Assembly: GCA_014190575.1 (NCBI GenBank)
Contig: BJGQ01000003.1
Location: forward strand, 62,001 to 126,000
Direction: 5' to 3'
DNA: 64,000 nucleotides
From: Bacteroidota bacterium
GTDB taxonomy: Bacteria > Bacteroidota > Bacteroidia > Chitinophagales > UBA10324
The position numbers were made by a program, and so were the translations under genes. Positions 1 to 64,000 of this stretch are shown piece by piece. The first letter of the stretch is position 1; each line of letters opens with the position of its first letter. The notes under the pieces were generated by a model. The model saw only the letters and a program-made list of their open reading frames with translations. It made no database searches and had not been told where the DNA came from.

Positions 1-200
1 CAAGAGAAGAACCGATTGCCGGCGTGAACTCAGAAATGATTCGTGATAAAATGGAAGGAGTAAATGTTCGCGTGGTTCAAAAAGAAAATTTAATTCGTAC
101 ATTGGATTTAAGCAAACCTGAAGTATTAGTCACTTGCGGCGCAGGTGATATTGATATGTTGTTGGAGCCAATTCGAAAATATTTTTCAATGACTGCCTAA
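1..200 (+). CDS. murC: UDP-N-acetylmuramate--L-alanine ligase, C-terminal end (partial)
   Basis: The reading frame is open from the window edge to TAA at 198-200 and encodes the last 65 residues. It starts REEPIAGVNSEMI and contains VTCGAGDIDMLLEPI, which are typical of the C-terminal domain of MurC, the cytoplasmic ATP-dependent enzyme that adds L-Ala to UDP-MurNAc. The gene order murC-ftsQ-ftsA-ftsZ is the usual end of the division/cell-wall cluster, which supports MurC over the other Mur ligases. The N-terminal and ATP-binding domains lie outside the window. Confidence 0.85.
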   Translation, partial: REEPIAGVNSEMIRDKMEGVNVRVVQKENLIRTLDLSKPEVLVTCGAGDIDMLLEPIRKYFSMTA

Positions 201-270
201 AAAAATCAACTAACAGATATATCGATGTGCAATACAATTCCGTTATGGGAGGTATCGAAAAAATACTTTA

Positions 271-1125
271 GTGCGCGTGAAAAAGAAATTCCAAAAATTA
301 AAACCTGTTCTGCGTATCGCAGGATATTGTTCTATCGGAATAGTATTTCTTATTGTTTCTGTCGCTGCAATAAATCATCAGCAAAATATTCCATGCACTG
401 ATTATCGTATTCACATCAACACCGAAAACGGAATTTATTTTCTCGATGAGAATGATGTGAACCAGATTATCAGGGATAATAATTATGTTTCGCGAAAAGG
501 GACTGCCTCAGGCGAAATTGATTACAACAGATTAGAAAAAATTATAGAGAACAATCCGTTCACCGAAAAATCTGAAATTGTTTTATCGCCAAGCGGTGAT
601 GTGGATGTATATGTGCAACAGCGCCTTCCGATATTGAGGATTATTAACAAAAAAGGTGTTGGCTTTTACCTTGATAAGCAAGGGAAGAAGCTTCCACTCT
701 CTGATAAATTTACCGCCCGAGTTACAGTAGCAACAGGAAACATTCTTGATTCAGGATTGAACGAAGATTTTTCTGACTCAACATTAACAAACAAATTATT
801 TCAATTGGCATCATTCATCAATTCAGATTCATTACTCAGTGCATTAACTGAACAGATTTTTATCACTGACGAAAATGAATTTGAACTGGTTCCGAAAATC
901 GGTAATCATATTATTTTATTGGGAGACATAAATGATTTGCAGGAGAAAACGGAAAAACTGCGTTCATTTTATCGCGATGGATTAAACCATGTGGGATGGC
1001 AGCAATACAGTTTAGTAAATTTAAAATTTAATAATCAGGTGTATGCAACACGCAGAGATGTTGCCGCTCCTCAGCCAAAAATACTTACACAGGTTGCTGT
1101 TACTGACTCAAGCAAACTGAATTAA
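271..1125 (+). CDS. ftsQ: Cell division protein FtsQ
   Basis: A 284-residue bitopic membrane protein with a basic cytoplasmic N-terminus, one membrane segment at about residues 15-37, and a POTRA-like region from about residue 45 (YRIHINTENGIYFLDENDV). FtsQ links early and late divisome proteins. Sequence conservation is low, as is usual for the family in Bacteroidota, so the assignment rests on architecture and on its place between murC and ftsA. No in-frame ATG lies upstream. The start is GTG at 271 or GTG at 277; a GGGAGG at 247-252 is rather far from either. The stop lies 13 bases before ftsA. Confidence 0.85.
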   Translation: MRVKKKFQKLKPVLRIAGYCSIGIVFLIVSVAAINHQQNIPCTDYRIHINTENGIYFLDENDVNQIIRDNNYVSRKGTASGEIDYNRLEKIIENNPFTEKSEIVLSPSGDVDVYVQQRLPILRIINKKGVGFYLDKQGKKLPLSDKFTARVTVATGNILDSGLNEDFSDSTLTNKLFQLASFINSDSLLSALTEQIFITDENEFELVPKIGNHIILLGDINDLQEKTEKLRSFYRDGLNHVGWQQYSLVNLKFNNQVYATRRDVAAPQPKILTQVAVTDSSKLN

Positions 1126-1138
1126 ACCAAACAAAAAA

Positions 1139-2506
1139 ATGATTGACTCTCAGGAATTCATTGTAGGACTCGACATAGGAACAACCAAAATCTGTGTGCT
1201 GGTCGGAAGAAAAAACGAACACGAAAAAATAGAAATCGTTGGAATCGGTAAATCTGATTCACACGGTGTAATGCGTGGCGTGGTATCGAACATTGATAAA
1301 ACTGTTGATGCAATTAAGAAAGCTGTGAAGGAAGCGGAAGACAGTAGTGGAGTAGAAATTAGAAATGTGTATGTTGGAATAGCAGGGCAACACATTCGCA
1401 GCATGCAGCATCGCGGACAATTATTGCGCAACAATGCTGAAACTGAAATCACGGTTGACGAAATAAAAAAATTAGTGCAAGACATGCGCCGCCTCGCAGT
1501 TCCTGCAGGTGACCGCATTATAGATTCTCTACCGCAAGAATTTATTGTTGACAATGAATTAGGAATTAAAGACCCTGTTGGAATGTGCGGTGCAAAAGTG
1601 GAAGCTGATTTTCACATCATCACCGGACAAGTTAGTGCGATACAAAATATTCGTAAGTGTATTGAGAAAGCCGGATTGAACTTGGTTGAAATGTTTTTAG
1701 AACCTCATGCTTCATCATGTGCCGTATTAAGTGCTGATGAAAAAGAAGCCGGCGTTGCATTGGTTGATATCGGTGGTGGCACTTCGGACATTGCCATTTT
1801 TCAGGATGGAATTATTCGTCACACTTGCGTTATTCCATTTGGAGGAAACATAATTACTGAAGATATAAAAGATGGTTGTCAGGTAATGCGCGCTCATGCT
1901 GAGTTATTGAAAGTGCGCTTCGGTTCTGCATTAGAACAGGAGACACAGGATAATCAGGTAGTAAGTATTCCGGGTTTGCGTGGAAGAGAACCGCGGGAAA
2001 TTTCAGTTCGAAATCTTTCGCGCATTATTCAGGCGCGCATGGAAGAGATGATTGAAATGATTGATGCGGAAATAATGTCTTCAGGATACAAGCACAAATT
2101 GATTGCAGGAATTGTATTGACAGGTGGAGGTTCTTATATGAAACATTTGGTTCAACTTGTTCAGTTTAAAACAGGAATGGATGCACGCATTGGTTTACCA
2201 ACCGAACATCTTGCATCAGTAAAAGTTGACCAATTAAAACATCCAATGTTTTCAACCGGTGTGGGTTTAATCTTGAAAGGAATTGAAGATTGGGAGGAGA
2301 AAGATAGAGAACAGGCTGTGCTTTCAGAAAAAAGAAAGGAAGAAATTCTCTCTCAGCCACAACCACGAAAAATTGAAATGCCAGTGATGGAGATTGAAGA
2401 ACTGGAAGAAAAAAAACCACGAAAAAATTTTTTCAACGAAATCACAAAAAGAATAAAAGAAGTCTTCAGTGAAGAAGTGGATGAAAATTTCGGAGGGAAA
2501 AATTAA
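1139..2506 (+). CDS. ftsA: Cell division protein FtsA
   Basis: An actin-like ATPase of 455 residues that tethers FtsZ filaments to the inner membrane. The nucleotide-binding motifs are visible: GLDIGTTKICVLVG at 10-23, VDIGGGTSDIAIF at about 209-221 and LTGGGSYM near 327. The SHS2/1C domain follows the first motif. The C-terminus ends in an amphipathic stretch (NFFNEITKRIKEVF) that should act as the membrane-targeting helix. A Lys/Glu-rich linker (about 390-430) precedes it. The gene sits 13 bases after ftsQ and is probably co-transcribed with it. Confidence 0.97.
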   Translation: MIDSQEFIVGLDIGTTKICVLVGRKNEHEKIEIVGIGKSDSHGVMRGVVSNIDKTVDAIKKAVKEAEDSSGVEIRNVYVGIAGQHIRSMQHRGQLLRNNAETEITVDEIKKLVQDMRRLAVPAGDRIIDSLPQEFIVDNELGIKDPVGMCGAKVEADFHIITGQVSAIQNIRKCIEKAGLNLVEMFLEPHASSCAVLSADEKEAGVALVDIGGGTSDIAIFQDGIIRHTCVIPFGGNIITEDIKDGCQVMRAHAELLKVRFGSALEQETQDNQVVSIPGLRGREPREISVRNLSRIIQARMEEMIEMIDAEIMSSGYKHKLIAGIVLTGGGSYMKHLVQLVQFKTGMDARIGLPTEHLASVKVDQLKHPMFSTGVGLILKGIEDWEEKDREQAVLSEKRKEEILSQPQPRKIEMPVMEIEELEEKKPRKNFFNEITKRIKEVFSEEVDENFGGKN

Positions 2507-2508
2507 TT

Positions 2509-2557
2509 GAGTGAATAGTGTCCTTCGACAAGCTCAGGATGACAAGAGTGAATAGTG
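2509..2557. repeat. 25-nt core flanked by 12-bp direct repeats
   Basis: GAGTGAATAGTG occurs exactly twice, at 2509-2520 and 2546-2557. Between the copies is a 25-nt core beginning TCCTTCGACAAGCTCAGGAT. The core contains a short TCCT...AGGA inverted repeat. It lies in the ftsA-ftsZ spacer. Similar TTCGACAAGCTCAGGATGA words are, from general knowledge, scattered between genes in many Bacteroidota genomes. No function can be read from the sequence. Confidence 0.6.
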
Positions 2558-2625
2558 AAAAAAAGTAACACACAATTTATTACCAATAACTAACAACCAT
2601 TAACGAACAACTAACTAATAATTAT

Positions 2626-4116
2626 ATGAGCATACAATTCGATGTACCAACTACAAAAACTTCCATCATCAAAGTAATTGGTGTGGGAGGTGGTGGTGGC
2701 AATGCCGTAAATCACATGTTCCGCCAGGGAATAGTGGGAGTAAATTTTGTGGTGTGCAACACCGACCAACAGGCCCTCGATTTGAGTCCCGTTCCATTTA
2801 AAATTCAATTGGGAAATAATATTTCGCAAGGCAGAGGTGCGGGCATGAATCCTGAAGTGGGAAAGCGCGCAACTATTGAAGCGCTTGATGAAGTAATGAA
2901 AGTGTTGGAAGACAATACCAAAATGGTTTTCATCACCGCAGGAATGGGAAAGGGAACCGGTACCGGTGGTGCTCCAGTAATTGCAAAAGCTGCAAGAGAA
3001 TTAGGAATTCTCACTGTAGGATTAGTGACTACTCCGTTTGGTGCTGAAGGTCCGCGCCGTTTAACGCAGGCGATGGATGGAATTAAAGAATTGAAAAATT
3101 ATGTTGATACCATACTTGTAATTAGCAACGATAAACTGCGCGAAGTTTATGGCAACTTAAAATTGGGTGAAGCATTTTCTCATGCTGATAATATTCTGGC
3201 GAATGCGGCAAGAAGCATTGCAGAAATAATTACCATACCCGGTTATGTAAATGTAGATTTTGAAGATGTGAATACTGTAATGCGCGACAGTGGCGTTGCC
3301 ATCATGGGAACAGCAAGTGCAGAGGGTGAGAATCGCGCAGAAGTTGCGATTGAAGCTGCGTTGAATTCACCGTTGTTAAATGACAATCAAATTAAGGGTG
3401 CAAAAAATATTTTACTGAATGTGACTTCAGGTGACGAAGAAGTTACACTCGATGAAATCAGCAGCATCACCGAGTACATTCAACAGCAGGCTGGATATGA
3501 TTCGAATATCATCTGGGGAAATTGTTACAACGCGGCATTGGGAAATAAAATAAGTGTGACTGTAATTGCTACCGGATTTGAATCACAGGATTTCGGAAGA
3601 AAAGAACAAGGAAGCCGCATTGAAAAATTATTACTCGAAGGAAAAAATACTCCACAGGCTTTGGATGGTAATGTACGGGAAATTAACCGACCGCCGATAC
3701 AGGTAAAACCTGCTGCTGAAACAGAACAGGAAAATGAAATTGAATTGACTCCGAATATTACTGCCAATGTTATTGTTGAACCCGGTATGGCTTCAGCAGA
3801 AAATCTGGAAGGTCAAATGCACTTGATTACGAAAGAAACAAAAGCAGAAAATAATTTGATTGATGACAGCGGACTTTCGCACGACGAAAAAATGCGTCGC
3901 ATTCAAAAACTACGCGGCCTCAGTATGAAGAATGGTGAAGTGCTTTCAGAATTAGAAAAAGAACCTGCATACAAAAGAAGAAACCTGAATCTGAAAGACA
4001 TACCGCACAGTTCAGAATCAAACATTAGTACATTGTACTTAAGCGAAGGAGCCGATGGAAAACATGAATTGAAAAAGAACAACTCTTTTCTTCATGGTCA
4101 CGATAAAGTTGATTAA
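2626..4116 (+). CDS. ftsZ: Cell division GTPase FtsZ
   Basis: A tubulin-like GTPase of 496 residues that forms the cytokinetic Z ring. It shows GVGGGGGNAVNHM at 19-31, the tubulin signature AGMGKGTGTGG at 105-115, and the catalytic T7 loop NVDFEDVNTVM near 208-218. A variable acidic linker runs from about 330 to 440. The conserved C-terminal peptide that binds FtsA appears as EPAYKRRNLNL at 446-456. A further 40 residues follow it and end NNSFLHGHDKVD, so the binding peptide is not terminal. The leader of about 60 bases before the ATG is almost free of G. Confidence 0.98.
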   Translation: MSIQFDVPTTKTSIIKVIGVGGGGGNAVNHMFRQGIVGVNFVVCNTDQQALDLSPVPFKIQLGNNISQGRGAGMNPEVGKRATIEALDEVMKVLEDNTKMVFITAGMGKGTGTGGAPVIAKAARELGILTVGLVTTPFGAEGPRRLTQAMDGIKELKNYVDTILVISNDKLREVYGNLKLGEAFSHADNILANAARSIAEIITIPGYVNVDFEDVNTVMRDSGVAIMGTASAEGENRAEVAIEAALNSPLLNDNQIKGAKNILLNVTSGDEEVTLDEISSITEYIQQQAGYDSNIIWGNCYNAALGNKISVTVIATGFESQDFGRKEQGSRIEKLLLEGKNTPQALDGNVREINRPPIQVKPAAETEQENEIELTPNITANVIVEPGMASAENLEGQMHLITKETKAENNLIDDSGLSHDEKMRRIQKLRGLSMKNGEVLSELEKEPAYKRRNLNLKDIPHSSESNISTLYLSEGADGKHELKKNNSFLHGHDKVD

Positions 4117-4121
4117 AATTT

Positions 4122-4206
4122 AGTCCTGAGTCATTAGTCTTCAGTCGTTAGTTCTGCAAATGCTGGGACTAAATACTTAGGACTCATGACTAAAAAACTC
4201 AGGACA
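4122..4206. repeat. Long imperfect inverted repeat built of AGTC words
   Basis: GTCCTGAGT at 4123-4131 pairs with ACTCAGGAC at 4197-4205, and TTAGTC at 4134-4139 pairs with GACTAA at 4188-4193. Between these, further AGTC/GACT words repeat (AGTCTTCAGTCGTTAGT on the left arm; GGGACTAAATACTTAGGACT on the right). The element starts right after the ftsZ stop and could fold into a long hairpin in the ftsZ 3' end. It lacks a T tract of its own; two terminator-like hairpins follow it. Confidence 0.65.
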
Positions 4207-4212
4207 TAAGAG

Positions 4213-4229
4213 AACCCAGTAAGTGGGTT
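4213..4229 (+). terminator. Short hairpin downstream of ftsZ
   Basis: AACCCA (4213-4218) pairs with TGGGTT (4224-4229) across a 5-base loop, followed by a T-rich stretch broken by GG. It is a weak terminator candidate just before a stronger one. Confidence 0.4.
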
Positions 4230-4240
4230 TTGGTTTGGTA

Positions 4241-4276
4241 AGTCCCGACATGCTGCGAAGCCTGCGGGACTTTTTT
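4241..4276 (+). terminator. Rho-independent terminator of the ftsZ transcript
   Basis: AGTCCCG (4241-4247) pairs with CGGGACT (4265-4271), followed by a run of T. The T tract is on the + strand, so it fits the end of the ftsQAZ transcript. It lies ten bases before the 3' end of the convergent lipoprotein gene. Confidence 0.7.
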
Positions 4277-4285
4277 ATTTCACAA

Positions 4286-5263
4286 CTATTGGGACAAATG
4301 ATTCAGCACCCCTAAATAATTTTTTGCCTTGCGCACTTTATAATCTGTGTATGCCTGTTGCGCCCAGCTTTTTGCTATATCAATTTTTCCTGTCACTTCG
4401 CAACCAAGCGCCATGTTAAAACATGCGCGACCTGCCACTTTGCTGTTCACCGATTTTGAAAGTGCATTCCATTTTTCCATTGCACCGGTCCAATCGTTTG
4501 TAGTAGCTTTTCTCCAGGCAACTTTCAGTTGATCGTTCCCTCTTTTAAAAATAAATCTGTCCTGCCACGCCACAACAGGTAAGTATCTTCTTGCAGAATT
4601 ATCACCAATGTAATTTCCGGTATTTCGAATGGCAGAAGTAGGAACCGACTCAACCGGTGATACTGTTACTGATTGTTGCAACTGATCGCCAAACTGATCA
4701 AACACCGATTGGCTCAGCGTATCATACAACCGCCACGAATAAGTAACGCTATAGTTAATTTGTTTCGGAGCAATATATCCGCCGCTCTTCACAATGTTCA
4801 CCCCGGAAAAAACCGTACTGATTAAATTATCTGAATTGGTATCAAAAGTTTCGAGCACCATCAATGCATCGCAACCATTTTTCCGGCATATGCTTTTAAC
4901 AACCTCCCACGACAGAGCATCAGGAGTTTTTATATTAACCTGATTTCTGGTAAGCAAATGATCGACAGGAACAAATGCATGAGGTGAATTAAAACGATTC
5001 ATTTCAATCACAAAGGAGTTCACACATTCTTCGGCACCAATCAAATCACCTGCAATGGCTTCACCGGTTAAAACCGATTCAACTATATTATCATCTTTTT
5101 TTGTGCCGCCAACTTTCGTTCGGTTAAACACCGCAATGTTTTTTATGTTTTCCGGAAGGGAAAGATGTGGCGGGTAGGTGACCCTCACACTCATTTGTGT
5201 AGTTGCACAAGATGGAAACAGAAACGGAAGGATAAAAAAGATAAACAGTAAATAATTTTTCAT
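4286..5263 (-). CDS. DUF6340-like lipoprotein
   Basis: A 325-residue predicted lipoprotein. The signal peptide ends in a lipobox at about residue 19 (LFPSCATTQ). The middle region (IKNIAVFNRT; DALMVLETFDTNSD) is alpha/beta-like, and the C-terminal third (WTGAMEKWNAL to AKSWAQQAY) looks like TPR-type helix pairs. This matches what I recall of the Bacteroidota family DUF6340, whose function is unknown. It stands alone on the minus strand, convergent with ftsZ. Confidence 0.6.
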   Translation of the reverse strand: MKNYLLFIFFILPFLFPSCATTQMSVRVTYPPHLSLPENIKNIAVFNRTKVGGTKKDDNIVESVLTGEAIAGDLIGAEECVNSFVIEMNRFNSPHAFVPVDHLLTRNQVNIKTPDALSWEVVKSICRKNGCDALMVLETFDTNSDNLISTVFSGVNIVKSGGYIAPKQINYSVTYSWRLYDTLSQSVFDQFGDQLQQSVTVSPVESVPTSAIRNTGNYIGDNSARRYLPVVAWQDRFIFKRGNDQLKVAWRKATTNDWTGAMEKWNALSKSVNSKVAGRACFNMALGCEVTGKIDIAKSWAQQAYTDYKVRKAKNYLGVLNHLSQ

Positions 5264-5333
5264 TATGGAAATTTTGTAAGTCTTAATAAATATAATGCCA
5301 ATAATAATTAATGAAAAATCTTACGGAAATTTG

Positions 5334-7778
5334 TTATTCCCCGATAACCAATTTCAATCTTACCGATTGATTGGAATACTGAATGTTCAGAAAATAAATT
5401 CCGCTTTGCAGTTGTGGCGCAATTTCATTTTCAGGTTTGAAATATTCTTTCAGTTTTCGTCCACTCAAATCATAAATAGAAAGTTGTTCAATTTGTTTTA
5501 AATCTGAAATGTGAATGACATCACTTGTTAATGCAGGATTCGGATAAAGAAAAACAGTTGAAGAATTATCATCGGCATTCTGAATTCCTGTTTGATTCAA
5601 ATCATAAAAAAACGCACCGGTGTTTTGTGAAATGCAGGAGATAACATACGGGCCGGTGAAACTTAACATGCTGATGTTTCCATACAAACCGGTGAGTGGA
5701 AGCTCAGTAAAGTTCAATCCATTATCAGTGGAATAAAAAACTTTTTGCCAGATATTGTTTGCAGCATCTGCACATTGAACAGCCGCAATAACTCCTGTGG
5801 AAGAAACATCGAAATAAGAAATGCAATCAAGTGAGGTGGTAATGTTTGTCCATGTATCGCCATGATCGGTTGAATAAAAAAGCTGACTGTTGTAATAACT
5901 CACCCACAATTTTCCGGCATCAACAGGATCAGGTTTTGCATCAGTAAACCACCATCCGGTTCCGCCGGCATTGGTCACTTCAATCCATGTTGCATCACTT
6001 GCTTTTCTCCGATACAAATGATCATCATTCACAATAAAAAAATAGCCGCTACCATCAGTAAATAATTTTGTCCGTCGTTCCCAAATCGGAAACAGGTAAG
6101 TATCCGTAATTCCCTGCGACCAGTTTTGCCAGGTGCTTCCGCCGTCAGTACTGATGTGAATTTGCGATTGGTTATTTCTACTATCAGTTCCAACAACAAT
6201 AGTATCAGGTGAAAAATCTGAAACAGCAATTTGAGTTACATTCAAAATATCATTTGAATCGCGGTCAAAATAATTGTAAGCCAATTGCTGCCATGAAATT
6301 CCACCATCAGTTGTTTTAAAAAATTTTCCATCCGCATCATAATTCTGTGAACCGCCGAGGTAACCGATTGATGAATTGTTTTTATTAAATGCAATTGCGG
6401 AAACCTGCGTGCAATAAACATCAGGCAATGATTGATAAGAACACGAAACACCACCATCATCAGAAACGAATAATCCGGGATCGGTACTCGAAAGAAACAG
6501 TTTCCCATTTCCGTGATTCAAAACAATTTTCCTTCCATCTAAATTTTGAATTCCATGATTGCTGAAATTCCATTTCCAATTTGAACTGCTGTTGGCCACA
6601 TCAGAATGACAAAGGACAGTATCTGCATTGTAAGATTTCCAAAGTCCATGTTGATCATTCATGATTACCAGCTTTGGATTCAATTGAGAAAAAGTTAATC
6701 CGGCAGGGTAGTAGGCAAACTCAGGTTCATAGCTGCATGATGCATCATTGAAAGAAAGTAATTGTTTGTTGGGATTGTGTTTGTATTCAGCACTTCGCCA
6801 CAACGCACCATAGTCCTTCGTTTCAAGAATGTTGAAATAATTTCCACTGTGAGCACCAACAAACCAATGACCACCTTCGGTTGGATGAGCAGAAATAAAA
6901 TAATCTGTGTAATTGTATAGCGGAGAAATATCACTTGACCAGGTGGTACCTCCATCAGTGCTGATATTCAAATGTCCATTGATTGTAATAATTATTTGTG
7001 GATTAGCACCATCAACCGCAAACTCTTTTACATCCTGATTAAATAATTTTGTAACCGCACCGGAATTAAAATTATATTTATATAAACCACTTCCACCACT
7101 GTGAATATTATTCATTACTAAATCACGAACAGAAAATAACAACTCATTATTATTTCCGGGATTTAAAATCAGTTGTGTAAACCAAAGTGTTTTTAATGAA
7201 TCGTGAATTGAAGTCCACGATTGTCCATCGTTGTTTGAAACATACAATCCACCGGAATTATAATATGCAGTATTAGTATTGAAATTAAATTGCGGCTGAC
7301 CAACAAGAAAAATTTGCTGTGCATTATTCGGATTGAAGAGAATAATGTGTCCTGCATTTGAATAGGATGAAGTCGCAGATACAGAAACCGGACAATTCAT
7401 TTTAATCCAACTAACACCTGCATCAGTTGAATGAAATAAATAACCTTTCGCAGTATCTGACCACGGTGCAGAGCCGCCAACTACAAATAGTTCATTGTGA
7501 TTTTGAGGATTGACTGCTAAATCGCGACAGTAATATTGATTTACAGAAATAAAGGATTCCGGCGAAAATATATTTTTCCAATTGTTTCCTGCATCAGTAC
7601 TTTTAAATAGGCCTGAAGAAGATGATGCCGCATAAACGATGGATGAATCTACGGGATCAAACACCACCTGATTTATTAATCCTCCACCTTGCACAGGAAA
7701 TGCATTCCAGGTTTGCGCTTTTATATTTTGATAACAACAAACGCTGAACAGTACGAAAAGTGAAATGTGATTTTTCAT
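5334..7778 (-). CDS. Secreted Asp-box (BNR/sortilin-like) beta-propeller protein with T9SS sorting domain
   Basis: An 814-residue exported protein with a signal peptide (MKNHISLFVLFSVCCYQNIKA). About nine Asp-box motifs of the form S-x-D-x-G-x-x-W are spread along it, for example STDAGNNW, STDGGTTW, TTDGGISW, STDGGSTW and STDHGDTW, as in Vps10/sialidase-type beta-propellers. The last 75 residues (VFLYPNPALTSD to VRLKLVIGE) form a type A T9SS C-terminal sorting domain, so the protein should cross the outer membrane. The propeller has no visible sialidase catalytic set (no FRIP motif), so it is more likely a binding or scaffold protein than a sialidase. Confidence 0.85.
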   Translation of the reverse strand: MKNHISLFVLFSVCCYQNIKAQTWNAFPVQGGGLINQVVFDPVDSSIVYAASSSSGLFKSTDAGNNWKNIFSPESFISVNQYYCRDLAVNPQNHNELFVVGGSAPWSDTAKGYLFHSTDAGVSWIKMNCPVSVSATSSYSNAGHIILFNPNNAQQIFLVGQPQFNFNTNTAYYNSGGLYVSNNDGQSWTSIHDSLKTLWFTQLILNPGNNNELLFSVRDLVMNNIHSGGSGLYKYNFNSGAVTKLFNQDVKEFAVDGANPQIIITINGHLNISTDGGTTWSSDISPLYNYTDYFISAHPTEGGHWFVGAHSGNYFNILETKDYGALWRSAEYKHNPNKQLLSFNDASCSYEPEFAYYPAGLTFSQLNPKLVIMNDQHGLWKSYNADTVLCHSDVANSSSNWKWNFSNHGIQNLDGRKIVLNHGNGKLFLSSTDPGLFVSDDGGVSCSYQSLPDVYCTQVSAIAFNKNNSSIGYLGGSQNYDADGKFFKTTDGGISWQQLAYNYFDRDSNDILNVTQIAVSDFSPDTIVVGTDSRNNQSQIHISTDGGSTWQNWSQGITDTYLFPIWERRTKLFTDGSGYFFIVNDDHLYRRKASDATWIEVTNAGGTGWWFTDAKPDPVDAGKLWVSYYNSQLFYSTDHGDTWTNITTSLDCISYFDVSSTGVIAAVQCADAANNIWQKVFYSTDNGLNFTELPLTGLYGNISMLSFTGPYVISCISQNTGAFFYDLNQTGIQNADDNSSTVFLYPNPALTSDVIHISDLKQIEQLSIYDLSGRKLKEYFKPENEIAPQLQSGIYFLNIQYSNQSVRLKLVIGE

Positions 7779-7899
7779 GTTTGGAAAATTACTTCTGATA
7801 ATTCAATTAGAAATTGAAATTTTACTAAAGCGAAATAATTTATTGTTGAAAATAGTTTTCTGTAAACATTGCAACTCAGTTCAATATCTATAAAATATA

Positions 7900-7925
7900 A
7901 AGGGCGGAAAATATTTTCCGCCCTT
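7900..7925 (-). terminator. Perfect 26-bp palindrome, likely terminator
   Basis: AAGGGCGGAAAAT is followed directly by its exact reverse complement. It lies 23 bases past the stop of the minus-strand lipoprotein gene and is followed on that strand by a T/A-rich tail (TTATATTTTA). The GC core flanked by A/T makes a good terminator hairpin and could work in both directions. Confidence 0.65.
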
Positions 7926-7948
7926 AAAAAATTTATGATTGAATTTAT

Positions 7949-8890
7949 TCAATAACTCAAGATAACTGTTGATGTATTTCCGCTGCTCCCTGTCCAACTA
8001 ACTTTGTATCCGTATGCACAAACAAGTTGAGATGCATTTCCTTGCTGATCAACACCAAGCGTTAAAGTAAAATCTCCAACACTTAAATGATGCACCAACT
8101 CACCACTGTTAGGTCTCCACAATCCGCAATAAGAATTCGAAATAATGGCAGTGTTATAATAAGTGGTGAAATCCATTCCATAACGATTTACACCCCAAGA
8201 ATCAACTGTGTTGAAACCGTTTAATGTTGTATCACCTACAGCAGAAAAAGTTACTTTACTATCAGCGAGAGAATAACTCCATTCAGTAGTACGCGCACTG
8301 TTCCAGGTAGAAGTGCTGCCATCATCAAATACTACATTGATATTAAAAGCGCGCTCGCGATATTTTAAAGTGCTGCTTCCAAGAAGAAATGTTAGCCAGT
8401 TATTTCCATTCAGATTTTTTAAAGTTTTCACCCCATTGAATTTGATGGATTTGTTATCCGACATGCGAACAATTTTATAATCAATGTATGTTAATGTAAG
8501 AAGCGAACCTGCATCGCTCCACAAATTACCGGATGTCAATTCCACTTTTATTTGCCCTGAACGGGTGCATGATGGACTGAAACAAGGTGTAACACCATCG
8601 AAGTTGAAAAACAAAATATGTTGTGCAATTTGAGTAGAGTCAATAGTCACACCGCACATAGGACTCGAATAAGTTTCTTCTGCTTTTCCAAATGATGGAA
8701 TATCACCTAATGCACCATTGATATCCTGATCTGCACGATCTGATTCGGCTTTGTAATTATTCGCATCGGTGTTAAACTGCTCCACTTGCGGGTCTAACTT
8801 GTCATTTTTTTTGTCTTTAATGCAAGAAGAAAAAATTCCTGAAGTGAACAGGCACAACATCAAGACGAAGGCGAATTTTTTTTTATTCAT
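7949..8890 (-). CDS. Hypothetical lipoprotein
   Basis: A 313-residue predicted lipoprotein whose signal peptide ends in the lipobox FSSC near residue 22, followed by a charged linker (IKDKKNDKLD) that suggests export to the outer membrane. The rest is rich in Thr, Ser and Asn with alternating hydrophobic residues, as expected for beta-sandwich domains. Two Cys pairs (MCGVT, CFSPSC) stand in the middle. I do not recognise a named family. It is monocistronic, with the palindromic terminator just downstream. Confidence 0.7.
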   Translation of the reverse strand: MNKKKFAFVLMLCLFTSGIFSSCIKDKKNDKLDPQVEQFNTDANNYKAESDRADQDINGALGDIPSFGKAEETYSSPMCGVTIDSTQIAQHILFFNFDGVTPCFSPSCTRSGQIKVELTSGNLWSDAGSLLTLTYIDYKIVRMSDNKSIKFNGVKTLKNLNGNNWLTFLLGSSTLKYRERAFNINVVFDDGSTSTWNSARTTEWSYSLADSKVTFSAVGDTTLNGFNTVDSWGVNRYGMDFTTYYNTAIISNSYCGLWRPNSGELVHHLSVGDFTLTLGVDQQGNASQLVCAYGYKVSWTGSSGNTSTVILSY

Positions 8891-9035
8891 TGTTGTAATT
8901 TTAATTGTTTGTTAGCCAAAAATAATTCCAAAGTTTTATTTGGCAGTTAAACGCACATTAACAATTATTTGTTGTGTCTTCAGTTTTTTATGCAATCTGT
9001 TTTGGATATTTAGCTTTACGCAAACAATTATTGAA

Positions 9036-9878
9036 ATGAAACTAATTGCTGATTCAGGAAGCACCAGCACCAACTGGGTATTAATTGAAAACGGTGGTAA
9101 TCAAAAAAAATACAATACCGAAGGTTATAATCCATTCTTTATGAAGTCAGATGCAATTGTGAAATCATTGCAGACACAATTGCTTTCTGGTTTAAATACA
9201 ACTGAAATTAGTGAAATTTATTTTTATGGTTCCGGAGTTTCTAATGCAGAGAATGTGAAAACCATAGATGATGCATTTCGGACTTGTTTTCCAAACGCAA
9301 AAAATTTTATTGAACACGATTTGCTTTCCGCCTGCCGGGCTTTGTTAGGAAGAGAAAGAGGATTTGCTGCAATACTCGGCACGGGAACCAACACTGCGAT
9401 TTATGATGGAAAAAATATTGAACTGAATATTGATTCACTCGGCTACGCACTCGGTGATGAAGGAAGCGGAAGTTATATCGGAAGACTATTGTTGAGGTGT
9501 TATTTGCGTGATTTTATGCCGACGGATCTATCAGAAAATTTTAAGAAAAAATTTTCAGTGACTGATAAGAATGAAATTCTCAAAAACATTTACGACAAAC
9601 CATTGCCGAATCGATTCCTTGCGAGTTACTCATCTTTCATTGATGGCAGTGCCCATCCATTTATCACTGATATAATTCATTCAGCATTTAACGATTTTTT
9701 TGGAAACATTGTTTCTCACTATCCAAGATATACAGATTATACTTTCAACTGTGTTGGAAGTATTGCTTTTCATCAGCAGAAAATTCTTAAACAAGTGGCC
9801 AGTGAATTCGGGATGAAAACAGGAAAAATTATTCAATCTCCAATTGAAGAATTGGTAAAATTTCATTTAGAGAATTAA
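9036..9878 (+). CDS. BadF/BadG-type N-acetyl(hexos)amine kinase
   Basis: A 280-residue ASKHA-fold sugar kinase. The phosphate-1 motif DSGSTSTNW lies at residues 6-14, the phosphate-2 region reads ILGTGTNTAIYDG, and GYALGDEGSGSYIG follows. These are the hallmarks of the BadF/BadG/BcrA/BcrD family branch that phosphorylates GlcNAc or MurNAc. The open frame extends upstream to 8940, but the extra residues are hydrophobic and precede the conserved N-terminal strand, so ATG 9036 (MKLIADSG) is chosen. It converges with the MFS gene. A role in amino-sugar recycling is inferred. Confidence 0.8.
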   Translation: MKLIADSGSTSTNWVLIENGGNQKKYNTEGYNPFFMKSDAIVKSLQTQLLSGLNTTEISEIYFYGSGVSNAENVKTIDDAFRTCFPNAKNFIEHDLLSACRALLGRERGFAAILGTGTNTAIYDGKNIELNIDSLGYALGDEGSGSYIGRLLLRCYLRDFMPTDLSENFKKKFSVTDKNEILKNIYDKPLPNRFLASYSSFIDGSAHPFITDIIHSAFNDFFGNIVSHYPRYTDYTFNCVGSIAFHQQKILKQVASEFGMKTGKIIQSPIEELVKFHLEN

Positions 9879-9921
9879 CAATTTATTATAACGCAATTGA
9901 TAAATTTTAAATAAAAAATAT

Positions 9922-11145
9922 TCAAGAATCAGAAATAATTTTTCGTTCCTGATTTTTACTCAGTAAGCTAAAACCTATTGCAACAAGTATGCTGAGGACA
10001 ATAAAAAAAATAAACATACTATCAAATCCATACTTGCCGGCTATACCGAGCCCAAGAGATGGTGCGGCAATATTGGCAAGGCCATAAGAAATTGAATACA
10101 ATGCTGCATACTGGCCTTGTCGCTCTTTTCGCGGTCGGGATATTGCATAATTGAACATGAATGGCATAGCAAATATTTCTGACATGGTTATAAAAAGCGT
10201 ATAAATAATCGCCATCAACATCATGCCTTCGCTTATTCTTAAAATAGCAAATGAAAAGGGCAAGCAAAAAACTCCAGTTATTATGAAAGGAAATATTTTT
10301 TTCTTTTTCTCTAACATGGTTATTAATGGCATTTCAATAATTACAACCAACAAGCCGTTCAAGGCGAGCAACAACCCTATGGTATCTTCATTGTATTTGC
10401 AAATGCGATTGAAATATTGCGGCATGCTTGCAAACAATTGAAAGAAACAAATTCCATACAGTGCAACCAATAAAATAAAAAACAGGTATCTGAAATCACG
10501 ATAAGCTGAAGTTCTACTATCAGCAAGCACTTCATTTTTATGCCGGTTTAGTTCTGTTTTTTTTCTAGGTAAATACAGATACAACATTATTGCCGCAGCA
10601 AAACTTGTGCAGGCATCAATTACAAACAACCATTTGTAACCAAGATACAATGCAACGAATCCTCCAACTGCTGGTCCAACTGAAAATCCCAAATTGACTG
10701 CTAATCTCACTAACGAAACAGAGCGTGTTCGGTCACTTGCGTTTGTATAATCGGCAATCGAAGCAGAGTTCGCTGGACGAAACATATCTGCACTCATTGC
10801 ATAAAAAAATATTACTAATGCGATAGCAAACAATGAAGTAGCTACTAAAAGAAGTAATAATATTAATCCACTCAGTAGTAAGGAGAAAACCATTATGTCA
10901 AAATGATTTCTACGGTCAGTTAACCATCCACCGAAATAACTGCCGAGCACACTTCCCATTCCATAAAAGCTCAACACGAATCCTGCATCAACAATTGTAT
11001 AATGTAATTCGTTGGTCAGATACAATGAAGTGAATAATAAAACCATTGAACCACTACGGTTGATGAACATTGAGATGGCGAGTATCCAAATATTTCGCTG
11101 GAGGTTAGAGAATGCTTCTTTATAAAGGGAAAATATAAATTTCAC
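9922..11145 (-). CDS. MFS transporter
   Basis: A 407-residue major facilitator with about 12 membrane segments. The loop 2-3 signature is GSYFGGWLTDRRNHFD (about 68-83), close to the MFS consensus GxxxDRxGRR, and a second RP-rich loop (ISRPRKERQGQYAAL) lies in the C-terminal half. The family includes drug and metabolite exporters, and the substrate cannot be told. The start is GTG at 11145, as no Met occurs before residue 26 and the frame would otherwise lose the first membrane segment. Confidence 0.8.
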   Translation of the reverse strand: MKFIFSLYKEAFSNLQRNIWILAISMFINRSGSMVLLFTSLYLTNELHYTIVDAGFVLSFYGMGSVLGSYFGGWLTDRRNHFDIMVFSLLLSGLILLLLLVATSLFAIALVIFFYAMSADMFRPANSASIADYTNASDRTRSVSLVRLAVNLGFSVGPAVGGFVALYLGYKWLFVIDACTSFAAAIMLYLYLPRKKTELNRHKNEVLADSRTSAYRDFRYLFFILLVALYGICFFQLFASMPQYFNRICKYNEDTIGLLLALNGLLVVIIEMPLITMLEKKKKIFPFIITGVFCLPFSFAILRISEGMMLMAIIYTLFITMSEIFAMPFMFNYAISRPRKERQGQYAALYSISYGLANIAAPSLGLGIAGKYGFDSMFIFFIVLSILVAIGFSLLSKNQERKIISDS

Positions 11146-11310
11146 TGTTAAGGGTTACACAAAATTATGTGTTGCTATTTTATATTTTTTTAAATTTATT
11201 TCTTGAAAAATAAGCAAACACAAATTTATTTAATCGCATTGTTTGTTTAATTTATTAAGCGAATGATACCTTAAATTAGAATATTTAAATTCAGTAATTC
11301 GCTATCTAAT

Positions 11311-13063
11311 TTATTTCATCTTTAGGCTATAGAACATCAGTGTATCCGTTGAACCTCTTTGATTTTTCAACTCTGCTTTTCCTTTTATTTCAAATTGAAA
11401 AATAGATGAATCAATTAATTCGGTGCACGGAAATGAAGCATTAAGAATAATTAAGGAATGGAGTAGTTTATCGTTTGGGATTTTTCCAATTAAAAATCTG
11501 GAAAACTCTTTGTTATTTTCTGTAATCCATAGCCCAGCAGGTAATTTAAAATTGCTCAGGTAACACAATCCAATGTAATTCCTTTGTGGTATAAAATAAT
11601 TGTAAGTATCGAGTTTGTTTTCGTTTATATAAGTATTGAATGAATTATAGGAAGAGGATAATTCTTTATTTACAAAAAGCACATCTCCGGATTTAGTTTT
11701 CAATTTAATAGATGACGAAAGCAAGTTTTTCTGCCTGTATGGATAAGCAATAACGCAATGATATGTCATCAGCACATTTGCACTTATCAAAATTAGAAAT
11801 AAATAATTTTTGAAATCCGTCATTAAATCATTTAGCAGAATTAAAAGGAAAACAAAAATGAAACCTGAATAAAATATTATTTGAACTGACGATGGCGCAG
11901 AACTGCCAAAAAATCCAGCATAAGCAGAAAATGGAAAAAGAAATAACAGATAATTTTTTCGCTTTGTAAAAATATTTTTATTTGAAAAGAAAAGAAAAAT
12001 TGAAACTAAAAAAAATTACAATAATGTAGTTCCGATGATAAACATCTGAGTCAATGTTTTTATAAAATTGCAAATATGCCAGTGAGCAGAAGAATAAGAA
12101 AAGGCAGCTGAATTTTATTAATTTATGATTCGTTTTTATTAATGAAAAAAGTAAAATTACAGGTATAAGAAATTGTAATGAACAAAATTCTGAAATGAAA
12201 TTATGAGCATCGTCAAAGAGGTAATATGCAAAACCATGAGAATAATAAATGTTTGAAACTGAAGAAATTTCATTTATTATCTTTAAATAATGACCAAACT
12301 CAGAAAATGAATTGAAGCAATATTCAATTGCAAAAGCAACCGCAACAATTGAAGTAGAAAGAATAGTAATAAATATGAGTTTTCTATTTATAAAATATTT
12401 ATAAAATCCGGATAGTAACAGAACATAAATTAGTGTAATTAAAAGAGCAAATGAGGTAGTCATTTTGTTTACTAAAAGCAGTGTCCAAAAAAAGAAGAGA
12501 AAAAAGCAATTCAATATCCATTTGACATTAATATTTCTGATTGAAATTGTTGAAAACATTGATAAGAAAAAGTAAAGTACAAGTGTAATCAGCAAAGGAT
12601 TTAACGAATTGTAAGAAGGAGATAAAGGACCAAAGCAAAATGAAAGCAAGCAAAAACTCAGAAGTAATAAAAAGTCATTCAATCCGAATGATAAACTACT
12701 CAAATCAAAAATCTTTATAAATTGATTTGTTGTTACGAATAAAAAAATTGCAGATATAATGACTAAAAGAAGTCTGATAAATCTTAATGAAATAATTTTT
12801 GGTGAAATGAAAATAAAAAAAACATTAAGAACCCGATTAAAATGTGTCCATATAGTTTGATCGTTTTCTGGATGAGTGAAATTAGTTAGGTAAAAAGATT
12901 AATCTGTTAAGTCAAACCCTTTATTGAGTGACCATATAATTATTCCTGTTTGAACTGCAAGAAAAAAAAATATAAAAATTACAGGAATAACAGTTCTCGA
13001 AGAGAATATATTTTTGTAATATTTTATTTTTCTGGTCGCCCAAAAATCTTTTATCAATTGCAA
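11311..13063 (-). pseudogene. Disrupted polytopic membrane protein (GT-C / PMT-like)
   Basis: One gene of about 583 codons can be rebuilt from three pieces. The first 54 codons, from a TTG at 13063-13061, give a membrane segment and GFDLTD, then hit TAA at 12899-12901. The same frame continues SFYLTNFTHPEND and runs on through several membrane segments. That piece ends at 11978. A +1 frameshift, best explained by the eight-T run at 12008-12015, restores the reading frame (SNKNIFTKRKNYLLFLFPF) that joins smoothly to the final piece ending at 11311. GFDLTD*SFYL matches the DLTDEGFYL motif of GT-C-type membrane glycosyltransferases, with GAA changed to TAA. It could also be an intact gene with two sequencing errors. 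Confidence 0.75.
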
Positions 13064-13152
13064 TTATTTTTTAAAATTAATTAGATATAAATGTAATAGG
13101 TCAAATCTGACGAATTTATTTTTGATGTCTCAGTAAAAATGAAATTCTCAAA

Positions 13153-14430
13153 TTAAATTTTCTTTTTACTCGCTACATCAATATACACAGCCAAAATCAA
13201 CACAGTACCTTTAATTATATTCTGATAAAATGGTTCAATATTAAGAATGCTCATGCCGCTATCGAGTGAAGCCATGATGAGTGCGCCGATGATTGCACCG
13301 AAAATTGTTCCTCTTCCTCCCATTAAACTGGTGCCGCCAATTACACATGCAGCAATTGCATACAACTCATATCCGGCTGCTGCATCGGGCGCTGCACTTC
13401 CAAGTCGTGCGGTGTAAACGATTCCTGCAACTGCACTCAGCAATCCGCACAAACCAAACACGAGCATAGTGTTGAGTTTAATATTTATTCCGCTGAGCCA
13501 TGCGGCTTCAGCGTTTCCACCAATGGCAAATATTCTTCTTCCGAATACAGTTCGTGTTGAAATGAAATGAACCAACAACGCTAACAGCACCATCAGAATC
13601 ACCGGAACAGGAATGGCTTTATCATCCACTTGCGCAAATTGATTTACTAATTCAGAAGTCGGATGATTGACAGAAAAGTATTCCGGTTTATTTGCTAAAG
13701 GTGAATTATCCGGAACATGAATAGGAGAGGAGATGGGTACGCGTTCAATTTCTGATTGCGGATTAACAAAAACCCACAGGAAGAAAATCAGCAATGCAGC
13801 CAACGAAATTATTCGTGCAGTGAATACTGTTACAGTTGAAACTTTTATTCCGAATTCTTTTTGTGTTTTTCTTTTTCGTAATTCGGTAATTGCAAAAAAC
13901 AAAATGAACGCAACGAAAATCCAAATGCTTACTTGTCTGCTGAGAAAACCACTTCCGAAAATCTGAAATTCATTGCTGACAGAAATGGTTTCGCCTTTCA
14001 TGATTGCCATTATGCTTCCACGAAAAATCAACAATCCACCAAGTGTTACAATGAATGCAGGTATGCGCAGATAAGCGGTGAGCGCGCCCTGCATGCAACC
14101 AATAATAAATCCGATTGAGAGCGTGAGCAAAATCACGAGTGGCAAACTTATTTCCTGCTTCATAAAAAAGATGGAAGCAATTCCACCAAAAAATCCAACC
14201 ATGCTGCCAACAGATAAATCAATATTGCCACTCACAATCACGAGCAACATTCCGATAGCGAGAATTCCGACAATGGAGCTTTGCCGTACCAGGTTGGTAA
14301 TGTTTGCTGCCGAAAGAAAAATTCCATCTGTTGCAATGTGAAAGAAAATGCAAATTGCAAGCAGTGCAAACACCATTACGAGTGCGCGGATGTTTGTTGA
14401 ATTAGATTTGAAAATACTTTTTGTTGTCAT
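13153..14430 (-). CDS. xylH: Xylose-type ABC transporter permease XylH
   Basis: A 425-residue inner-membrane permease of the branched-chain/ribose type (BPD_transp_2) with about 10-12 membrane segments. It has the characteristic IVSGNIDLSVGSMVGF near 60-75 and the cytoplasmic coupling region ACVIGGTSLMGGRGTIFGAIIGAL near 360-383. It is the last gene of a xylF-xylG-xylH operon, 6 bases after xylG. A hydrophilic insertion (PQSEIERVPISSPIHV) lies mid-protein, as in XylH. Xylose is the likely substrate from the sequence of the binding protein, but related pentoses are possible. Confidence 0.88.
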   Translation of the reverse strand: MTTKSIFKSNSTNIRALVMVFALLAICIFFHIATDGIFLSAANITNLVRQSSIVGILAIGMLLVIVSGNIDLSVGSMVGFFGGIASIFFMKQEISLPLVILLTLSIGFIIGCMQGALTAYLRIPAFIVTLGGLLIFRGSIMAIMKGETISVSNEFQIFGSGFLSRQVSIWIFVAFILFFAITELRKRKTQKEFGIKVSTVTVFTARIISLAALLIFFLWVFVNPQSEIERVPISSPIHVPDNSPLANKPEYFSVNHPTSELVNQFAQVDDKAIPVPVILMVLLALLVHFISTRTVFGRRIFAIGGNAEAAWLSGINIKLNTMLVFGLCGLLSAVAGIVYTARLGSAAPDAAAGYELYAIAACVIGGTSLMGGRGTIFGAIIGALIMASLDSGMSILNIEPFYQNIIKGTVLILAVYIDVASKKKI

Positions 14431-14436
14431 AAAATT

Positions 14437-15969
14437 TTATTGAACACCAATTAATTCTCCGGTTGCAGCTATCATAATTTCTTCTTGTGTTACATCTGAT
14501 GAAAACGCTCCGGTAATTTTTCCATCACTCATTACCACAATTCGATTACTCATTCCAATTACTTCGGGTAAATCGCTTGACACCATAATGATTGCCAATC
14601 CCTGCTGCAACAGTTGATTCATGAGTTCATATATTTCAGCACGCGCACCTACATCAATTCCTCGTGTTGGTTCATCAAGCAACAAAAGTTTCGGATTCAC
14701 CAACAAACATTTTCCGATAACTACTTTTTGTTGATTTCCCCCTGAAAGCTGTTGCACTTCTGTTTCGCTTGAATTTGTTTTGACGGAAAGTTGCTGAATC
14801 ATTTCCAAAGTGCGCTTCATTTCTTTTCCGCCTGAAAGAATTCCACCACTCGAAATATTTTTCATGGTTGAAAGATTCAGATTGAAGCGAATGTTTTGCG
14901 GAAGAATTAATCCCAATCGTTTGCGGTCTTCACTCACCAATGCAATTCCTTTGGCAATGGCTTCGGCTGGCGAATTGAATTTTACTTTTTCGTTATTGAA
15001 TAAAATTTCTCCTTCCTGTTTTCCTTTCAATGCACCGATAATTCCCATCAGCAATTCAGTTCTCCCGCTTCCCATTAATCCTGCAATTCCTAGAATTTCT
15101 CCTGCATGAACTTCAATATTTAATGAATCAATTTTCTTTTTTCCAGTTGAATCGAAGAGCGAATAATTTATTAATGTTAAAATTGGTGCACCATCGCCCA
15201 GCTCGGTTTTTAACCGAGTTGCAGATTTTGGATAGAGTTCTGTGATTTCTCTTCCCACCATCAATTTAATTAATTCATTTTCAGAAATATCATGCACAGA
15301 CCGGGTAGCAACAAATTTTCCATCCCTCAAAACTGTTACACGATTGCAAAGCGATTTTATTTCTTTCAATCGGTGACTGATATAAATAACTGTTACACAT
15401 GACAATTGAAGATGTCGAAGCAACCCAAATAATTTTTCAGTTTCCGTTTCGGTTAAAGCAGTGGTGGGTTCATCCAGAATTAACAGTCGCGCCTTTTTAT
15501 TCAATGCTTTCGCAATCTCTATTAATTGTTGTTCGCCAATTCCCAATTCACTCACTTCGGTTTCCGGAGAAATACTTAGGCCAACCTGCTCTAATAATTT
15601 TTTTGATGTAGAATGAATCTGATGTTGTTGAATAATTCCAAAGTGCGAAGGTTCATTGCCGAGAAAAATATTTTCAGCCACACTCATTGTTTTCACCAAC
15701 GAAAGTTCCTGATGGATCACTGCTACTCCAGTTGCCTCTGCTTCGTGAATATTTTTGAAATGAATTTCATTTCCATCTATAAAAAAACTTCCCTCATAAT
15801 TTCCACTGGAATAAACTCCACTCAAAATTTTTATCAGCGTTGATTTTCCTGCACCATTCTCTCCACATACTGCATGAATTTCTCCTTGCTCCAAACTGAA
15901 AGAAATTTCTTTAAGTGCATAATCACCTCCGAATTGTTTGCTGATATTTTTTATTTCCAGAAAACTCAT
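14437..15969 (-). CDS. xylG: Xylose-type ABC transporter ATP-binding protein XylG
   Basis: A 510-residue protein with two fused ABC domains, typical of sugar importers of the CUT2 class. The first domain has Walker A GENGAGKST (36-44) and Walker B LLILDEPTTAL. Its signature is the degenerate LGIGEQQ. The second has the unusual Walker A GLMGSGRTE, a full signature LSGGNQQK and Walker B LLLLDEPTRGIDVGA. Asymmetric domains of this sort are normal in the family. Its ATG overlaps the xylF stop (ATGA at 15966-15969), indicating translational coupling. Confidence 0.92.
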   Translation of the reverse strand: MSFLEIKNISKQFGGDYALKEISFSLEQGEIHAVCGENGAGKSTLIKILSGVYSSGNYEGSFFIDGNEIHFKNIHEAEATGVAVIHQELSLVKTMSVAENIFLGNEPSHFGIIQQHQIHSTSKKLLEQVGLSISPETEVSELGIGEQQLIEIAKALNKKARLLILDEPTTALTETETEKLFGLLRHLQLSCVTVIYISHRLKEIKSLCNRVTVLRDGKFVATRSVHDISENELIKLMVGREITELYPKSATRLKTELGDGAPILTLINYSLFDSTGKKKIDSLNIEVHAGEILGIAGLMGSGRTELLMGIIGALKGKQEGEILFNNEKVKFNSPAEAIAKGIALVSEDRKRLGLILPQNIRFNLNLSTMKNISSGGILSGGKEMKRTLEMIQQLSVKTNSSETEVQQLSGGNQQKVVIGKCLLVNPKLLLLDEPTRGIDVGARAEIYELMNQLLQQGLAIIMVSSDLPEVIGMSNRIVVMSDGKITGAFSSDVTQEEIMIAATGELIGVQ

Positions 15970-16973
15970 TTGTTATAAATTTCTTTTTCAGAATGATAAC
16001 CATCCTTCACAACTGTTTCCATCATATTGGTTTTGTCAACCACAATTGGGTCAATCAGAATACTTGGAATATCTTTTTTTCCATTCGAAACAATTTTCAC
16101 AGCACCTGTCACCTCTTCATTTCTGAGAACTTGCAATGCCGCAACAGCCGCAGCTTCTGCCATTAGTTGCAACGGCTTGTAAACTGTCATTGATTGAGTA
16201 CCAGCAATCACTCGCTGACATGCCGAGAGTTCAGCATCTTGTCCGCTCACTAAAACTTTTCCCTCCAGTTGCTGTTCGTGCAATGCTTGAATGGCTCCGC
16301 TCGCCGTTCCATCGTTGCTCGCAACAATTGCAGTAATATTTTTTTCTTTCGTGAGTGCATTCTCTACATGCTTCATGGCTTCCATCGGTTGCCAGTCTGC
16401 TGCCCATTGGTTGGCAATAATTTTTATAAAACCCGAATCAATATATGGCTGCAAAATTTTCATTTGCCCTTCGTGATAAAGCAGCGCATTGTTATCATTT
16501 GGTGAACCACCGATGAGAATATAATTCCCGCGTGGTGCTTTCTTTACTAAGTATTCTGCCTGCATTTCGCCGATGCGCTCGTTATCGAACGACACATACA
16601 AATCCAAATCGCAATCGCGAATCATACGGTCGTATGCAATCACGCGCACTCCGTGTTTATGTGCATTGTCTACTATGGTTGAAGCAATTTTTCCATTGTG
16701 AGGAACTACAACTAACACATCAACACTTTGTGTAATCATATTTTCAGCCTGCGCTATCTGCACTTCATCGTTGCCGTTACATGCCTGTACTAATACTTCA
16801 CAACCAAGTGATTCGGCTTTCGCCACAAAAAAATCGCGGTCGTGCTGCCACCGTTCTTCTTTTAATGTTTCCATTAAAAGTCCGATTCGTGGCTTTGATT
16901 TTTTATGTTGAGAATTGCAAGAAAAAAAGACGGAGAGACAGAAAATGCAGAGGAGGAAATGATTTTTACTCAT
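15966..16973 (-). CDS. xylF: Xylose-type periplasmic sugar-binding lipoprotein XylF
   Basis: A 335-residue periplasmic binding protein. The segment KPRIGLLMETLKEERWQHDRD and the later NGNDEVQIAQAENMI and RVIAYDRMI follow XylF closely. A signal peptide ends in a lipobox (VFFSC), so it is a lipoprotein rather than a freely soluble one. The ATG at 16973 (MSKNHFLLC) is chosen. The open frame continues upstream to 17267, but that stretch crosses the tRNA-Lys gene on the other strand and has no signal-peptide character. It is first in the xylFGH operon; no xylose isomerase or kinase gene is in the window. Confidence 0.9.
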   Translation of the reverse strand: MSKNHFLLCIFCLSVFFSCNSQHKKSKPRIGLLMETLKEERWQHDRDFFVAKAESLGCEVLVQACNGNDEVQIAQAENMITQSVDVLVVVPHNGKIASTIVDNAHKHGVRVIAYDRMIRDCDLDLYVSFDNERIGEMQAEYLVKKAPRGNYILIGGSPNDNNALLYHEGQMKILQPYIDSGFIKIIANQWAADWQPMEAMKHVENALTKEKNITAIVASNDGTASGAIQALHEQQLEGKVLVSGQDAELSACQRVIAGTQSMTVYKPLQLMAEAAAVAALQVLRNEEVTGAVKIVSNGKKDIPSILIDPIVVDKTNMMETVVKDGYHSEKEIYNK

Positions 16974-17030
16974 TGATTTTGAAAGGTGAAAAATAACATT
17001 CCAGCAAAATGAAACCGATTTGAATATTGA

Positions 17031-17061
17031 TTTGCAAAAGTGACTTGCGAAATTATCTTTG
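17031..17061 (+). promoter_or_regulatory. Bacteroidota promoter of tRNA-Lys
   Basis: TTTG at 17031-17034 and TATCTTTG at 17054-17061 are separated by exactly 19 bases, matching the Bacteroidota primary sigma consensus TTTG-N19-TAnnTTTG. The mature tRNA begins 26 bases after the -7 element. Confidence 0.85.
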
Positions 17062-17087
17062 CGCTCCGCTTTGAAAAAAGCATTGAT

Positions 17088-17160
17088 GATTCCGTAGCTC
17101 AGCTGGTAGAGCATAACACTTTTAATGTTGGGGTCTTGGGTTCGAATCCCAACGGGATCA
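17088..17160 (+). tRNA. tRNA-Lys (anticodon TTT)
   Basis: A full cloverleaf of 73 bases. The acceptor arms are GATTCCG and CGGGATC, the D arm is GCTC...GAGC, and the anticodon loop CTTTTAA is held by TAACA/TGTTG. The T arm is TTGGG-TTCGAAT-CCCAA. The discriminator is A at 17160 and the CCA end is not encoded. It is flanked by a consensus promoter and a 20-bp terminator hairpin, so it is a single-gene transcription unit. Confidence 0.95.
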
Positions 17161-17165
17161 CAGTC

Positions 17166-17206
17166 AAAACTACAAAAGCCTTGCACTGCAAGGCTTTTGT
17201 AGTTTT
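17166..17206 (+). terminator. 20-bp perfect hairpin after tRNA-Lys
   Basis: AAAACTACAAAAGCCTTGCA (17166-17185) is followed after one base by its exact reverse complement (17187-17206), which ends in TTTT. It starts 6 bases after the tRNA and would fold as a strong terminator for it. Its symmetry also lets it act on the minus strand. Confidence 0.85.
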
Positions 17207-17229
17207 GGTGAACTGTTACACAAAGATTA

Positions 17230-17388
17230 TCACTGTATAACCAGCAGTGCATTCTTCCCTTCAGCATATAATAGATTTTGTAATACTTCTAACCGGATCT
17301 TCGGCTTTAGCAATTCTTTTTTTGTTTCTTCCTTAATGAATTATTCGGGTGCACGATCGCTAATTTCTTTCAGCTTAATTTTTTTCAT
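17230..17388 (-). pseudogene. Decayed N-terminal stub resembling polyphosphate kinase 2
   Basis: The minus-strand frame from ATG 17388 reads MKKIKLKEISDRAPE, a TAA at 17341-17343, and then in the same frame FIKEETKKELLK, RLEVLQNLLYAEGKNALLVI, and TGA at 17230-17232. PPK2-family kinases start with just such a helical region leading to LYAEGKxxLLVxLQGMDASGKDG. Here the match ends one or two residues before the Walker A loop and the catalytic domain is missing. The stub abuts the tRNA-Lys terminator. It begins 15 bases after the PAP2 gene stop. The family call is from recognition of the pattern and was not searched. Confidence 0.65.
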
Positions 17389-17403
17389 ATCAGGTTTATA
17401 AAA

Positions 17404-18291
17404 TTAAAACTGCAAATTCATGTTCATCACCATTCCGCCTTTTGATGGCATGAGGCCAACATCAAGTTTTGTTTTTTTAGTTCGGTGGTAATCGCGGTTG
17501 TGGTGCAGTTCCGGAATTAGCCATCCACTAAGTACGCCTAATGCATAACCTGTAATAACATCGGTGGGATAATGCTTTCCACCTTTCACACGGAAGTATG
17601 CTTCAACAGCAGGTATTGTAATGGCGAATGCCCAGATTCCTGTTTTAACTCCCGGTTTCAAGTAAGGATGAAAATCGGAAATAACTTTTGCGAATAAAAA
17701 AGATGCAGCAGCAGTTTGCGAAGTGTGCCCGGAATAAAATGATTGCCGCGATTCTTTATCAGTTCTTATAGTAACTGGAAGATTGGTATTATACACATAC
17801 GGTCTTGTGCGATTCACTGTACTTTTTACAATGTAAGTGGTTCCGTAATTGAAAGCAAAAGTTTCAGCAGTCATGATTAACAACGATTTAAAATCATGAC
17901 CTGTATGGTGTTCTGATAAAAATAATACAGGTAAAAAAGAAATACCTATTAGCATGTAATCACTGGCCGATGCTATTCCAGGTTTCCAATAGCCGGTGGC
18001 AACGCGATCAAATGAATTAATTGTGTTTTTATCAAGGCCAACTAATTGCACCTCGGTAAATGGTTTTGTTTTATCACTTGCCTGCATTAAAAATCCGGCG
18101 GTTAAAACCGCGGTTGATGAAAGCAACAACGGTAATTCTAATTTCAGTGCGTGATTGTAGGGTTGGCCTATCAGGTGTTGACCACCATGACAAACTGCAC
18201 AGTATTCGAATGTAGAATCTTTCGGCAGCCATTGTGCATGTGCAGATCCGCAATAAATCAGTATATAAAAAAACAGAAAAGCGCTTCTCAT
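17404..18291 (-). CDS. PAP2-family membrane-associated phosphatase
   Basis: A 295-residue exported phosphatase with a signal peptide ending AHAQ. The three PAP2 motifs are present in order: KSTVNRTRPY (KX6RP), FYSGHTS (PSGH-type) and RVKGGKHYPTDV (SRX5HX3D), which supply the His/Arg active site. Such enzymes act on lipid or sugar-lipid phosphates at the outer face of the inner membrane or in the periplasm. Oddly, the mature N-terminus carries CAVCH (residues 31-35), which fits the c-type haem motif CxxCH. Confidence 0.85.
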   Translation of the reverse strand: MRSAFLFFYILIYCGSAHAQWLPKDSTFEYCAVCHGGQHLIGQPYNHALKLELPLLLSSTAVLTAGFLMQASDKTKPFTEVQLVGLDKNTINSFDRVATGYWKPGIASASDYMLIGISFLPVLFLSEHHTGHDFKSLLIMTAETFAFNYGTTYIVKSTVNRTRPYVYNTNLPVTIRTDKESRQSFYSGHTSQTAAASFLFAKVISDFHPYLKPGVKTGIWAFAITIPAVEAYFRVKGGKHYPTDVITGYALGVLSGWLIPELHHNRDYHRTKKTKLDVGLMPSKGGMVMNMNLQF

Positions 18292-18390
18292 TTTCTTGCC
18301 AATTATTGTATTTGATGAGCTAAATTATTAGTAATGATTGCTATGTTTTTTGTTTTCTAAAAACAACAGTAAGTGCATAAATTAATATTT

Positions 18391-18645
18391 CTAAAACTTA
18401 AAATAAACAAACAGCCGGCCGAAATTTTTGCTGTCGTTTTCTATGCGATGATAAAGCGGCTTTATATGAGGTAGTTGTAAGAACCTTTGCACTTTTTTTT
18501 TCAGTTGACCACTTCCTTTGCCGGGAATGATTTCAACCTCTTTTATTTTTTTATCTATTGCATCTTCAAATGCCTGTAATAAAGCTTTGTCAATTGCCTT
18601 ACTGTTGTTATAAATATCGTGCAAGTCAATTTTTATTCTCCCCAT
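18391..18645 (-). CDS. Small Smr-domain protein
   Basis: An 84-residue stand-alone Smr domain. IDLHD lies at residues 5-9, and the glycine-rich loop PGKGSGQLKKKV follows at about 41-52, as in the C-terminal domain of MutS2, which nicks or binds branched DNA and, in other cases, RNA. The canonical HGKG is PGKG here, so the second His is missing and nuclease activity is uncertain. It follows the rhodanese-thioredoxin gene by 13 bases and is probably co-transcribed with it. Confidence 0.75.
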   Translation of the reverse strand: MGRIKIDLHDIYNNSKAIDKALLQAFEDAIDKKIKEVEIIPGKGSGQLKKKVQRFLQLPHIKPLYHRIENDSKNFGRLFVYFKF

Positions 18646-18658
18646 TTTTATTAAATAA

Positions 18659-19411
18659 TTAAAGAGATTTATTAAAAGTAGCGGTCATTTCTTCTTTCGG
18701 AGCTAATCCTGTTTTACGATAAACTTCTTTTCCATCCTTCAATAAAATATAAGTCGGCACACTTACTACTTTATAATTTTCTGCAAGGGATTTATTTGCA
18801 TCAGCATCCAATGTTTGAAAAATAATTTTCCCTTCAAAATCTTTTTTCAGTTCATCAATCACTGGAATCATTTTTTTACAAGGGATGCACCATTGCGTAT
18901 GAAAATCGAGCAACACTAATTTATTTTTTGCAACAAGTGATTGAATTTGTTCAATAGTGAAAGTCTCAGCTTTTGTTGTCGGAGCATTTGCATCTTTTAC
19001 AATTTTAAATCCTGCATTCATCCATCCATTGTATCCACCCTGCAGATTGTAAATTTTTGTAAACCCCATCTGACTCATTTGCTCCGCAGCTTTCGCGCTT
19101 CGGCTTCCGGCGGCACAGTAAACAAATACAGGTTGGTCTTTACGGATCATACCTACTTTCTTTTGAAAATCGTCGTCATAAAAATTAATAGTGGATGCAT
19201 TTGCCAAATGACCGTTTGCTATTTCTTCAGGAGTTCGAACATCTAATACAACACCTTCAGGATTTTTTGTAATTAGATCCTGAAAAATTTTTGTATCAAC
19301 ATTTTCAACAACCGGTTTATCAGAATTTTGTGTTGAAGCATTTTGCTGGCCATTACTGCATCCGCTGAATAGAATAAAAAGCGAAAAGAAAGGAATAATT
19401 ATTTTTTTCAT
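18659..19411 (-). CDS. Lipoprotein with rhodanese and thioredoxin domains fused
   Basis: A 250-residue lipoprotein with lipobox LFSGC near residue 19. Residues about 35-135 are a rhodanese domain with the active-site loop VYCAAGSRSAKAA, so the catalytic Cys is present. Residues about 145-250 are a thioredoxin fold with WCIPCKK (CxxC) and the cis-proline segment VVSVPTYI. The fusion places a sulfur-transferase and a thiol-disulfide reductase on one membrane-anchored chain in the envelope. The physiological partner is unknown. It lies between the Smr gene and two redox-type lipoprotein genes. Confidence 0.88.
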   Translation of the reverse strand: MKKIIIPFFSLFILFSGCSNGQQNASTQNSDKPVVENVDTKIFQDLITKNPEGVVLDVRTPEEIANGHLANASTINFYDDDFQKKVGMIRKDQPVFVYCAAGSRSAKAAEQMSQMGFTKIYNLQGGYNGWMNAGFKIVKDANAPTTKAETFTIEQIQSLVAKNKLVLLDFHTQWCIPCKKMIPVIDELKKDFEGKIIFQTLDADANKSLAENYKVVSVPTYILLKDGKEVYRKTGLAPKEEMTATFNKSL

Positions 19412-19458
19412 TAAAACTTATTTAAGTGCAAATAGAAACTAAAATTTATTATCACTTC

Positions 19459-19472
19459 GTAACAATTGTTAC
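19459..19472. promoter_or_regulatory. 14-bp perfect palindrome upstream of the rhodanese-thioredoxin gene
   Basis: GTAACAATTGTTAC is its own reverse complement. It overlaps the stop codon of the cytochrome c'-like gene and sits about 48 bases before the start of the rhodanese-thioredoxin gene. Its form suits a dimeric regulator, but no regulator gene is adjacent. Confidence 0.35.
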
Positions 19473-19930
19473 AATGGGATATACATTTTTTTAATTACTA
19501 CCAATGGCCCCGGACAATAATGTTCGTGACAACTCTGGCATTTTGAAACAACAGTATTGAAGGCAATCTTCTGACTTTCAGGATAACGATGATATAAATC
19601 TTTTACTGCTGCTAAATATTCATCGGCGCGCGAATCAAACTCATTGTCAACCATTGTAGAATCAGTAGGCTTTGCAGTATGAATAGTGTTTAAGAATTCC
19701 GGCATTTCTCCACTCATTTTTCCGGCAATTGCTGCATCGCGTATGCTGTTAATGTGCCCCTGCATTTGCCGCATCAGTTCAGCCAACTCACTCTGACCAT
19801 TCGGATTCATGCTGCATGTTTTCAGCGAATCACTTTTTGTCGGTTCGTCATTTACACTTTCTTTTTTGTTCTCATTGCAGGCAATAAAAACAAACAACAA
19901 TAAAAGGAGCGATAGAATTTTATTCGCCAT
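19469..19930 (-). CDS. Cytochrome c'-like lipoprotein
   Basis: A 153-residue lipoprotein with lipobox VFIAC near residue 18. The body is helical (ELAELMRQMQGHINSIRDAAIAGK), and the haem-binding motif CQSCHEHY lies near the C-terminus after a Lys, a layout typical of cytochrome c' and similar four-helix cytochromes. It probably binds one c-type haem in the envelope. Its start overlaps the preceding DUF4920 gene by 11 bases (19920-19930), so the two are translated together. Confidence 0.7.
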   Translation of the reverse strand: MANKILSLLLLLFVFIACNENKKESVNDEPTKSDSLKTCSMNPNGQSELAELMRQMQGHINSIRDAAIAGKMSGEMPEFLNTIHTAKPTDSTMVDNEFDSRADEYLAAVKDLYHRYPESQKIAFNTVVSKCQSCHEHYCPGPLVVIKKMYIPL

Positions 19931-20414
19931 CTTTCAGCAATACACCGTGTGCTTCAAATGATAAATCAATTTCGGGCTCAGTAATTTTTGCAATTTCATC
20001 TTCTGATTTTCCGCCGTCATGTGCATAATGTTTCAGCATTTCAACTGTGGTGGTATCATAAAATGCTTTGCCTTCGATTATCACCTCTTTGCCAGAACAA
20101 TCCTTTGGCATAAAAAAACCATAATCTTTAAATCGAACACGCATTGATTTATCGCCAACTGGAATAGTCATCCAACAACCTTTCTTCTGACAAACTTCAT
20201 TCACCTTCGCATGTAATTTTACATTGAGCGAATCATGACCTGCAAGTTTTGCTGTAAGTTCTGCTGCTTCAACTGAGTTGTCGGCAGTAATGGTATCGCC
20301 ATAAGAACTCCACTTGGCGACCGCTGTTGCATCTGCATTTTCTTTTGATGAATTACTGCAAGCAAAAACAAAACATAAAAGTGCAAGTGATAATGGAATG
20401 AAAATTTTCTTCAT
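19920..20414 (-). CDS. DUF4920 lipoprotein
   Basis: A 164-residue lipoprotein with lipobox VFAC. The central segment KVNEVCQKKGCWMTIP followed by MRVRFKDYGFFMPKDCSGKEV is the hallmark of DUF4920, a Bacteroidota family with an OB-like fold and paired cysteines. The function is unknown. Metal or thiol chemistry is suggested by the conserved CxxxGCWM. It is first in a likely run of DUF4920, cytochrome c'-like, rhodanese-thioredoxin and Smr genes. Confidence 0.8.
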   Translation of the reverse strand: MKKIFIPLSLALLCFVFACSNSSKENADATAVAKWSSYGDTITADNSVEAAELTAKLAGHDSLNVKLHAKVNEVCQKKGCWMTIPVGDKSMRVRFKDYGFFMPKDCSGKEVIIEGKAFYDTTTVEMLKHYAHDGGKSEDEIAKITEPEIDLSFEAHGVLLKDGE

Positions 20415-20485
20415 GAAATTTTATTTGTTATGCTGGCAAAAATAGGTGTGGAGTTGAGAATCAGAAATGATTCTGGTTAACAACT

Positions 20486-21040
20486 TTATTTGACACGAAT
20501 CAAATCATAAAATGAAATATCATTTTTTATATCCAGAAATTTTTGAACATCGGTATCAGCAATATACCACCCTGTATCGCTATCTCTTTGAATGGCAATT
20601 TTCAATTTGAACAATTGTTCAGTGATGGCAGGGAAATGTTTCAGCCCTTCAACATCCAGAATTTGTCCTCTGAAAAAATGATTGAAGAACCGGAACTTAC
20701 CTGCGTTGGAATATGCAATAACTGTAGGGTCGTAATCCACTTTTATAAAACCTATTTTAGATATATCATTTTCCGGAACATCATAATAGGAATTTGTGCT
20801 GATGATTTTTTTCATCGCATCGCGATACTTGAATTGATTGGTTACATTATGTTTCCCCCAATGAATGAATAATTTTCCATTAGGAATAATTGCACGACCT
20901 GAATAATCTTTTGAATGAATAAAAAGCGAAACATAAAAACTCTGTTTGGTGGAATATCCCGAGAGTACATGTTCTTCAAAACTTAAATCCTGAGTTGTGG
21001 AATTAATTGTAAATAATGAAATAAGAATTCCCCAAAACAT
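20486..21040 (-). CDS. Hypothetical exported protein
   Basis: A 184-residue protein with a short hydrophobic N-terminus (MFWGILISLFTI) that may be a signal peptide. The rest is mixed alpha/beta with many Phe, Tyr and Lys residues. It has no cysteine after the leader and no motif I recognise. It starts 6 bases after the next gene upstream (21047-21460), so the two are likely an operon. Confidence 0.6.
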   Translation of the reverse strand: MFWGILISLFTINSTTQDLSFEEHVLSGYSTKQSFYVSLFIHSKDYSGRAIIPNGKLFIHWGKHNVTNQFKYRDAMKKIISTNSYYDVPENDISKIGFIKVDYDPTVIAYSNAGKFRFFNHFFRGQILDVEGLKHFPAITEQLFKLKIAIQRDSDTGWYIADTDVQKFLDIKNDISFYDLIRVK

Positions 21041-21046
21041 TTTGTT

Positions 21047-21460
21047 CTAATTAAATGGCTTTCTCTTCCAGTACCATTCACCATTCTGAACTTTTTCTTC
21101 CAATTGATTCCAGTAATCAGGTGAAACAACTTTTCCATCATCGGTTCGCAATGCTCGAGTATAAATAGCCATCACAGGATTGAAGGTTACATCCGTTACA
21201 CCAATAATTAATAATGAAGGTGGCGGAGGTGTTTCAACTTTTGGTGCCGCAACCGAATCAGAACTATCAACTGGAGCGGAAGCAGGTTTTGCTGCAACTT
21301 TTGGTGGTGGCATGCATCCAATTACAACTGTATATCCATTGTGTTCCAATATTTTTTTCAGAAACTCAGCGCGCTCGGCTGAAATATTTTTCTCCACCAA
21401 ACCACAACGGGTCCCGTTTATTTCTTCTATTGTGTGCTGATTAGAAGCTATGAAAGACAT
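21047..21460 (-). CDS. Hypothetical protein with Pro/Ala-rich linker
   Basis: A 137-residue soluble protein. The first 50 residues form an alpha/beta unit (TRCGLVEKNISAERAEFLKKILEHNGYTVVIG), then a Pro/Ala/Val-rich linker (about 51-82), then a second small unit (SLLIIGVTDVTFNPVMAIYTRAL to WYWKR). This layout recurs in unnamed Bacteroidota proteins. No catalytic motif is evident. It lies between nuoN and the hypothetical gene 20486-21040. Confidence 0.65.
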   Translation of the reverse strand: MSFIASNQHTIEEINGTRCGLVEKNISAERAEFLKKILEHNGYTVVIGCMPPPKVAAKPASAPVDSSDSVAAPKVETPPPPSLLIIGVTDVTFNPVMAIYTRALRTDDGKVVSPDYWNQLEEKVQNGEWYWKRKPFN

Positions 21461-21469
21461 GGTTCAAAG

Positions 21470-22876
21470 TTACTTTGCTAATTGATGTAAGAAATCATAC
21501 AACCCTCCGAAAATTCCTGTGAACAAAATGCCGATTGAACAAACAATTAATGCAATGCGTGAAAGCATTGGCGATTGAATGGATGCAAGCGGTTGTTCAT
21601 TATTTTCTGAAAACATCATGCGCACCAACCGCATGTAGTAGTACAATGAGACAACTAAATTGAGTGATGCAAAAAGCAACCACACCAATGATGCTGAATG
21701 AATGCCTGATGTGAACAGAAATAATTTTCCGAAGAAGCCCGCAGTAGGAGGAATACCTGCGAGTGAAAACAATGCAAGCATCAACACAATTGCTAATTTT
21801 TTATTTGAATTATAAAATCCTTTGTAATCATCCAGATCTTCTTTACTGGTGGCGAATAAAACTGCTTCTACCACACCTAACGCGGCGAGATTGCTGAATA
21901 GATACACCAGAATAAAATAAACCACTGATGTTGGTGCATTCACAGGGTCACCGGCTAAGCCCAATAAAATATATCCGGCTTGCGCCACAGTAGAGAAAGC
22001 CAAAAATCGTTTGATGTTTGTTTGTCGTATTGCAAATAAATTTCCAACAGTCATTGTAACGATTGACAATAGAAATAAAATTTCAATCCAAACTTCCTGC
22101 ATCATGATTACTCCATTGAAAAGAAAACGCGCCAAAGCAAAACTCACCGCGCCCTTCGATACAACTGATAAAAATGCAGTGATGGCAACAGGTGAACCTT
22201 CATACACATCGGCTGTCCATAAATGAAACGGCACCAATGAAATTTTAAATCCGAATCCTGCCATAATAAAAATCAATGCAAGCACTTCCAATCCTCCCGG
22301 GCGCAACATTTCCTGCCACGATGAAAGTGTGAGTGTTCCGGTGATTCCGTAAAAAATAGAAATACCGAACAACAACATTCCGCTGGAGAATGCTGATGAT
22401 AAAATCATTTTCATTCCTGCTTCCGGTGAGCGCTGTTTATCCAAATCAAAATTTGCTAATGCAGCAACAGGTATGGTTGCCATCTCCAACCCGAGATAAA
22501 AAAGTAAAATGTTGTTTGACGATAACATCAGAAACATTCCGAGCAATGCGGTTAATAGCAAAATAAAAAATTCAGGAGTGTGTTGATGATGCTTCAACCA
22601 ATTATATGATTGCATCAATACTAACAATGTTGCGAATGCGAGAATTGTTTTTTCAATATTGATAAATGAAGTTGATACAAACATTCCACCGAACAACGAA
22701 CCTGTATCGTTGCCTGTAAATCCAAGCAACACAATTAAAAAAGTCAACGCAATATTTAAATGTAACCAAGTTTCATTGTTGCGGATAATGTCAAATATTT
22801 TTATCACCAATTGCAGCAGAATAAAAACCGCTAACGCAATTTCGAATCGCAAGGGGAGCCAGTCGCTGATGTTCAT
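21470..22876 (-). CDS. nuoN: NADH-quinone oxidoreductase subunit N
   Basis: A 468-residue antiporter-like subunit of complex I with about 14 membrane segments. The conserved proton-channel stretch GFGFKISLVPFHLWTADVYEGSP (about 205-227) and the later LAFSTVAQAGYILLG are present, along with the membrane Glu (LGLEMATIPVAAL). It is the last gene of the nuoHIJKLMN run on the minus strand. Complex I couples NADH oxidation to proton export in the inner membrane. Confidence 0.95.
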   Translation of the reverse strand: MNISDWLPLRFEIALAVFILLQLVIKIFDIIRNNETWLHLNIALTFLIVLLGFTGNDTGSLFGGMFVSTSFINIEKTILAFATLLVLMQSYNWLKHHQHTPEFFILLLTALLGMFLMLSSNNILLFYLGLEMATIPVAALANFDLDKQRSPEAGMKMILSSAFSSGMLLFGISIFYGITGTLTLSSWQEMLRPGGLEVLALIFIMAGFGFKISLVPFHLWTADVYEGSPVAITAFLSVVSKGAVSFALARFLFNGVIMMQEVWIEILFLLSIVTMTVGNLFAIRQTNIKRFLAFSTVAQAGYILLGLAGDPVNAPTSVVYFILVYLFSNLAALGVVEAVLFATSKEDLDDYKGFYNSNKKLAIVLMLALFSLAGIPPTAGFFGKLFLFTSGIHSASLVWLLFASLNLVVSLYYYMRLVRMMFSENNEQPLASIQSPMLSRIALIVCSIGILFTGIFGGLYDFLHQLAK

Positions 22877-22900
22877 GTTTTTTGCGTTGCTATCGTTGGG

Positions 22901-24385
22901 TTAAGAATTTAATGTTAAAAGTTTTACTGCCATCGGTGCGGTGTCATGCGAAATCATTTGTGCGAGCCACATCGGTAATACTCCCATAATTATTATCGCC
23001 AGCATCAACATCCACGAAGCTGAACGCTCGTACCATGTTGCATCAGTTAGTGTTAAGAAATGAGAATCTTTAACCGGACCAAGCATCACTTTTGCAACTG
23101 CCTGCAAAATGTAAACCGCTGTAACAACAATAGAAGCGCATGCCAATATGGTTGCAACTTTATGAAATGTACCCGGCATTTGCCACGCACCCATGAAAAT
23201 TGTCATCTCTGATACAAATCCACTCAAACCTGGTAAGCCAAGTGAGCACAAGCCCACTATGATATAGATGCTTCCGATGAAGGGCATAATTTTCAACAAG
23301 CCACCCAACTCACGCACATCACGAGAGTGAGCGCGAGAATAAATCATACCAATAGAGCCGAAAAAAAGGGCTGTCATTAATCCATGGGAAATCATTTGGA
23401 GCACTGCACCAGTTAATGCAGTTTGATTCAGCATTCCGATTCCTAATAAAACAAATCCGCAATGACTGACTGATGAATACGCATTGATGTACTTAATATC
23501 TTTCTGCATCAGCGTGGCAAAAGCTCCATACACAATTGCAATGGTTGAAAGCAAAATAATTGCAGTGGAATAATATTGTGTTCCCTCAGGCAATAGAATC
23601 GCAGCAAAACGAATGCATCCATAACCACCTAACTTCATGCTGATGCCCGCAAGAAACATGGAACCCGCAGTTGGTGCTGATGAGTGACCATCGGGCACCC
23701 AGATATGAAACGGAAACAACGCAGTGAAAACTCCGAACCCTAAAAACATCAATGGAAAAATCAACCGTTGTGTTTCACCATCTAAATGCAACGATTGTAA
23801 AACCGTGATATCAAAACTGCCGTTGCTTTTAGAAAACAATAAAAGTGTTCCCACTAGAATTAAACTTGAACCTGCCATCAACATCAATGCAAGTTTGGTG
23901 GCGCTGTAAACTTTTCGTCCGCTTCCCCAATGAGCAATCAATAAAAATTTAGGAATAACAGATAATTCTAAAAAGAAAAACGCCATGATTAAATCCATGG
24001 AAATAAAAAATCCGATGGCGCCAAGTGTTAGCAACATCAGCATCATAAAAAATTCGCGTGGCTTTTCATCCACTTTCCATGAAACTAAAATAGCAGCAAC
24101 TGTTACCAATGAAGTCAATAGTAACATTGAAACAGAAATGCCATCAACTCCTGCATGAAAATTAATGTTCCATGTTTTAAACCATGGATAAACTATTTCA
24201 AAAAGATAAGGCGCGTTATTTCCAGCAGCTCGTTCCAACATAAATTCACGCAGCAATTCAAAACACAAAATCAATTCAGCAACTGCGCCGAAAAGAATTA
24301 CACTCTTTACTTTTTCAGCATTGATAAATACACTGATCAGCAGCGCAACAACCGGAATAATAATAAGCAGCACTAACAGGTTCAT
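22901..24385 (-). CDS. nuoM: NADH-quinone oxidoreductase subunit M
   Basis: A 494-residue antiporter-like subunit of complex I. It shows FHAGVDGISVSMLLLTSLV near the N-terminus, FFFLELSVIPKFLLI (key membrane Glu), FPFHIWVPDGHSSAPTAGS in the central discontinuous helix, and YSSVSHCGFVLLG. It is 11 bases after nuoL and 24 bases before nuoN, so it is part of the same transcript. Confidence 0.96.
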   Translation of the reverse strand: MNLLVLLIIIPVVALLISVFINAEKVKSVILFGAVAELILCFELLREFMLERAAGNNAPYLFEIVYPWFKTWNINFHAGVDGISVSMLLLTSLVTVAAILVSWKVDEKPREFFMMLMLLTLGAIGFFISMDLIMAFFFLELSVIPKFLLIAHWGSGRKVYSATKLALMLMAGSSLILVGTLLLFSKSNGSFDITVLQSLHLDGETQRLIFPLMFLGFGVFTALFPFHIWVPDGHSSAPTAGSMFLAGISMKLGGYGCIRFAAILLPEGTQYYSTAIILLSTIAIVYGAFATLMQKDIKYINAYSSVSHCGFVLLGIGMLNQTALTGAVLQMISHGLMTALFFGSIGMIYSRAHSRDVRELGGLLKIMPFIGSIYIIVGLCSLGLPGLSGFVSEMTIFMGAWQMPGTFHKVATILACASIVVTAVYILQAVAKVMLGPVKDSHFLTLTDATWYERSASWMLMLAIIIMGVLPMWLAQMISHDTAPMAVKLLTLNS

Positions 24386-24396
24386 GAATCAGATTA

Positions 24397-26340
24397 TCAA
24401 AAGTTGAAGAAAAATAAAATTGCAATTAATCCAAGTATACCAAACAAAAACGCCAAAGCATATCCCTGCACTTTACCTGATTGTAAAGGTTTTATAGTTT
24501 CAGAAAATGCTTCAGTTATAAATGCTGTAGTGTTTACTGCGCCATTCACAATGTTTTTATCAAACCACGAACTTAAAGCGCCAATAGTATTGAACAATAT
24601 TCTCTGAGTAACGAATTGATATACTTCGTCGAAATAAAATTTATGATAAGCAAAATCGTAGAGTTGAGAAATACTGCTGGAAATTTTATCTGATAAATTA
24701 TTTTTCTTCCGATAAAAAATTGTTGCAATAATTATGGCGAAAAGGGATAACCCAACAGCCATAAGTGTTATGTTGAGATGAAATTCACTTTCATAAGGTT
24801 GACCATCACTAGTAATTAAATGATGGAATGGAACAAACCCTGCGCCCACAGCACCAAGCATGAGAATGATTAATGGCAATTTCATATTCCACGAACCTTC
24901 GCTATGATGTTCGTGAGTATCATGATGGCTCACATAATCTTTATTCCAGAAAGTAAGAAAGTACAAACGGAACATGTAAAAAGAAGTAAGTCCTGCAGTA
25001 AGCCACGCGATATAAAAAATAGTTTGATTGTGTGCGAACGCAGCAGCCAAAATTTCTTCCTTACTGAAAAATCCAGAGAGTGGAGGAATACCTGCAATTG
25101 CTAAACAGGCCAACAGAAAACACAAATGAGTGATGGGCATTTTTTTTCTGAGACCGCCCATGTCTCTTACTTCATTACTATGCACATAATGAATTACTGA
25201 ACCTGCGCATAAAAACAAAAGCGCTTTGAAGAATGCGTGGGTAAACAAATGAAACATTGAAGCACTGAAACCTTCCCCATTTAAACCACCATAGGTTGAA
25301 ACTCCAAGTGATGCAAGCATGTAACCGATTTGAGAAATGGTTGAGTAAGCAAGCACGCGTTTAATATCTGTTTGTGTACACGCAATAATCGCAGCAAGAG
25401 CTGAAGAAATAATTCCGATGTATCCAATTAATTCTAATAGATGCGGAGATGAAATTGCATAGATTGGAAATAATCGGGCAACTAAATAAACTCCGGCTAC
25501 CACCATTGTAGCCGCATGTATGAGAGCGGAAACAGGAGTGGGGCCTTCCATTGCATCGGGCAACCATATGTGTAATGGAAACATGGCTGACTTTCCGGCA
25601 CCACCAATAAACACCAACGCCAATCCCCAAGTGAGTGAACTCACTCCCATGAAACCGGTGAAAGTTGCGGAGGCATAAAATGTTGTATCACTTGTAGTGA
25701 GTCGTGCAATGAGTGTTTGAATGTCGAGTGTGCCTGAATGAAACGAGAGAACTAAAATTCCAATCAGAAATCCTAAGTCAGCAAATCGTGTAACGATAAA
25801 TGCTTTTTTAGCAGCGGCTACTGCAGATGGTTTAGTAAAATAATATCCTATAAGTAAGTAGGATGATACACCAACCAATTCCCAGAAAAAATACATTTGA
25901 AAAAGATTGGAGGCTATCACCAAGCCAAGCATGGAGAATGTAAATAAATCGAGGAAAGAATAATAAACGGCAAATCGTTCTTCGCCCTTCATATAACCCA
26001 AACTATAAATGTGAACCATCAGCGAAATGAAAGTGACAACCACCAACATCATCACACTAATGGGGTCAAGAATAATTCCCATGTCAATGCTTACTCCTGG
26101 AGAAAATCGCAGCCACTCTAACTTCATAGGAATGATTGCCTGATAAAACCCATTGGTCATTCCAACCACAAAGAAATAATTGTATGCAACTGCAAGTGAT
26201 AAAATTGCAGAAGCACTTAAAACTAAAACTGAAATTGTTCCTGATAAAGTCGGTAAATATTTCTTTCCGATAAATGAAATGAACAGAAATGAGAGAAGCG
26301 GAAGAAGTGGAATTAATAAGAGTGTAGATGCATTCAACAT
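24397..26340 (-). CDS. nuoL: NADH-quinone oxidoreductase subunit L
   Basis: A 647-residue complex I subunit, the most distal pump of the membrane arm. The diagnostic motifs FFWELVGVSSYLLIGYYF, GGAGKSAMFPLHIWLPDAMEGPTPVSALIHAATMV and LAYSTISQIGYMLASLG are all present. The long C-terminal part carries the lateral helix and a His-rich loop (SHHDTHEHHSEGSW), a position where NuoL proteins vary. Confidence 0.97.
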   Translation of the reverse strand: MLNASTLLLIPLLPLLSFLFISFIGKKYLPTLSGTISVLVLSASAILSLAVAYNYFFVVGMTNGFYQAIIPMKLEWLRFSPGVSIDMGIILDPISVMMLVVVTFISLMVHIYSLGYMKGEERFAVYYSFLDLFTFSMLGLVIASNLFQMYFFWELVGVSSYLLIGYYFTKPSAVAAAKKAFIVTRFADLGFLIGILVLSFHSGTLDIQTLIARLTTSDTTFYASATFTGFMGVSSLTWGLALVFIGGAGKSAMFPLHIWLPDAMEGPTPVSALIHAATMVVAGVYLVARLFPIYAISSPHLLELIGYIGIISSALAAIIACTQTDIKRVLAYSTISQIGYMLASLGVSTYGGLNGEGFSASMFHLFTHAFFKALLFLCAGSVIHYVHSNEVRDMGGLRKKMPITHLCFLLACLAIAGIPPLSGFFSKEEILAAAFAHNQTIFYIAWLTAGLTSFYMFRLYFLTFWNKDYVSHHDTHEHHSEGSWNMKLPLIILMLGAVGAGFVPFHHLITSDGQPYESEFHLNITLMAVGLSLFAIIIATIFYRKKNNLSDKISSSISQLYDFAYHKFYFDEVYQFVTQRILFNTIGALSSWFDKNIVNGAVNTTAFITEAFSETIKPLQSGKVQGYALAFLFGILGLIAILFFFNF

Positions 26341-26352
26341 TTTTCTTTCCGT

Positions 26353-26667
26353 TTAATATTTTAATTCGTCTGCTTGTTCAGGGTCAATTGAATTTATCTT
26401 TCGGTATAGCGAAATAATTATTGCAATTGCAACTGCTGCTTCAGCTGCCGCAATGGCGATGATGAATAATGTGAAAATAACTCCATCAATATTCGGATGA
26501 AGGTATCGGTTGAATGCTACGAGATTAATGTTTACGCTATTCAGAATTAATTCTACCGACATCAACATCGTAATCATGTTTCTTCTTGTCAAAAAACCAT
26601 AAGCACCAATGAAGAATAATGCAGTACTCAGAAAAAGAATATGTGTGAGTGGTACCTGGTCAATCAT
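26353..26667 (-). CDS. nuoK: NADH-quinone oxidoreductase subunit K
   Basis: A 104-residue subunit with three membrane segments. The conserved Glu of MSVELILNSVNINLVAF lies in the second segment and AAAEAAVAIAIIISLYRK in the third. Both acidic residues needed for proton transfer are present. Its ATG overlaps the nuoJ stop as ATGA at 26664-26667. Confidence 0.96.
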   Translation of the reverse strand: MIDQVPLTHILFLSTALFFIGAYGFLTRRNMITMLMSVELILNSVNINLVAFNRYLHPNIDGVIFTLFIIAIAAAEAAVAIAIIISLYRKINSIDPEQADELKY

Positions 26668-27179
26668 TTAGTTCTGATTTTAATTGCAATAACAATACAA
26701 CCAACCATTGCAGCCAACAATAACAAACTCACGGCCTCAAAAGGAAGAAGATAACTTCCACTGCCTGTACTTAACAAAGCACGACCTACATCAGCAACCT
26801 GCATAGTATGATTCAATCCATCACCTGTTTGTTCAAATGAATATCTGTTTAGTAATGAAAAAACAAATGCAAATCCAGCAAAGCATCCGGTGAAAGCAAA
26901 TGCTTCGCGAATGCTGACAGGTTCTTCAATCGTATGTCCAGGATTGTGTGTAAGGAAAATTGAAAAAATTATCAGCACCACAATTCCACCGACATACACA
27001 ATTGTTTGCACCGCAGCTATGAATTCGTAATGCATCCAGTAATACAAAGCAGCAATTCCAATGAGTGAAACAAGCAAAGCAATAGCCGCACGAAATATTT
27101 TTCTTGCGGTCACAGCCAATAATGCTCCTCCAAGAATCATTGATGCTATTATGTAAAACCAGATCTGATATGCTGTCAT
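26664..27179 (-). CDS. nuoJ: NADH-quinone oxidoreductase subunit J
   Basis: A 171-residue membrane subunit of complex I with five predicted segments. The pi-bulge segment AVQTIVYVGGIVVLIIFSIFL (here 58-78) is the family hallmark. The frame is open from a TTG at 27188, but the ATG at 27179 (MTAYQIWFY) leaves a one-base gap to the nuoI stop and is the better start. Confidence 0.94.
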   Translation of the reverse strand: MTAYQIWFYIIASMILGGALLAVTARKIFRAAIALLVSLIGIAALYYWMHYEFIAAVQTIVYVGGIVVLIIFSIFLTHNPGHTIEEPVSIREAFAFTGCFAGFAFVFSLLNRYSFEQTGDGLNHTMQVADVGRALLSTGSGSYLLPFEAVSLLLLAAMVGCIVIAIKIRTK

Positions 27180-27180
27180 A

Positions 27181-27657
27181 TTATTCAACCCCGGCCATTA
27201 TTTTACTTTCTGGCTTATTTAAGACTTTTAACAATTTAGTACGATCAAAAACGCTATGCTCAAAATTATTTGCCATAATAATAGCATCACTAGGGCAACT
27301 GATAATGCACAAATTACACATAGTGCAGGTATCTAAATGATAAACAAAAGTGTCAATGGCTTTTTTCTTTTTACCTTCTTCGTTAATTATAAATTTTGTA
27401 AGAATTTTTATTGAACCATTCGGACAAGCTAACTCACACGCAGTGCATCCAGTGCAGCGATGTTCGTTGCTTTCATTATGTGGCATTACCACTTCGCCGC
27501 GAAAACGCTCTGCTAATTTTAGTGTACCACGATTATTTGGATATTCTTGAGTTAATGAATCACCTCGGCGTACAAAGTAAAGTCCGGTTAAACGCATACC
27601 TGCGGCCAATGATTTTAATCCTTTATAAATATTTTCAAAATAATTGCCGAGTGTCAT
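27181..27657 (-). CDS. nuoI: NADH-quinone oxidoreductase subunit I
   Basis: A 158-residue peripheral subunit with two [4Fe-4S] clusters (N6a, N6b). The two binding motifs are CTGCTACELACP and CTMCNLCIISCP. It passes electrons from the NADH module towards the quinone site. The N-terminus has the basic amphipathic region typical of the family. It lies 89 bases after nuoH; that gap holds a dispersed repeat. Confidence 0.95.
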   Translation of the reverse strand: MTLGNYFENIYKGLKSLAAGMRLTGLYFVRRGDSLTQEYPNNRGTLKLAERFRGEVVMPHNESNEHRCTGCTACELACPNGSIKILTKFIINEEGKKKKAIDTFVYHLDTCTMCNLCIISCPSDAIIMANNFEHSVFDRTKLLKVLNKPESKIMAGVE

Positions 27658-27722
27658 GTTTTTGTTATCGAGGTTCCAGTTTGTTGTTTATAGTTTATTG
27701 TAACTGAATTTAATTTTTCACT

Positions 27723-27744
27723 TTTTCACTTTTAGTTTTTCATT
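27723..27744. repeat. Copy 1 of a 22-nt exact dispersed repeat
   Basis: The 22 bases here, containing CACTTTTAGTTTTTCATT, recur exactly and in the same orientation at 40262-40283. Both copies lie in intergenic DNA and are preceded by further TTCAC words. This copy interrupts the nuoH-nuoI spacer within an operon. Confidence 0.7.
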
Positions 27745-27746
27745 AT

Positions 27747-28835
27747 TTAAAAATGCCAACCTAAAATATTCATTAATGCTATTGCCAATAAATTCACCAT
27801 GCTTATTGGTAATAAGTATTTCCATTCTAAATCCAACAATTGGTCAACACGCAATCTTGGGAAAGTCCAGCGGAACCACATGATGATGAATATGATAAAA
27901 AAAGTTTTTCCGAAAAACCACAAGGGGGAAGGAATGTAATCCATAACATTGTTAAAGGCTGTCCAATGACCAATATGTAAGGGCATCCATCCACCAAGAA
28001 ATAAAGTTGCGGCCATTGCACACAAAACAAACATGTTGATGTACTCCGCTAAAAAAAACATGGCGAACTTCATTCCTGAATATTCAGTATGAAATCCTGC
28101 GGTGAGTTCTGATTCTGCTTCGGCTAAATCAAAGGGAGCGCGATTTAATTCAGCGGTTGCAGCAATAATAAAAATTACAAAAGCAATAATCACAGGAATG
28201 TGTCCTTTAAAAATCCACCAACCATCAGTCTGAGAATTTACAATTTCACTTATTTGCATACTACCTGAAAGTACAACGATGCTGATGATGCAAAGTCCCG
28301 CGCTCAATTCATAACTTACTATTTGCGCACCGCTGCGCATTGCACCGAGCATTGAATATTTATTGTTGCTGCTCCATCCGGCAATTAAAATACCTATAAC
28401 ACCGAGCGAAGTAATACTTGTTATATATAGTACGCCAATATTTAAATCCCATAACACTAAACCATTTCCAAATGCAATGGGTGCAAGAGCCATCATGCAA
28501 GTACTTAATACAACATACGGAGCGAGGTTGAACATTAATTTATCTGCGCCATCAGGAGTGATTCCTTCTTTCAAAACTAATTTTAAAACATCGGCAACTA
28601 CTTGTCCGGTTCCATAAATTCCAACACGATTTGGTCCAAGCCGTAATTGCATATAAGCAGCAACTTTCCGTTCTAAATAAATTAGCACCATTGCCAGCAC
28701 TGCAACAAAAGTGATTACAAGTAAACCTGCTACAATTAATTCTGTAGTTAATACAATTCCATCCGACAAATGAGTCGAAAGAAAATTATGAAATTTATCA
28801 GTGAGTGAAGTGAAATTATAGATGCTTAAAATCAT
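27747..28835 (-). CDS. nuoH: NADH-quinone oxidoreductase subunit H
   Basis: A 362-residue membrane subunit with eight segments at the quinone-binding end of complex I. Hallmarks are ERKVAAYMQLRLGPNRVG (about 53-70), LNRAPFDLAEAESELTAGFHTEYSG, and the Trp/Arg-rich C-terminal RWTFPRLRVDQLL. The frame is open to a TTG at 28844, but ATG 28835 (MILSIYN) is the natural start. It is the first nuo gene here; nuoA-G are not in the window. Confidence 0.96.
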   Translation of the reverse strand: MILSIYNFTSLTDKFHNFLSTHLSDGIVLTTELIVAGLLVITFVAVLAMVLIYLERKVAAYMQLRLGPNRVGIYGTGQVVADVLKLVLKEGITPDGADKLMFNLAPYVVLSTCMMALAPIAFGNGLVLWDLNIGVLYITSITSLGVIGILIAGWSSNNKYSMLGAMRSGAQIVSYELSAGLCIISIVVLSGSMQISEIVNSQTDGWWIFKGHIPVIIAFVIFIIAATAELNRAPFDLAEAESELTAGFHTEYSGMKFAMFFLAEYINMFVLCAMAATLFLGGWMPLHIGHWTAFNNVMDYIPSPLWFFGKTFFIIFIIMWFRWTFPRLRVDQLLDLEWKYLLPISMVNLLAIALMNILGWHF

Positions 28836-28969
28836 CGCAGTCAAATATGCACTTGAAAAATTAAATTTACTATGCCTTTATAATTTGAAGTGTTGAAAAG
28901 AAAATATTTTTCAATCAATCAAATAATTCTTCAAATAGAAATTCAATAAAATTTATAACCAAAAAAAAG

Positions 28970-29422
28970 CTAAATAATTTTTTTAACTTTTATAGCATTC
29001 AATCCCTTCGGACCGTTTTCAGTTTCAAAAGTTACTTTGTCATTTTCTTTTATCGGTGCTTCTAACTGACTGTTGTGAACGAAAATACTTTCTTCGGAAG
29101 AAACATCTTTTATAAATCCAAAACCCTTTTCAGTATTAAAGAATGAAACAATACCAGTTCTTTTGGATAGCAACTCTCTGGCTTCTTGTTTAGGCACACC
29201 AATCTGAATATCTTCAACTGAAATTTTTCTTTTTTTCATTGGATCGGGCGGAGTGGAAGATATATTTCCATACTCATCAACATACGCCATCATTTCATCT
29301 AATGATTTTCCTTTAGTCGCATTGGCTTTGCGCTCTTGCATTTTCTCAGCTTTTTCCTGACGCTGTTTGCGTTTGTTTTTTTCTTTGTCTTTCTTACCGA
29401 ATGTTTCTTGCGATTTCGCCAT
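28970..29422 (-). CDS. Cold-shock domain protein with long basic N-terminal extension
   Basis: A 150-residue nucleic-acid-binding protein. Residues about 87-150 are a cold-shock domain with RNP1 KGFGFI and RNP2 SIFVHNS, a five-stranded barrel that binds single-stranded RNA or DNA. The first 40 residues are almost all Lys, Glu, Arg and Gln (KKDKEKNKRKQRQEK) and probably disordered. Residues 40-85 hold DEMMAYVDEYGNISS and a Pro-rich piece. This extended form is common in Bacteroidota. It is a single gene on the minus strand. Confidence 0.88.
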   Translation of the reverse strand: MAKSQETFGKKDKEKNKRKQRQEKAEKMQERKANATKGKSLDEMMAYVDEYGNISSTPPDPMKKRKISVEDIQIGVPKQEARELLSKRTGIVSFFNTEKGFGFIKDVSSEESIFVHNSQLEAPIKENDKVTFETENGPKGLNAIKVKKII

Positions 29423-29653
29423 ATTTTTCTTACTTGAATTATTTTGTTTGCGACAAAGGTCAACTATTATTGCCGTATTTGTATGAATTGATAGTCAACA
29501 TTTTTCTTTGTTGAAAAAACTTAAAACCATTTCAAAAAAACGAGAATAAAATAATCCTTAATAATAATCGGAGTAAAAAAATAATCTTCAATAATTTTTT
29601 AATCACTACGCATGTTTTGTTCTAAATTCACCACCTTACAGTTTAACTTCTGA

Positions 29654-31756
29654 ATGTTAAGGAATACAAAAGCCATTTTATCATTTGCAACACTAAGCCT
29701 TTTGATTGTTGCTATTTCCTGTAAAAAAAATAATGAAGTAAGGCCATCATGGGAAACTTCCATGTTAGTTCCCATTCTAAATTCAAATCTCAATCTTGGA
29801 AATATTGTTGGTGATACCATTATTCAAACCAACAGCGATAACAGTTTGCAGTTGGTTTATGAAAGCAATTTATACAGTTTAAAACCTGGCGATGGCGCAT
29901 TTCAGATCCCTGATACTATTGTAAAAGGAACTTACAATTTAACAAATCTTGCTTTGGCAAATCAGGCGATCGTTTATAATCTTTCACTTGGACAAGCAGC
30001 GCAGCAAATGGGTCCGCAAGGGCAATTCATTATTTCGAGTAATGGTACAATGGCTTCTATTCCTGCCATCAACAATCAATCCTCAGGTGATAATGATGTG
30101 AATGCAACACAATTTTTTCAAACAGCCATTCTTCAACATGGTTTTTTAGACATCACAATTTTTAATGGTTTTCCTATTGATATCAGCAACATTCAGTTTC
30201 AAATAAAAAATAAAGTAAGCGGAACAATTGTAGCGGATACTTTTTTTACTAATATAAATTCAGGAAGCACATCCACAAAAAGGGTTGATCTAAGTGGTAA
30301 AACAGTTGAAGGTACATTAGTGTTTAAAATTATTGATTTAGATAGTCCGGGTAGTGCAACCGCAGTTTTAATTGATACTACCGATGCTTTAATAATGACC
30401 ATGCAAGTAACTGAAATGGTTGTGACTTCGGCCACAGCAATTTTTCCATCACAGGATATTATCAATCAGGATCAGGAAACAATTTACAATTTGAGTGGTG
30501 GTGCAAAACTGAAATTCATAAATGTTCATAGTGGGAAATTGCAGATGACTGTTCATAGTGCAATTAAACAACTGGTTCATTTCAATTATGGTTTTCCTGG
30601 AGCAACTGATCAGTTTGGTGGATCAATAAACTTAACATCTGATTTACCACCTGCACCTGTTGGAGGGTTAAGCTCACTTACAAAAGAATATGATTTGGCT
30701 GGATACAGATTAGACCTAACTGGTTTAAATCATACTTCTTTCAATTCATTTGTCAATCACATTGCTGCCTCTATTGATTCAACAGGGCAAGTGCAAACTC
30801 TTTCGTTTGCCGATAGTATTTATATTGATTATGGGTTGGTTGATATTATTCCGGAATACATTGAAGGATTTTTAGGCCAACAGATTTTAACACTTGGACC
30901 AGAAGAAGTGAATTTCGATTTGTTTAAAAATATTCAAAGCGGAAGCATTTCATTGGAAGATGTAAATGTTGGAATTGATATTGAAAACGGTGTTGGGGTA
31001 AATGCAAGATTAAATTTATATGAACTCACAGCGGTTAATTCAAAAAAGAATCAATCAGTTTCGTTAACAAACTCATTGATAAATTCTCCGCAAAACTTAG
31101 CAGGAGCAACTGATCCGCCACTCACTCCATCATTGCTTTCATTCTTGTTAAATACAAGTAACAGCAATATAAAAAATTTAGTGGAAGTGCTCCCCGATAA
31201 AATGAAATACAAAATTGATTTGTTTATTAATCCGAATGGAAACACCAGTAACTACAATGATTTTGCTTACTACAATAGTCCGTTGAATGTGAATCTTAAT
31301 ATTAATATGCCACTTTCATTACAAGCCGATGGTTTGGTTTTTCAGGATACTGTGGCTTTTGATTTATCTAATGCAAGCGCAAAAGGATTAGATGCAATTA
31401 AAGATGGTGTGTTTTCAGTGTTTGCCGATAATGGATTTCCATTGCAGGCCAGTTTGCAATTGTATTTATATGATGAGTGGGGTGGATTTTTAGATAGTTT
31501 AATTGTTGCGCCTCATACAATTTTAGCTGCGCCTCTTAATAGTAATTGTAAAGTATCAGAAATAATGCGTTCGACTTTACAAGTACTGGCTGATGCAAAC
31601 AAAATGAATAAGATACGCAATGCAAAAAAAGCTGTGGTGCGTGCAGTATTTGACACCAAGTCAACCACACCTTGCGGAATTTATACTAAAATTTACAGCA
31701 CTTATAATCTTTCAGTTAAACTCACCGGAAGATTCACCTACCTCATTGGCCAATGA
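29654..31756 (+). CDS. Large hypothetical lipoprotein
   Basis: A 700-residue predicted lipoprotein with lipobox VAISC near residue 23 followed by KKNNE. The remainder is beta-rich and resembles a chain of immunoglobulin-like or adhesin-like domains (repeated patterns such as FNGFPIDISNIQFQIKN and LNINMPLSLQADGLVF). No enzyme motif is seen. Its stop overlaps the start of the next gene (ATGA at 31753-31756), which encodes a likely outer-membrane barrel, so the pair is probably functionally linked at the cell surface. Confidence 0.75.
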   Translation: MLRNTKAILSFATLSLLIVAISCKKNNEVRPSWETSMLVPILNSNLNLGNIVGDTIIQTNSDNSLQLVYESNLYSLKPGDGAFQIPDTIVKGTYNLTNLALANQAIVYNLSLGQAAQQMGPQGQFIISSNGTMASIPAINNQSSGDNDVNATQFFQTAILQHGFLDITIFNGFPIDISNIQFQIKNKVSGTIVADTFFTNINSGSTSTKRVDLSGKTVEGTLVFKIIDLDSPGSATAVLIDTTDALIMTMQVTEMVVTSATAIFPSQDIINQDQETIYNLSGGAKLKFINVHSGKLQMTVHSAIKQLVHFNYGFPGATDQFGGSINLTSDLPPAPVGGLSSLTKEYDLAGYRLDLTGLNHTSFNSFVNHIAASIDSTGQVQTLSFADSIYIDYGLVDIIPEYIEGFLGQQILTLGPEEVNFDLFKNIQSGSISLEDVNVGIDIENGVGVNARLNLYELTAVNSKKNQSVSLTNSLINSPQNLAGATDPPLTPSLLSFLLNTSNSNIKNLVEVLPDKMKYKIDLFINPNGNTSNYNDFAYYNSPLNVNLNINMPLSLQADGLVFQDTVAFDLSNASAKGLDAIKDGVFSVFADNGFPLQASLQLYLYDEWGGFLDSLIVAPHTILAAPLNSNCKVSEIMRSTLQVLADANKMNKIRNAKKAVVRAVFDTKSTTPCGIYTKIYSTYNLSVKLTGRFTYLIGQ

Positions 31757-33087
31757 TTTATAAAATGAAAATTATTTTTTTTCAATCAGTTCTTTTATCC
31801 TTCCTTTTTCACTTTTCACTTTTTACTGCATCAGCTCAATCTGATTCAACAGATACTCAGATAAAAATTGCTCATCTTAAAAATCCGTTTGATGGTTTGC
31901 ATTGGATGGGGCGGGTCAATCATTTTTCTATAAACCCAGATTCAAACCAAACAGTAATATTTACATCAGGAGGAGTATTTCTAAATAGTAACACACTTCC
32001 TTTTTCATTTTCAAAAAAAATATTGCAAAGCGGATTTTTAAATAATGAAATAAAAAACAATGCTGAATTCTATACACACAATCTGAATGGCGCAGCGGCA
32101 GGGTATAAATACGGCACAGGATTTTGTAAAAGAGGGAAAAAAAATTCAATTGGGTTGGCTTTAAGTGATGAATCAATTTCCATTATTAATTATCGCCGCG
32201 ATTTATTCAATTTAGTTTTTTTTGGAAATGCTCAATATGAAAATGATACTGCTTATTTGCGAGGAAGTGGTTTGGCAAATCAGGATTTTCATCGTGTGCG
32301 ATTTATTTTTTCCAGCAAATCAGGAAGTGCTGATTCATGCTGGCAGATAAATGCTTCGATTAGTTATTTACAAGGTTATCATGTTAATTTATTTAATGTC
32401 GGAAAAACAAAATTGTATACCGCACCAATGGGAGAATATTTATGGTTGCAATCACAATTCATTTATCAAACAAATGATACTTCAAATTCAGGTTCATTTG
32501 CATTTAACGGAAATGGAATTGCTGCTGATGTATGCATTGCTTTTCCTGCAGGTAAATCTCAATTGATGGTTGCCATAAACGATGCCGGGTTTATTTACTG
32601 GAATAAAAAATCTTTATTTTATGGAATGGATACAACGATTCAATTCGATGGAATTGAATTGGAAAATATTTTATCCAATTCGGGGTCAACAATAAGCAAT
32701 ATAAATACTGATACAATTTTAAATTATCTTGGAGTAAAACAAACAAAGTATGCATTCAATCTAAACCTGCCATTGCGTTTCACTTTTGCATGGAACCGTA
32801 TGGTTATGAATAATAAAATTGATTTGAACGCAGGATTCAGCTTTTTACCTCAATATGAAAACTTTCCGATGTTTTTCGCATCCTCAACATTCAACTTTAA
32901 AAATTTTTACCCATCTGTTTCAGTTTCCTATGGAGGATTGCAATCATTTAATATGGGAATTAATCTGGAAGGAAAAATTTGTGGTCATTTTAATTGGATG
33001 ATTGGCTCAGGACAAATATTATCTTGGTTAATGCCAAAACATTTAACAGGAATAGATATGTATTCTCAACTTTCCTATTCTTTTTAA
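31753..33087 (+). CDS. Outer-membrane beta-barrel protein (DUF5723-like)
   Basis: A 444-residue exported protein with a signal peptide ending TASAQ. It has alternating polar and aromatic strands to the end, closing YSQLSYSF with a C-terminal Phe, as outer-membrane barrels do. The pattern resembles DUF5723 proteins of Bacteroidota, but only weakly. Two starts are possible, ATG 31753 and ATG 31765; the first overlaps the upstream lipoprotein stop and is preferred. Confidence 0.7.
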   Translation: MIYKMKIIFFQSVLLSFLFHFSLFTASAQSDSTDTQIKIAHLKNPFDGLHWMGRVNHFSINPDSNQTVIFTSGGVFLNSNTLPFSFSKKILQSGFLNNEIKNNAEFYTHNLNGAAAGYKYGTGFCKRGKKNSIGLALSDESISIINYRRDLFNLVFFGNAQYENDTAYLRGSGLANQDFHRVRFIFSSKSGSADSCWQINASISYLQGYHVNLFNVGKTKLYTAPMGEYLWLQSQFIYQTNDTSNSGSFAFNGNGIAADVCIAFPAGKSQLMVAINDAGFIYWNKKSLFYGMDTTIQFDGIELENILSNSGSTISNINTDTILNYLGVKQTKYAFNLNLPLRFTFAWNRMVMNNKIDLNAGFSFLPQYENFPMFFASSTFNFKNFYPSVSVSYGGLQSFNMGINLEGKICGHFNWMIGSGQILSWLMPKHLTGIDMYSQLSYSF

Positions 33088-33107
33088 AGAAGAAAATAAC
33101 TGGTTTT

Positions 33108-33123
33108 AAATCAGAAATTAAAT
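33108..33123. repeat. Copy 1 of a 16-nt exact repeat
   Basis: AAATCAGAAATTAAAT here is found again at 61021-61036. Both copies lie between the 3' ends of convergent genes. AT-rich words of this length can recur by chance, so the support is modest. Confidence 0.35.
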
Positions 33124-33135
33124 GAAGTTAATTTA

Positions 33136-34674
33136 TTAAAACGGCGAACCTTCATCGGGTTTGATATCCCAGTTTTTTGATTTCATAATTTGAACTGAAC
33201 CTTCTTCATTTTGCGCAAATCCTTCGCGTGTAACACCCGATGAGAATGGCGATACATTGTAATCTTCAAATTTTGCAAATCGATCAATGAATTTGAGTTG
33301 AACAGTTCCGAGCGCACCGTTACGATGTTTCTGCACTAATATTTCTGCCAGCCCATTGTATTGCTGCCCTGCTTCATCCTGACTCATATTATAATATTCA
33401 GGTCGCCAGATAAACATAACCATATCAGCATCCTGTTCAATAGCTCCAGATTCGCGTAGGTCACTCAGTTGCGGTTTCTTGCTGCCACCGCGGGTTTCCA
33501 CTGCACGGCTCAATTGCGAAAGTGCAATAACAGGAACACTCAATTCCTTTGCAATACTTTTAAGTGAGCGGGATATGGTACTTATTTCCTGTTCGCGGTT
33601 AAATGATTTATCGCCGGTGCCACCACTCATCAGTTGTAAATAATCAATCACGATGAGTTGAATATCATGCTGCATTTTTAAACGACGACACTTTGCACGC
33701 AACTCAAAAATATTTATAGCCGGAGTATCATCAATAAAAATCGGCGCGTCAGATAATTTTTCAATGTTCGCAGTCAATTGAGTCCATTCATATTCTTCTA
33801 AGTTCCCCTTGCGAAGTTTATCAGAAGGGATTTGCGTCTCCGCAGAAATCAATCGCGAAGTCAATTGCAGGTCACTCATCTCCAATGAAAAAAACGCAAC
33901 AGGTTTTTTAAAATCAACAGCCGCATTCCGTGCAAGAGAAAGTACGAAAGCAGTTTTACCCATACCTGGTCGAGCCGCAACAATTATCAAATCACTTTTT
34001 TGCCAGCCACCTGTAATTCTATCCAACTCAGTAAAGCCCGAAGGAACACCATTGAAATCAAGTTTATTATCGCGCAAGCTTTGCACCTGCTTGATATTTT
34101 TTGTAATGAGTTCAGAAATAGAACTGAAATTCCGACGAAGATTTTTATCGGTAATGTCATAAATATTTTTTTCTGCTTTATCCAGTAACTCCAGTACATC
34201 AGTCGTGTCTTCATACGAATCACGAATGATGAGTGAACTGATACGAATCAATTCGCGCTGAATAAATTTCTGACTGATAATGCGCGCATGATATTCCACA
34301 TTGGCTGCACTACCTACTCGATTGGTTAATTCGGCTACCGTAAATGCACCACCTACTTTTTCAATATCACCCTGCTTGCGCAACTCTTCAGTCACAGTTA
34401 AAATATCAACCGGCTGAGATCGATTGAATAAACTGAAAATTGCTTTGTAAATAAACTGATGTGCTTCAACATAAAAACTTTCCGGTTTCAGAATATCTAT
34501 CACTAATGCAACTGCATCTTTCTCAAGCATCATTGCGCCAAGAACCGCTTCTTCCAAGTCGCGCGCTTGCGGTTGTATGCGACCATACAACATTGCTGAT
34601 AAATCTGTTTCAGTATGTCGCTTGGAAATTACCCGTGGGCGTTCAATTTTTATTTCGTCGTTTGGCTCAGTCAT
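33136..34674 (-). CDS. dnaB: Replicative DNA helicase DnaB
   Basis: A 512-residue hexameric helicase that unwinds DNA at the replication fork. The N-terminal primase-interacting domain spans about 35-140 (QARDLEEAVLGAMML). The RecA-like domain has Walker A AARPGMGKT (233-241), Walker B LIVIDYLQLM (near 340), and QLSDLRESGAIEQDADMVMF. The length is typical. No intein is inserted at the P-loop. Confidence 0.97.
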   Translation of the reverse strand: MTEPNDEIKIERPRVISKRHTETDLSAMLYGRIQPQARDLEEAVLGAMMLEKDAVALVIDILKPESFYVEAHQFIYKAIFSLFNRSQPVDILTVTEELRKQGDIEKVGGAFTVAELTNRVGSAANVEYHARIISQKFIQRELIRISSLIIRDSYEDTTDVLELLDKAEKNIYDITDKNLRRNFSSISELITKNIKQVQSLRDNKLDFNGVPSGFTELDRITGGWQKSDLIIVAARPGMGKTAFVLSLARNAAVDFKKPVAFFSLEMSDLQLTSRLISAETQIPSDKLRKGNLEEYEWTQLTANIEKLSDAPIFIDDTPAINIFELRAKCRRLKMQHDIQLIVIDYLQLMSGGTGDKSFNREQEISTISRSLKSIAKELSVPVIALSQLSRAVETRGGSKKPQLSDLRESGAIEQDADMVMFIWRPEYYNMSQDEAGQQYNGLAEILVQKHRNGALGTVQLKFIDRFAKFEDYNVSPFSSGVTREGFAQNEEGSVQIMKSKNWDIKPDEGSPF

Positions 34675-34933
34675 TTTTTAAAGGGCGACAAGAATAGAAA
34701 ACATTCTTGGCTGTTTCCATAATTACAAAAAAATCCTGTGGACAAAAATCAGTTTCTCGTGGAGTGGATGTTGATAAAAAAATATTTGATGAAGTGGTGC
34801 AAAAATGAAATTAAAAAAGGATAGGAGTGTTCTGCTATGTACTTCGAATAAAATTGGTTATAGAAAATATTTTTATTCAGTAAAATAAATATTTTTCAGC
34901 AAAAAAATTTTGAAAAGAAAATTTTAAATAATC

Positions 34934-35722
34934 TCAAATAGAAATTTTCCCCATTGCCACCATCTGGTCAACATGCGGTGTCGGACTGCCTCCGTATTTT
35001 TCTACTGTGATGGCAAATAATTCTGCTTCAGGTGCAGCTTTCAGATTTAATATTCCTGCAATGGGACTGAACGCACCAGCATCTAAAACATTGGTTCCTT
35101 TCAACGCCCACAATTGATATTGCAAACTGTCCGGTAGTTGCGGAAGATTTCCGGGGTCGAGCATAATGTGCTTGTTATCCATATCGTAATAAACCAGCAC
35201 CTGCATGCCCGGATGTTTTTCTGTTCCACTCAGTTTTACTTTCAAGGTGTTCATGCCGTTAATCATATCCATCGCTTCCTTTAGGTGCGATTGATTGGCA
35301 ATAACCACATCCATATTATTTTTTAAAGTATCGTACTGATTTTGTAACGAAGCCAATTCAGTTTTTGTTGAATTGAATTTTCCTGCAAAATAAAAAGCAG
35401 CAAAACTGCTGAGCATCAACAACACAACTGAAGCCGCAACTGCATACTGATAAAATTTATTATTGCTTCGTGTAATCGCAATTACTTTTTCTTTTGCCTC
35501 CGGTTGAATTACTTTCAATAAATTTTCTTTCACAAAAGCAGGAGGTGTAACAGCATGAAGCATCGCATATTTTTCCAGCGAAAGCTGAATGGCTTTCAAC
35601 TCAGCTGCAACTTCCGGAATTTTTTTCACCATCTGTTCCACTTCAGCGCTCCCGATATCGTCGAGTGCACCTGAGGCGTACAATTCCAGCATTCCGGATA
35701 CTATGTATTCTTTTGCTTCCAC
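34934..35722 (-). CDS. Anti-sigma factor of the RskA type
   Basis: A 262-residue bitopic membrane protein. The cytoplasmic N-terminal domain (about 1-75, LELYASGALDDIGSAEVE) should bind the sigma factor. One membrane segment lies at about 90-112 and is followed by a coiled coil. The periplasmic RskA C-terminal domain contains YQLWALKGTNVLDAGAF and FAITVEKYGGSPTPH. The start is GTG at 35722, one base after the sigma gene stop, so the two are translationally coupled. Confidence 0.88.
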   Translation of the reverse strand: MEAKEYIVSGMLELYASGALDDIGSAEVEQMVKKIPEVAAELKAIQLSLEKYAMLHAVTPPAFVKENLLKVIQPEAKEKVIAITRSNNKFYQYAVAASVVLLMLSSFAAFYFAGKFNSTKTELASLQNQYDTLKNNMDVVIANQSHLKEAMDMINGMNTLKVKLSGTEKHPGMQVLVYYDMDNKHIMLDPGNLPQLPDSLQYQLWALKGTNVLDAGAFSPIAGILNLKAAPEAELFAITVEKYGGSPTPHVDQMVAMGKISI

Positions 35723-35723
35723 T

Positions 35724-36263
35724 TTATTTTATCAATTCTCGTAATTCAATGATTGCGTTTCGCATTCTTGTTTTCACTGTTCCCAATGGTATGTCTAATT
35801 CTTCCGCAGTTTCTGCCTGTGTAAATCCTTTGAAGTAAACCAGTTCAAGTATTGCACTGAATTCCGGGTTCATTTTTTGCACTATCTGTTTTAAGCCAAT
35901 GTGTTCGGGCTTAAAAGCAGTTTGTACATGCCGGTCAACCACACTTACGGAATCTTCTATGTCAAGGTTTTTTGAATCCTGTTTAAAATACTTCGAGCGC
36001 ATTTTATCAATCGCCATGTTGCGCGCAATATTTATCATCCATGTAAACAATCTTCCTTTTGAAGAATCGTACATCGAAAAATTTTTCCAGATTTTTATGA
36101 ATGTTTCCTGTAACACATCGGCTGCCGCTTCTTCATCTTCAATCATTCTCAGCACCACGCCATAAATTGCAGCACTGTAATTGTCATACAAATAAGTGAA
36201 CGACGATTGCTCTCCTGTTCGAAGCAATTCAAGCAATTCTTCTTCTGAAATTTTTTTATTCAT
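35724..36263 (-). CDS. ECF-type RNA polymerase sigma factor
   Basis: A 179-residue sigma-70 family factor with region 2 (YDNYSAAIYGVVLRM to LQETFIKIWKNF, including the -10 binding stretch RLFTWMINIARNMAIDKMRS) and region 4 (YFKGFTQAETAEELDIPLGTVKTRMRNAI). Its neighbour is an RskA-type anti-sigma factor, so it should respond to an envelope signal. Members of this group resemble SigK. The regulated genes cannot be told from the window. Confidence 0.93.
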   Translation of the reverse strand: MNKKISEEELLELLRTGEQSSFTYLYDNYSAAIYGVVLRMIEDEEAAADVLQETFIKIWKNFSMYDSSKGRLFTWMINIARNMAIDKMRSKYFKQDSKNLDIEDSVSVVDRHVQTAFKPEHIGLKQIVQKMNPEFSAILELVYFKGFTQAETAEELDIPLGTVKTRMRNAIIELRELIK

Positions 36264-36341
36264 TTAATTAAAAACAGGAACTTAATAATAAATATAATTT
36301 TTTTGAATGGAGTTAATTCCCACATATAAATTTCTTGTAAT

Positions 36342-36372
36342 AAAAAAATCCTGCGTTGTGCAGGATTTTTTT
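36342..36372 (-). terminator. Terminator downstream of tRNA-Glu
   Basis: A perfect 13-bp stem, AAAAAAATCCTGC (36342-36354) with GCAGGATTTTTTT (36360-36372) and a 5-base loop. On the minus strand it ends the tRNA-Glu transcript; being symmetric in A and T it could also work on +. Confidence 0.8.
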
Positions 36373-36424
36373 AAAGTTGAATCTGCAGTTTTAAAATCAC
36401 AGTTCAACTACTAATTTCTTAATG

Positions 36425-36496
36425 TAGAGCGTACGGGAATCGAACCCGTGATTCTTCCGTGAAAGGGAAGCGTCTTAACCCCTTGACCAACGCTCC
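36425..36496 (-). tRNA. tRNA-Glu (anticodon TTC)
   Basis: A 72-base cloverleaf on the minus strand. The acceptor arms are GGAGCGT and ACGCTCT. The anticodon arm is CTTCC-CTTTCAC-GGAAG, so the anticodon is TTC. The T arm is ACGGG-TTCGATT-CCCGT. The discriminator is A and the CCA end is not encoded. It has its own consensus promoter and terminator. Confidence 0.95.
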
Positions 36497-36517
36497 ATGC
36501 TTTAATTAAAGGGGGCG

Positions 36518-36547
36518 CAAATATATGCAGTAAAGTTACCCATGCAA
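36518..36547 (-). promoter_or_regulatory. Bacteroidota promoter of tRNA-Glu
   Basis: On the minus strand TTG (36547-36545) and TATATTTG (36525-36518) are spaced by exactly 19 bases, matching TTG-N19-TAnnTTTG. The mature tRNA starts 21 bases further on. Confidence 0.85.
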
Positions 36548-36578
36548 GAGAGAACATTGAAAAAAAAGACATTATTCC

Positions 36579-36608
36579 TTTGACCCGAAAAGTGAATGAA
36601 TAAATTTG
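36579..36608 (+). promoter_or_regulatory. Bacteroidota promoter of gapA
   Basis: TTTG (36579-36582) and TAAATTTG (36601-36608) with an 18-base spacer fit the Bacteroidota consensus. The gapA ATG lies 42 bases after the -7 element. Confidence 0.75.
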
Positions 36609-36650
36609 CGCTCTCTAAAAATTTTTCAAACCAAAATTCAAATACAATAA

Positions 36651-37664
36651 ATGTCAAACATTAAAGTAGCTATCAATGGATTCGGAAGAATCGGTCGCCT
36701 TGTTTACCGTCAGATCTACGACATGAAAGGAATTGATGTTGTAGCCATTAACGATTTAACAAATCCAAAAATGCTGGCTCATCTTTTAAAGTACGATTCG
36801 GCGCAAGGTCGTTTCAATAAAGATGTTACATCAACTGATAACAGCATTATTGTAGAAGGAAACGAAATAAAAATTTATGCTGAAAAAAGTCCGTCAGCTA
36901 TTCCCTGGAAAAATCATGATGTGGATGTGGTGTTGGAGTGTACTGGATTTTTTGCCGATAAAGACAAAGCGGCTGAACACATTAAAGCTGGAGCAAAGCG
37001 TGTGGTGATTTCAGCACCTGCAACAGGTGATTTGAAAACAATTGTATTCAATGTCAATCATGAAATTTTAGATGGAACCGAAACAGTTGTCTCTTGCGCT
37101 TCGTGCACAACAAATTGTTTAGCACCAATGGCTCAGGTGCTTGAAGAAAAATTCGGAATCGTTGCCGGATTGATGACAACTGTTCATGCTTATACTAATG
37201 ACCAAAACACACAAGACTCTCCGCATCCGAAAGGTGATTTGCGTCGTGCGCGTGCAGCTGCTCAAAACATTGTACCTAATAGTACAGGTGCAGCAAAAGC
37301 AATTGGATTGGTACTTCCTTCATTGAAAGGAAAATTAGATGGAACTGCTCAGCGTGTTCCTACATTAACAGGTTCATTAACTGAACTGACAACAGTTTTA
37401 GGAAAGAAAACCTCGGTTGAAGAAATTAATGCAGCAATGAAAGCAGCTTCAAACGAATCATTCGGTTATACAGAAGATGAAATTGTAAGCAGTGATGTTA
37501 TTGGAATTTCATACGGTTCATGGTTCGATGGAACACAAACTAGAGTGCTAACTGTTGGCGATCAGCAAATGGTAAAAACTGTTTCATGGTACGATAACGA
37601 AATGAGTTATGTATCTCAATTGGTTCGCACTGTTAAATATTTTGCAGAATTGATTAAGAAATAA
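36651..37664 (+). CDS. gapA: Glyceraldehyde-3-phosphate dehydrogenase, type I
   Basis: A 337-residue glycolytic enzyme that oxidises glyceraldehyde-3-phosphate to 1,3-bisphosphoglycerate with NAD. The NAD-binding motif NGFGRIGR lies at 10-17, the active-site loop is ASCTTNC with the catalytic Cys at 152, and the His-bearing segment is [15 protein letters not shown]-loop and C-terminal [13 protein letters not shown] are present. It is followed by a terminator and then pgk, the next enzyme of the pathway. Confidence 0.97.
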
Positions 37665-37682
37665 TTTTTCAAAATAAAATTT

Positions 37683-37713
37683 AAAATGCCTCTGATTTTT
37701 CAGAGGCATTTTT
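37683..37713 (+). terminator. Terminator between gapA and pgk
   Basis: AAAATGCCTCTGA (37683-37695) pairs with TCAGAGGCATTTTT (37700-37713) across a TTTT loop and ends in T. It separates or attenuates transcription from gapA into pgk, 28 bases before the pgk start. Confidence 0.85.
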
Positions 37714-37740
37714 CTTTAACCAATTTTATATTCTAATACA

Positions 37741-38937
37741 ATGACAACTATTGACAATTTCAATTTTTCAGGTAAGAAAGCAATCATTCGCGTTGACTTC
37801 AATGTTCCATTGGATAAAAAAACTTTTGAAGTCACTGACGATACACGAATAAAAGCTGCCTTAAAAACCATCAATAAAATATTGAGTGATGGCGGCTCAG
37901 TTATATTAATGTCGCATCTCGGAAGACCGAAAACCGGACCCGAAGAAAAATATTCGTTGAAGCATATTGTTGCTCACACTTCAAAGTTATTAGAAAGAGA
38001 AGTGAAATTTGTAAATGATTGTATTGGTAAAGAAGTAAAACAAGTTGCATCAAATCTGAAACCGGGAAAAGTTTTGTTGCTGGAAAATCTTCGCTTTCAT
38101 CCCGAAGAAGAAAAAGGGGATGAAAATTTTGCGAAAGAATTAGCGTCGTTGGCTGATGTGTATGTGAATGATGCATTTGGAACTGCACACCGCGCTCATG
38201 CATCAACAACCATTGTTGCCAACTATTTTTCGAAAGAAAATAAAATGTTCGGCTACCTGATGGCAAGTGAAATTGCGAGTGCTGATAAAGTGATGAAGAA
38301 CACACAACATCCGTTCACTGCAATTATCGGTGGAGCAAAAGTTTCGGATAAAATTTTAATTCTTGAAAAGTTAGTTGACATTGCTGATAACATTATTGTA
38401 GGTGGTGGAATGTCATACACATTCTATAAAGCAATGGGCGGAAATATAGGAAACTCATTGTGCGAAGATGATAGAATTGAAAATGCAATTAAGCTTTTAG
38501 AAAAAGCAAAACAGAAAAATGTAAAATTTCTTTTGCCTCCTGATTCAATGACTTCAGATTTTTTTGGAAACGATGGGAACAAAAAAACTGCTGACAGTAA
38601 AAATATCGAAACCGGTTTTATGGGACTCGACATCGGACCAAAAGCCATTGAAGAATTCACACAAACAATTATGAATTCAAAAACCATTTTATGGAACGGA
38701 CCAATGGGAGTTTTTGAAATGAGCAATTTCAGAAATGGAACTGTGAAAATTGCAGAAGCAGTTGCCAATTCAACTCAGCAAGGTGCGTATTCATTAGTTG
38801 GCGGTGGGGATAGTGTTGCCGCAGTGAATCAATTCGGTTTCGCTGATAAAGTCAGTTATGTATCAACCGGCGGCGGCGCGTTGTTAGAATATTTTGAAGG
38901 AAAAGAATTGCCGGGGGTAAAAGCAATTAGGGATTAA
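37741..38937 (+). CDS. pgk: Phosphoglycerate kinase
   Basis: A 398-residue two-domain enzyme that makes ATP from 1,3-bisphosphoglycerate. It has RVDFNVPLD (17-25), the substrate loop [16 protein letters not shown] (about 59-74), [16 protein letters not shown], and the C-terminal nucleotide loop [11 protein letters not shown]. The length is normal. A terminator separates it from gapA, so its expression may partly depend on read-through or a promoter in the 76-base gap. Confidence 0.97.
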
Positions 38938-38966
38938 ATTTTTTAATATAAAACATATATTGCGCC

Positions 38967-39113
38967 GTGGAAAACTCGAAATATTTAGCCTCTGATATAA
39001 AAAATTTTATTGCAGACTTGCGAGCTGAAGTTGTTGCAGCTGAATTAATTGAAAAAGGAAATTATAAAGGCATTAAAATTTTGCAATTGGTTAAAATAAA
39101 ATTTAACAAGTAA
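38967..39113 (+). CDS. Possible 48-residue small protein
   Basis: A GTG start at 38967 opens a frame of 48 codons ending TAA at 39111-39113. The product begins MENSKYLASDIKNFIAD and is helical and charged (AELIEKGNYKGIKILQLVKIK). It lies between pgk and a + strand terminator. A TATATTGCG just upstream weakly resembles a -7 element. No family is recognised; the composition is more protein-like than the surrounding spacer. Confidence 0.4.
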   Translation: MENSKYLASDIKNFIADLRAEVVAAELIEKGNYKGIKILQLVKIKFNK

Positions 39114-39126
39114 AATATCTGATTTC

Positions 39127-40170
39127 CTAATTCTCAATTTCAAATAAAACTCCACCCATATTTCCGGGTGGTTTTTTATTTAGGTGGCGATATGATTTAT
39201 CCGTTGCTTCGCGCCCGCGCGGTGTTCTTTTTAAATATCCTTCCTGAATAAGAAATGGTTCGTACACTTCTTCTATTGTTCCTGCTTCTTCGCCGCAGGC
39301 AGTTGCAATGGTTGTAATGCCTACAGGTCCGCCTTTAAATTTATCAATGATGCAGGAGAGAATGCGGTTATCCATTTCGTCCAAACCATGTTCATCCACA
39401 TTCAAGGCTTTCAAACCATATTTCGCAATTTCCAAATCAATTTTTCCATTGCCTTTCACTTGTGCAAAATCACGCACGCGCCGCAACAGTGCATTAGCAA
39501 TACGCGGAGTACCACGACTGCGTCCTGCAATTTCCATCACCGCATCTTTCGCAATCGGTGTATTTAAAATTTCCGATGAGCGCTCAATAATTTTATTCAA
39601 AACTTCAGCAGTATAATATTCCAATCGCGATGTGATACCAAAACGCGAACGCAATGGTGATGACAATAAACCTGAACGGGTTGTTGCTCCCACTAATGTG
39701 AACGGATTTAAATTGAGTTGAATGCTTCGTGCATTGGGTCCGCTATCGAGCATAATGTCAATCTTGTAATCTTCCATTGCGGAATACAGATATTCTTCCA
39801 CAACAGTCGAGAGACGATGAATTTCATCAATGAACAAAACATCGCGCTCACCGAGATTGGTGAGCAGTCCAGCAAGGTCAGCAGGTTTTTCGAGAACGGG
39901 ACCGGAAGTGATTTTAATATTCACTCCCAACTCGTGGGCAATGATGTGGCTCAAAGTTGTTTTACCCAAACCCGGAGGTCCGTGTAACAACACATGGTCG
40001 AGCGCTTCGCCGCGTTGCTTTGCTGCTTTAATAAAAACTTTCAGGTTGTCAACTATTTGCGGTTGCCCCATAAATTCTTTGAACTCAGCAGGGCGAAGAA
40101 CTTTTTCAATTTCTTTTTCCGCTGCAGTAAGCAACTCTTTTTCGGGTTCAGTATTTGGATTGCGCGACAT
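39127..40170 (-). CDS. ruvB: Holliday junction branch migration helicase RuvB
   Basis: A 347-residue AAA+ ATPase that drives branch migration with RuvA. Walker A is GPPGLGKT (64-71), Walker [11 protein letters not shown] (about 111-120), sensor 1 [18 protein letters not shown], and the arginine finger region SRFG is present. The C-terminal winged helix has [15 protein letters not shown] and [15 protein letters not shown]. The ruvA and ruvC genes are not adjacent. The last codons overlap a + strand terminator. Confidence 0.97.
39152..39177 (+). terminator. Terminator embedded in the 3' end of ruvB (antisense)
   Basis: CCACCC (39152-39157) pairs with GGGTGG (39166-39171) across an 8-base loop and is followed by six T on the + strand. 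It would end transcripts coming from pgk and the small gene, yet it lies within the last ruvB codons on the opposite strand. Confidence 0.65.
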
Positions 40171-40261
40171 GGTGTTGAGGTTTCAAAAGTAAATGAAAAT
40201 CGTATTGAAGAAATTTTGATTACTCACAAGTCATACTTGATTGAATTAAACTATTCTTCAC

Positions 40262-40283
40262 TTTTCACTTTTAGTTTTTCATT
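40262..40283. repeat. Copy 2 of a 22-nt exact dispersed repeat
   Basis: Identical over 22 bases, same orientation, to 27723-27744. It lies in the divergent spacer between ruvB and the GATase-like gene. A looser relative, TTTTTCACTTTTCACTTTTT, begins the coding region near 31805. Confidence 0.7.
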
Positions 40284-40316
40284 TTTAAATACCCACAATC
40301 GTTACTCGGAAAGATT

Positions 40317-40348
40317 TTTGTAAGACGATGGCAGTTCAATTAAATTTA
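40317..40348 (+). promoter_or_regulatory. Possible promoter of the GATase-like gene
   Basis: TTTG (40317-40320) and TAAATTTA (40341-40348) are 20 bases apart. The last base of the -7 element differs from the consensus (A for G). The gene starts 50 bases further on. Confidence 0.4.
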
Positions 40349-40398
40349 CATCCGTGAAATCAAAGATTCAAGAAGTCATAGATTTCAAAAAATAAATC

Positions 40399-41658
40399 AT
40401 GAGTAAAAAAATATTCTCTTTACTAATTTCTCTCCTTTTCATTACTCAGATTTCATTTGCATCAATGATTTTAATTCCGATGGATTTAAAACAAGCGCAG
40501 CATTTGAAGGCTTACGGAATTGCCTACTGGGTTTTGAAACATGATATAACCGTTGACTGGATGTTGAATTACCGAGGAGGAAGTTTTGCATTTCCATACA
40601 CTAAAATATTTGAAGATGAATGTGTGGTTAGAGGTGTTAATTATGAAGTGGTGCCTGAAGCAAAGTATCAAAGCATCATGGCTGAAATTGCAAACCCTGA
40701 AGTGAATGAAGACATTGTTAAGTTGGAGAAAGCCCCGAAGATTGCGGTATACTCACCAAAAAATAAATTACCTTGGGATGATGCTGTAACAATGGTTTTA
40801 ACTTATGCCGAAATTCCGTACGACCTGGTTTATGATGATGATGTGATGGAAGGAAAATTACCATTGTATGATTGGTTGCACTTGCATCACGAAGATTTCA
40901 CGGGGCAATATGGAAAATTTTATGCGCAGTTCGGAACACAACAGTGGTACAAGGACGATGAAAAAACGCAGGAAGAATCAGCCAAGAAGTGGGGCTTTCA
41001 AAAAGTATCGCAGTTGAAATTGGCAGTTGCAAAAAATATCAGAAATTATGTCGCAGGTGGTGGATTTTTATTTGCTATGTGTTCGGCAACTGATTCGTAC
41101 GACATAGCGCTCGCTGCTGATGGCGTTGATATTTGCGGAAGTGTTTTCGACGGTGATCCGATGGATGCTGATGCACAGAAAAAATTAAATTTCAATAATT
41201 GTTTTGCATTCGAAAATTTCAATATCGTAACCAATCCGATGGAATACGAATTCAGTAACATCGATGCAACAACTGGTCGCCCACAAATGAATGATGATTA
41301 TTTTAACCTGTTTGATTTCTCTGCGAAGTATGATCCTGTTCCAACTATGTTGTGTCAAGACCACACAAAAACCATAAAAGGTTTCATGGGGCAAACAACT
41401 GATTTCAGAGAGAAATATATAAAGTCAGATGTATTGATTATGGGGGAATATAAAGCGTATGGAATGTCGCGATACATACATGGAAATTTCGGAAAAGGTA
41501 TGTGGACTTTTTATGGCGGTCATGACCCTGAAGATTATCAGCACATGGTTTATGATCCGCCAACTGATTTAGCATTGCACCCGAATTCTCCGGGTTATCG
41601 TTTGATTTTAAATAATGTTTTATTCCCTGCGGCGAAAAAGAAACACCAGAAAACCTGA
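40399..41658 (+). CDS. Exported GATase-like protein (often labelled asparagine synthetase B)
   Basis: A 419-residue protein with a signal peptide (MSKKIFSLLISLLFITQISFA), hence periplasmic or secreted. It contains KIAVYSPKNKLPWDDAVTMVL at the start of a class-I glutamine-amidotransferase-like fold and GGGFLFAMCSATDSYDIA, where the Cys sits in a nucleophile-elbow position. Close relatives in Bacteroidota are commonly called asparagine synthetase B, but no AsnB synthetase or N-terminal Cys glutaminase domain is visible, so that name is misleading. The substrate is unknown. It overlaps the next gene by one base. Confidence 0.7.
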   Translation: MSKKIFSLLISLLFITQISFASMILIPMDLKQAQHLKAYGIAYWVLKHDITVDWMLNYRGGSFAFPYTKIFEDECVVRGVNYEVVPEAKYQSIMAEIANPEVNEDIVKLEKAPKIAVYSPKNKLPWDDAVTMVLTYAEIPYDLVYDDDVMEGKLPLYDWLHLHHEDFTGQYGKFYAQFGTQQWYKDDEKTQEESAKKWGFQKVSQLKLAVAKNIRNYVAGGGFLFAMCSATDSYDIALAADGVDICGSVFDGDPMDADAQKKLNFNNCFAFENFNIVTNPMEYEFSNIDATTGRPQMNDDYFNLFDFSAKYDPVPTMLCQDHTKTIKGFMGQTTDFREKYIKSDVLIMGEYKAYGMSRYIHGNFGKGMWTFYGGHDPEDYQHMVYDPPTDLALHPNSPGYRLILNNVLFPAAKKKHQKT

Positions 41659-42113
41659 TGAAATATTTTTTAATTGTTGCGATAATTTTTATTTCCACCA
41701 ACTCATTTGCTCAAAATTGTTTAGATGCTGTTGCGCAAAATCAATTGAATTCCATTCTGAGTTTGAATGGTGATTATGAAACTGATTTGAAGAAGACAGT
41801 TGAAATAACAGCCGGAAAAACTTCAATGATAAATATTGAAACAGAAGGAGATTATCAATATGTATTAGTATTGGTTTGTAAAAGTGGAATTAAAGGGTGT
41901 TGCTTGGAATTGCAGGATGAAAGTGGAACACAACTCAATTATGTTTTGAATTATGCCGGAGCCGAAAATTATTATGCAACCATAGAATTTACTTCCGATT
42001 TAAAAAGTGTGTATCGGGTTTTGTGCACAGCAACATCTTCGTGTTGCGCTCAAATAGTTTTACTGAGCAAGTTGAATGAAGAAGAAGATGAAAAAACAAA
42101 ACGGAAATATTAA
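41658..42113 (+). CDS. Small secreted Cys-rich hypothetical protein
   Basis: A 151-residue exported protein with signal peptide MKYFLIVAIIFISTNSFAQ. The mature part has six or more Cys, in CKSGIKGCCLELQD and CTATSSCCAQI, spaced for disulfides, and a highly charged C-terminal tail (EEEDEKTKRKY). It is beta-rich. The TGATG junction with the GATase-like gene indicates co-translation and a likely shared role in the envelope. No family is recognised. Confidence 0.65.
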   Translation: MKYFLIVAIIFISTNSFAQNCLDAVAQNQLNSILSLNGDYETDLKKTVEITAGKTSMINIETEGDYQYVLVLVCKSGIKGCCLELQDESGTQLNYVLNYAGAENYYATIEFTSDLKSVYRVLCTATSSCCAQIVLLSKLNEEEDEKTKRKY

Positions 42114-42120
42114 TAACTAA

Positions 42121-42205
42121 CCACAGAGAAATATTGTGTTTTTCACAGAGTAACTCGAAGTTTGTTTTCTCTGTGATACTCTGTATTAACACTGAGAAAC
42201 TCTGC
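42121..42205. repeat. CTCTGTG-word interspersed repeat
   Basis: CACAGAGAA (42122-42130) and TTCTCTGTG (42167-42175), and TCACAGAG (42143-42150) and CTCTGTGA (42169-42176), form nested inverted repeats. More CTCTG words follow to about 42205. It fills almost the whole spacer between two convergent genes. Arrays of CTCTGTG words are, from general knowledge, frequent in intergenic DNA of many bacteria. Confidence 0.6.
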
Positions 42206-42213
42206 GGTGAAAA

Positions 42214-44124
42214 TCAATTCCAGAACATCCAACTCACACCGAATTTAAAACCTCTGTCAGCAGCCGGATAAGTTGGTGCAGTAAAATAGCCAGGAGAAAA
42301 TAAATGTTGGTCAATGTTCTCTAATCGTAAAAATATTCTTGCTGATTTTACTTTCAGGTTTATAAATAAATCAGCAACAGGATAATACTTCATCAACTCA
42401 TTATTCTGCTTATAAAAAGTTAGCATGGCAGGATTGAAAGCCGATGCATAATAATCGCTCACATAATTTACTTCAACACCGGTACAAAGTCGAAGTGCGT
42501 TTTTAAAAAGGTTTCCTTGGAAGTACAATGAATGCCGGCCCACATAAGTTGGATAACGAAATACTGTTTCATTTAAAAGATTTATTCCAATCTCATTATC
42601 CAAATGAATTTTTCCGAACTTAAAATTCTTTGAAGCATAAATGCACCAGCCATTTAATGTTCCATTGAATTGCGCCGGCTGTGCTGTTACAGAATAGTAA
42701 ATAGGATTTTGATTGATAACATATTTTATTCCTGCGTTTGCTTGATGCTTGAAATTGCTAAAAGCAAATTCAACAAATGATTCAATTGTTGGTGTAAAGG
42801 AATGGTTCCAGAAAAAATGATTGGAGTAATAATGATTTTCCATCCACGATGCAGGTGTTCTGTTAGACTGTACAATGATATGAAAATATTGTTCTCTCAA
42901 CAGGCGGTAACTGAGATACGAATTGAAGTGATATTCAAAATCGCCGGTTGAAAGTGTGCCGGCATTTGCATCTAAATAAAAATATAAAGGAATATTTAAT
43001 TTATGGAATTTGAACGATGACGAATAAATTTCTATTCCCGTTTTTAACTCATTTACAATTGCTGAAGAATGATAAGTAAACCGATGCAAATCGTGCGAAG
43101 CATAAATTCGAAAAGGGAATTTTCTATTTATTAAACTATTATCAGATGAATCTCTGCTCTTTATATCTTCCCACTTCAAAGAAATTTCATTGTGTAAATT
43201 GGAATAGGAAGAAGTATCGAATGTGCTGTCAATACTTATAAAATGTGTGTTGTAATAAAACGGAAAATCAGTTGAATCATCAGAATAACTGTACCCATAT
43301 TTTAAATAATCAATGTGATGTTGCAGTCGAACAGACGAATTAAATTGTTGCTGAAAAGTGGTGTCGTTAATTTTTGTTACATACTTATTTCCCCAACAGT
43401 AAGAGTGATACGCACCATAATGATTTCCGCGAATAGTGGCAGATGCATTATTCAAATTCACATTTGCCAACGATTTATCAATGAGAATAGGATTAGTAAA
43501 AACACTGTCTTCATTTACACCGCCATTCAATTCCCATTTCAAGCGATTGAGAATAACATAAGGTGAAACCTGGTATCGTTGATTTTTTGTACGGACATCG
43601 GCAAACACATCAATGTCAAAAACATTCGAATGTTGTCGTGCATACAAACCCGGAACACCTTGCCGAAAAAACTCTACTCCAATGTTTGTGTTTCGTCCGA
43701 AGTTTTGAGTGTGAGTTCCGATAAGTTGTTGTTCGTTTTTACTTCCGGTGGTGAAAAATAAATGTGTGAATGGTTTTACAGTATTGTAAAACCGAAGTTT
43801 ATCAGGAGTCTTTAAGTAAGGTTCAACATTTTCTGTCATTCCCCATTTCAATCCGGTTTCGTATTGCGAATGATAAATAGTTCTGAAACCCGGAGTTGCA
43901 TTAATGCCAAGGTTCATCCATCCAAATTGTTGTTGCATCATATCATAATCGTGAAGCAATGTGATACTCGTATCAATCACTCTTAAATAATTCCGATCGT
44001 GCGGATGAAAAATTTTTGTCCAGTTTGGATTGTAACGATGATAGGAAGAATCATCACCTATGGCAAATGATTTATCACCGATGATATTCAGAAATAGAAA
44101 AATGAAAAATAGTTTTCTGAGCAT
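42214..44124 (-). CDS. Putative porin (Bacteroidota Porin_10 type)
   Basis: A 636-residue outer-membrane beta-barrel with signal peptide MLRKLFFIFLFLNIIGDKSFA. The early segment MQQQFGWMNLGINATPGFRTIYHS and the following FYNTVKPFTHLFFTTGSKNEQ match Bacteroidota putative porins. The strands are rich in Tyr, Phe, His and Asn, and the chain ends GFKFGVSWMFWN. Substrate unknown. It is 9 bases after the purine nucleoside phosphorylase gene on the same strand. Confidence 0.85.
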   Translation of the reverse strand: MLRKLFFIFLFLNIIGDKSFAIGDDSSYHRYNPNWTKIFHPHDRNYLRVIDTSITLLHDYDMMQQQFGWMNLGINATPGFRTIYHSQYETGLKWGMTENVEPYLKTPDKLRFYNTVKPFTHLFFTTGSKNEQQLIGTHTQNFGRNTNIGVEFFRQGVPGLYARQHSNVFDIDVFADVRTKNQRYQVSPYVILNRLKWELNGGVNEDSVFTNPILIDKSLANVNLNNASATIRGNHYGAYHSYCWGNKYVTKINDTTFQQQFNSSVRLQHHIDYLKYGYSYSDDSTDFPFYYNTHFISIDSTFDTSSYSNLHNEISLKWEDIKSRDSSDNSLINRKFPFRIYASHDLHRFTYHSSAIVNELKTGIEIYSSSFKFHKLNIPLYFYLDANAGTLSTGDFEYHFNSYLSYRLLREQYFHIIVQSNRTPASWMENHYYSNHFFWNHSFTPTIESFVEFAFSNFKHQANAGIKYVINQNPIYYSVTAQPAQFNGTLNGWCIYASKNFKFGKIHLDNEIGINLLNETVFRYPTYVGRHSLYFQGNLFKNALRLCTGVEVNYVSDYYASAFNPAMLTFYKQNNELMKYYPVADLFINLKVKSARIFLRLENIDQHLFSPGYFTAPTYPAADRGFKFGVSWMFWN

Positions 44125-44133
44125 TTCTGTTTT

Positions 44134-44955
44134 TTACAATACTCCAACTAATTCTTTGATGATTAATGACATTCTCGGTTCCGCTTCTTTTGCAGCAGCC
44201 ACCACTTCCTGATGTGAAATTTTTTGTGGAGTTCCAGGATTTCCTTCATCAGTAATTACACTGATTCCAAAAATTTTCATTCCGCCATGATTGCCAACTA
44301 TTACTTCTGGTACAGTACTCATTCCCACAGCATCTCCGCCAATTAACCGCATGTATTTATATTCTGCCGGAGTTTCAAAAGTTGGTCCGGGCACACCTAC
44401 ATAAACTCCTTCGTGACAAACAATATTATTTTTTGCAGCAATTGATTTTGCTTTTTCAATCAACACTTTATCATAAACTGCATGCTGGTCAGGAAATCGA
44501 GGGCCTAGTGATTCATGATTTTTTCCAAGCAACGGATTCATAGGTTGCAGATTAATGTGGTCGTTAATCAGCATTAATTCACCAACTTTAATAACAGGAT
44601 TCAATCCGCCTGCTGCATTAGTAACTATCAAAGTTTGTGCGCCACATGCTTTCATCACGCGGGTTGGAAACGCAACTTCCTGCATCGTGTATCCTTCATA
44701 AAAATGAAAACGACCTTGCATTACCGCAACTTTTTTTCCGTTCAATTCACCAAGAATTAATTTCCCCGGATGACCAATAACGGTTGAAACCGGAAAGTTC
44801 GGAATGTCTTTATAATCTATTGCTGCCTGAACTTTTACCTGATTCACTAGCTCAGCCAATCCACTGCCGAGTATGATACACACTTCAGGAGTGAAATTAC
44901 TTTTTACCAAAATGAACTTCGATGCTTCTTCTATTTTCTCTAATAAATTTTCCAT
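44134..44955 (-). CDS. Purine-nucleoside phosphorylase
   Basis: A 273-residue trimeric PNP that cleaves inosine and guanosine with phosphate. Motifs are IILGSGLAELV (28-38), IGHPGKL (60-66), VMQGRFHFYEGY, TNAAGGLNP, and PGPTFETPAEYKYMRLIGGDAVGMSTVPE. The frame is open to 44994, but that would run into lpxK; ATG 44955 (MENLLEK) lies one base after the lpxK stop. Confidence 0.93.
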   Translation of the reverse strand: MENLLEKIEEASKFILVKSNFTPEVCIILGSGLAELVNQVKVQAAIDYKDIPNFPVSTVIGHPGKLILGELNGKKVAVMQGRFHFYEGYTMQEVAFPTRVMKACGAQTLIVTNAAGGLNPVIKVGELMLINDHINLQPMNPLLGKNHESLGPRFPDQHAVYDKVLIEKAKSIAAKNNIVCHEGVYVGVPGPTFETPAEYKYMRLIGGDAVGMSTVPEVIVGNHGGMKIFGISVITDEGNPGTPQKISHQEVVAAAKEAEPRMSLIIKELVGVL

Positions 44956-44956
44956 G

Positions 44957-46018
44957 CTAATTCTGTTGATGAAGTTTGGTGCGAACAAAATCAAAAATAA
45001 TTTTATCGAAACTAATTTTTTCCTCGGGTTGAAATTTCATTTTAATTGGTAAAGTAAATAATCTGTTATGCAACAGAGATGTATCATTTTGAAATTTCAT
45101 TAATCGCATTGCATCTTTTTCAGTTGTAATAATAACTGCATCTTGATCATTGAGTTTTTCATAAGAGGAAACTATATTTTTCAAATCATTTGAAGTGAAA
45201 TCGTGATGGTCGTTAAATAGTAGCGATTGAAATTTTATCCCTTGTGAGTTCAAATAATCAATAATGTATTTTGGTTTTGCAATCCCGCAAATGAGCAATG
45301 CATTTTTTAAATCACTTAATTGTTTTAGTTTTTTTTCTTTAGTAAAAAATTGAATAGGGCTTCCATAATCCAATCCAACAAAAAAGACTTTCGAAGAATC
45401 AATTGCTGAAATATTTTTCAAATAGTTTTTGCGAATAGTTTCATCAGGATAAGAATTACATTTCGTAAAAATGATGACATCAGCGCGACGATAAGCGTTT
45501 TTATTTTCCCGTAAATTTCCGGCGGGCAAAAGAGCATCATTAAAAAAGGGGGTGTTAAAATCACTCAATAAAATATTCAATCCGGGTTTCACCCAACGAT
45601 GCTGAAATGCATCATCCAACAAAATTAAATCCAGTTCATCTTCAGCTAACATCAATGCAATTCCGGTTGCGCGGTCTTCACAAACACTGACCATTGCATC
45701 CGGAAAATTTATTTTCAGCTGTAACGGTTCATCACCACATTCGCTTGCGGTTGAATTCAACTCCACCATTTTAAATCCGTTCGTTTTCCGTTTATATCCA
45801 CGACTTAATACACCGGTTTTGAAAATATCTGTTGTCAGTTCAAGTAAGTATTCCACCATTGGAGTTTTTCCTTGTCCGCCAATTGCTAAATTTCCTACAC
45901 CAATTACGGGAAGGTCAAATTCAATACTCCGGTTTATTTTTTTATCGAAAAGAATATTTCGAAAATGAATTCCGACAGCATATAAAATAGAAAAAGGAAG
46001 TAGTAAAACCTTGCGCAT
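44957..46018 (-). CDS. lpxK: Tetraacyldisaccharide 4'-kinase
   Basis: A 353-residue inner-membrane-associated kinase that phosphorylates the 4' position of the lipid A precursor. The N-terminal membrane helix (LLLPFSILYAVGIHF) is followed by VIGVGNLAIGGQGKTP, the P-loop, at about 38-53. ATGIALMLAEDELDLILLDDAFQHRWV (Walker B and the conserved DDxFQH) is present. The presence of this gene shows an LPS-bearing outer membrane. It is co-directional with the phosphorylase gene. Confidence 0.95.
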   Translation of the reverse strand: MRKVLLLPFSILYAVGIHFRNILFDKKINRSIEFDLPVIGVGNLAIGGQGKTPMVEYLLELTTDIFKTGVLSRGYKRKTNGFKMVELNSTASECGDEPLQLKINFPDAMVSVCEDRATGIALMLAEDELDLILLDDAFQHRWVKPGLNILLSDFNTPFFNDALLPAGNLRENKNAYRRADVIIFTKCNSYPDETIRKNYLKNISAIDSSKVFFVGLDYGSPIQFFTKEKKLKQLSDLKNALLICGIAKPKYIIDYLNSQGIKFQSLLFNDHHDFTSNDLKNIVSSYEKLNDQDAVIITTEKDAMRLMKFQNDTSLLHNRLFTLPIKMKFQPEEKISFDKIIFDFVRTKLHQQN

Positions 46019-46099
46019 AAAGTAAAAGGCGAAAGTAATTCAAAGCATGATTTGATTTCATAACTGAACGACTACTAATTTCGCGCAAAAATATTCTCA

Positions 46100-47197
46100 A
46101 TGAAACTCAACGAGATCATAAAAGTGCTCGAGCAATTTGCTCCGTTACAATTGCAGGAGAGTTATGATAATGCAGGATTGATAACCGGAAATCCGGAAAT
46201 GGAAATCAAAGCGGCATTACTGACTTTGGATAGCACCGAAGAGGTGATAGATGAAGCCATTGCCAACAATTGCAATCTGATAATCGCCCATCATCCGATT
46301 GTGTTCAGTGGATTGAAAAAAATAAATGGAAAAAATTATGTGGAGCGTGTAATTATTAAAGCAATAAAAAATGACATTGCCATTTATGCAGCGCACACCA
46401 ACTTTGATAATGTTCGTGCAGGAGTGAATAAAATAATTGCCGATAAACTCGGCTTGATAAACACTAAAATTCTTTCGCCTAAAAAAAATCTACTGAAGAA
46501 ACTCTTCACTTTTGTTCCCGGCGAACATGCTGAAGCAGTTCGTAATGCTCTGTTCTCTGCAGGAGCCGGACACATTGGAAATTATTCGGAATGTAGTTTT
46601 AATGCTGAAGGCTTCGGAACTTTTAATGCCGGTGAAGGAACAAATCCATTTGTTGGCAATCATGGAATCCGTCATCGCGAAGAAGAAATAAAAGTGGAAG
46701 TTATTCTTCCGTTGTGGAAGGAAAAACAAGTTGTAAAGGCGCTTTTCGATTCGCATCCATATGAAGAAGTGGCTTATGATATTGTTCCTTTAGATAATAT
46801 TTATCAGGATGTTGGCGCAGGTTTGATTGGCGAATTGGCGGTTGCAATGGATGAAATTAATTTTCTTAAGCACATTCAAAAGACCATGCAAACCACAATG
46901 ATTCGCCACACAAATTTCCTGAATAAAAAAATTACAAGAGTTGCAGTTTGTGGTGGTGCCGGAAGTTTTTTACTGAACGATGCAATTAATAGTGGCGCTC
47001 AGGCTTTTATTACTGCCGATTATAAATACCACCAGTTTTTTGATGCGGATGGCAAGGTCTTAATTTGCGATATAGGTCACTATGAATCAGAGCAATTTAC
47101 CCCTTTAATTTTTGCGCAATTATTAAACGAATATTTACCTACATTTGCCACTCTTTTTTCAAAAACCAACTCAAATCCAATTAAATATTTTCATTGA
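46100..47197 (+). CDS. Nif3-like dinuclear metal-centre protein
   Basis: A 365-residue member of the Nif3/YbgI family (GTP cyclohydrolase I type 2-like). Metal ligands are visible in LIIAHHPIVFSGLKK (HHP), in AAHTNFDNV and in DIGHYESEQF near the C-terminus. A central CutA1-like insertion (about 130-240) is typical of the long form found in Bacteroidota. The role is not settled. Its stop overlaps the start of the next gene as TGATG. Confidence 0.93.
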   Translation: MKLNEIIKVLEQFAPLQLQESYDNAGLITGNPEMEIKAALLTLDSTEEVIDEAIANNCNLIIAHHPIVFSGLKKINGKNYVERVIIKAIKNDIAIYAAHTNFDNVRAGVNKIIADKLGLINTKILSPKKNLLKKLFTFVPGEHAEAVRNALFSAGAGHIGNYSECSFNAEGFGTFNAGEGTNPFVGNHGIRHREEEIKVEVILPLWKEKQVVKALFDSHPYEEVAYDIVPLDNIYQDVGAGLIGELAVAMDEINFLKHIQKTMQTTMIRHTNFLNKKITRVAVCGGAGSFLLNDAINSGAQAFITADYKYHQFFDADGKVLICDIGHYESEQFTPLIFAQLLNEYLPTFATLFSKTNSNPIKYFH

Positions 47198-47955
47198 TGT
47201 CGAAAGCAAAAGAAATGATTAAAGGTTCTGACATTTCGGTAGAAGAACGACTCCGTTACCTTTACAAATTGCAGAAAATTGATTCAAAAATTGATGAAAT
47301 CCACATTCTGAAAGGTGAACTTCCAATGGAAGTGCGCGACCTTGAAGATGAAGTAACCGGATTGAAAACCCGTGTTGCCAAGTACGATGATGAAATCAAG
47401 GAACTTGAAACAACCATTGCCAACAAAAAAGTGGCTCAAAAGGAATCTGAAGCGCTGATAAAAAAATATCAGAAGCAACAGAACAATGTGAAAAACAATC
47501 GTGAGTTTGAAGCGTTGAGCAAGGAAATGGAAATGCAGAAACTCGAAATTCAGTTGGATGACAAGCGAATTCGCGAAGCCAATGCACAAATTGATTTCAA
47601 AAAAACTTCCATTGCCGAATGCGAAAAAACCATTAAGGCAAGAGAAAAGGAATTGAAACAAAAGAAGGCCGACCTTGATAACATTGTTGAAGAAACTGAA
47701 GCTGAAGAAAAAGCTTTGTTAAAAAAATCAAAAGACGCTGAATCAAAAATTGAAGACCGTCTTTTACATGCATATCATAAAATCCGGACTAATTATAAAA
47801 ACGGAATGGGACTCGTAACTGTTCAGCGTGGCTCTTGTGGCGGTTGCTTTAATGCAATCCCTCCTCAGCAGCAGATGGAAATTCGCCAACACAAAAAAAT
47901 TATTTTGTGTGAGCACTGCGGACGAATTTTGGTCGACGAGGTTCTTGGAAACTAA
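47197..47955 (+). CDS. Coiled-coil protein with C-terminal zinc ribbon (zf-RING_7)
   Basis: A 252-residue protein with a long antiparallel coiled coil (about 20-190, Lys/Glu/Leu heptads) and a C4 zinc ribbon at the end with SCGGC and CEHC. This family often lies next to Nif3-like genes, as here, and is thought to bind nucleic acid. The frame also offers TTG 47194, but ATG 47197 is chosen; it overlaps the Nif3 stop by one base. Confidence 0.92.
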   Translation: MSKAKEMIKGSDISVEERLRYLYKLQKIDSKIDEIHILKGELPMEVRDLEDEVTGLKTRVAKYDDEIKELETTIANKKVAQKESEALIKKYQKQQNNVKNNREFEALSKEMEMQKLEIQLDDKRIREANAQIDFKKTSIAECEKTIKAREKELKQKKADLDNIVEETEAEEKALLKKSKDAESKIEDRLLHAYHKIRTNYKNGMGLVTVQRGSCGGCFNAIPPQQQMEIRQHKKIILCEHCGRILVDEVLGN

Positions 47956-47984
47956 TAGACAATTAAGTCTTTTAATAATAAACG

Positions 47985-48013
47985 AATCAGCCCTTTTGCA
48001 GGGCTGATTTTTT
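47985..48013 (+). terminator. Terminator of the Nif3-zinc ribbon operon
   Basis: AATCAGCCC (47985-47993) pairs with GGGCTGATT (48001-48009) across TTTTGCA, followed by T. It lies 30 bases after the zinc-ribbon gene and just before the TPR gene. Confidence 0.85.
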
Positions 48014-48022
48014 ATAAGGTAA

Positions 48023-49537
48023 ATGAAACACATTTTTAAACTGATTGCATTAAAACAATTCTTCATCGCATTGATGATGTTATTGATTTCATTCTCGGTT
48101 TTTGCTGAAACAAAGTATTCATTTGATAAAACTTGCCAGCTTGCTTATTACAGCATGATGAGCTTGAAGTTTGATGAAGCCAATAAATATTTGGCTGAAG
48201 AAAAAGCAAAGTACCCTGATAATTTGATACCTTATTTTATTGAAAACTATGCTGATTTTTTTTCGCTTGCTATAAATGAAGATGCAAATGAATTATTAAA
48301 AACAAAGAGTAATAAAGACAAGCGACTCGCAAAATTATCTACCGGCGAAAAGGAATCTCCGTGGTATTTATACACGCAGGCGGAGGTGAATATGCAGTGG
48401 GCATTCGTGCACTTAAAATTTGAAGACTATTACACCGCATTCTTCGAAATTAAAAAGGCATACAAACAATTACAGGACAATCAAGAAAAATTTCCAGGTT
48501 TTGTTGCCAATAAAAAAAGCCTGGGATTAATTCATTCGCTCATTGGAACTGTACCTGACAGCTATAAATGGGCAGCCTCTTTCTTAGGATTTTCAGGAAC
48601 CATTTCACAAGGAATAGGAGAGTTGAATGAAGTTCTTGAACACGGAAAAAAAATTCCTTTTCTTTTCACCAGAGAAACAAATTACATCATGGCGAATTTG
48701 CAGATGTTGATTTTAAACAGTCCGCAATCATCATGGCAAATTGTAACGGCACCAGAATATCCTGATTATAAAACAGACCTGCTCGCCAATTTCGTTCGTG
48801 GCCATATGGCAGTTAAAAATGGTTTCAACGATGTTGCAATTGAAACTTTTAAGGTTGCTCCGAAATCTGATGTCTTCATGAAATTTTATTACATCGATTA
48901 TTTATTAGGCCTATGCAAGATGGATCGGTTGGATGCAGATGCAAATGTCCCGATGGAAAAATTCATCAAAGAATTTCAAGGTAGAAATTATTTGAAAGAT
49001 GCATACCAGAAACTCGGTTGGTATTATTTATTGAAGGATGATGAGGCAAATTACAAGTACAATTTAAGTTTATGTAAACTTAAGGGAGGCGAATTAACCG
49101 ACTCAGATAAGCAAGCAAAGGCAGAAGCAGAATCAGGCATTGCACCCAATCCATTTTTATTAAAAGTTCGATTGCAACAAGATGGAGGATATTATGATAA
49201 AGCACTTGCTTTACTTGCTGGAAAATCAACTGATGATTTCCTCGCCATAAAAGATAAAATAGAATTCACATACCGTGCAGCGCGGATTTATCATGAGAAG
49301 GGAGAGATGAATAAAGCCATTCAGTTTTATCAATCCACTATTACACGAGGGGAAAAATATCAGTATTACTTCGCTGCTAATGCAGCACTTCAGTTAGGAT
49401 TAATTTATGAAGACAAAGGATTAATGGATAAAGCCGCTGAATATTTTCATAAATGCTTGGCTATGAAAAATACTGATTATAAAAATTCGCTCGACCAAAA
49501 GGCAAAAGCCGGATTGAATCGTTTGGAGAAAATATAG
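48023..49537 (+). CDS. Exported TPR protein
   Basis: A 504-residue protein with an N-terminal signal or anchor (LIALKQFFIALMMLLISFSVFA) and a helical body of tetratricopeptide-like repeats, for example YYSMMSLKFDEANKYL, GEMNKAIQFYQSTI and LGLIYEDKGLMDKAAEYFHKCLAM near the end. It probably acts as a scaffold in the envelope. It has no enzyme motif. It starts ten bases after the preceding terminator, so it needs its own promoter or read-through. Confidence 0.75.
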   Translation: MKHIFKLIALKQFFIALMMLLISFSVFAETKYSFDKTCQLAYYSMMSLKFDEANKYLAEEKAKYPDNLIPYFIENYADFFSLAINEDANELLKTKSNKDKRLAKLSTGEKESPWYLYTQAEVNMQWAFVHLKFEDYYTAFFEIKKAYKQLQDNQEKFPGFVANKKSLGLIHSLIGTVPDSYKWAASFLGFSGTISQGIGELNEVLEHGKKIPFLFTRETNYIMANLQMLILNSPQSSWQIVTAPEYPDYKTDLLANFVRGHMAVKNGFNDVAIETFKVAPKSDVFMKFYYIDYLLGLCKMDRLDADANVPMEKFIKEFQGRNYLKDAYQKLGWYYLLKDDEANYKYNLSLCKLKGGELTDSDKQAKAEAESGIAPNPFLLKVRLQQDGGYYDKALALLAGKSTDDFLAIKDKIEFTYRAARIYHEKGEMNKAIQFYQSTITRGEKYQYYFAANAALQLGLIYEDKGLMDKAAEYFHKCLAMKNTDYKNSLDQKAKAGLNRLEKI

Positions 49538-49841
49538 GACTATTTTGACGAAATTAATTCAGTATCGAAAACTATAATTGCAAAGATAGTTTAACATTTG
49601 CAAAATTTGAAATAGGGATTCGGATTGTTTGGTCTCGTATGAATTAATTTTCTGGAGGTTGATTAATAATTTATTTACCAGGGTAATTTATTGCATTTGA
49701 TTTAATCCGATGTAATATCAAAGGATTTAAAACTATCACAAGATAAAACAGAAAATATACAAACATCTTAATAGAAGTTACTAGCTATTAATACTTTATA
49801 ATATCGAATTTACGGAAAATTTTATTTTGAAAAATGTTAAT
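49538..49841. other. Intergenic spacer with no recognisable feature
   Basis: About 300 AT-rich bases separating two convergent genes. I see no conserved ORF, RNA fold or repeat apart from the terminator at its right end. It may simply hold decayed sequence. Confidence 0.6.
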
Positions 49842-49876
49842 AAAAAAGGGACTGTTTGATCAAAACAAACAGTCCC
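49842..49876 (-). terminator. Terminator of the T9SS-secreted protein gene
   Basis: GGGACTGTTTG (49848-49858) pairs with CAAACAGTCCC (49866-49876) across 7 bases, and on the minus strand TTTTTT (49847-49842) follows. It lies 20 bases after the stop of the minus-strand gene. Confidence 0.85.
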
Positions 49877-49896
49877 GGAAAAAATTATTGGAAAAT

Positions 49897-51909
49897 TTAT
49901 TCTACAATCATTTTGTTGGTGATTTTTTCACCATTGATTTCAACAGAATAAAAATAAATTCCTTTAGTAAATTTCTTACATGGAATGGTAATAGTATTTA
50001 AACCGCTGTTGTATTGCTTAGCAGGTATGGAGTAAATAACCTGACCAAGAATATTAGTAACTTCTACTTTAGCAATAGTTGCCACGGGAAGAGTTAAATA
50101 GAACGATGTGTTATCTGAAGCAGGATTTGGTAAATTTTGAGAAACTTTAATATTCTCATTTATTACAGAAGAATTTACTCCATCACTTCCATAATCAGAA
50201 GCTGCGAAATTTACTCCTTTTAAAAAGTAATGCAATACGCTATGCTCTCCGTTTCCAGAACCATCAGCCGAAGCTGTGGTTGTTACAGGAACATTAAATC
50301 CTGTGCCACCATCTGAAAATGTTTTGTCGCCAACATAAAGCCAGAAGTTGTCACCTTCATATTCAGTTCCTGTAGTAAAATTTTTAACATATGTAGGAAG
50401 GTGAGAAACAAGGTCCAAACTCCGACCAACAATATCAGGGTAATAATTATTAATATCTACAGTGAAATCTGTTTCCTGCCACATATAAAACATTTTTTCT
50501 CTTGACTGATCCATTGACATTTGAATTCTTGCATCTATACCATAACCTGTAGTTGAAGAAGTCCAATTTGACATGGATGCAGCAACAGGTTCAACTTGAA
50601 TCGAATCAATCAAAAATGCATTCCAACCATTTCCGGATGAGGAATCCATATAAACATCGAACATATTACTACGAACAGTTCCATTGTTTAATGAATCGCT
50701 CCAAATAAATCCTAATGAATCAGGATTACTTGAATACGAACTGATAATCTGACAAACAATATGCAAATTATTTAAGTAATCAACGGCAATATCAATCCCA
50801 TTCTTTGAAGTAAAATAAGGGCGGGATGTACTACCATCAACAACAGGAGTTAAGAAAGGCTGAATTGCTGTTACACCTGAAAAATCAAATCCTGGTTGCT
50901 TCACCCAATTACTGCCACCATCGGTAGATTTCCAAATGATAGGCATTGGGGCTAAAAAGTCATCTACAGAGTCGCGACCAATCTGAACAATGTATCCAAT
51001 GCTACCATCAGAATTAAATGCAATGCTACCAAATGTTGACCACCACTGGGAATTATCACTAGGATCATGTGCATAGGCAGTGGTAATGTGTTGGCGGTTC
51101 CAATCAAAATTATTATTTAAAGAATTAAATGACCCGGTGTTTAATACCATGCCGTTAAAAGGAATAATAGTAGCGGTTGAATTAAAATTGTAATCTGCAC
51201 CCATCACAAAAGCTTTTGCTTGTGGTGTAACAGTAAATGAATAGCGGGGCATATGCTGAAAATATACTCCTGCTTGTCCGTTAATTTCAAATTGCAAATC
51301 ATTATTGGTACCATTAAATTGCGAACTTCCAAAGTAACTTCCTATCCAACCACCTGAAGCGGTAGATCCGCTTGTAATTGGACCCGAGATTACTGAAAAA
51401 GCATTATTTACATTGGTATTACCGGCAGGGTTATATATACCACCTGAAGGGTAACGGCTATAATGAGTTGTATCGTTTTGAATAACTAAAGAAGTATCCC
51501 ATGTTGTTCCGCCATCTATTGAAAAGGATGTTTGAATCAAGCCACTTATGCCAGGATATGAAAAGCATTGACGATGAGTGAATGAAATAAGATTGAGATC
51601 ATAATCTCCTGTTAAACTTTGTGATTCAGAAACGATTACTGAATTAAGATTCCATGAACTGGCGAATTTTATTTTTGTAACACCAGAACGAGATTGATTT
51701 TCGTGAGGAATAGATTGATTGTTCGGAATAGACAAATTAATCCCGGATTGATTGCCATCGGTCGAATTATTTAAATTCAATTTTGGCGCTTGTTTCGGGG
51801 AAGAAAGATGCGCATTGAAATTGTTTTGTGCAAAACTGTTGAATGCCAACAGCGTTACAAAAACTAATAGGAGAATTTTTTTCATTTGGTTTTGGATTTT
51901 GTTTTTCAT
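49897..51909 (-). CDS. T9SS-secreted protein with C-terminal sorting domain
   Basis: A 670-residue exported protein. The signal peptide is MKKILLLVFVTLLAFNSFA, starting at ATG 51885; an in-frame ATG at 51909 would add eight residues, and 51885 is the likelier start. Two Asp-box-like motifs occur (SIDGGTTW, STDGGSNW). The last 70 residues (VSQNLPNPASDNTSFYL to NGEKITNKMIVE) form a type A T9SS sorting domain. No catalytic motif is evident, and the middle looks beta-propeller-like. Confidence 0.82.
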   Translation of the reverse strand: MKNKIQNQMKKILLLVFVTLLAFNSFAQNNFNAHLSSPKQAPKLNLNNSTDGNQSGINLSIPNNQSIPHENQSRSGVTKIKFASSWNLNSVIVSESQSLTGDYDLNLISFTHRQCFSYPGISGLIQTSFSIDGGTTWDTSLVIQNDTTHYSRYPSGGIYNPAGNTNVNNAFSVISGPITSGSTASGGWIGSYFGSSQFNGTNNDLQFEINGQAGVYFQHMPRYSFTVTPQAKAFVMGADYNFNSTATIIPFNGMVLNTGSFNSLNNNFDWNRQHITTAYAHDPSDNSQWWSTFGSIAFNSDGSIGYIVQIGRDSVDDFLAPMPIIWKSTDGGSNWVKQPGFDFSGVTAIQPFLTPVVDGSTSRPYFTSKNGIDIAVDYLNNLHIVCQIISSYSSNPDSLGFIWSDSLNNGTVRSNMFDVYMDSSSGNGWNAFLIDSIQVEPVAASMSNWTSSTTGYGIDARIQMSMDQSREKMFYMWQETDFTVDINNYYPDIVGRSLDLVSHLPTYVKNFTTGTEYEGDNFWLYVGDKTFSDGGTGFNVPVTTTASADGSGNGEHSVLHYFLKGVNFAASDYGSDGVNSSVINENIKVSQNLPNPASDNTSFYLTLPVATIAKVEVTNILGQVIYSIPAKQYNSGLNTITIPCKKFTKGIYFYSVEINGEKITNKMIVE

Positions 51910-52051
51910 TTAGGAGCGTTAAATGTAGTATATTTTGTTATTTACAAAAAAATTTACTGTCAGCCATTTATCATATTGTTAAACCCTGATTTAAATAAAT
52001 TTTATTCAGTTAAAATTCACTGAAACCAGTAGATTACTTTTGCATTTAACA

Positions 52052-53152
52052 ATGAGTAAGCACGGAAAAATATTAGTGGCCATGAGTGGCGGAATTGACA
52101 GTACGGTTGCTGCAATTATGTTGCACAACGAAGGGTATGAGGTTATTGGAATGACAATGAAAACCTGGGATTATGCATCAAGCGGTGGTAGTAAAAAAGA
52201 AACCGGTTGTTGCAATCTTGATAGTATAAATGATGCAAGAGCAGTGGCTGTTGACATGGGATTTCCGCATTACATTATTGACATTCGTGAAGAGTTTGGT
52301 GATGCAGTTATTGAAAATTTTGTTGATGAATACCTGGCTGGAAGAACACCAAATCCATGTGTGCTATGTAATACTCACATTAAGTGGAATGCATTGTTAA
52401 AGCGTGCAAAAATGCTTGGCTGTGAATTTATAGCCACGGGACATTATGCGCAATTGAGAAGTGAAAACGATAGATGGATTGTATCAAAAGGCAGAGATGA
52501 TTGGAAGGATCAATCTTATGTGTTGTGGGGCTTAACTCAACCGGTTTTGAATATTACCCGTTTCCCTTTAGGCGGATTTAAAAAAACTGAAATCAGAAAA
52601 ATGTGTGAGGAGTGGGGTTATAAAGAACTGGCAAAGAAAAGTGAGAGTTATGAAATCTGTTTTATACCTGATAATGATTATCGTGGGTTTTTAAAACGCA
52701 GAGTGGAAGGGCTCGAAGAAAAAGTTAAAGGAGGAAATTTTGTTTTAGCGGATGGAACAGTTGTTGGCAAACATGAAGGGTATCCGTTTTATACAATAGG
52801 ACAACGGAAAGGACTCAATATTGCTCTTGGAAAACCAATGTTCGTGACTGATATAAATCCTGAAACAAATACTGTTTATCTTGGTGAAGAGGAAGAACTT
52901 AACCGGACAGGAATGTTAGTGGGTGGAATTAATTTGGTGAAATACGATTCGATTATAGATGGTATGGAAGTGACCGCAAAAATTCGTTACAAAGACAGTG
53001 GGGCTTATGCTATATTATTGAACGAAGAAAAAAATATCCGGACTGAATTTTTAAGCGAAGTAAAAGGAATTGCACCAGGTCAGTCTGCTGTATTTTATGA
53101 TGGGAACGATTTAGTAGGCGGAGGTATTATTCAAAAAAGTTTTAACCTCTGA
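52052..53152 (+). CDS. mnmA: tRNA-specific 2-thiouridylase MnmA
   Basis: A 366-residue enzyme that thiolates U34 of tRNA-Lys, Glu and Gln. The PP-loop is SGGIDST (12-18). The catalytic Cys are C103 in NPCVLCNTHIKW and C203 in SYEICFIPDNDYR. The C-terminal part has IGQRKGLNIALGKPMFV. The frame is open from TTG 52040, but ATG 52052 (MSKHGKI) gives the normal N-terminus. A TACTTTTG -7-like element at 52035-52042 lies just before it. The window also encodes two of its substrate tRNAs. Confidence 0.96.
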   Translation: MSKHGKILVAMSGGIDSTVAAIMLHNEGYEVIGMTMKTWDYASSGGSKKETGCCNLDSINDARAVAVDMGFPHYIIDIREEFGDAVIENFVDEYLAGRTPNPCVLCNTHIKWNALLKRAKMLGCEFIATGHYAQLRSENDRWIVSKGRDDWKDQSYVLWGLTQPVLNITRFPLGGFKKTEIRKMCEEWGYKELAKKSESYEICFIPDNDYRGFLKRRVEGLEEKVKGGNFVLADGTVVGKHEGYPFYTIGQRKGLNIALGKPMFVTDINPETNTVYLGEEEELNRTGMLVGGINLVKYDSIIDGMEVTAKIRYKDSGAYAILLNEEKNIRTEFLSEVKGIAPGQSAVFYDGNDLVGGGIIQKSFNL

Positions 53153-53206
53153 TTTAGAAAATTGAAAGTGTATTTTGATTTTAAATCGTTAATTGATTTT
53201 AGTGAA

Positions 53207-53887
53207 TCAATCATTCAATAAACCTGGTCTTCTTTTTTTTGTTCGTTCCATTGCTTCATTGTGTCGCCACTCTTCTATGTTTTTAAAATGACCAGAAAGT
53301 AAAATATCCGGAACTTTCCATTCATTATAAATTTCAGGTCGCGTATAAACCGGTGGGGCAAGCATGTTATCCTGAAAAGAATCAAAGAGAGCAGAAGTTT
53401 CATCACTCAATACTCCAGGAACTAATCGCACAATGGAATCAATCAAAACTGCAGCCGGCAATTCACCCCCGCTTAGCACATAATCTCCAATAGAAATTTC
53501 TCGGGTAATAAAATATTGTCGAACTCTTTCATCCACGCCTTTATAATGCCCGCATAGAATTGCAATGTTACTTTTCATTGAAAGTTGATTGGCAATTTGT
53601 TGATTCAATCGTTCGCCATCAGGAGTCATATAAATTACTTCTTCATAAATTCTTTTTGACTTCAAGTGTTTAAGGCAATTGTCAATTGGTTCAATCATCA
53701 TCACCATTCCTGCACCACCACCAAATTGATAATCATCAGTAGATTTATGTTTGTCAGTTGTGAAATCGCGGATATTGTGAATTTCCAACTCAACTAATTG
53801 TTTTTGTTGTGCTCTTTTTAAAATCGAATGATCAAATGGGCCTTTCAACAAATCAGGCAGAACGGTAAGAATATCTATGTGAAGCAT
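53207..53887 (-). CDS. trmD: tRNA (guanine-N1)-methyltransferase TrmD
   Basis: A 226-residue SPOUT-class enzyme that methylates G37 of tRNA. It has the diagnostic FGGGAGMVMM, ILCGHYKGVDERVRQYF, and ISIGDYVLSGGELPAAVLIDSIVRLVPGV, which forms the trefoil knot that binds S-adenosylmethionine. The length is normal for the family. It converges with mnmA. Confidence 0.97.
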   Translation of the reverse strand: MLHIDILTVLPDLLKGPFDHSILKRAQQKQLVELEIHNIRDFTTDKHKSTDDYQFGGGAGMVMMIEPIDNCLKHLKSKRIYEEVIYMTPDGERLNQQIANQLSMKSNIAILCGHYKGVDERVRQYFITREISIGDYVLSGGELPAAVLIDSIVRLVPGVLSDETSALFDSFQDNMLAPPVYTRPEIYNEWKVPDILLSGHFKNIEEWRHNEAMERTKKRRPGLLND

Positions 53888-53925
53888 CGGTGTAAAATTA
53901 AATTCTTAAGGAAACAAAGCATTAA

Positions 53926-55695
53926 TTATAAAATCCCCATTCGCATTAATCGCTCATTCAGCACATAAATTTTTTTCTGATTGATTTCTGCAACAAGTGT
54001 GTAATTGGTTTTTAGGAAATCATTTAAGATTGGGAAATTCTCATGAGACAATCCCACCTGATTTTTGAAACCGATGAAAAGCGGTTGCGAGGCATCTAAA
54101 AATATTACAGGTTGGTTTTTCCTGATTTCTGAAATGTATTTTTCAAGATAAGAGTTATCATTCTTCAATGCATAAGTTGCTTCATAAAAAGAATTTGCTC
54201 CGGCGGTTCCTTGTGTTAAACCTGTCTCGACATAAAATTTGTGATTCCATCCCCAGATTACTAATTTTTCATTGGGCATTGAGTATTTCGAAATCTCTTT
54301 TGCAACAGCGCTTATATCATAATTGCCTCCCTTCTGAATAAAATTAATTCCACAGTTTCCTATATATAAGGACATAAATAATGGACATGAAATAATTAAT
54401 AAAAGAATTGAAAGCATAATTTTTCTTCTTAAAAATCTTTCCAAAATAAATGGTAAAGCATGACCAATAAATATTCCAGCAAAAATGATAAATGGAATAA
54501 TTAATAAATTTTCGTAATGATAATAATAGCTTCCAGGAAAGCTCACGCACAAATAACTAATAGCAAAAATTAAAAAGAAATAAGCTATTCTGATTTTTTC
54601 GGTTTTGGCCATCTTTTCTCTGTTCTTGTAAATAAGTACTGTACAAAAAAGAAATAAAATTCCAACAGTACCAATGAACAACAATACCTCAGGAGTTTCT
54701 TTGGCAATGATTATGGGAATAAAAAATTTAGAAATGCCACTTATGTGATATGATAAACCGGTTTGTGTGTAAAAAAGATTTTGAACAATGTAATCGTTCC
54801 AGAAAATTAAGAGGGTTCCATTTTGTAAAAAATAAATGAGCAGAATAATAGAAGGCAAAATTCCACTCGATATAAATAATAATGTTGAAACGAATTTTTG
54901 TTTTGGTGATTTATTAGTTGAAATAATCAATTCAATAATCGCACAAATAGCAATTGCCAAAGCTATAGGTACTGCCTGCAATTTTGCATAAGGGAAAAAT
55001 CCAAGAATTATCCCAAGCAAAAAAAGTTTAGGGTTAGAATTTTTTACTTGCCACAAAATAAAAAGATAAAAGGATAGTGAAGTAAGAAGCATTGGCACTA
55101 ATTCGCTTTCATAAGCAATAAAATCTTTTGAGTTTGAAAACGAAAAGAACAATATGATTGGCAGTGTTAAAAGTGCAGCAGATTCTTTATTAAAAATTTT
55201 TTTAAAAATCAGGTAAACAAAAACCACTGATGGAATTATGCAAAAGAGCAAACCAAAAAATCTGATTGACGAATAATTTAATCCATCACCCAAATAATAC
55301 ATAATTGATAAAGGAATATAAATCAAAGGTCCACTGGTGAAACCGCTAACTTCTTTCCAAATCTCAGCTCCATTCAGCCAGGTTCCTGCATTTGCAATCC
55401 ATTGACTCTCGTCAACATTTTGTTCATTCAATATTAAACTTGGTGTTCGTAAAATAATTACCCCAATAACAGATACAATAATGAAAAGAGCTCGCGAGGT
55501 GAGAAAATATTTTATTCCTGATTTTAAATTCGATGTTTTTGAAAAATTTATATAAACAATAACCAATAATGTTAATGTAAAGAGAATGCTGAACAGATTC
55601 CAGCAAATTACAAATGCTTGAGGATTTAGTTTTATTATTTCACTGATGGTTGAAGCAATGCATCCAGGATAATTGATGAAAGGAATTTTTTCCAA
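53926..55695 (-). CDS. GT-C-type membrane protein (PMT/ArnT-like)
   Basis: A 589-residue inner-membrane protein with about 10-12 membrane segments and a C-terminal soluble domain. The first extracytoplasmic loop carries NEQNVDESQWIANA, in the position of the catalytic Asp-Glu motif of GT39-type lipid-linked sugar transferases. It may add sugars to lipid or protein in the envelope. The start is TTG 55695: the frame upstream has no ATG before a TAA. It resembles in layout the broken gene at 11311-13063, but I could not show that they are paralogues. Confidence 0.7.
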   Translation of the reverse strand: MEKIPFINYPGCIASTISEIIKLNPQAFVICWNLFSILFTLTLLVIVYINFSKTSNLKSGIKYFLTSRALFIIVSVIGVIILRTPSLILNEQNVDESQWIANAGTWLNGAEIWKEVSGFTSGPLIYIPLSIMYYLGDGLNYSSIRFFGLLFCIIPSVVFVYLIFKKIFNKESAALLTLPIILFFSFSNSKDFIAYESELVPMLLTSLSFYLFILWQVKNSNPKLFLLGIILGFFPYAKLQAVPIALAIAICAIIELIISTNKSPKQKFVSTLLFISSGILPSIILLIYFLQNGTLLIFWNDYIVQNLFYTQTGLSYHISGISKFFIPIIIAKETPEVLLFIGTVGILFLFCTVLIYKNREKMAKTEKIRIAYFFLIFAISYLCVSFPGSYYYHYENLLIIPFIIFAGIFIGHALPFILERFLRRKIMLSILLLIISCPLFMSLYIGNCGINFIQKGGNYDISAVAKEISKYSMPNEKLVIWGWNHKFYVETGLTQGTAGANSFYEATYALKNDNSYLEKYISEIRKNQPVIFLDASQPLFIGFKNQVGLSHENFPILNDFLKTNYTLVAEINQKKIYVLNERLMRMGIL

Positions 55696-55744
55696 AATGA
55701 TTGTGATGTTCAGTTCCCGGTAAATTTAAAATTCTTATAATTAT

Positions 55745-57124
55745 TTATTTGTCGAATAAAATAATTTCTACTCTTCTGTTCACCGAACGACCATGTTCAT
55801 CTGAATTATCGGCGATTGGATCTTCAAAATTGTACCCGGCAATTTTTAATCGTTGCCATGCTACTCCTTTTTTTATTAAGTAATCCATTACCGTATTGGC
55901 TCGGCTTTCTGATAATTTCTGATTGTATTTTTTCGACCCAACATTGTCAGTATATCCGGTTAACTCACACCTCATTTCTAAATTTTTTTTCAAATATGTG
56001 GCTAATGCATCCAGATTTTCTTTTGCAGTATCAGGAATTATAGCCGATGCACTTGCAAAATTAATATTGGTTACCGCAAACCGATCCTGCTCTGCTTCAT
56101 CCAATGAATCTTGCAGTGATTGCTGATCAGGAACAAATTTTCCGGCAAGTATTGATTTGAAATCTAACTTATCACTCAAATCAATATAATCTTTAAATTT
56201 GGGTTGCCCCGGATCTTTTAAACTGATGAATGAACCTGCTTCGAGCATTACCCCACTATCGTAAGCTAAATCACCAACATCGCCAATGGCAATTTTCATG
56301 TGATACTTTTTGTAAGGCACCACATAACACGATGCAGTCATTACACCAGTTAGTCCATCGTATTGAATGTTATTAACGATTTCCTGATTGAGTTTTTTCT
56401 TTTTTGATTTGCTTATTTTGAAATCCGACACCACATTTTTCTTTACCGGTTTTCGTTTCTTAGTTATCGGTATAGATTTTTTCAAAGCGGGTTTTTTGAA
56501 ATAATCATTGTCAATGTAATATTGATTGCTGAGTTTGTCATTTAGAGTATTAATGCTCACCGGCATATTTACCCCTGGAATGGTGGCAATGTTTACTCGT
56601 TTAACTTTTTCTCCATTCACTATAAATGCAAAAACATCATTGTACTTTGAACCAACATATTCAGGATATTCTTCAGAACCGAAAACATAGTTGAACATAA
56701 TTTTATTGTTCAACGGAATAAAATCAAATTCAATTACAATTGCATCACCCGATGTTCCATGACTTATTCGGTTCAGGTCTTTGTCTCCCTTTGGTTTTCT
56801 TTTTGCTTTCGGGTCGCTGAAGTAACCGGTTTTATATGGAAGATTATTTGCACTAAAAGCATCGAATACACCTCCAGAAGAAAGAATAATTCCATTGTCA
56901 ATTCCCAAGGTGGTTTCGGCATCATTGAAAAATCCATAGCCAAGATGAGGACCGTTCACAGTTACATTGCCTGTAACGATTCCCTGAGTGCCGGTCAGTT
57001 TTTTAACAAGTTGTTCGGCAGTCATTAAAGTATCAACCTGAATTTGCGCTGATGCATTAATTGAAATAAAAACACTCAATAAACAAATGCAACTGATTTT
57101 AAGTGAAGAACTACTTAGGTTCAT
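55745..57124 (-). CDS. OmpA-family protein with choice-of-anchor-L domain
   Basis: A 459-residue exported protein. A signal peptide (ISCICLLSVFISINASA) is followed by a choice-of-anchor-L domain (GYGFFNDAETTLGIDNGIILSSG; FNYVFGSEEYPEYVGSKYNDVFAFIV). A Lys-rich linker (KRKPVKKNVVSDFKISKSKKKK) lies at about 222-243. The C-terminal OmpA domain contains GYTDNVGSKKYNQKLSESRANTVMDYL and RRVEI and should bind peptidoglycan. GTG 57130 is also possible; ATG 57124 is preferred. Confidence 0.9.
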   Translation of the reverse strand: MNLSSSSLKISCICLLSVFISINASAQIQVDTLMTAEQLVKKLTGTQGIVTGNVTVNGPHLGYGFFNDAETTLGIDNGIILSSGGVFDAFSANNLPYKTGYFSDPKAKRKPKGDKDLNRISHGTSGDAIVIEFDFIPLNNKIMFNYVFGSEEYPEYVGSKYNDVFAFIVNGEKVKRVNIATIPGVNMPVSINTLNDKLSNQYYIDNDYFKKPALKKSIPITKKRKPVKKNVVSDFKISKSKKKKLNQEIVNNIQYDGLTGVMTASCYVVPYKKYHMKIAIGDVGDLAYDSGVMLEAGSFISLKDPGQPKFKDYIDLSDKLDFKSILAGKFVPDQQSLQDSLDEAEQDRFAVTNINFASASAIIPDTAKENLDALATYLKKNLEMRCELTGYTDNVGSKKYNQKLSESRANTVMDYLIKKGVAWQRLKIAGYNFEDPIADNSDEHGRSVNRRVEIILFDK

Positions 57125-57214
57125 GAACACAAAAATAGAATTACTGAATCAATAAATTCAAATGATTAATACCATATTCATCTTAATAAATCAATAAACT
57201 GAATCAGGAATTTA

Positions 57215-57322
57215 TTAATGATGCTTTAGTAAAACCAAGGCACCTCCTGCCAGAAACAGAAATATCAAAACAATCCAGATAACGGCTTCACTGTTTTTTG
57301 GTTGTGGAGTAGTTGGTTTCAC
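57215..57322 (-). CDS. Possible 35-residue single-span membrane protein
   Basis: A GTG at 57322 opens 35 codons ending at TAA 57215-57217. The product starts MKPTTPQPKNSEAVIW and then forms one clear membrane span (IVLIFLFLAGGALVLL) ending KHH. Upstream, an A8 run (in the minus-strand sense) separates it from another frame reading SLKIARLVSSLHKKK, so a longer gene broken by a homopolymer slip is possible. The rest of the spacer 57131-57445 shows nothing else. Confidence 0.4.
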   Translation of the reverse strand: MKPTTPQPKNSEAVIWIVLIFLFLAGGALVLLKHH

Positions 57323-57445
57323 AACTTTTTTTTATGAAGCGAAGAAACCAAACGCGCAATTTTTAATGAATGATATAAATCAGTATGAATCAGATATGGT
57401 AATTAAAAAAACAAGGAAAATAAAAATTAGAAAAACAATTAGGAT

Positions 57446-58039
57446 TCAATGTTTGGCAAGTATCAATAATTGTTCATGCACTTTCATAACCTGTGGTATA
57501 AGGGCTTGTTTTTCATCATTCTCAATAACAAAATCGGCACGCGCAATTTTTTCTTCTTCGCTTAATTGATTTTTTATTCGTGCAATAATTTGTTCACGCG
57601 AAATAGTATCGCGTTTCATAATTCTGTTAATGCGCAATTCTTCAGGTGCAGTCACAACAATAATTTTATCCAATCCAATATTGCTACCTGATTCAAAAAG
57701 TATGGCAGCTTCTTTTAACAAATATGGTTTGTCAGCATAATTTTCTTTCCATTTTAAATATGCTTTGATGGTGGCCGGATGAATTATTTTATTCAGTTGA
57801 ATTAATAAATTTTTATCAGAAAAAACTTTTTCAGCTACCAATTTTCTGTTCAACCTATCGGCGGAATAGACTTCTTTTCCCAATAACGAAATCATTGCTG
57901 CACGAACTTCAGGGTCTTCATCTTGTAATTTTCGAGCTTCGGCATCAGCATAAAAAACCGGAACATCAAGCAATTCAAATACACGACACACGGTTGATTT
58001 TCCGCTGCCAATTCCTCCTGTTATTCCAACAGTTAACAT
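57446..58039 (-). CDS. coaE: Dephospho-CoA kinase
   Basis: A 197-residue kinase for the last step of coenzyme A synthesis. The P-loop GGIGSGKST lies at 8-16. The family motifs FYADAEARKLQ (substrate Asp), KIIHPATIKAYLKW and VVTAPEELRINRIMKRD follow in order. It starts 6 bases after yajC, with which it is probably co-transcribed. Confidence 0.94.
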   Translation of the reverse strand: MLTVGITGGIGSGKSTVCRVFELLDVPVFYADAEARKLQDEDPEVRAAMISLLGKEVYSADRLNRKLVAEKVFSDKNLLIQLNKIIHPATIKAYLKWKENYADKPYLLKEAAILFESGSNIGLDKIIVVTAPEELRINRIMKRDTISREQIIARIKNQLSEEEKIARADFVIENDEKQALIPQVMKVHEQLLILAKH

Positions 58040-58045
58040 GAAAAA

Positions 58046-58387
58046 TTAGGGTTGCTTATTCTCCAAGCGAGCCTTTGTCATTTCCATTGAAATGCCGCTA
58101 CGCTCCAATATGATTTTTGTATTGCTGTCAATTTCCACTTCAAGAGTTCCATTCTCATTCACCTTTGAAATGCGACCGTGCATTCCTGATACGGTAACTA
58201 TTTTAGTTCCTTTCTCAATGCTGTCAATAAAATTTTTCTGGTCTTTCGCTTTCTTCGTTTGCGGACGAATCATAAAAAAATACATCACCGCAAAAATGCC
58301 TACTAAGAAAACCATGTTGAACCATCCACCGCTTGACGATGATTGTGCGCCTCCGGTTGCAGGAGACATTAATAGGAATTGAATCAT
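58046..58387 (-). CDS. yajC: Preprotein translocase accessory subunit YajC
   Basis: A 113-residue inner-membrane protein with one segment at about 22-40 (WFNMVFLVGIFAVMYFFMI) and the family motif RPQTKKAKDQKNFIDSIEKGTKIVTVSGMHGRI. It works with SecDF and YidC. It lies in a run of minus-strand genes from the DUF1573 lipoprotein to coaE. Confidence 0.94.
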   Translation of the reverse strand: MIQFLLMSPATGGAQSSSSGGWFNMVFLVGIFAVMYFFMIRPQTKKAKDQKNFIDSIEKGTKIVTVSGMHGRISKVNENGTLEVEIDSNTKIILERSGISMEMTKARLENKQP

Positions 58388-58418
58388 TTGTTAAGTTGTT
58401 TTATTTTTTATTTATCAA

Positions 58419-58868
58419 TTATAATTTCGGAATCACTTCACCTTGAATTTTTATTAATGCTGAGTTCGGATATGCATTGCAATAAACTGTAACACCTTTA
58501 TTAAATTTTCCCTCGCGACCTTCACTGTTGTATTTCACTATTATTGAATTCGACTCTCCGGGTTTAATTATTTCTTTAGGCCAGGATGGAGAAGTGCATC
58601 CACATGAAGCGCGCACATCAGTAATAACCAAATTTGCCGTGCCCGTATTTTTAAAAATGAATGAATGAGTAACCACATCGCCTTCAGTAATTTTTCCAAA
58701 ATTAAACTGAGTTGAATCAAAACTGATAATTGGATATTTGCCTTCGGGCTCTTTGCCCATTGAAGCCGGATTGTTTACTATACTGCCTGGCAATTGGTCG
58801 GAATCAGTATTTTGATTACAAGCAGAAAAAACGGCGAACAGAATTATAAGTGAAAAAATCGTTTTCAT
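58419..58868 (-). CDS. DUF1573 lipoprotein
   Basis: A 149-residue lipoprotein with lipobox VFSAC. The immunoglobulin-like DUF1573 domain is clear: FNFGKITEGDVVTHSFIFKN, then DVRASCGCTSPSWPKEIIKPGES. The conserved CGC is present. The frame is open to 58901, but MKTIFSLII (58868) gives a proper signal peptide. A TAAATTTG -7-like box at 58884-58877 overlaps that extension. The gene sits upstream of yajC, a common arrangement in Bacteroidota. Confidence 0.87.
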   Translation of the reverse strand: MKTIFSLIILFAVFSACNQNTDSDQLPGSIVNNPASMGKEPEGKYPIISFDSTQFNFGKITEGDVVTHSFIFKNTGTANLVITDVRASCGCTSPSWPKEIIKPGESNSIIVKYNSEGREGKFNKGVTVYCNAYPNSALIKIQGEVIPKL

Positions 58869-58962
58869 TCGGGCGGCAAATTTATATGAAGAATTGAGCA
58901 AATAACTATTTTCATTCAGTTATTAATTCTTCCATTCTATATTTGAATTCTATTAGAAAAAA

Positions 58963-59466
58963 ATGGACGGCAAACTAATTTACATTTTAATAATTATCGC
59001 TTACGGAATTTATTCGAGTTATGCAAAAAGTAAAAAGGAAGCTGAGCGGAAGAAAGCCATTGAAGAAAAAAAGTTAAACCCAATTGGTGGAAACAGTACC
59101 AAGCCAATTATTGAAAAGCCGGTTCCAACAGGAAATTCATGGGAAGAATTAATCAGAAATATTACACAGGAAACCAAAGCGAAAAAACAAGTTGTAAAAA
59201 CACAAACCACAGCGCAAAAATCTCAGGCAGCATATAACAAGAAGAAAAAATCGGTTCAGGAAAATGTGTTTGTTGCAATGGGTGACGATAGCAACAATCC
59301 AAACTTTCAGCAAACTAATAATCCGGCATTAAATAAACCGCAGGTAACTATTTCAGACATGTATGCTGTTAAATCATATGATATTAAGGAAGAAGAAATT
59401 TCTTATCAATTGAATGCGCGTGAGGCATTGATACAATCAGTTATATTAACCAGACCGAATTATTAA
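58963..59466 (+). CDS. Hypothetical membrane-anchored basic protein
   Basis: A 167-residue protein with one N-terminal membrane segment (KLIYILIIIAYGIYSSYA) followed by a long Lys/Glu/Gln-rich, probably disordered cytoplasmic region. The tail reads LNAREALIQSVILTRPNY, a motif shared by similar Bacteroidota proteins near cell-envelope genes. The function is unknown. A TATATTTG box at 58938-58945 could be its -7 element. Confidence 0.7.
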   Translation: MDGKLIYILIIIAYGIYSSYAKSKKEAERKKAIEEKKLNPIGGNSTKPIIEKPVPTGNSWEELIRNITQETKAKKQVVKTQTTAQKSQAAYNKKKKSVQENVFVAMGDDSNNPNFQQTNNPALNKPQVTISDMYAVKSYDIKEEEISYQLNAREALIQSVILTRPNY

Positions 59467-59513
59467 TTCAATTAGCTGATTTCATTATCAATAATTTTAA
59501 AAACGAGCTACAA

Positions 59514-59882
59514 CTATTTGTTGGTTACACCACCATGCACACCAATTTTCACTTTATCGTTTCGTTCAATAACTATTTCAGAGAATTTATCTGAATTAAA
59601 ACTGACTGCACCATCAGCACTGCTCACCTGAATGGAAATATTTTTTATTGAGCCATCTGATTTTCGTGCAATGGAAAGAATGGTGAGTTTAACTCCCTTG
59701 GCCTGTAAATCTGTTTTCAGATTATTTAAATCCTCCTCTGTTGAATGGTTGGAGATGATGCTGTGTATATCATCTGTCGGGATTTTTATTCCGGTATTAG
59801 CAGTAGTTAACGATTGGGCATGAACCACAGTAATTGAATATTGAGATACCAATGCGAAAAGAATTAAAAGTAGTTTTTTCAT
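59514..59882 (-). CDS. Small secreted hypothetical protein
   Basis: A 122-residue protein with a signal peptide ending VVHAQ. The mature part is a small alpha/beta unit (DLNNLKTDLQAKGVKLTILSIARKSDGSIKNISIQV) resembling the blaR1-associated or peptidase-M56-tail domains seen in Bacteroidota, but this is only an impression. No Cys remains after processing. Confidence 0.65.
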   Translation of the reverse strand: MKKLLLILFALVSQYSITVVHAQSLTTANTGIKIPTDDIHSIISNHSTEEDLNNLKTDLQAKGVKLTILSIARKSDGSIKNISIQVSSADGAVSFNSDKFSEIVIERNDKVKIGVHGGVTNK

Positions 59883-59994
59883 TAGCGTAAAATTTAATGA
59901 TTGTGAGGTGAAAGGTATAACTTCTCTTTAATATTTTCATGTTTTCAGAAATCAGAGAAGTAATAAATAGGAATGCAAAATTTATTTTATCGGG

Positions 59995-60025
59995 GTTGTC
60001 AACTCAATAGTATCGTTTACTTTTG
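59995..60025 (+). promoter_or_regulatory. Bacteroidota promoter of corA
   Basis: GTTG (59995-59998) and TACTTTTG (60018-60025) are separated by 19 bases, as in the Bacteroidota consensus. The corA start lies 38 bases after the -7 element. Confidence 0.75.
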
Positions 60026-60062
60026 CCGCGCACCAAATATTTAACTGCATAGATGGACGGCG

Positions 60063-61010
60063 ATGATCAAATACTACAAAACATATGAGGGCAAGCTTAA
60101 ACAGTTAGATGCACCGGAGTCGGGTTGTTGGATAAATATTTATCCGCCATTTAACCACGACAATTTAAAAAAGCTTAGTGAACAGTACAATATCCCGATT
60201 GACTTTTTAATTGACTCACTGGATATAGAAGAACGCTCCCGATTTGAGCGCGAAGACGATTCGAATCTTATAGTATTAAAGATTCCAATGGCAAACGATG
60301 CCGAGAATGAACGCGAAGCCAGGTTCATAACCATACCACTCGGAATTATAATTGTTGAAGACATATTAATAACCATTAGTCCCTATGAAAATCAGGTGAT
60401 AGATTGTTTTTTAAATAACAATGTCAAGAATGTAAACATTAATGACCGCAGCAAATTTGTATTGCAGATTTTTGATCGTTGTGTTTTTTATTTTCTGTAT
60501 TTCTTGAAAGAAATAAACAACGAAAGCAATTCGTATGAAAAGGAATTATATGATTCAATGCGAAACGAAGAATTGTTAAAGTTGCTCAAAATTGAAAAGA
60601 GTCTCGTGTACTTTGTAACATCTCTTAGAAGCAATGAACTTATGATGCTGAAAATTCAACGCACTGATTTTTTAAAGATTAATGCAGACGAAGACAAGCA
60701 GGAATTTTTTGGCGATACAATTATTGATATGAGTCAGGCGCTTGAAATGGCCAATACTTACACCAATATTTTAAGCGGAACCATGGATGCTTTTGCCAGT
60801 ATCATCAGCAACAACCTGAATGTAGTGATGAAGCGATTAACTTCTGTTACAATTGTGCTAACGGTGCCAATGCTGGTTGCAAGTTTATACGGAATGAATG
60901 TGCACATACCTTATGAAAGCAATCCTTACGCTTTTTATTTTATAATGACATTTTGTTTTATTGTAGCAATATGTCTGATAGTATTGTTTAAGAAATTGAA
61001 GTGGTGGTAA
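60063..61010 (+). CDS. corA: CorA-family magnesium/divalent cation transporter
   Basis: A 315-residue pentameric channel-like transporter. The large cytoplasmic domain (1-250) ends in the long stalk helix (SQALEMANTYTNILSGTMDAFASIISNNLN). Two C-terminal membrane segments follow, and the signature YGMN (276-279) closes the first. Mg2+ is the usual substrate; Co2+ and Ni2+ are possible. It is transcribed alone. Confidence 0.95.
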   Translation: MIKYYKTYEGKLKQLDAPESGCWINIYPPFNHDNLKKLSEQYNIPIDFLIDSLDIEERSRFEREDDSNLIVLKIPMANDAENEREARFITIPLGIIIVEDILITISPYENQVIDCFLNNNVKNVNINDRSKFVLQIFDRCVFYFLYFLKEINNESNSYEKELYDSMRNEELLKLLKIEKSLVYFVTSLRSNELMMLKIQRTDFLKINADEDKQEFFGDTIIDMSQALEMANTYTNILSGTMDAFASIISNNLNVVMKRLTSVTIVLTVPMLVASLYGMNVHIPYESNPYAFYFIMTFCFIVAICLIVLFKKLKWW

Positions 61011-61020
61011 AAGAAATTAA

Positions 61021-61036
61021 AAATCAGAAATTAAAT
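61021..61036. repeat. Copy 2 of a 16-nt exact repeat
   Basis: The same AAATCAGAAATTAAAT as at 33108-33123. It overlaps the fmt stop codon (61031-61033). Confidence 0.35.
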
Positions 61037-62014
61037 ATTTTCGCACTTCATATTTTTTTCATCGAATCTAAAGCCCCTTAAAAATTCCTCTGTTTTTATT
61101 TTCTTTTTTCCTTCCAATTGTAATTCAAGAATTTCAAGTAAACCATCTGCACATTGAATTCTTAAAAAAGATTTTCCATCGGTTGAAATATTTCCCGGAG
61201 AATTATTAATGGATAATGGATAATTGTCAATGGATATTTTTTGTGAACGAAAAATTTTCACTGTTTTACCATTCAGTTTTGTGAAAGCAGCAGGATAGGG
61301 TGAGAGCCCGCGAATGAGATTATGAATTTGCTGAACAGAATTATTCCAGTTGATGCGGCAGGTTTCAGTAAATAATTTCGGAGCTGATTTTATTTCAGCA
61401 GAAAATGTTTGCGGTGTGAGCGAATAATTTCCTTCGTCAATTAACTGAACAGTTTTTAAAACCAACTCAGCACCAACATGCATTAACTCATCATGCAGTT
61501 CACCAGCGGTTTCTTCTTCAGTAATTTTTACTTTTTCCTGAAGTATAATTTTACCGGTATCAATTTCATGTTCCAGAAAAAAAGTGGTTGCACCAGTTTC
61601 TTTTTCTCCATTAATAATTGCCCAATTGATTGGCGCAGCTCCGCGATATTGCGGAAGAAGCGAAGCATGCAAATTAAAAGTTCCTATCAGTGGCATTTTC
61701 CAAATCACTTCGGGCAACATACGAAATGCAACTACAATTTGTAAATCGGGTTTGAGTTCGAGAAGTTGCTCGGTAAACTCAAACGACTTTAATTTTTCAG
61801 GTTGAAGTAGGTAAATATTGTTTTCCCTTGCAAATTTTTTCACAGCAGATTCATGCATTAGCATTCCTCTGCCTGCAGGTTTATCGGGTGCAGTTACTAC
61901 TGCAACTACATTGTAATTATTTTCAATCAAAATTTTTAATGAAGGCACGGCAAATTCAGGTGTGCCCATAAAAACTATTCTCAACTTCGATTTATATACA
62001 GATAAATTGTTCAT
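61031..62014 (-). CDS. fmt: Methionyl-tRNA formyltransferase
   Basis: A 327-residue enzyme that formylates the initiator Met-tRNA. The N-terminal Rossmann-like domain has RIVFMGTPEFAVPSL and the catalytic Asn-His-Asp set in NLHASLLPQYRGAAPINWAI and HEIDTG. The C-terminal anticodon-side domain includes IRGLSPYPAAFTKL. Its ATG overlaps the stop of the NamZ-like gene upstream (ATGA at 62011-62014). Confidence 0.96.
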   Translation of the reverse strand: MNNLSVYKSKLRIVFMGTPEFAVPSLKILIENNYNVVAVVTAPDKPAGRGMLMHESAVKKFARENNIYLLQPEKLKSFEFTEQLLELKPDLQIVVAFRMLPEVIWKMPLIGTFNLHASLLPQYRGAAPINWAIINGEKETGATTFFLEHEIDTGKIILQEKVKITEEETAGELHDELMHVGAELVLKTVQLIDEGNYSLTPQTFSAEIKSAPKLFTETCRINWNNSVQQIHNLIRGLSPYPAAFTKLNGKTVKIFRSQKISIDNYPLSINNSPGNISTDGKSFLRIQCADGLLEILELQLEGKKKIKTEEFLRGFRFDEKNMKCENI

Positions 62015-63204
62015 TCAAAATCTTTATATAATAAATATTTTTTTCTGGTGTCTTTGAACTTCAAAATATCCGGTTGCCATTCCTGATGTATCATAAAATC
62101 AGATTTGCCGGTTACGATATCTTTTTTCAATTGATCTGTACCGGCAAGTTTATCAAAATAAGAAGTGAAAAATTCTTCCTTATTTTGGTAAGTCAGATAA
62201 AATTGTATCAACCAATTCAGAAATATTTGTTTGTGATCGAAAAAATAACCGCCATTGTAAATTGATAAATCAACTCCCGAACATTGTTCATTCGCATAAA
62301 CAGGATTTGTAGCGCCAGGTTTACTTACAGGTGTGAAAAAATTTTTTCCGATTTTGCTGCCCGGGTACCCAATTAACTGAAAAGGTCGGTCAGTGCCTCT
62401 TCCAACGCTTAACGGAGTTCCTTCAAATAAACATGTAGATGGATAAAGATATACTGCATTCATATTTGTAATGTTAGGAGATGGTTTTCGGGGTAAAATA
62501 TATTTTACTGAATGATCATAGCCTTCGCACACCACATAAGTGAACTGACATTGCATTGAATCTTTCAATAATTTTTCTCCATTTAAAAACAATGCATATT
62601 CAGCAGGTGTCATAGCATAAACAATCGGAATGGATTGCATGCCAACAAATGATTCAAATTTTTTATTGAGTACTGGTCCATCAATGTACCACCCATTCGG
62701 GTTCGGTCGATCAAGTATTAATAAGGGCTTTTTATTTTCAGCACATGCTTCCATCACATATTGCAGAGTGCTGATGTAGGTATAAAAGCGAACACCCACA
62801 TCCTGTATATCATAAATCACCAAATCAACATTTGATAAATCTTCTGCTGAAGGTTTTTTATGATTCCCGTAGATTGACACAATTGGCAATTTTGTTATTG
62901 AATCAGTTGAATTTGAAATATCAGAACCTGCGTCAGCATTTCCTCTGAAACCATGTTCGGGAGCAAATATTTTTTTTACTGCAATTCCAAGTGACAATAA
63001 AGAATCGACAATGTGAGTGTTGTTTATAAATGAGGTAGCATTTACCACGAGTCCAATTCTTTTGTCTTTTAACTGCCACAAATATTTTTCGGTTTGTTCT
63101 GCTCCGGTTTTTACAGTTGGAAACGGACCAAACGGTTGTGCAACAACAATTTGATTTGATAGGAATATTTTTATAAGAAGTAGAAAAATAAATGAATGCC
63201 TCAT
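62011..63204 (-). CDS. namZ: Exo-beta-N-acetylmuramidase NamZ-like (DUF1343)
   Basis: A 397-residue exported protein of the DUF1343/NamZ family, known in other organisms to release MurNAc from the ends of peptidoglycan fragments. Conserved pieces are IGLVVNATSFI, FAPEHGFRGNADAGSDI, VDLVIYDIQDVGVRFYTYISTL and RGTDRPFQLIGYPGSKI. The signal peptide of MRHSFIFLLLIKIFLSNQ begins at ATG 63204; the frame is open to 63252 but that adds a poor leader. It is coupled to fmt by an ATGA overlap. Confidence 0.88.
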   Translation of the reverse strand: MRHSFIFLLLIKIFLSNQIVVAQPFGPFPTVKTGAEQTEKYLWQLKDKRIGLVVNATSFINNTHIVDSLLSLGIAVKKIFAPEHGFRGNADAGSDISNSTDSITKLPIVSIYGNHKKPSAEDLSNVDLVIYDIQDVGVRFYTYISTLQYVMEACAENKKPLLILDRPNPNGWYIDGPVLNKKFESFVGMQSIPIVYAMTPAEYALFLNGEKLLKDSMQCQFTYVVCEGYDHSVKYILPRKPSPNITNMNAVYLYPSTCLFEGTPLSVGRGTDRPFQLIGYPGSKIGKNFFTPVSKPGATNPVYANEQCSGVDLSIYNGGYFFDHKQIFLNWLIQFYLTYQNKEEFFTSYFDKLAGTDQLKKDIVTGKSDFMIHQEWQPDILKFKDTRKKYLLYKDFE

Positions 63205-63281
63205 GAATGGTTTGGATTCTTTTCTTTGCAATATTAATTGAAGGTAAAACAACTACTCATTAAAAGTGCCAACTTTATAGA

Positions 63282-64000
63282 ATGAATACTGCATGGTTTA
63301 TAACACGGAAAATTGCATTGAGCAGGCAACCGAATTTCAGCAGGTTCATTATTCGTGTTGCAGTGGCTGCAATTGCTTTGAGTATTACCGTTATGATTAT
63401 TGCTGGAAGTTTGGTTAGCGGTTTTCAAAAAGAAATCAGCCAAAAGATATTTGGTTTTTGGGGTCATGTTCGTATTTATGATTACAACAGCACGATGGGC
63501 TTTCAAGATAAGGCTGTTTCTATTCATCAAAAATTTTACCCTTCCATTGAAAAAATGCCGGGTGTTAAACACATTCAGGTATATGCAAATAAGCCGGGTA
63601 TTATTAAAACAAAAAATGAAATTGAAAGCATTGTTGTCCGTGGTTTCGGAACTGATTTCGATACAAGTTTTCTATCTAAGTGTATGGAGTCAGGAAAAAT
63701 ATTACAGCCTGGAGATACTTCTCACCCAAGGAAAATTATGTTATCCAGTTCAACTGCGACACGATTGAATTTGAAAACCGGAGATGATATTATTATTTAT
63801 TTTATTCAACAACCGCCAAGAGTACGGAAGTTTAAAATTGAAGGAATTTATAAAACCGGATTGGAAGAGTTTGATAAATTATATGCGCTTTCTGACATTG
63901 CTGATATTCAACAACTCAATAACTGGTCGGCTGATTCGGTCAGTGGATTTGAAGTGTTTTTAGATGATGTAAAAAATATTTCAGCAATGGGAAAAAAGAT
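63282..64000 (+). CDS. LolC/LolE-type ABC transporter permease (partial)
   Basis: The frame is open from ATG 63282 to the end of the window (239 codons). It starts MNTAWFITRKIALSR and has a membrane segment (AVAAIALSITVMIIAGSLV), the cytoplasmic GFQKEISQKIFGFWGHVRI, and a large periplasmic MacB-like domain beginning PSIEKMPGVKHIQVYANKPG. This is the layout of LolC/E permeases that extract lipoproteins from the inner membrane. The 3' part is missing. It diverges from the NamZ-like gene. Confidence 0.85.
   Translation, partial: MNTAWFITRKIALSRQPNFSRFIIRVAVAAIALSITVMIIAGSLVSGFQKEISQKIFGFWGHVRIYDYNSTMGFQDKAVSIHQKFYPSIEKMPGVKHIQVYANKPGIIKTKNEIESIVVRGFGTDFDTSFLSKCMESGKILQPGDTSHPRKIMLSSSTATRLNLKTGDDIIIYFIQQPPRVRKFKIEGIYKTGLEEFDKLYALSDIADIQQLNNWSADSVSGFEVFLDDVKNISAMGKK

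Follow-up and report, generated by a model that had tools for sequence, protein, structure and literature searches.

A broken GT-C-fold membrane glycosyltransferase gene, very probably gained and then pseudogenised, in a member of the Chitinophagales

We found a broken gene on the minus strand of a 64,000-nucleotide window (the whole stretch of DNA that was analysed, from contig BJGQ01000003.1 of a Bacteroidota bacterium), which is very probably an AT-rich GT-C-fold membrane glycosyltransferase gene that was gained in the lineage of the window species and then pseudogenised. A pseudogene is by itself ordinary, and the value of this one lies in the coherent family with a GT-C fold to which it points. 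Members stand next to surface-glycan genes in Bacteroidota and in further phyla, and because Pfam and NCBIfam have no model for the family, they go unnamed in genome annotation. The locus can also be seen as an example of a gene acquired at a labile site and then decaying.

Three consecutive open frames read as one interrupted gene

Frame analysis of the minus strand gives three end-to-end open frames of 54, 306 and 234 codons. The locus, its match to a profile of the family (described below) and its two syntenic neighbours are laid out as follows.

9922 to 11145, minus strand: intact MFS transporter gene, downstream syntenic neighbour, boundary of the putatively gained segment
11311 to 11313, minus strand: stop codon of the 3' piece
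11314 to 12015, minus strand: 3' piece, 234 open codons, final membrane helices plus the soluble domain at the C-terminus; profile 342-543, 27.1 bits
11981 to 12015, minus strand: interval containing a net +1 frame change, including the T8 run at 12008-12015
11981 to 12898, minus strand: middle piece, 306 open codons, membrane-domain homology; profile 39-330, 42.0 bits
12899 to 12901, minus strand: in-frame TAA, at a family position that is usually the Glu of a D-E-G motif
12902 to 13063, minus strand: 5' piece of 54 codons, with transmembrane helix 1 and the beginning of the first outer loop (WSLNKGFDLTD), its last residue being the invariant Asp; profile 6-36, 26.5 bits
13153 to 14430, minus strand: intact sugar-type ABC permease gene, upstream syntenic neighbour, boundary of the putatively gained segment

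The frames, their coordinates, the TAA and the T8 run are exactly as given in the initial annotation. The middle piece is in phase with the 5' piece and the 3' piece is in another phase; since the middle and 3' frames, taken between stops, overlap in 11981-12015 and nowhere else, the frame change is confined to that interval. The T8 run (A8 on the plus strand) is the longest run within it, but T5 and T4 runs share the same 35 bases, so T8 is a likely but unproven site: the frameshift that had been proposed stands for the interval containing T8, though not for T8 exactly. When the same 1753 bases were randomised 1000 times with a first-order Markov model, the longest open frame averaged 82 codons and never exceeded 176, against 306 in the actual sequence.

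A homologue search against related genomes, made with the 349 window residues that result from reading through the TAA, recovered distant homologues within the same order, whose open frames are about 580-670 codons long. Further ones came from profile-searching 396 genomes of this order. With a family profile built from 24 homologues, the window copy being left out, the three pieces match independently, in order and at the adjacent segments listed above. None of 600 shuffled pieces scored above 9.8 bits, and the three pieces joined give 116.9 bits. Because the pieces match adjacent profile segments in order, they are, on this profile evidence, one gene interrupted at two places and not three genes. 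About 30 relatives of roughly 590 amino acids run uninterrupted over both joints, which bears out the earlier reading of a single polytopic GT-C-like gene broken twice and speaks against unrelated pieces. Both the TAA and the frame change lie inside the homologous span, and compared with the intact homologues each removes most of the protein.

That the pieces are separate functional proteins, or are joined by programmed readthrough and frameshifting, is hardly credible. The C-terminal piece does have an ATG and 170 codons, but the 54-codon 5' piece contains no ATG (its possible starts are TTG at codons 1 and 3 only), the middle piece has none before codon 114, and no such split was seen among the relatives examined.

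Relative to its family, the window copy keeps seven invariant residues (W44, G49, D54, S150, Y151, G387, P509) and has lost the near-invariant Gly56 and Gly506. Its agreement with the 21 conserved columns, at 14, is below that of every other row among 25 (the others range from 0.73 to 1.0), which fits either relaxed constraint or merely a divergent member. The initial annotation had placed the interrupted motif one GAA-to-TAA change from an intact one. The residue directly after the TAA, however, is Ser (TCT) in the window copy and Gly in 23 of the 24 family rows, so that DLTD*SFYL differs from DLTDEGFYL also by a Ser for a near-invariant Gly, and the single-substitution account is too simple.

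A GT-C membrane fold outside the curated sequence families

Sequence models did not place the gene in any named family. The GT-C/PMT profile comparison that had been suggested as a check gave no useful Pfam or NCBIfam match for the window pieces (E up to 5) and no family match for ten intact homologues (E up to 0.1), the models for PMT (GT39), ArnT (GT83) and STT3 (GT66) included in both cases. A search of PDB sequences with the family profile returned chance hits only.

Structure prediction was more informative. The intact relative L043 (589 amino acids), folded from an alignment of 26 relatives, gave a model with a mean pLDDT of 91.2, whose 45 best PDB neighbours are all GT-C enzymes, with Z from 12.3 down to 8.2, the next being an unrelated chain at Z 7.4. 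These matches comprise OST/STT3, Pmt4, Pmt1-Pmt2, ArnT, EmbB/EmbC, AftA/AftB, ALG9/ALG12, PglB, AglB, DPY19 and PimE. Window residues 1-349, with the TAA read through, were modelled at pLDDT 74 and yielded 19 GT-C rows with Z between 12.9 and 8.6, the following row falling to 6.3; the alignment for this model included homologues, and the model is therefore not independent of them. As modelled, then, both the family and the window copy have the GT-C membrane fold.

The likeness to ArnT (5ezm, 5f15), Pmt4 and Pmt1-Pmt2 (9e61, 6p25) and STT3/PglB/AglB (6s7o, 5ogl, 3wak) lies in a membrane fold of many helices that aligns over 350-430 residues, in a first outer loop that is acidic and comes directly behind helix 1, and in a soluble domain at the C-terminus, whereas sequence identity in the structural alignments is 7-11% and the window copy is broken. 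In GT-C enzymes the catalytic acid sits in the first outer loop, where the family has, directly after helix 1, an invariant Asp (D54 in the window copy, D41 in L043) that by analogy would be catalytic; from the modelled fold, the sugar donor of these proteins would be lipid-phosphate-linked. We hypothesise that the intact enzyme would lie in the inner membrane and use acidic residues of the first outer loop to transfer a sugar, presumably carried on polyprenyl phosphate, to an extracytoplasmic acceptor.

A family broad across Bacteroidota and other phyla

The family carries the motif W-[SG]-x-[ND]-K-G-F-[DE]-x-[TS]-D-E-G, as in L043 from a Chitinophaga MAG and L042 from Hymenobacter metallicola, and we found no published description of it in the open-licence literature. 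The window copy shares with this unnamed Bacteroidota family its length, collinear homology along the whole chain and the seven invariant residues; identity, on the other hand, is only 15-24%, and the family copies are intact and often stand in glycan clusters or tandem pairs. Among the genes next to the relatives are those for GT1-, GT2- and GT4-type transferases, UDP-GlcNAc 2-epimerase, DegT aminotransferase, ABC exporters and sulfotransferases. We think it reasonably likely that the window copy represents, in degenerate form, a GT-C family that is broad across Bacteroidota, Verrucomicrobiota and Melainabacteria, lies outside the curated sequence families and is often found in tandem.

Two diverged family copies on one strand are often paired in tandem (L057, L054, L055, L056, L045, from several MAGs), which suggests paired or sequential action. 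One relative in another genus (L025:1336-3300, G071:C3) has a single in-frame TAA near its C-terminus, matching the profile at 8-527 and then, in the same frame, at 537-585, with an intact tandem copy adjoining. A further candidate for a broken copy (G572/L119) was ruled out, as it has no match to the family profile.

Sequence error, phase variation or true decay

The initial annotation had left the cause between recent decay and errors in the sequence. If the gene were intact in the organism, both lesions would be assembly or sequencing errors, or a mixture of strains in the consensus, and it is true that one of them lies at a homopolymer and that the assembly is a draft of 91 contigs. We estimated the error rate on this one contig by aligning to it the proteins of five congeners, counting coverage at 55% identity or more. 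The 72,159 coding bases checked in this way contain no frameshift and no internal stop (two stops fell at the extreme edge of alignments, outside genes), and the reading frame is maintained through the 23 A/T runs (8 or 9 bases long) that they include. At the upper bound of 3 errors per 72 kb, the probability of two errors in 1753 bases is about 0.0025, so two lesions here are not expected from error. Moreover, a substitution that makes a TAA differs from a homopolymer error, the codon after the TAA is also off the family consensus, and an ATG start is missing. Sequence error is thus unlikely as the cause of the lesions, and we give an intact gene in the organism only a slim chance.

Homopolymer slippage is a known mode of switching in glycosyltransferase genes, and the frame change does fall within a T-rich stretch containing T8. 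Phase variation by slippage at T8 is nevertheless very unlikely, as the TAA blocks the product whatever the phase of the T-tract, A/T runs of at least 8 bases abound on the contig (52 in 145 kb), and the broken gene itself contains another T8 and a T9, both in frame.

The preferred reading is true decay, in which function would have been lost through the nonsense codon just past the invariant Asp of the catalytic loop together with the net +1 frame change in the T-rich stretch, and the window gene is probably now without function. The other half of the annotated cause, that the decay is recent, is unsupported. Searches of the class (395 genomes), the order (396) and the GTDB 220 contigs (these with one motif pattern) gave no orthologue closer than about 23-28% identity, and for this reason no date can be put on the lesions.

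A probable gain at a labile site in the lineage of the window species

The MFS transporter and ABC permease genes (the latter recognised from its own sequence and from the ABC ATPase and binding-protein genes beside it) lie side by side in each of the five congeners, where they are 81-87% and 77-91% identical to those of the window. None of the five has the GT-C-like gene, whether at the syntenic site or elsewhere in the genome, and no homologue was found in any sampled genome of the same genus or family, so the comparison with relatives gave no near intact orthologue. At the syntenic site, four congeners hold a DUF922 gene and the fifth 131 bases. The broken gene has a G+C of 0.27, the lowest on its contig, where 107 genes have a mean of 0.368 with a standard deviation of 0.031.

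The simplest account is a gain by the lineage of the window species from an unsampled donor, followed by decay: an AT-rich copy would have been inserted between the MFS gene and the sugar ABC permease gene, and we infer the direction of the event to be this one gain and not five losses. In the tree, the window copy sits at the end of a long branch and groups, with weak support (81/49), with two tandem copies from Flavobacteriales, and no donor is named on account of this placement. There is a small chance that the gene is instead an old one of the genus that all five congeners have lost, the window species keeping the last, dying copy. The site is labile, since the congeners hold DUF922 or nothing there, which would suit such a history, but it requires several losses, four congeners share a different gene at the site without a trace of the GT-C-like gene, and the base composition of the broken gene is alien to the contig.

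The DUF922 gene of the congeners (L072:1755-2315, L073, L074, L075) encodes a secreted protein of about 190 amino acids with a conserved HEQLHFD motif. It has no copy elsewhere in the genome of the window species, and no trace of it was found in the flanks of the broken gene, where alignment scores stay within those of shuffles.

Two further observations concern gene starts. The MFS gene begins at window position 11145 with GTG, whereas ATG stands at the corresponding position in at least four congeners. The open reading frame at 15966-17267, for a sugar-binding protein, overlaps a tRNA-Lys gene on the opposite strand (17088-17161), and its true start is probably downstream.
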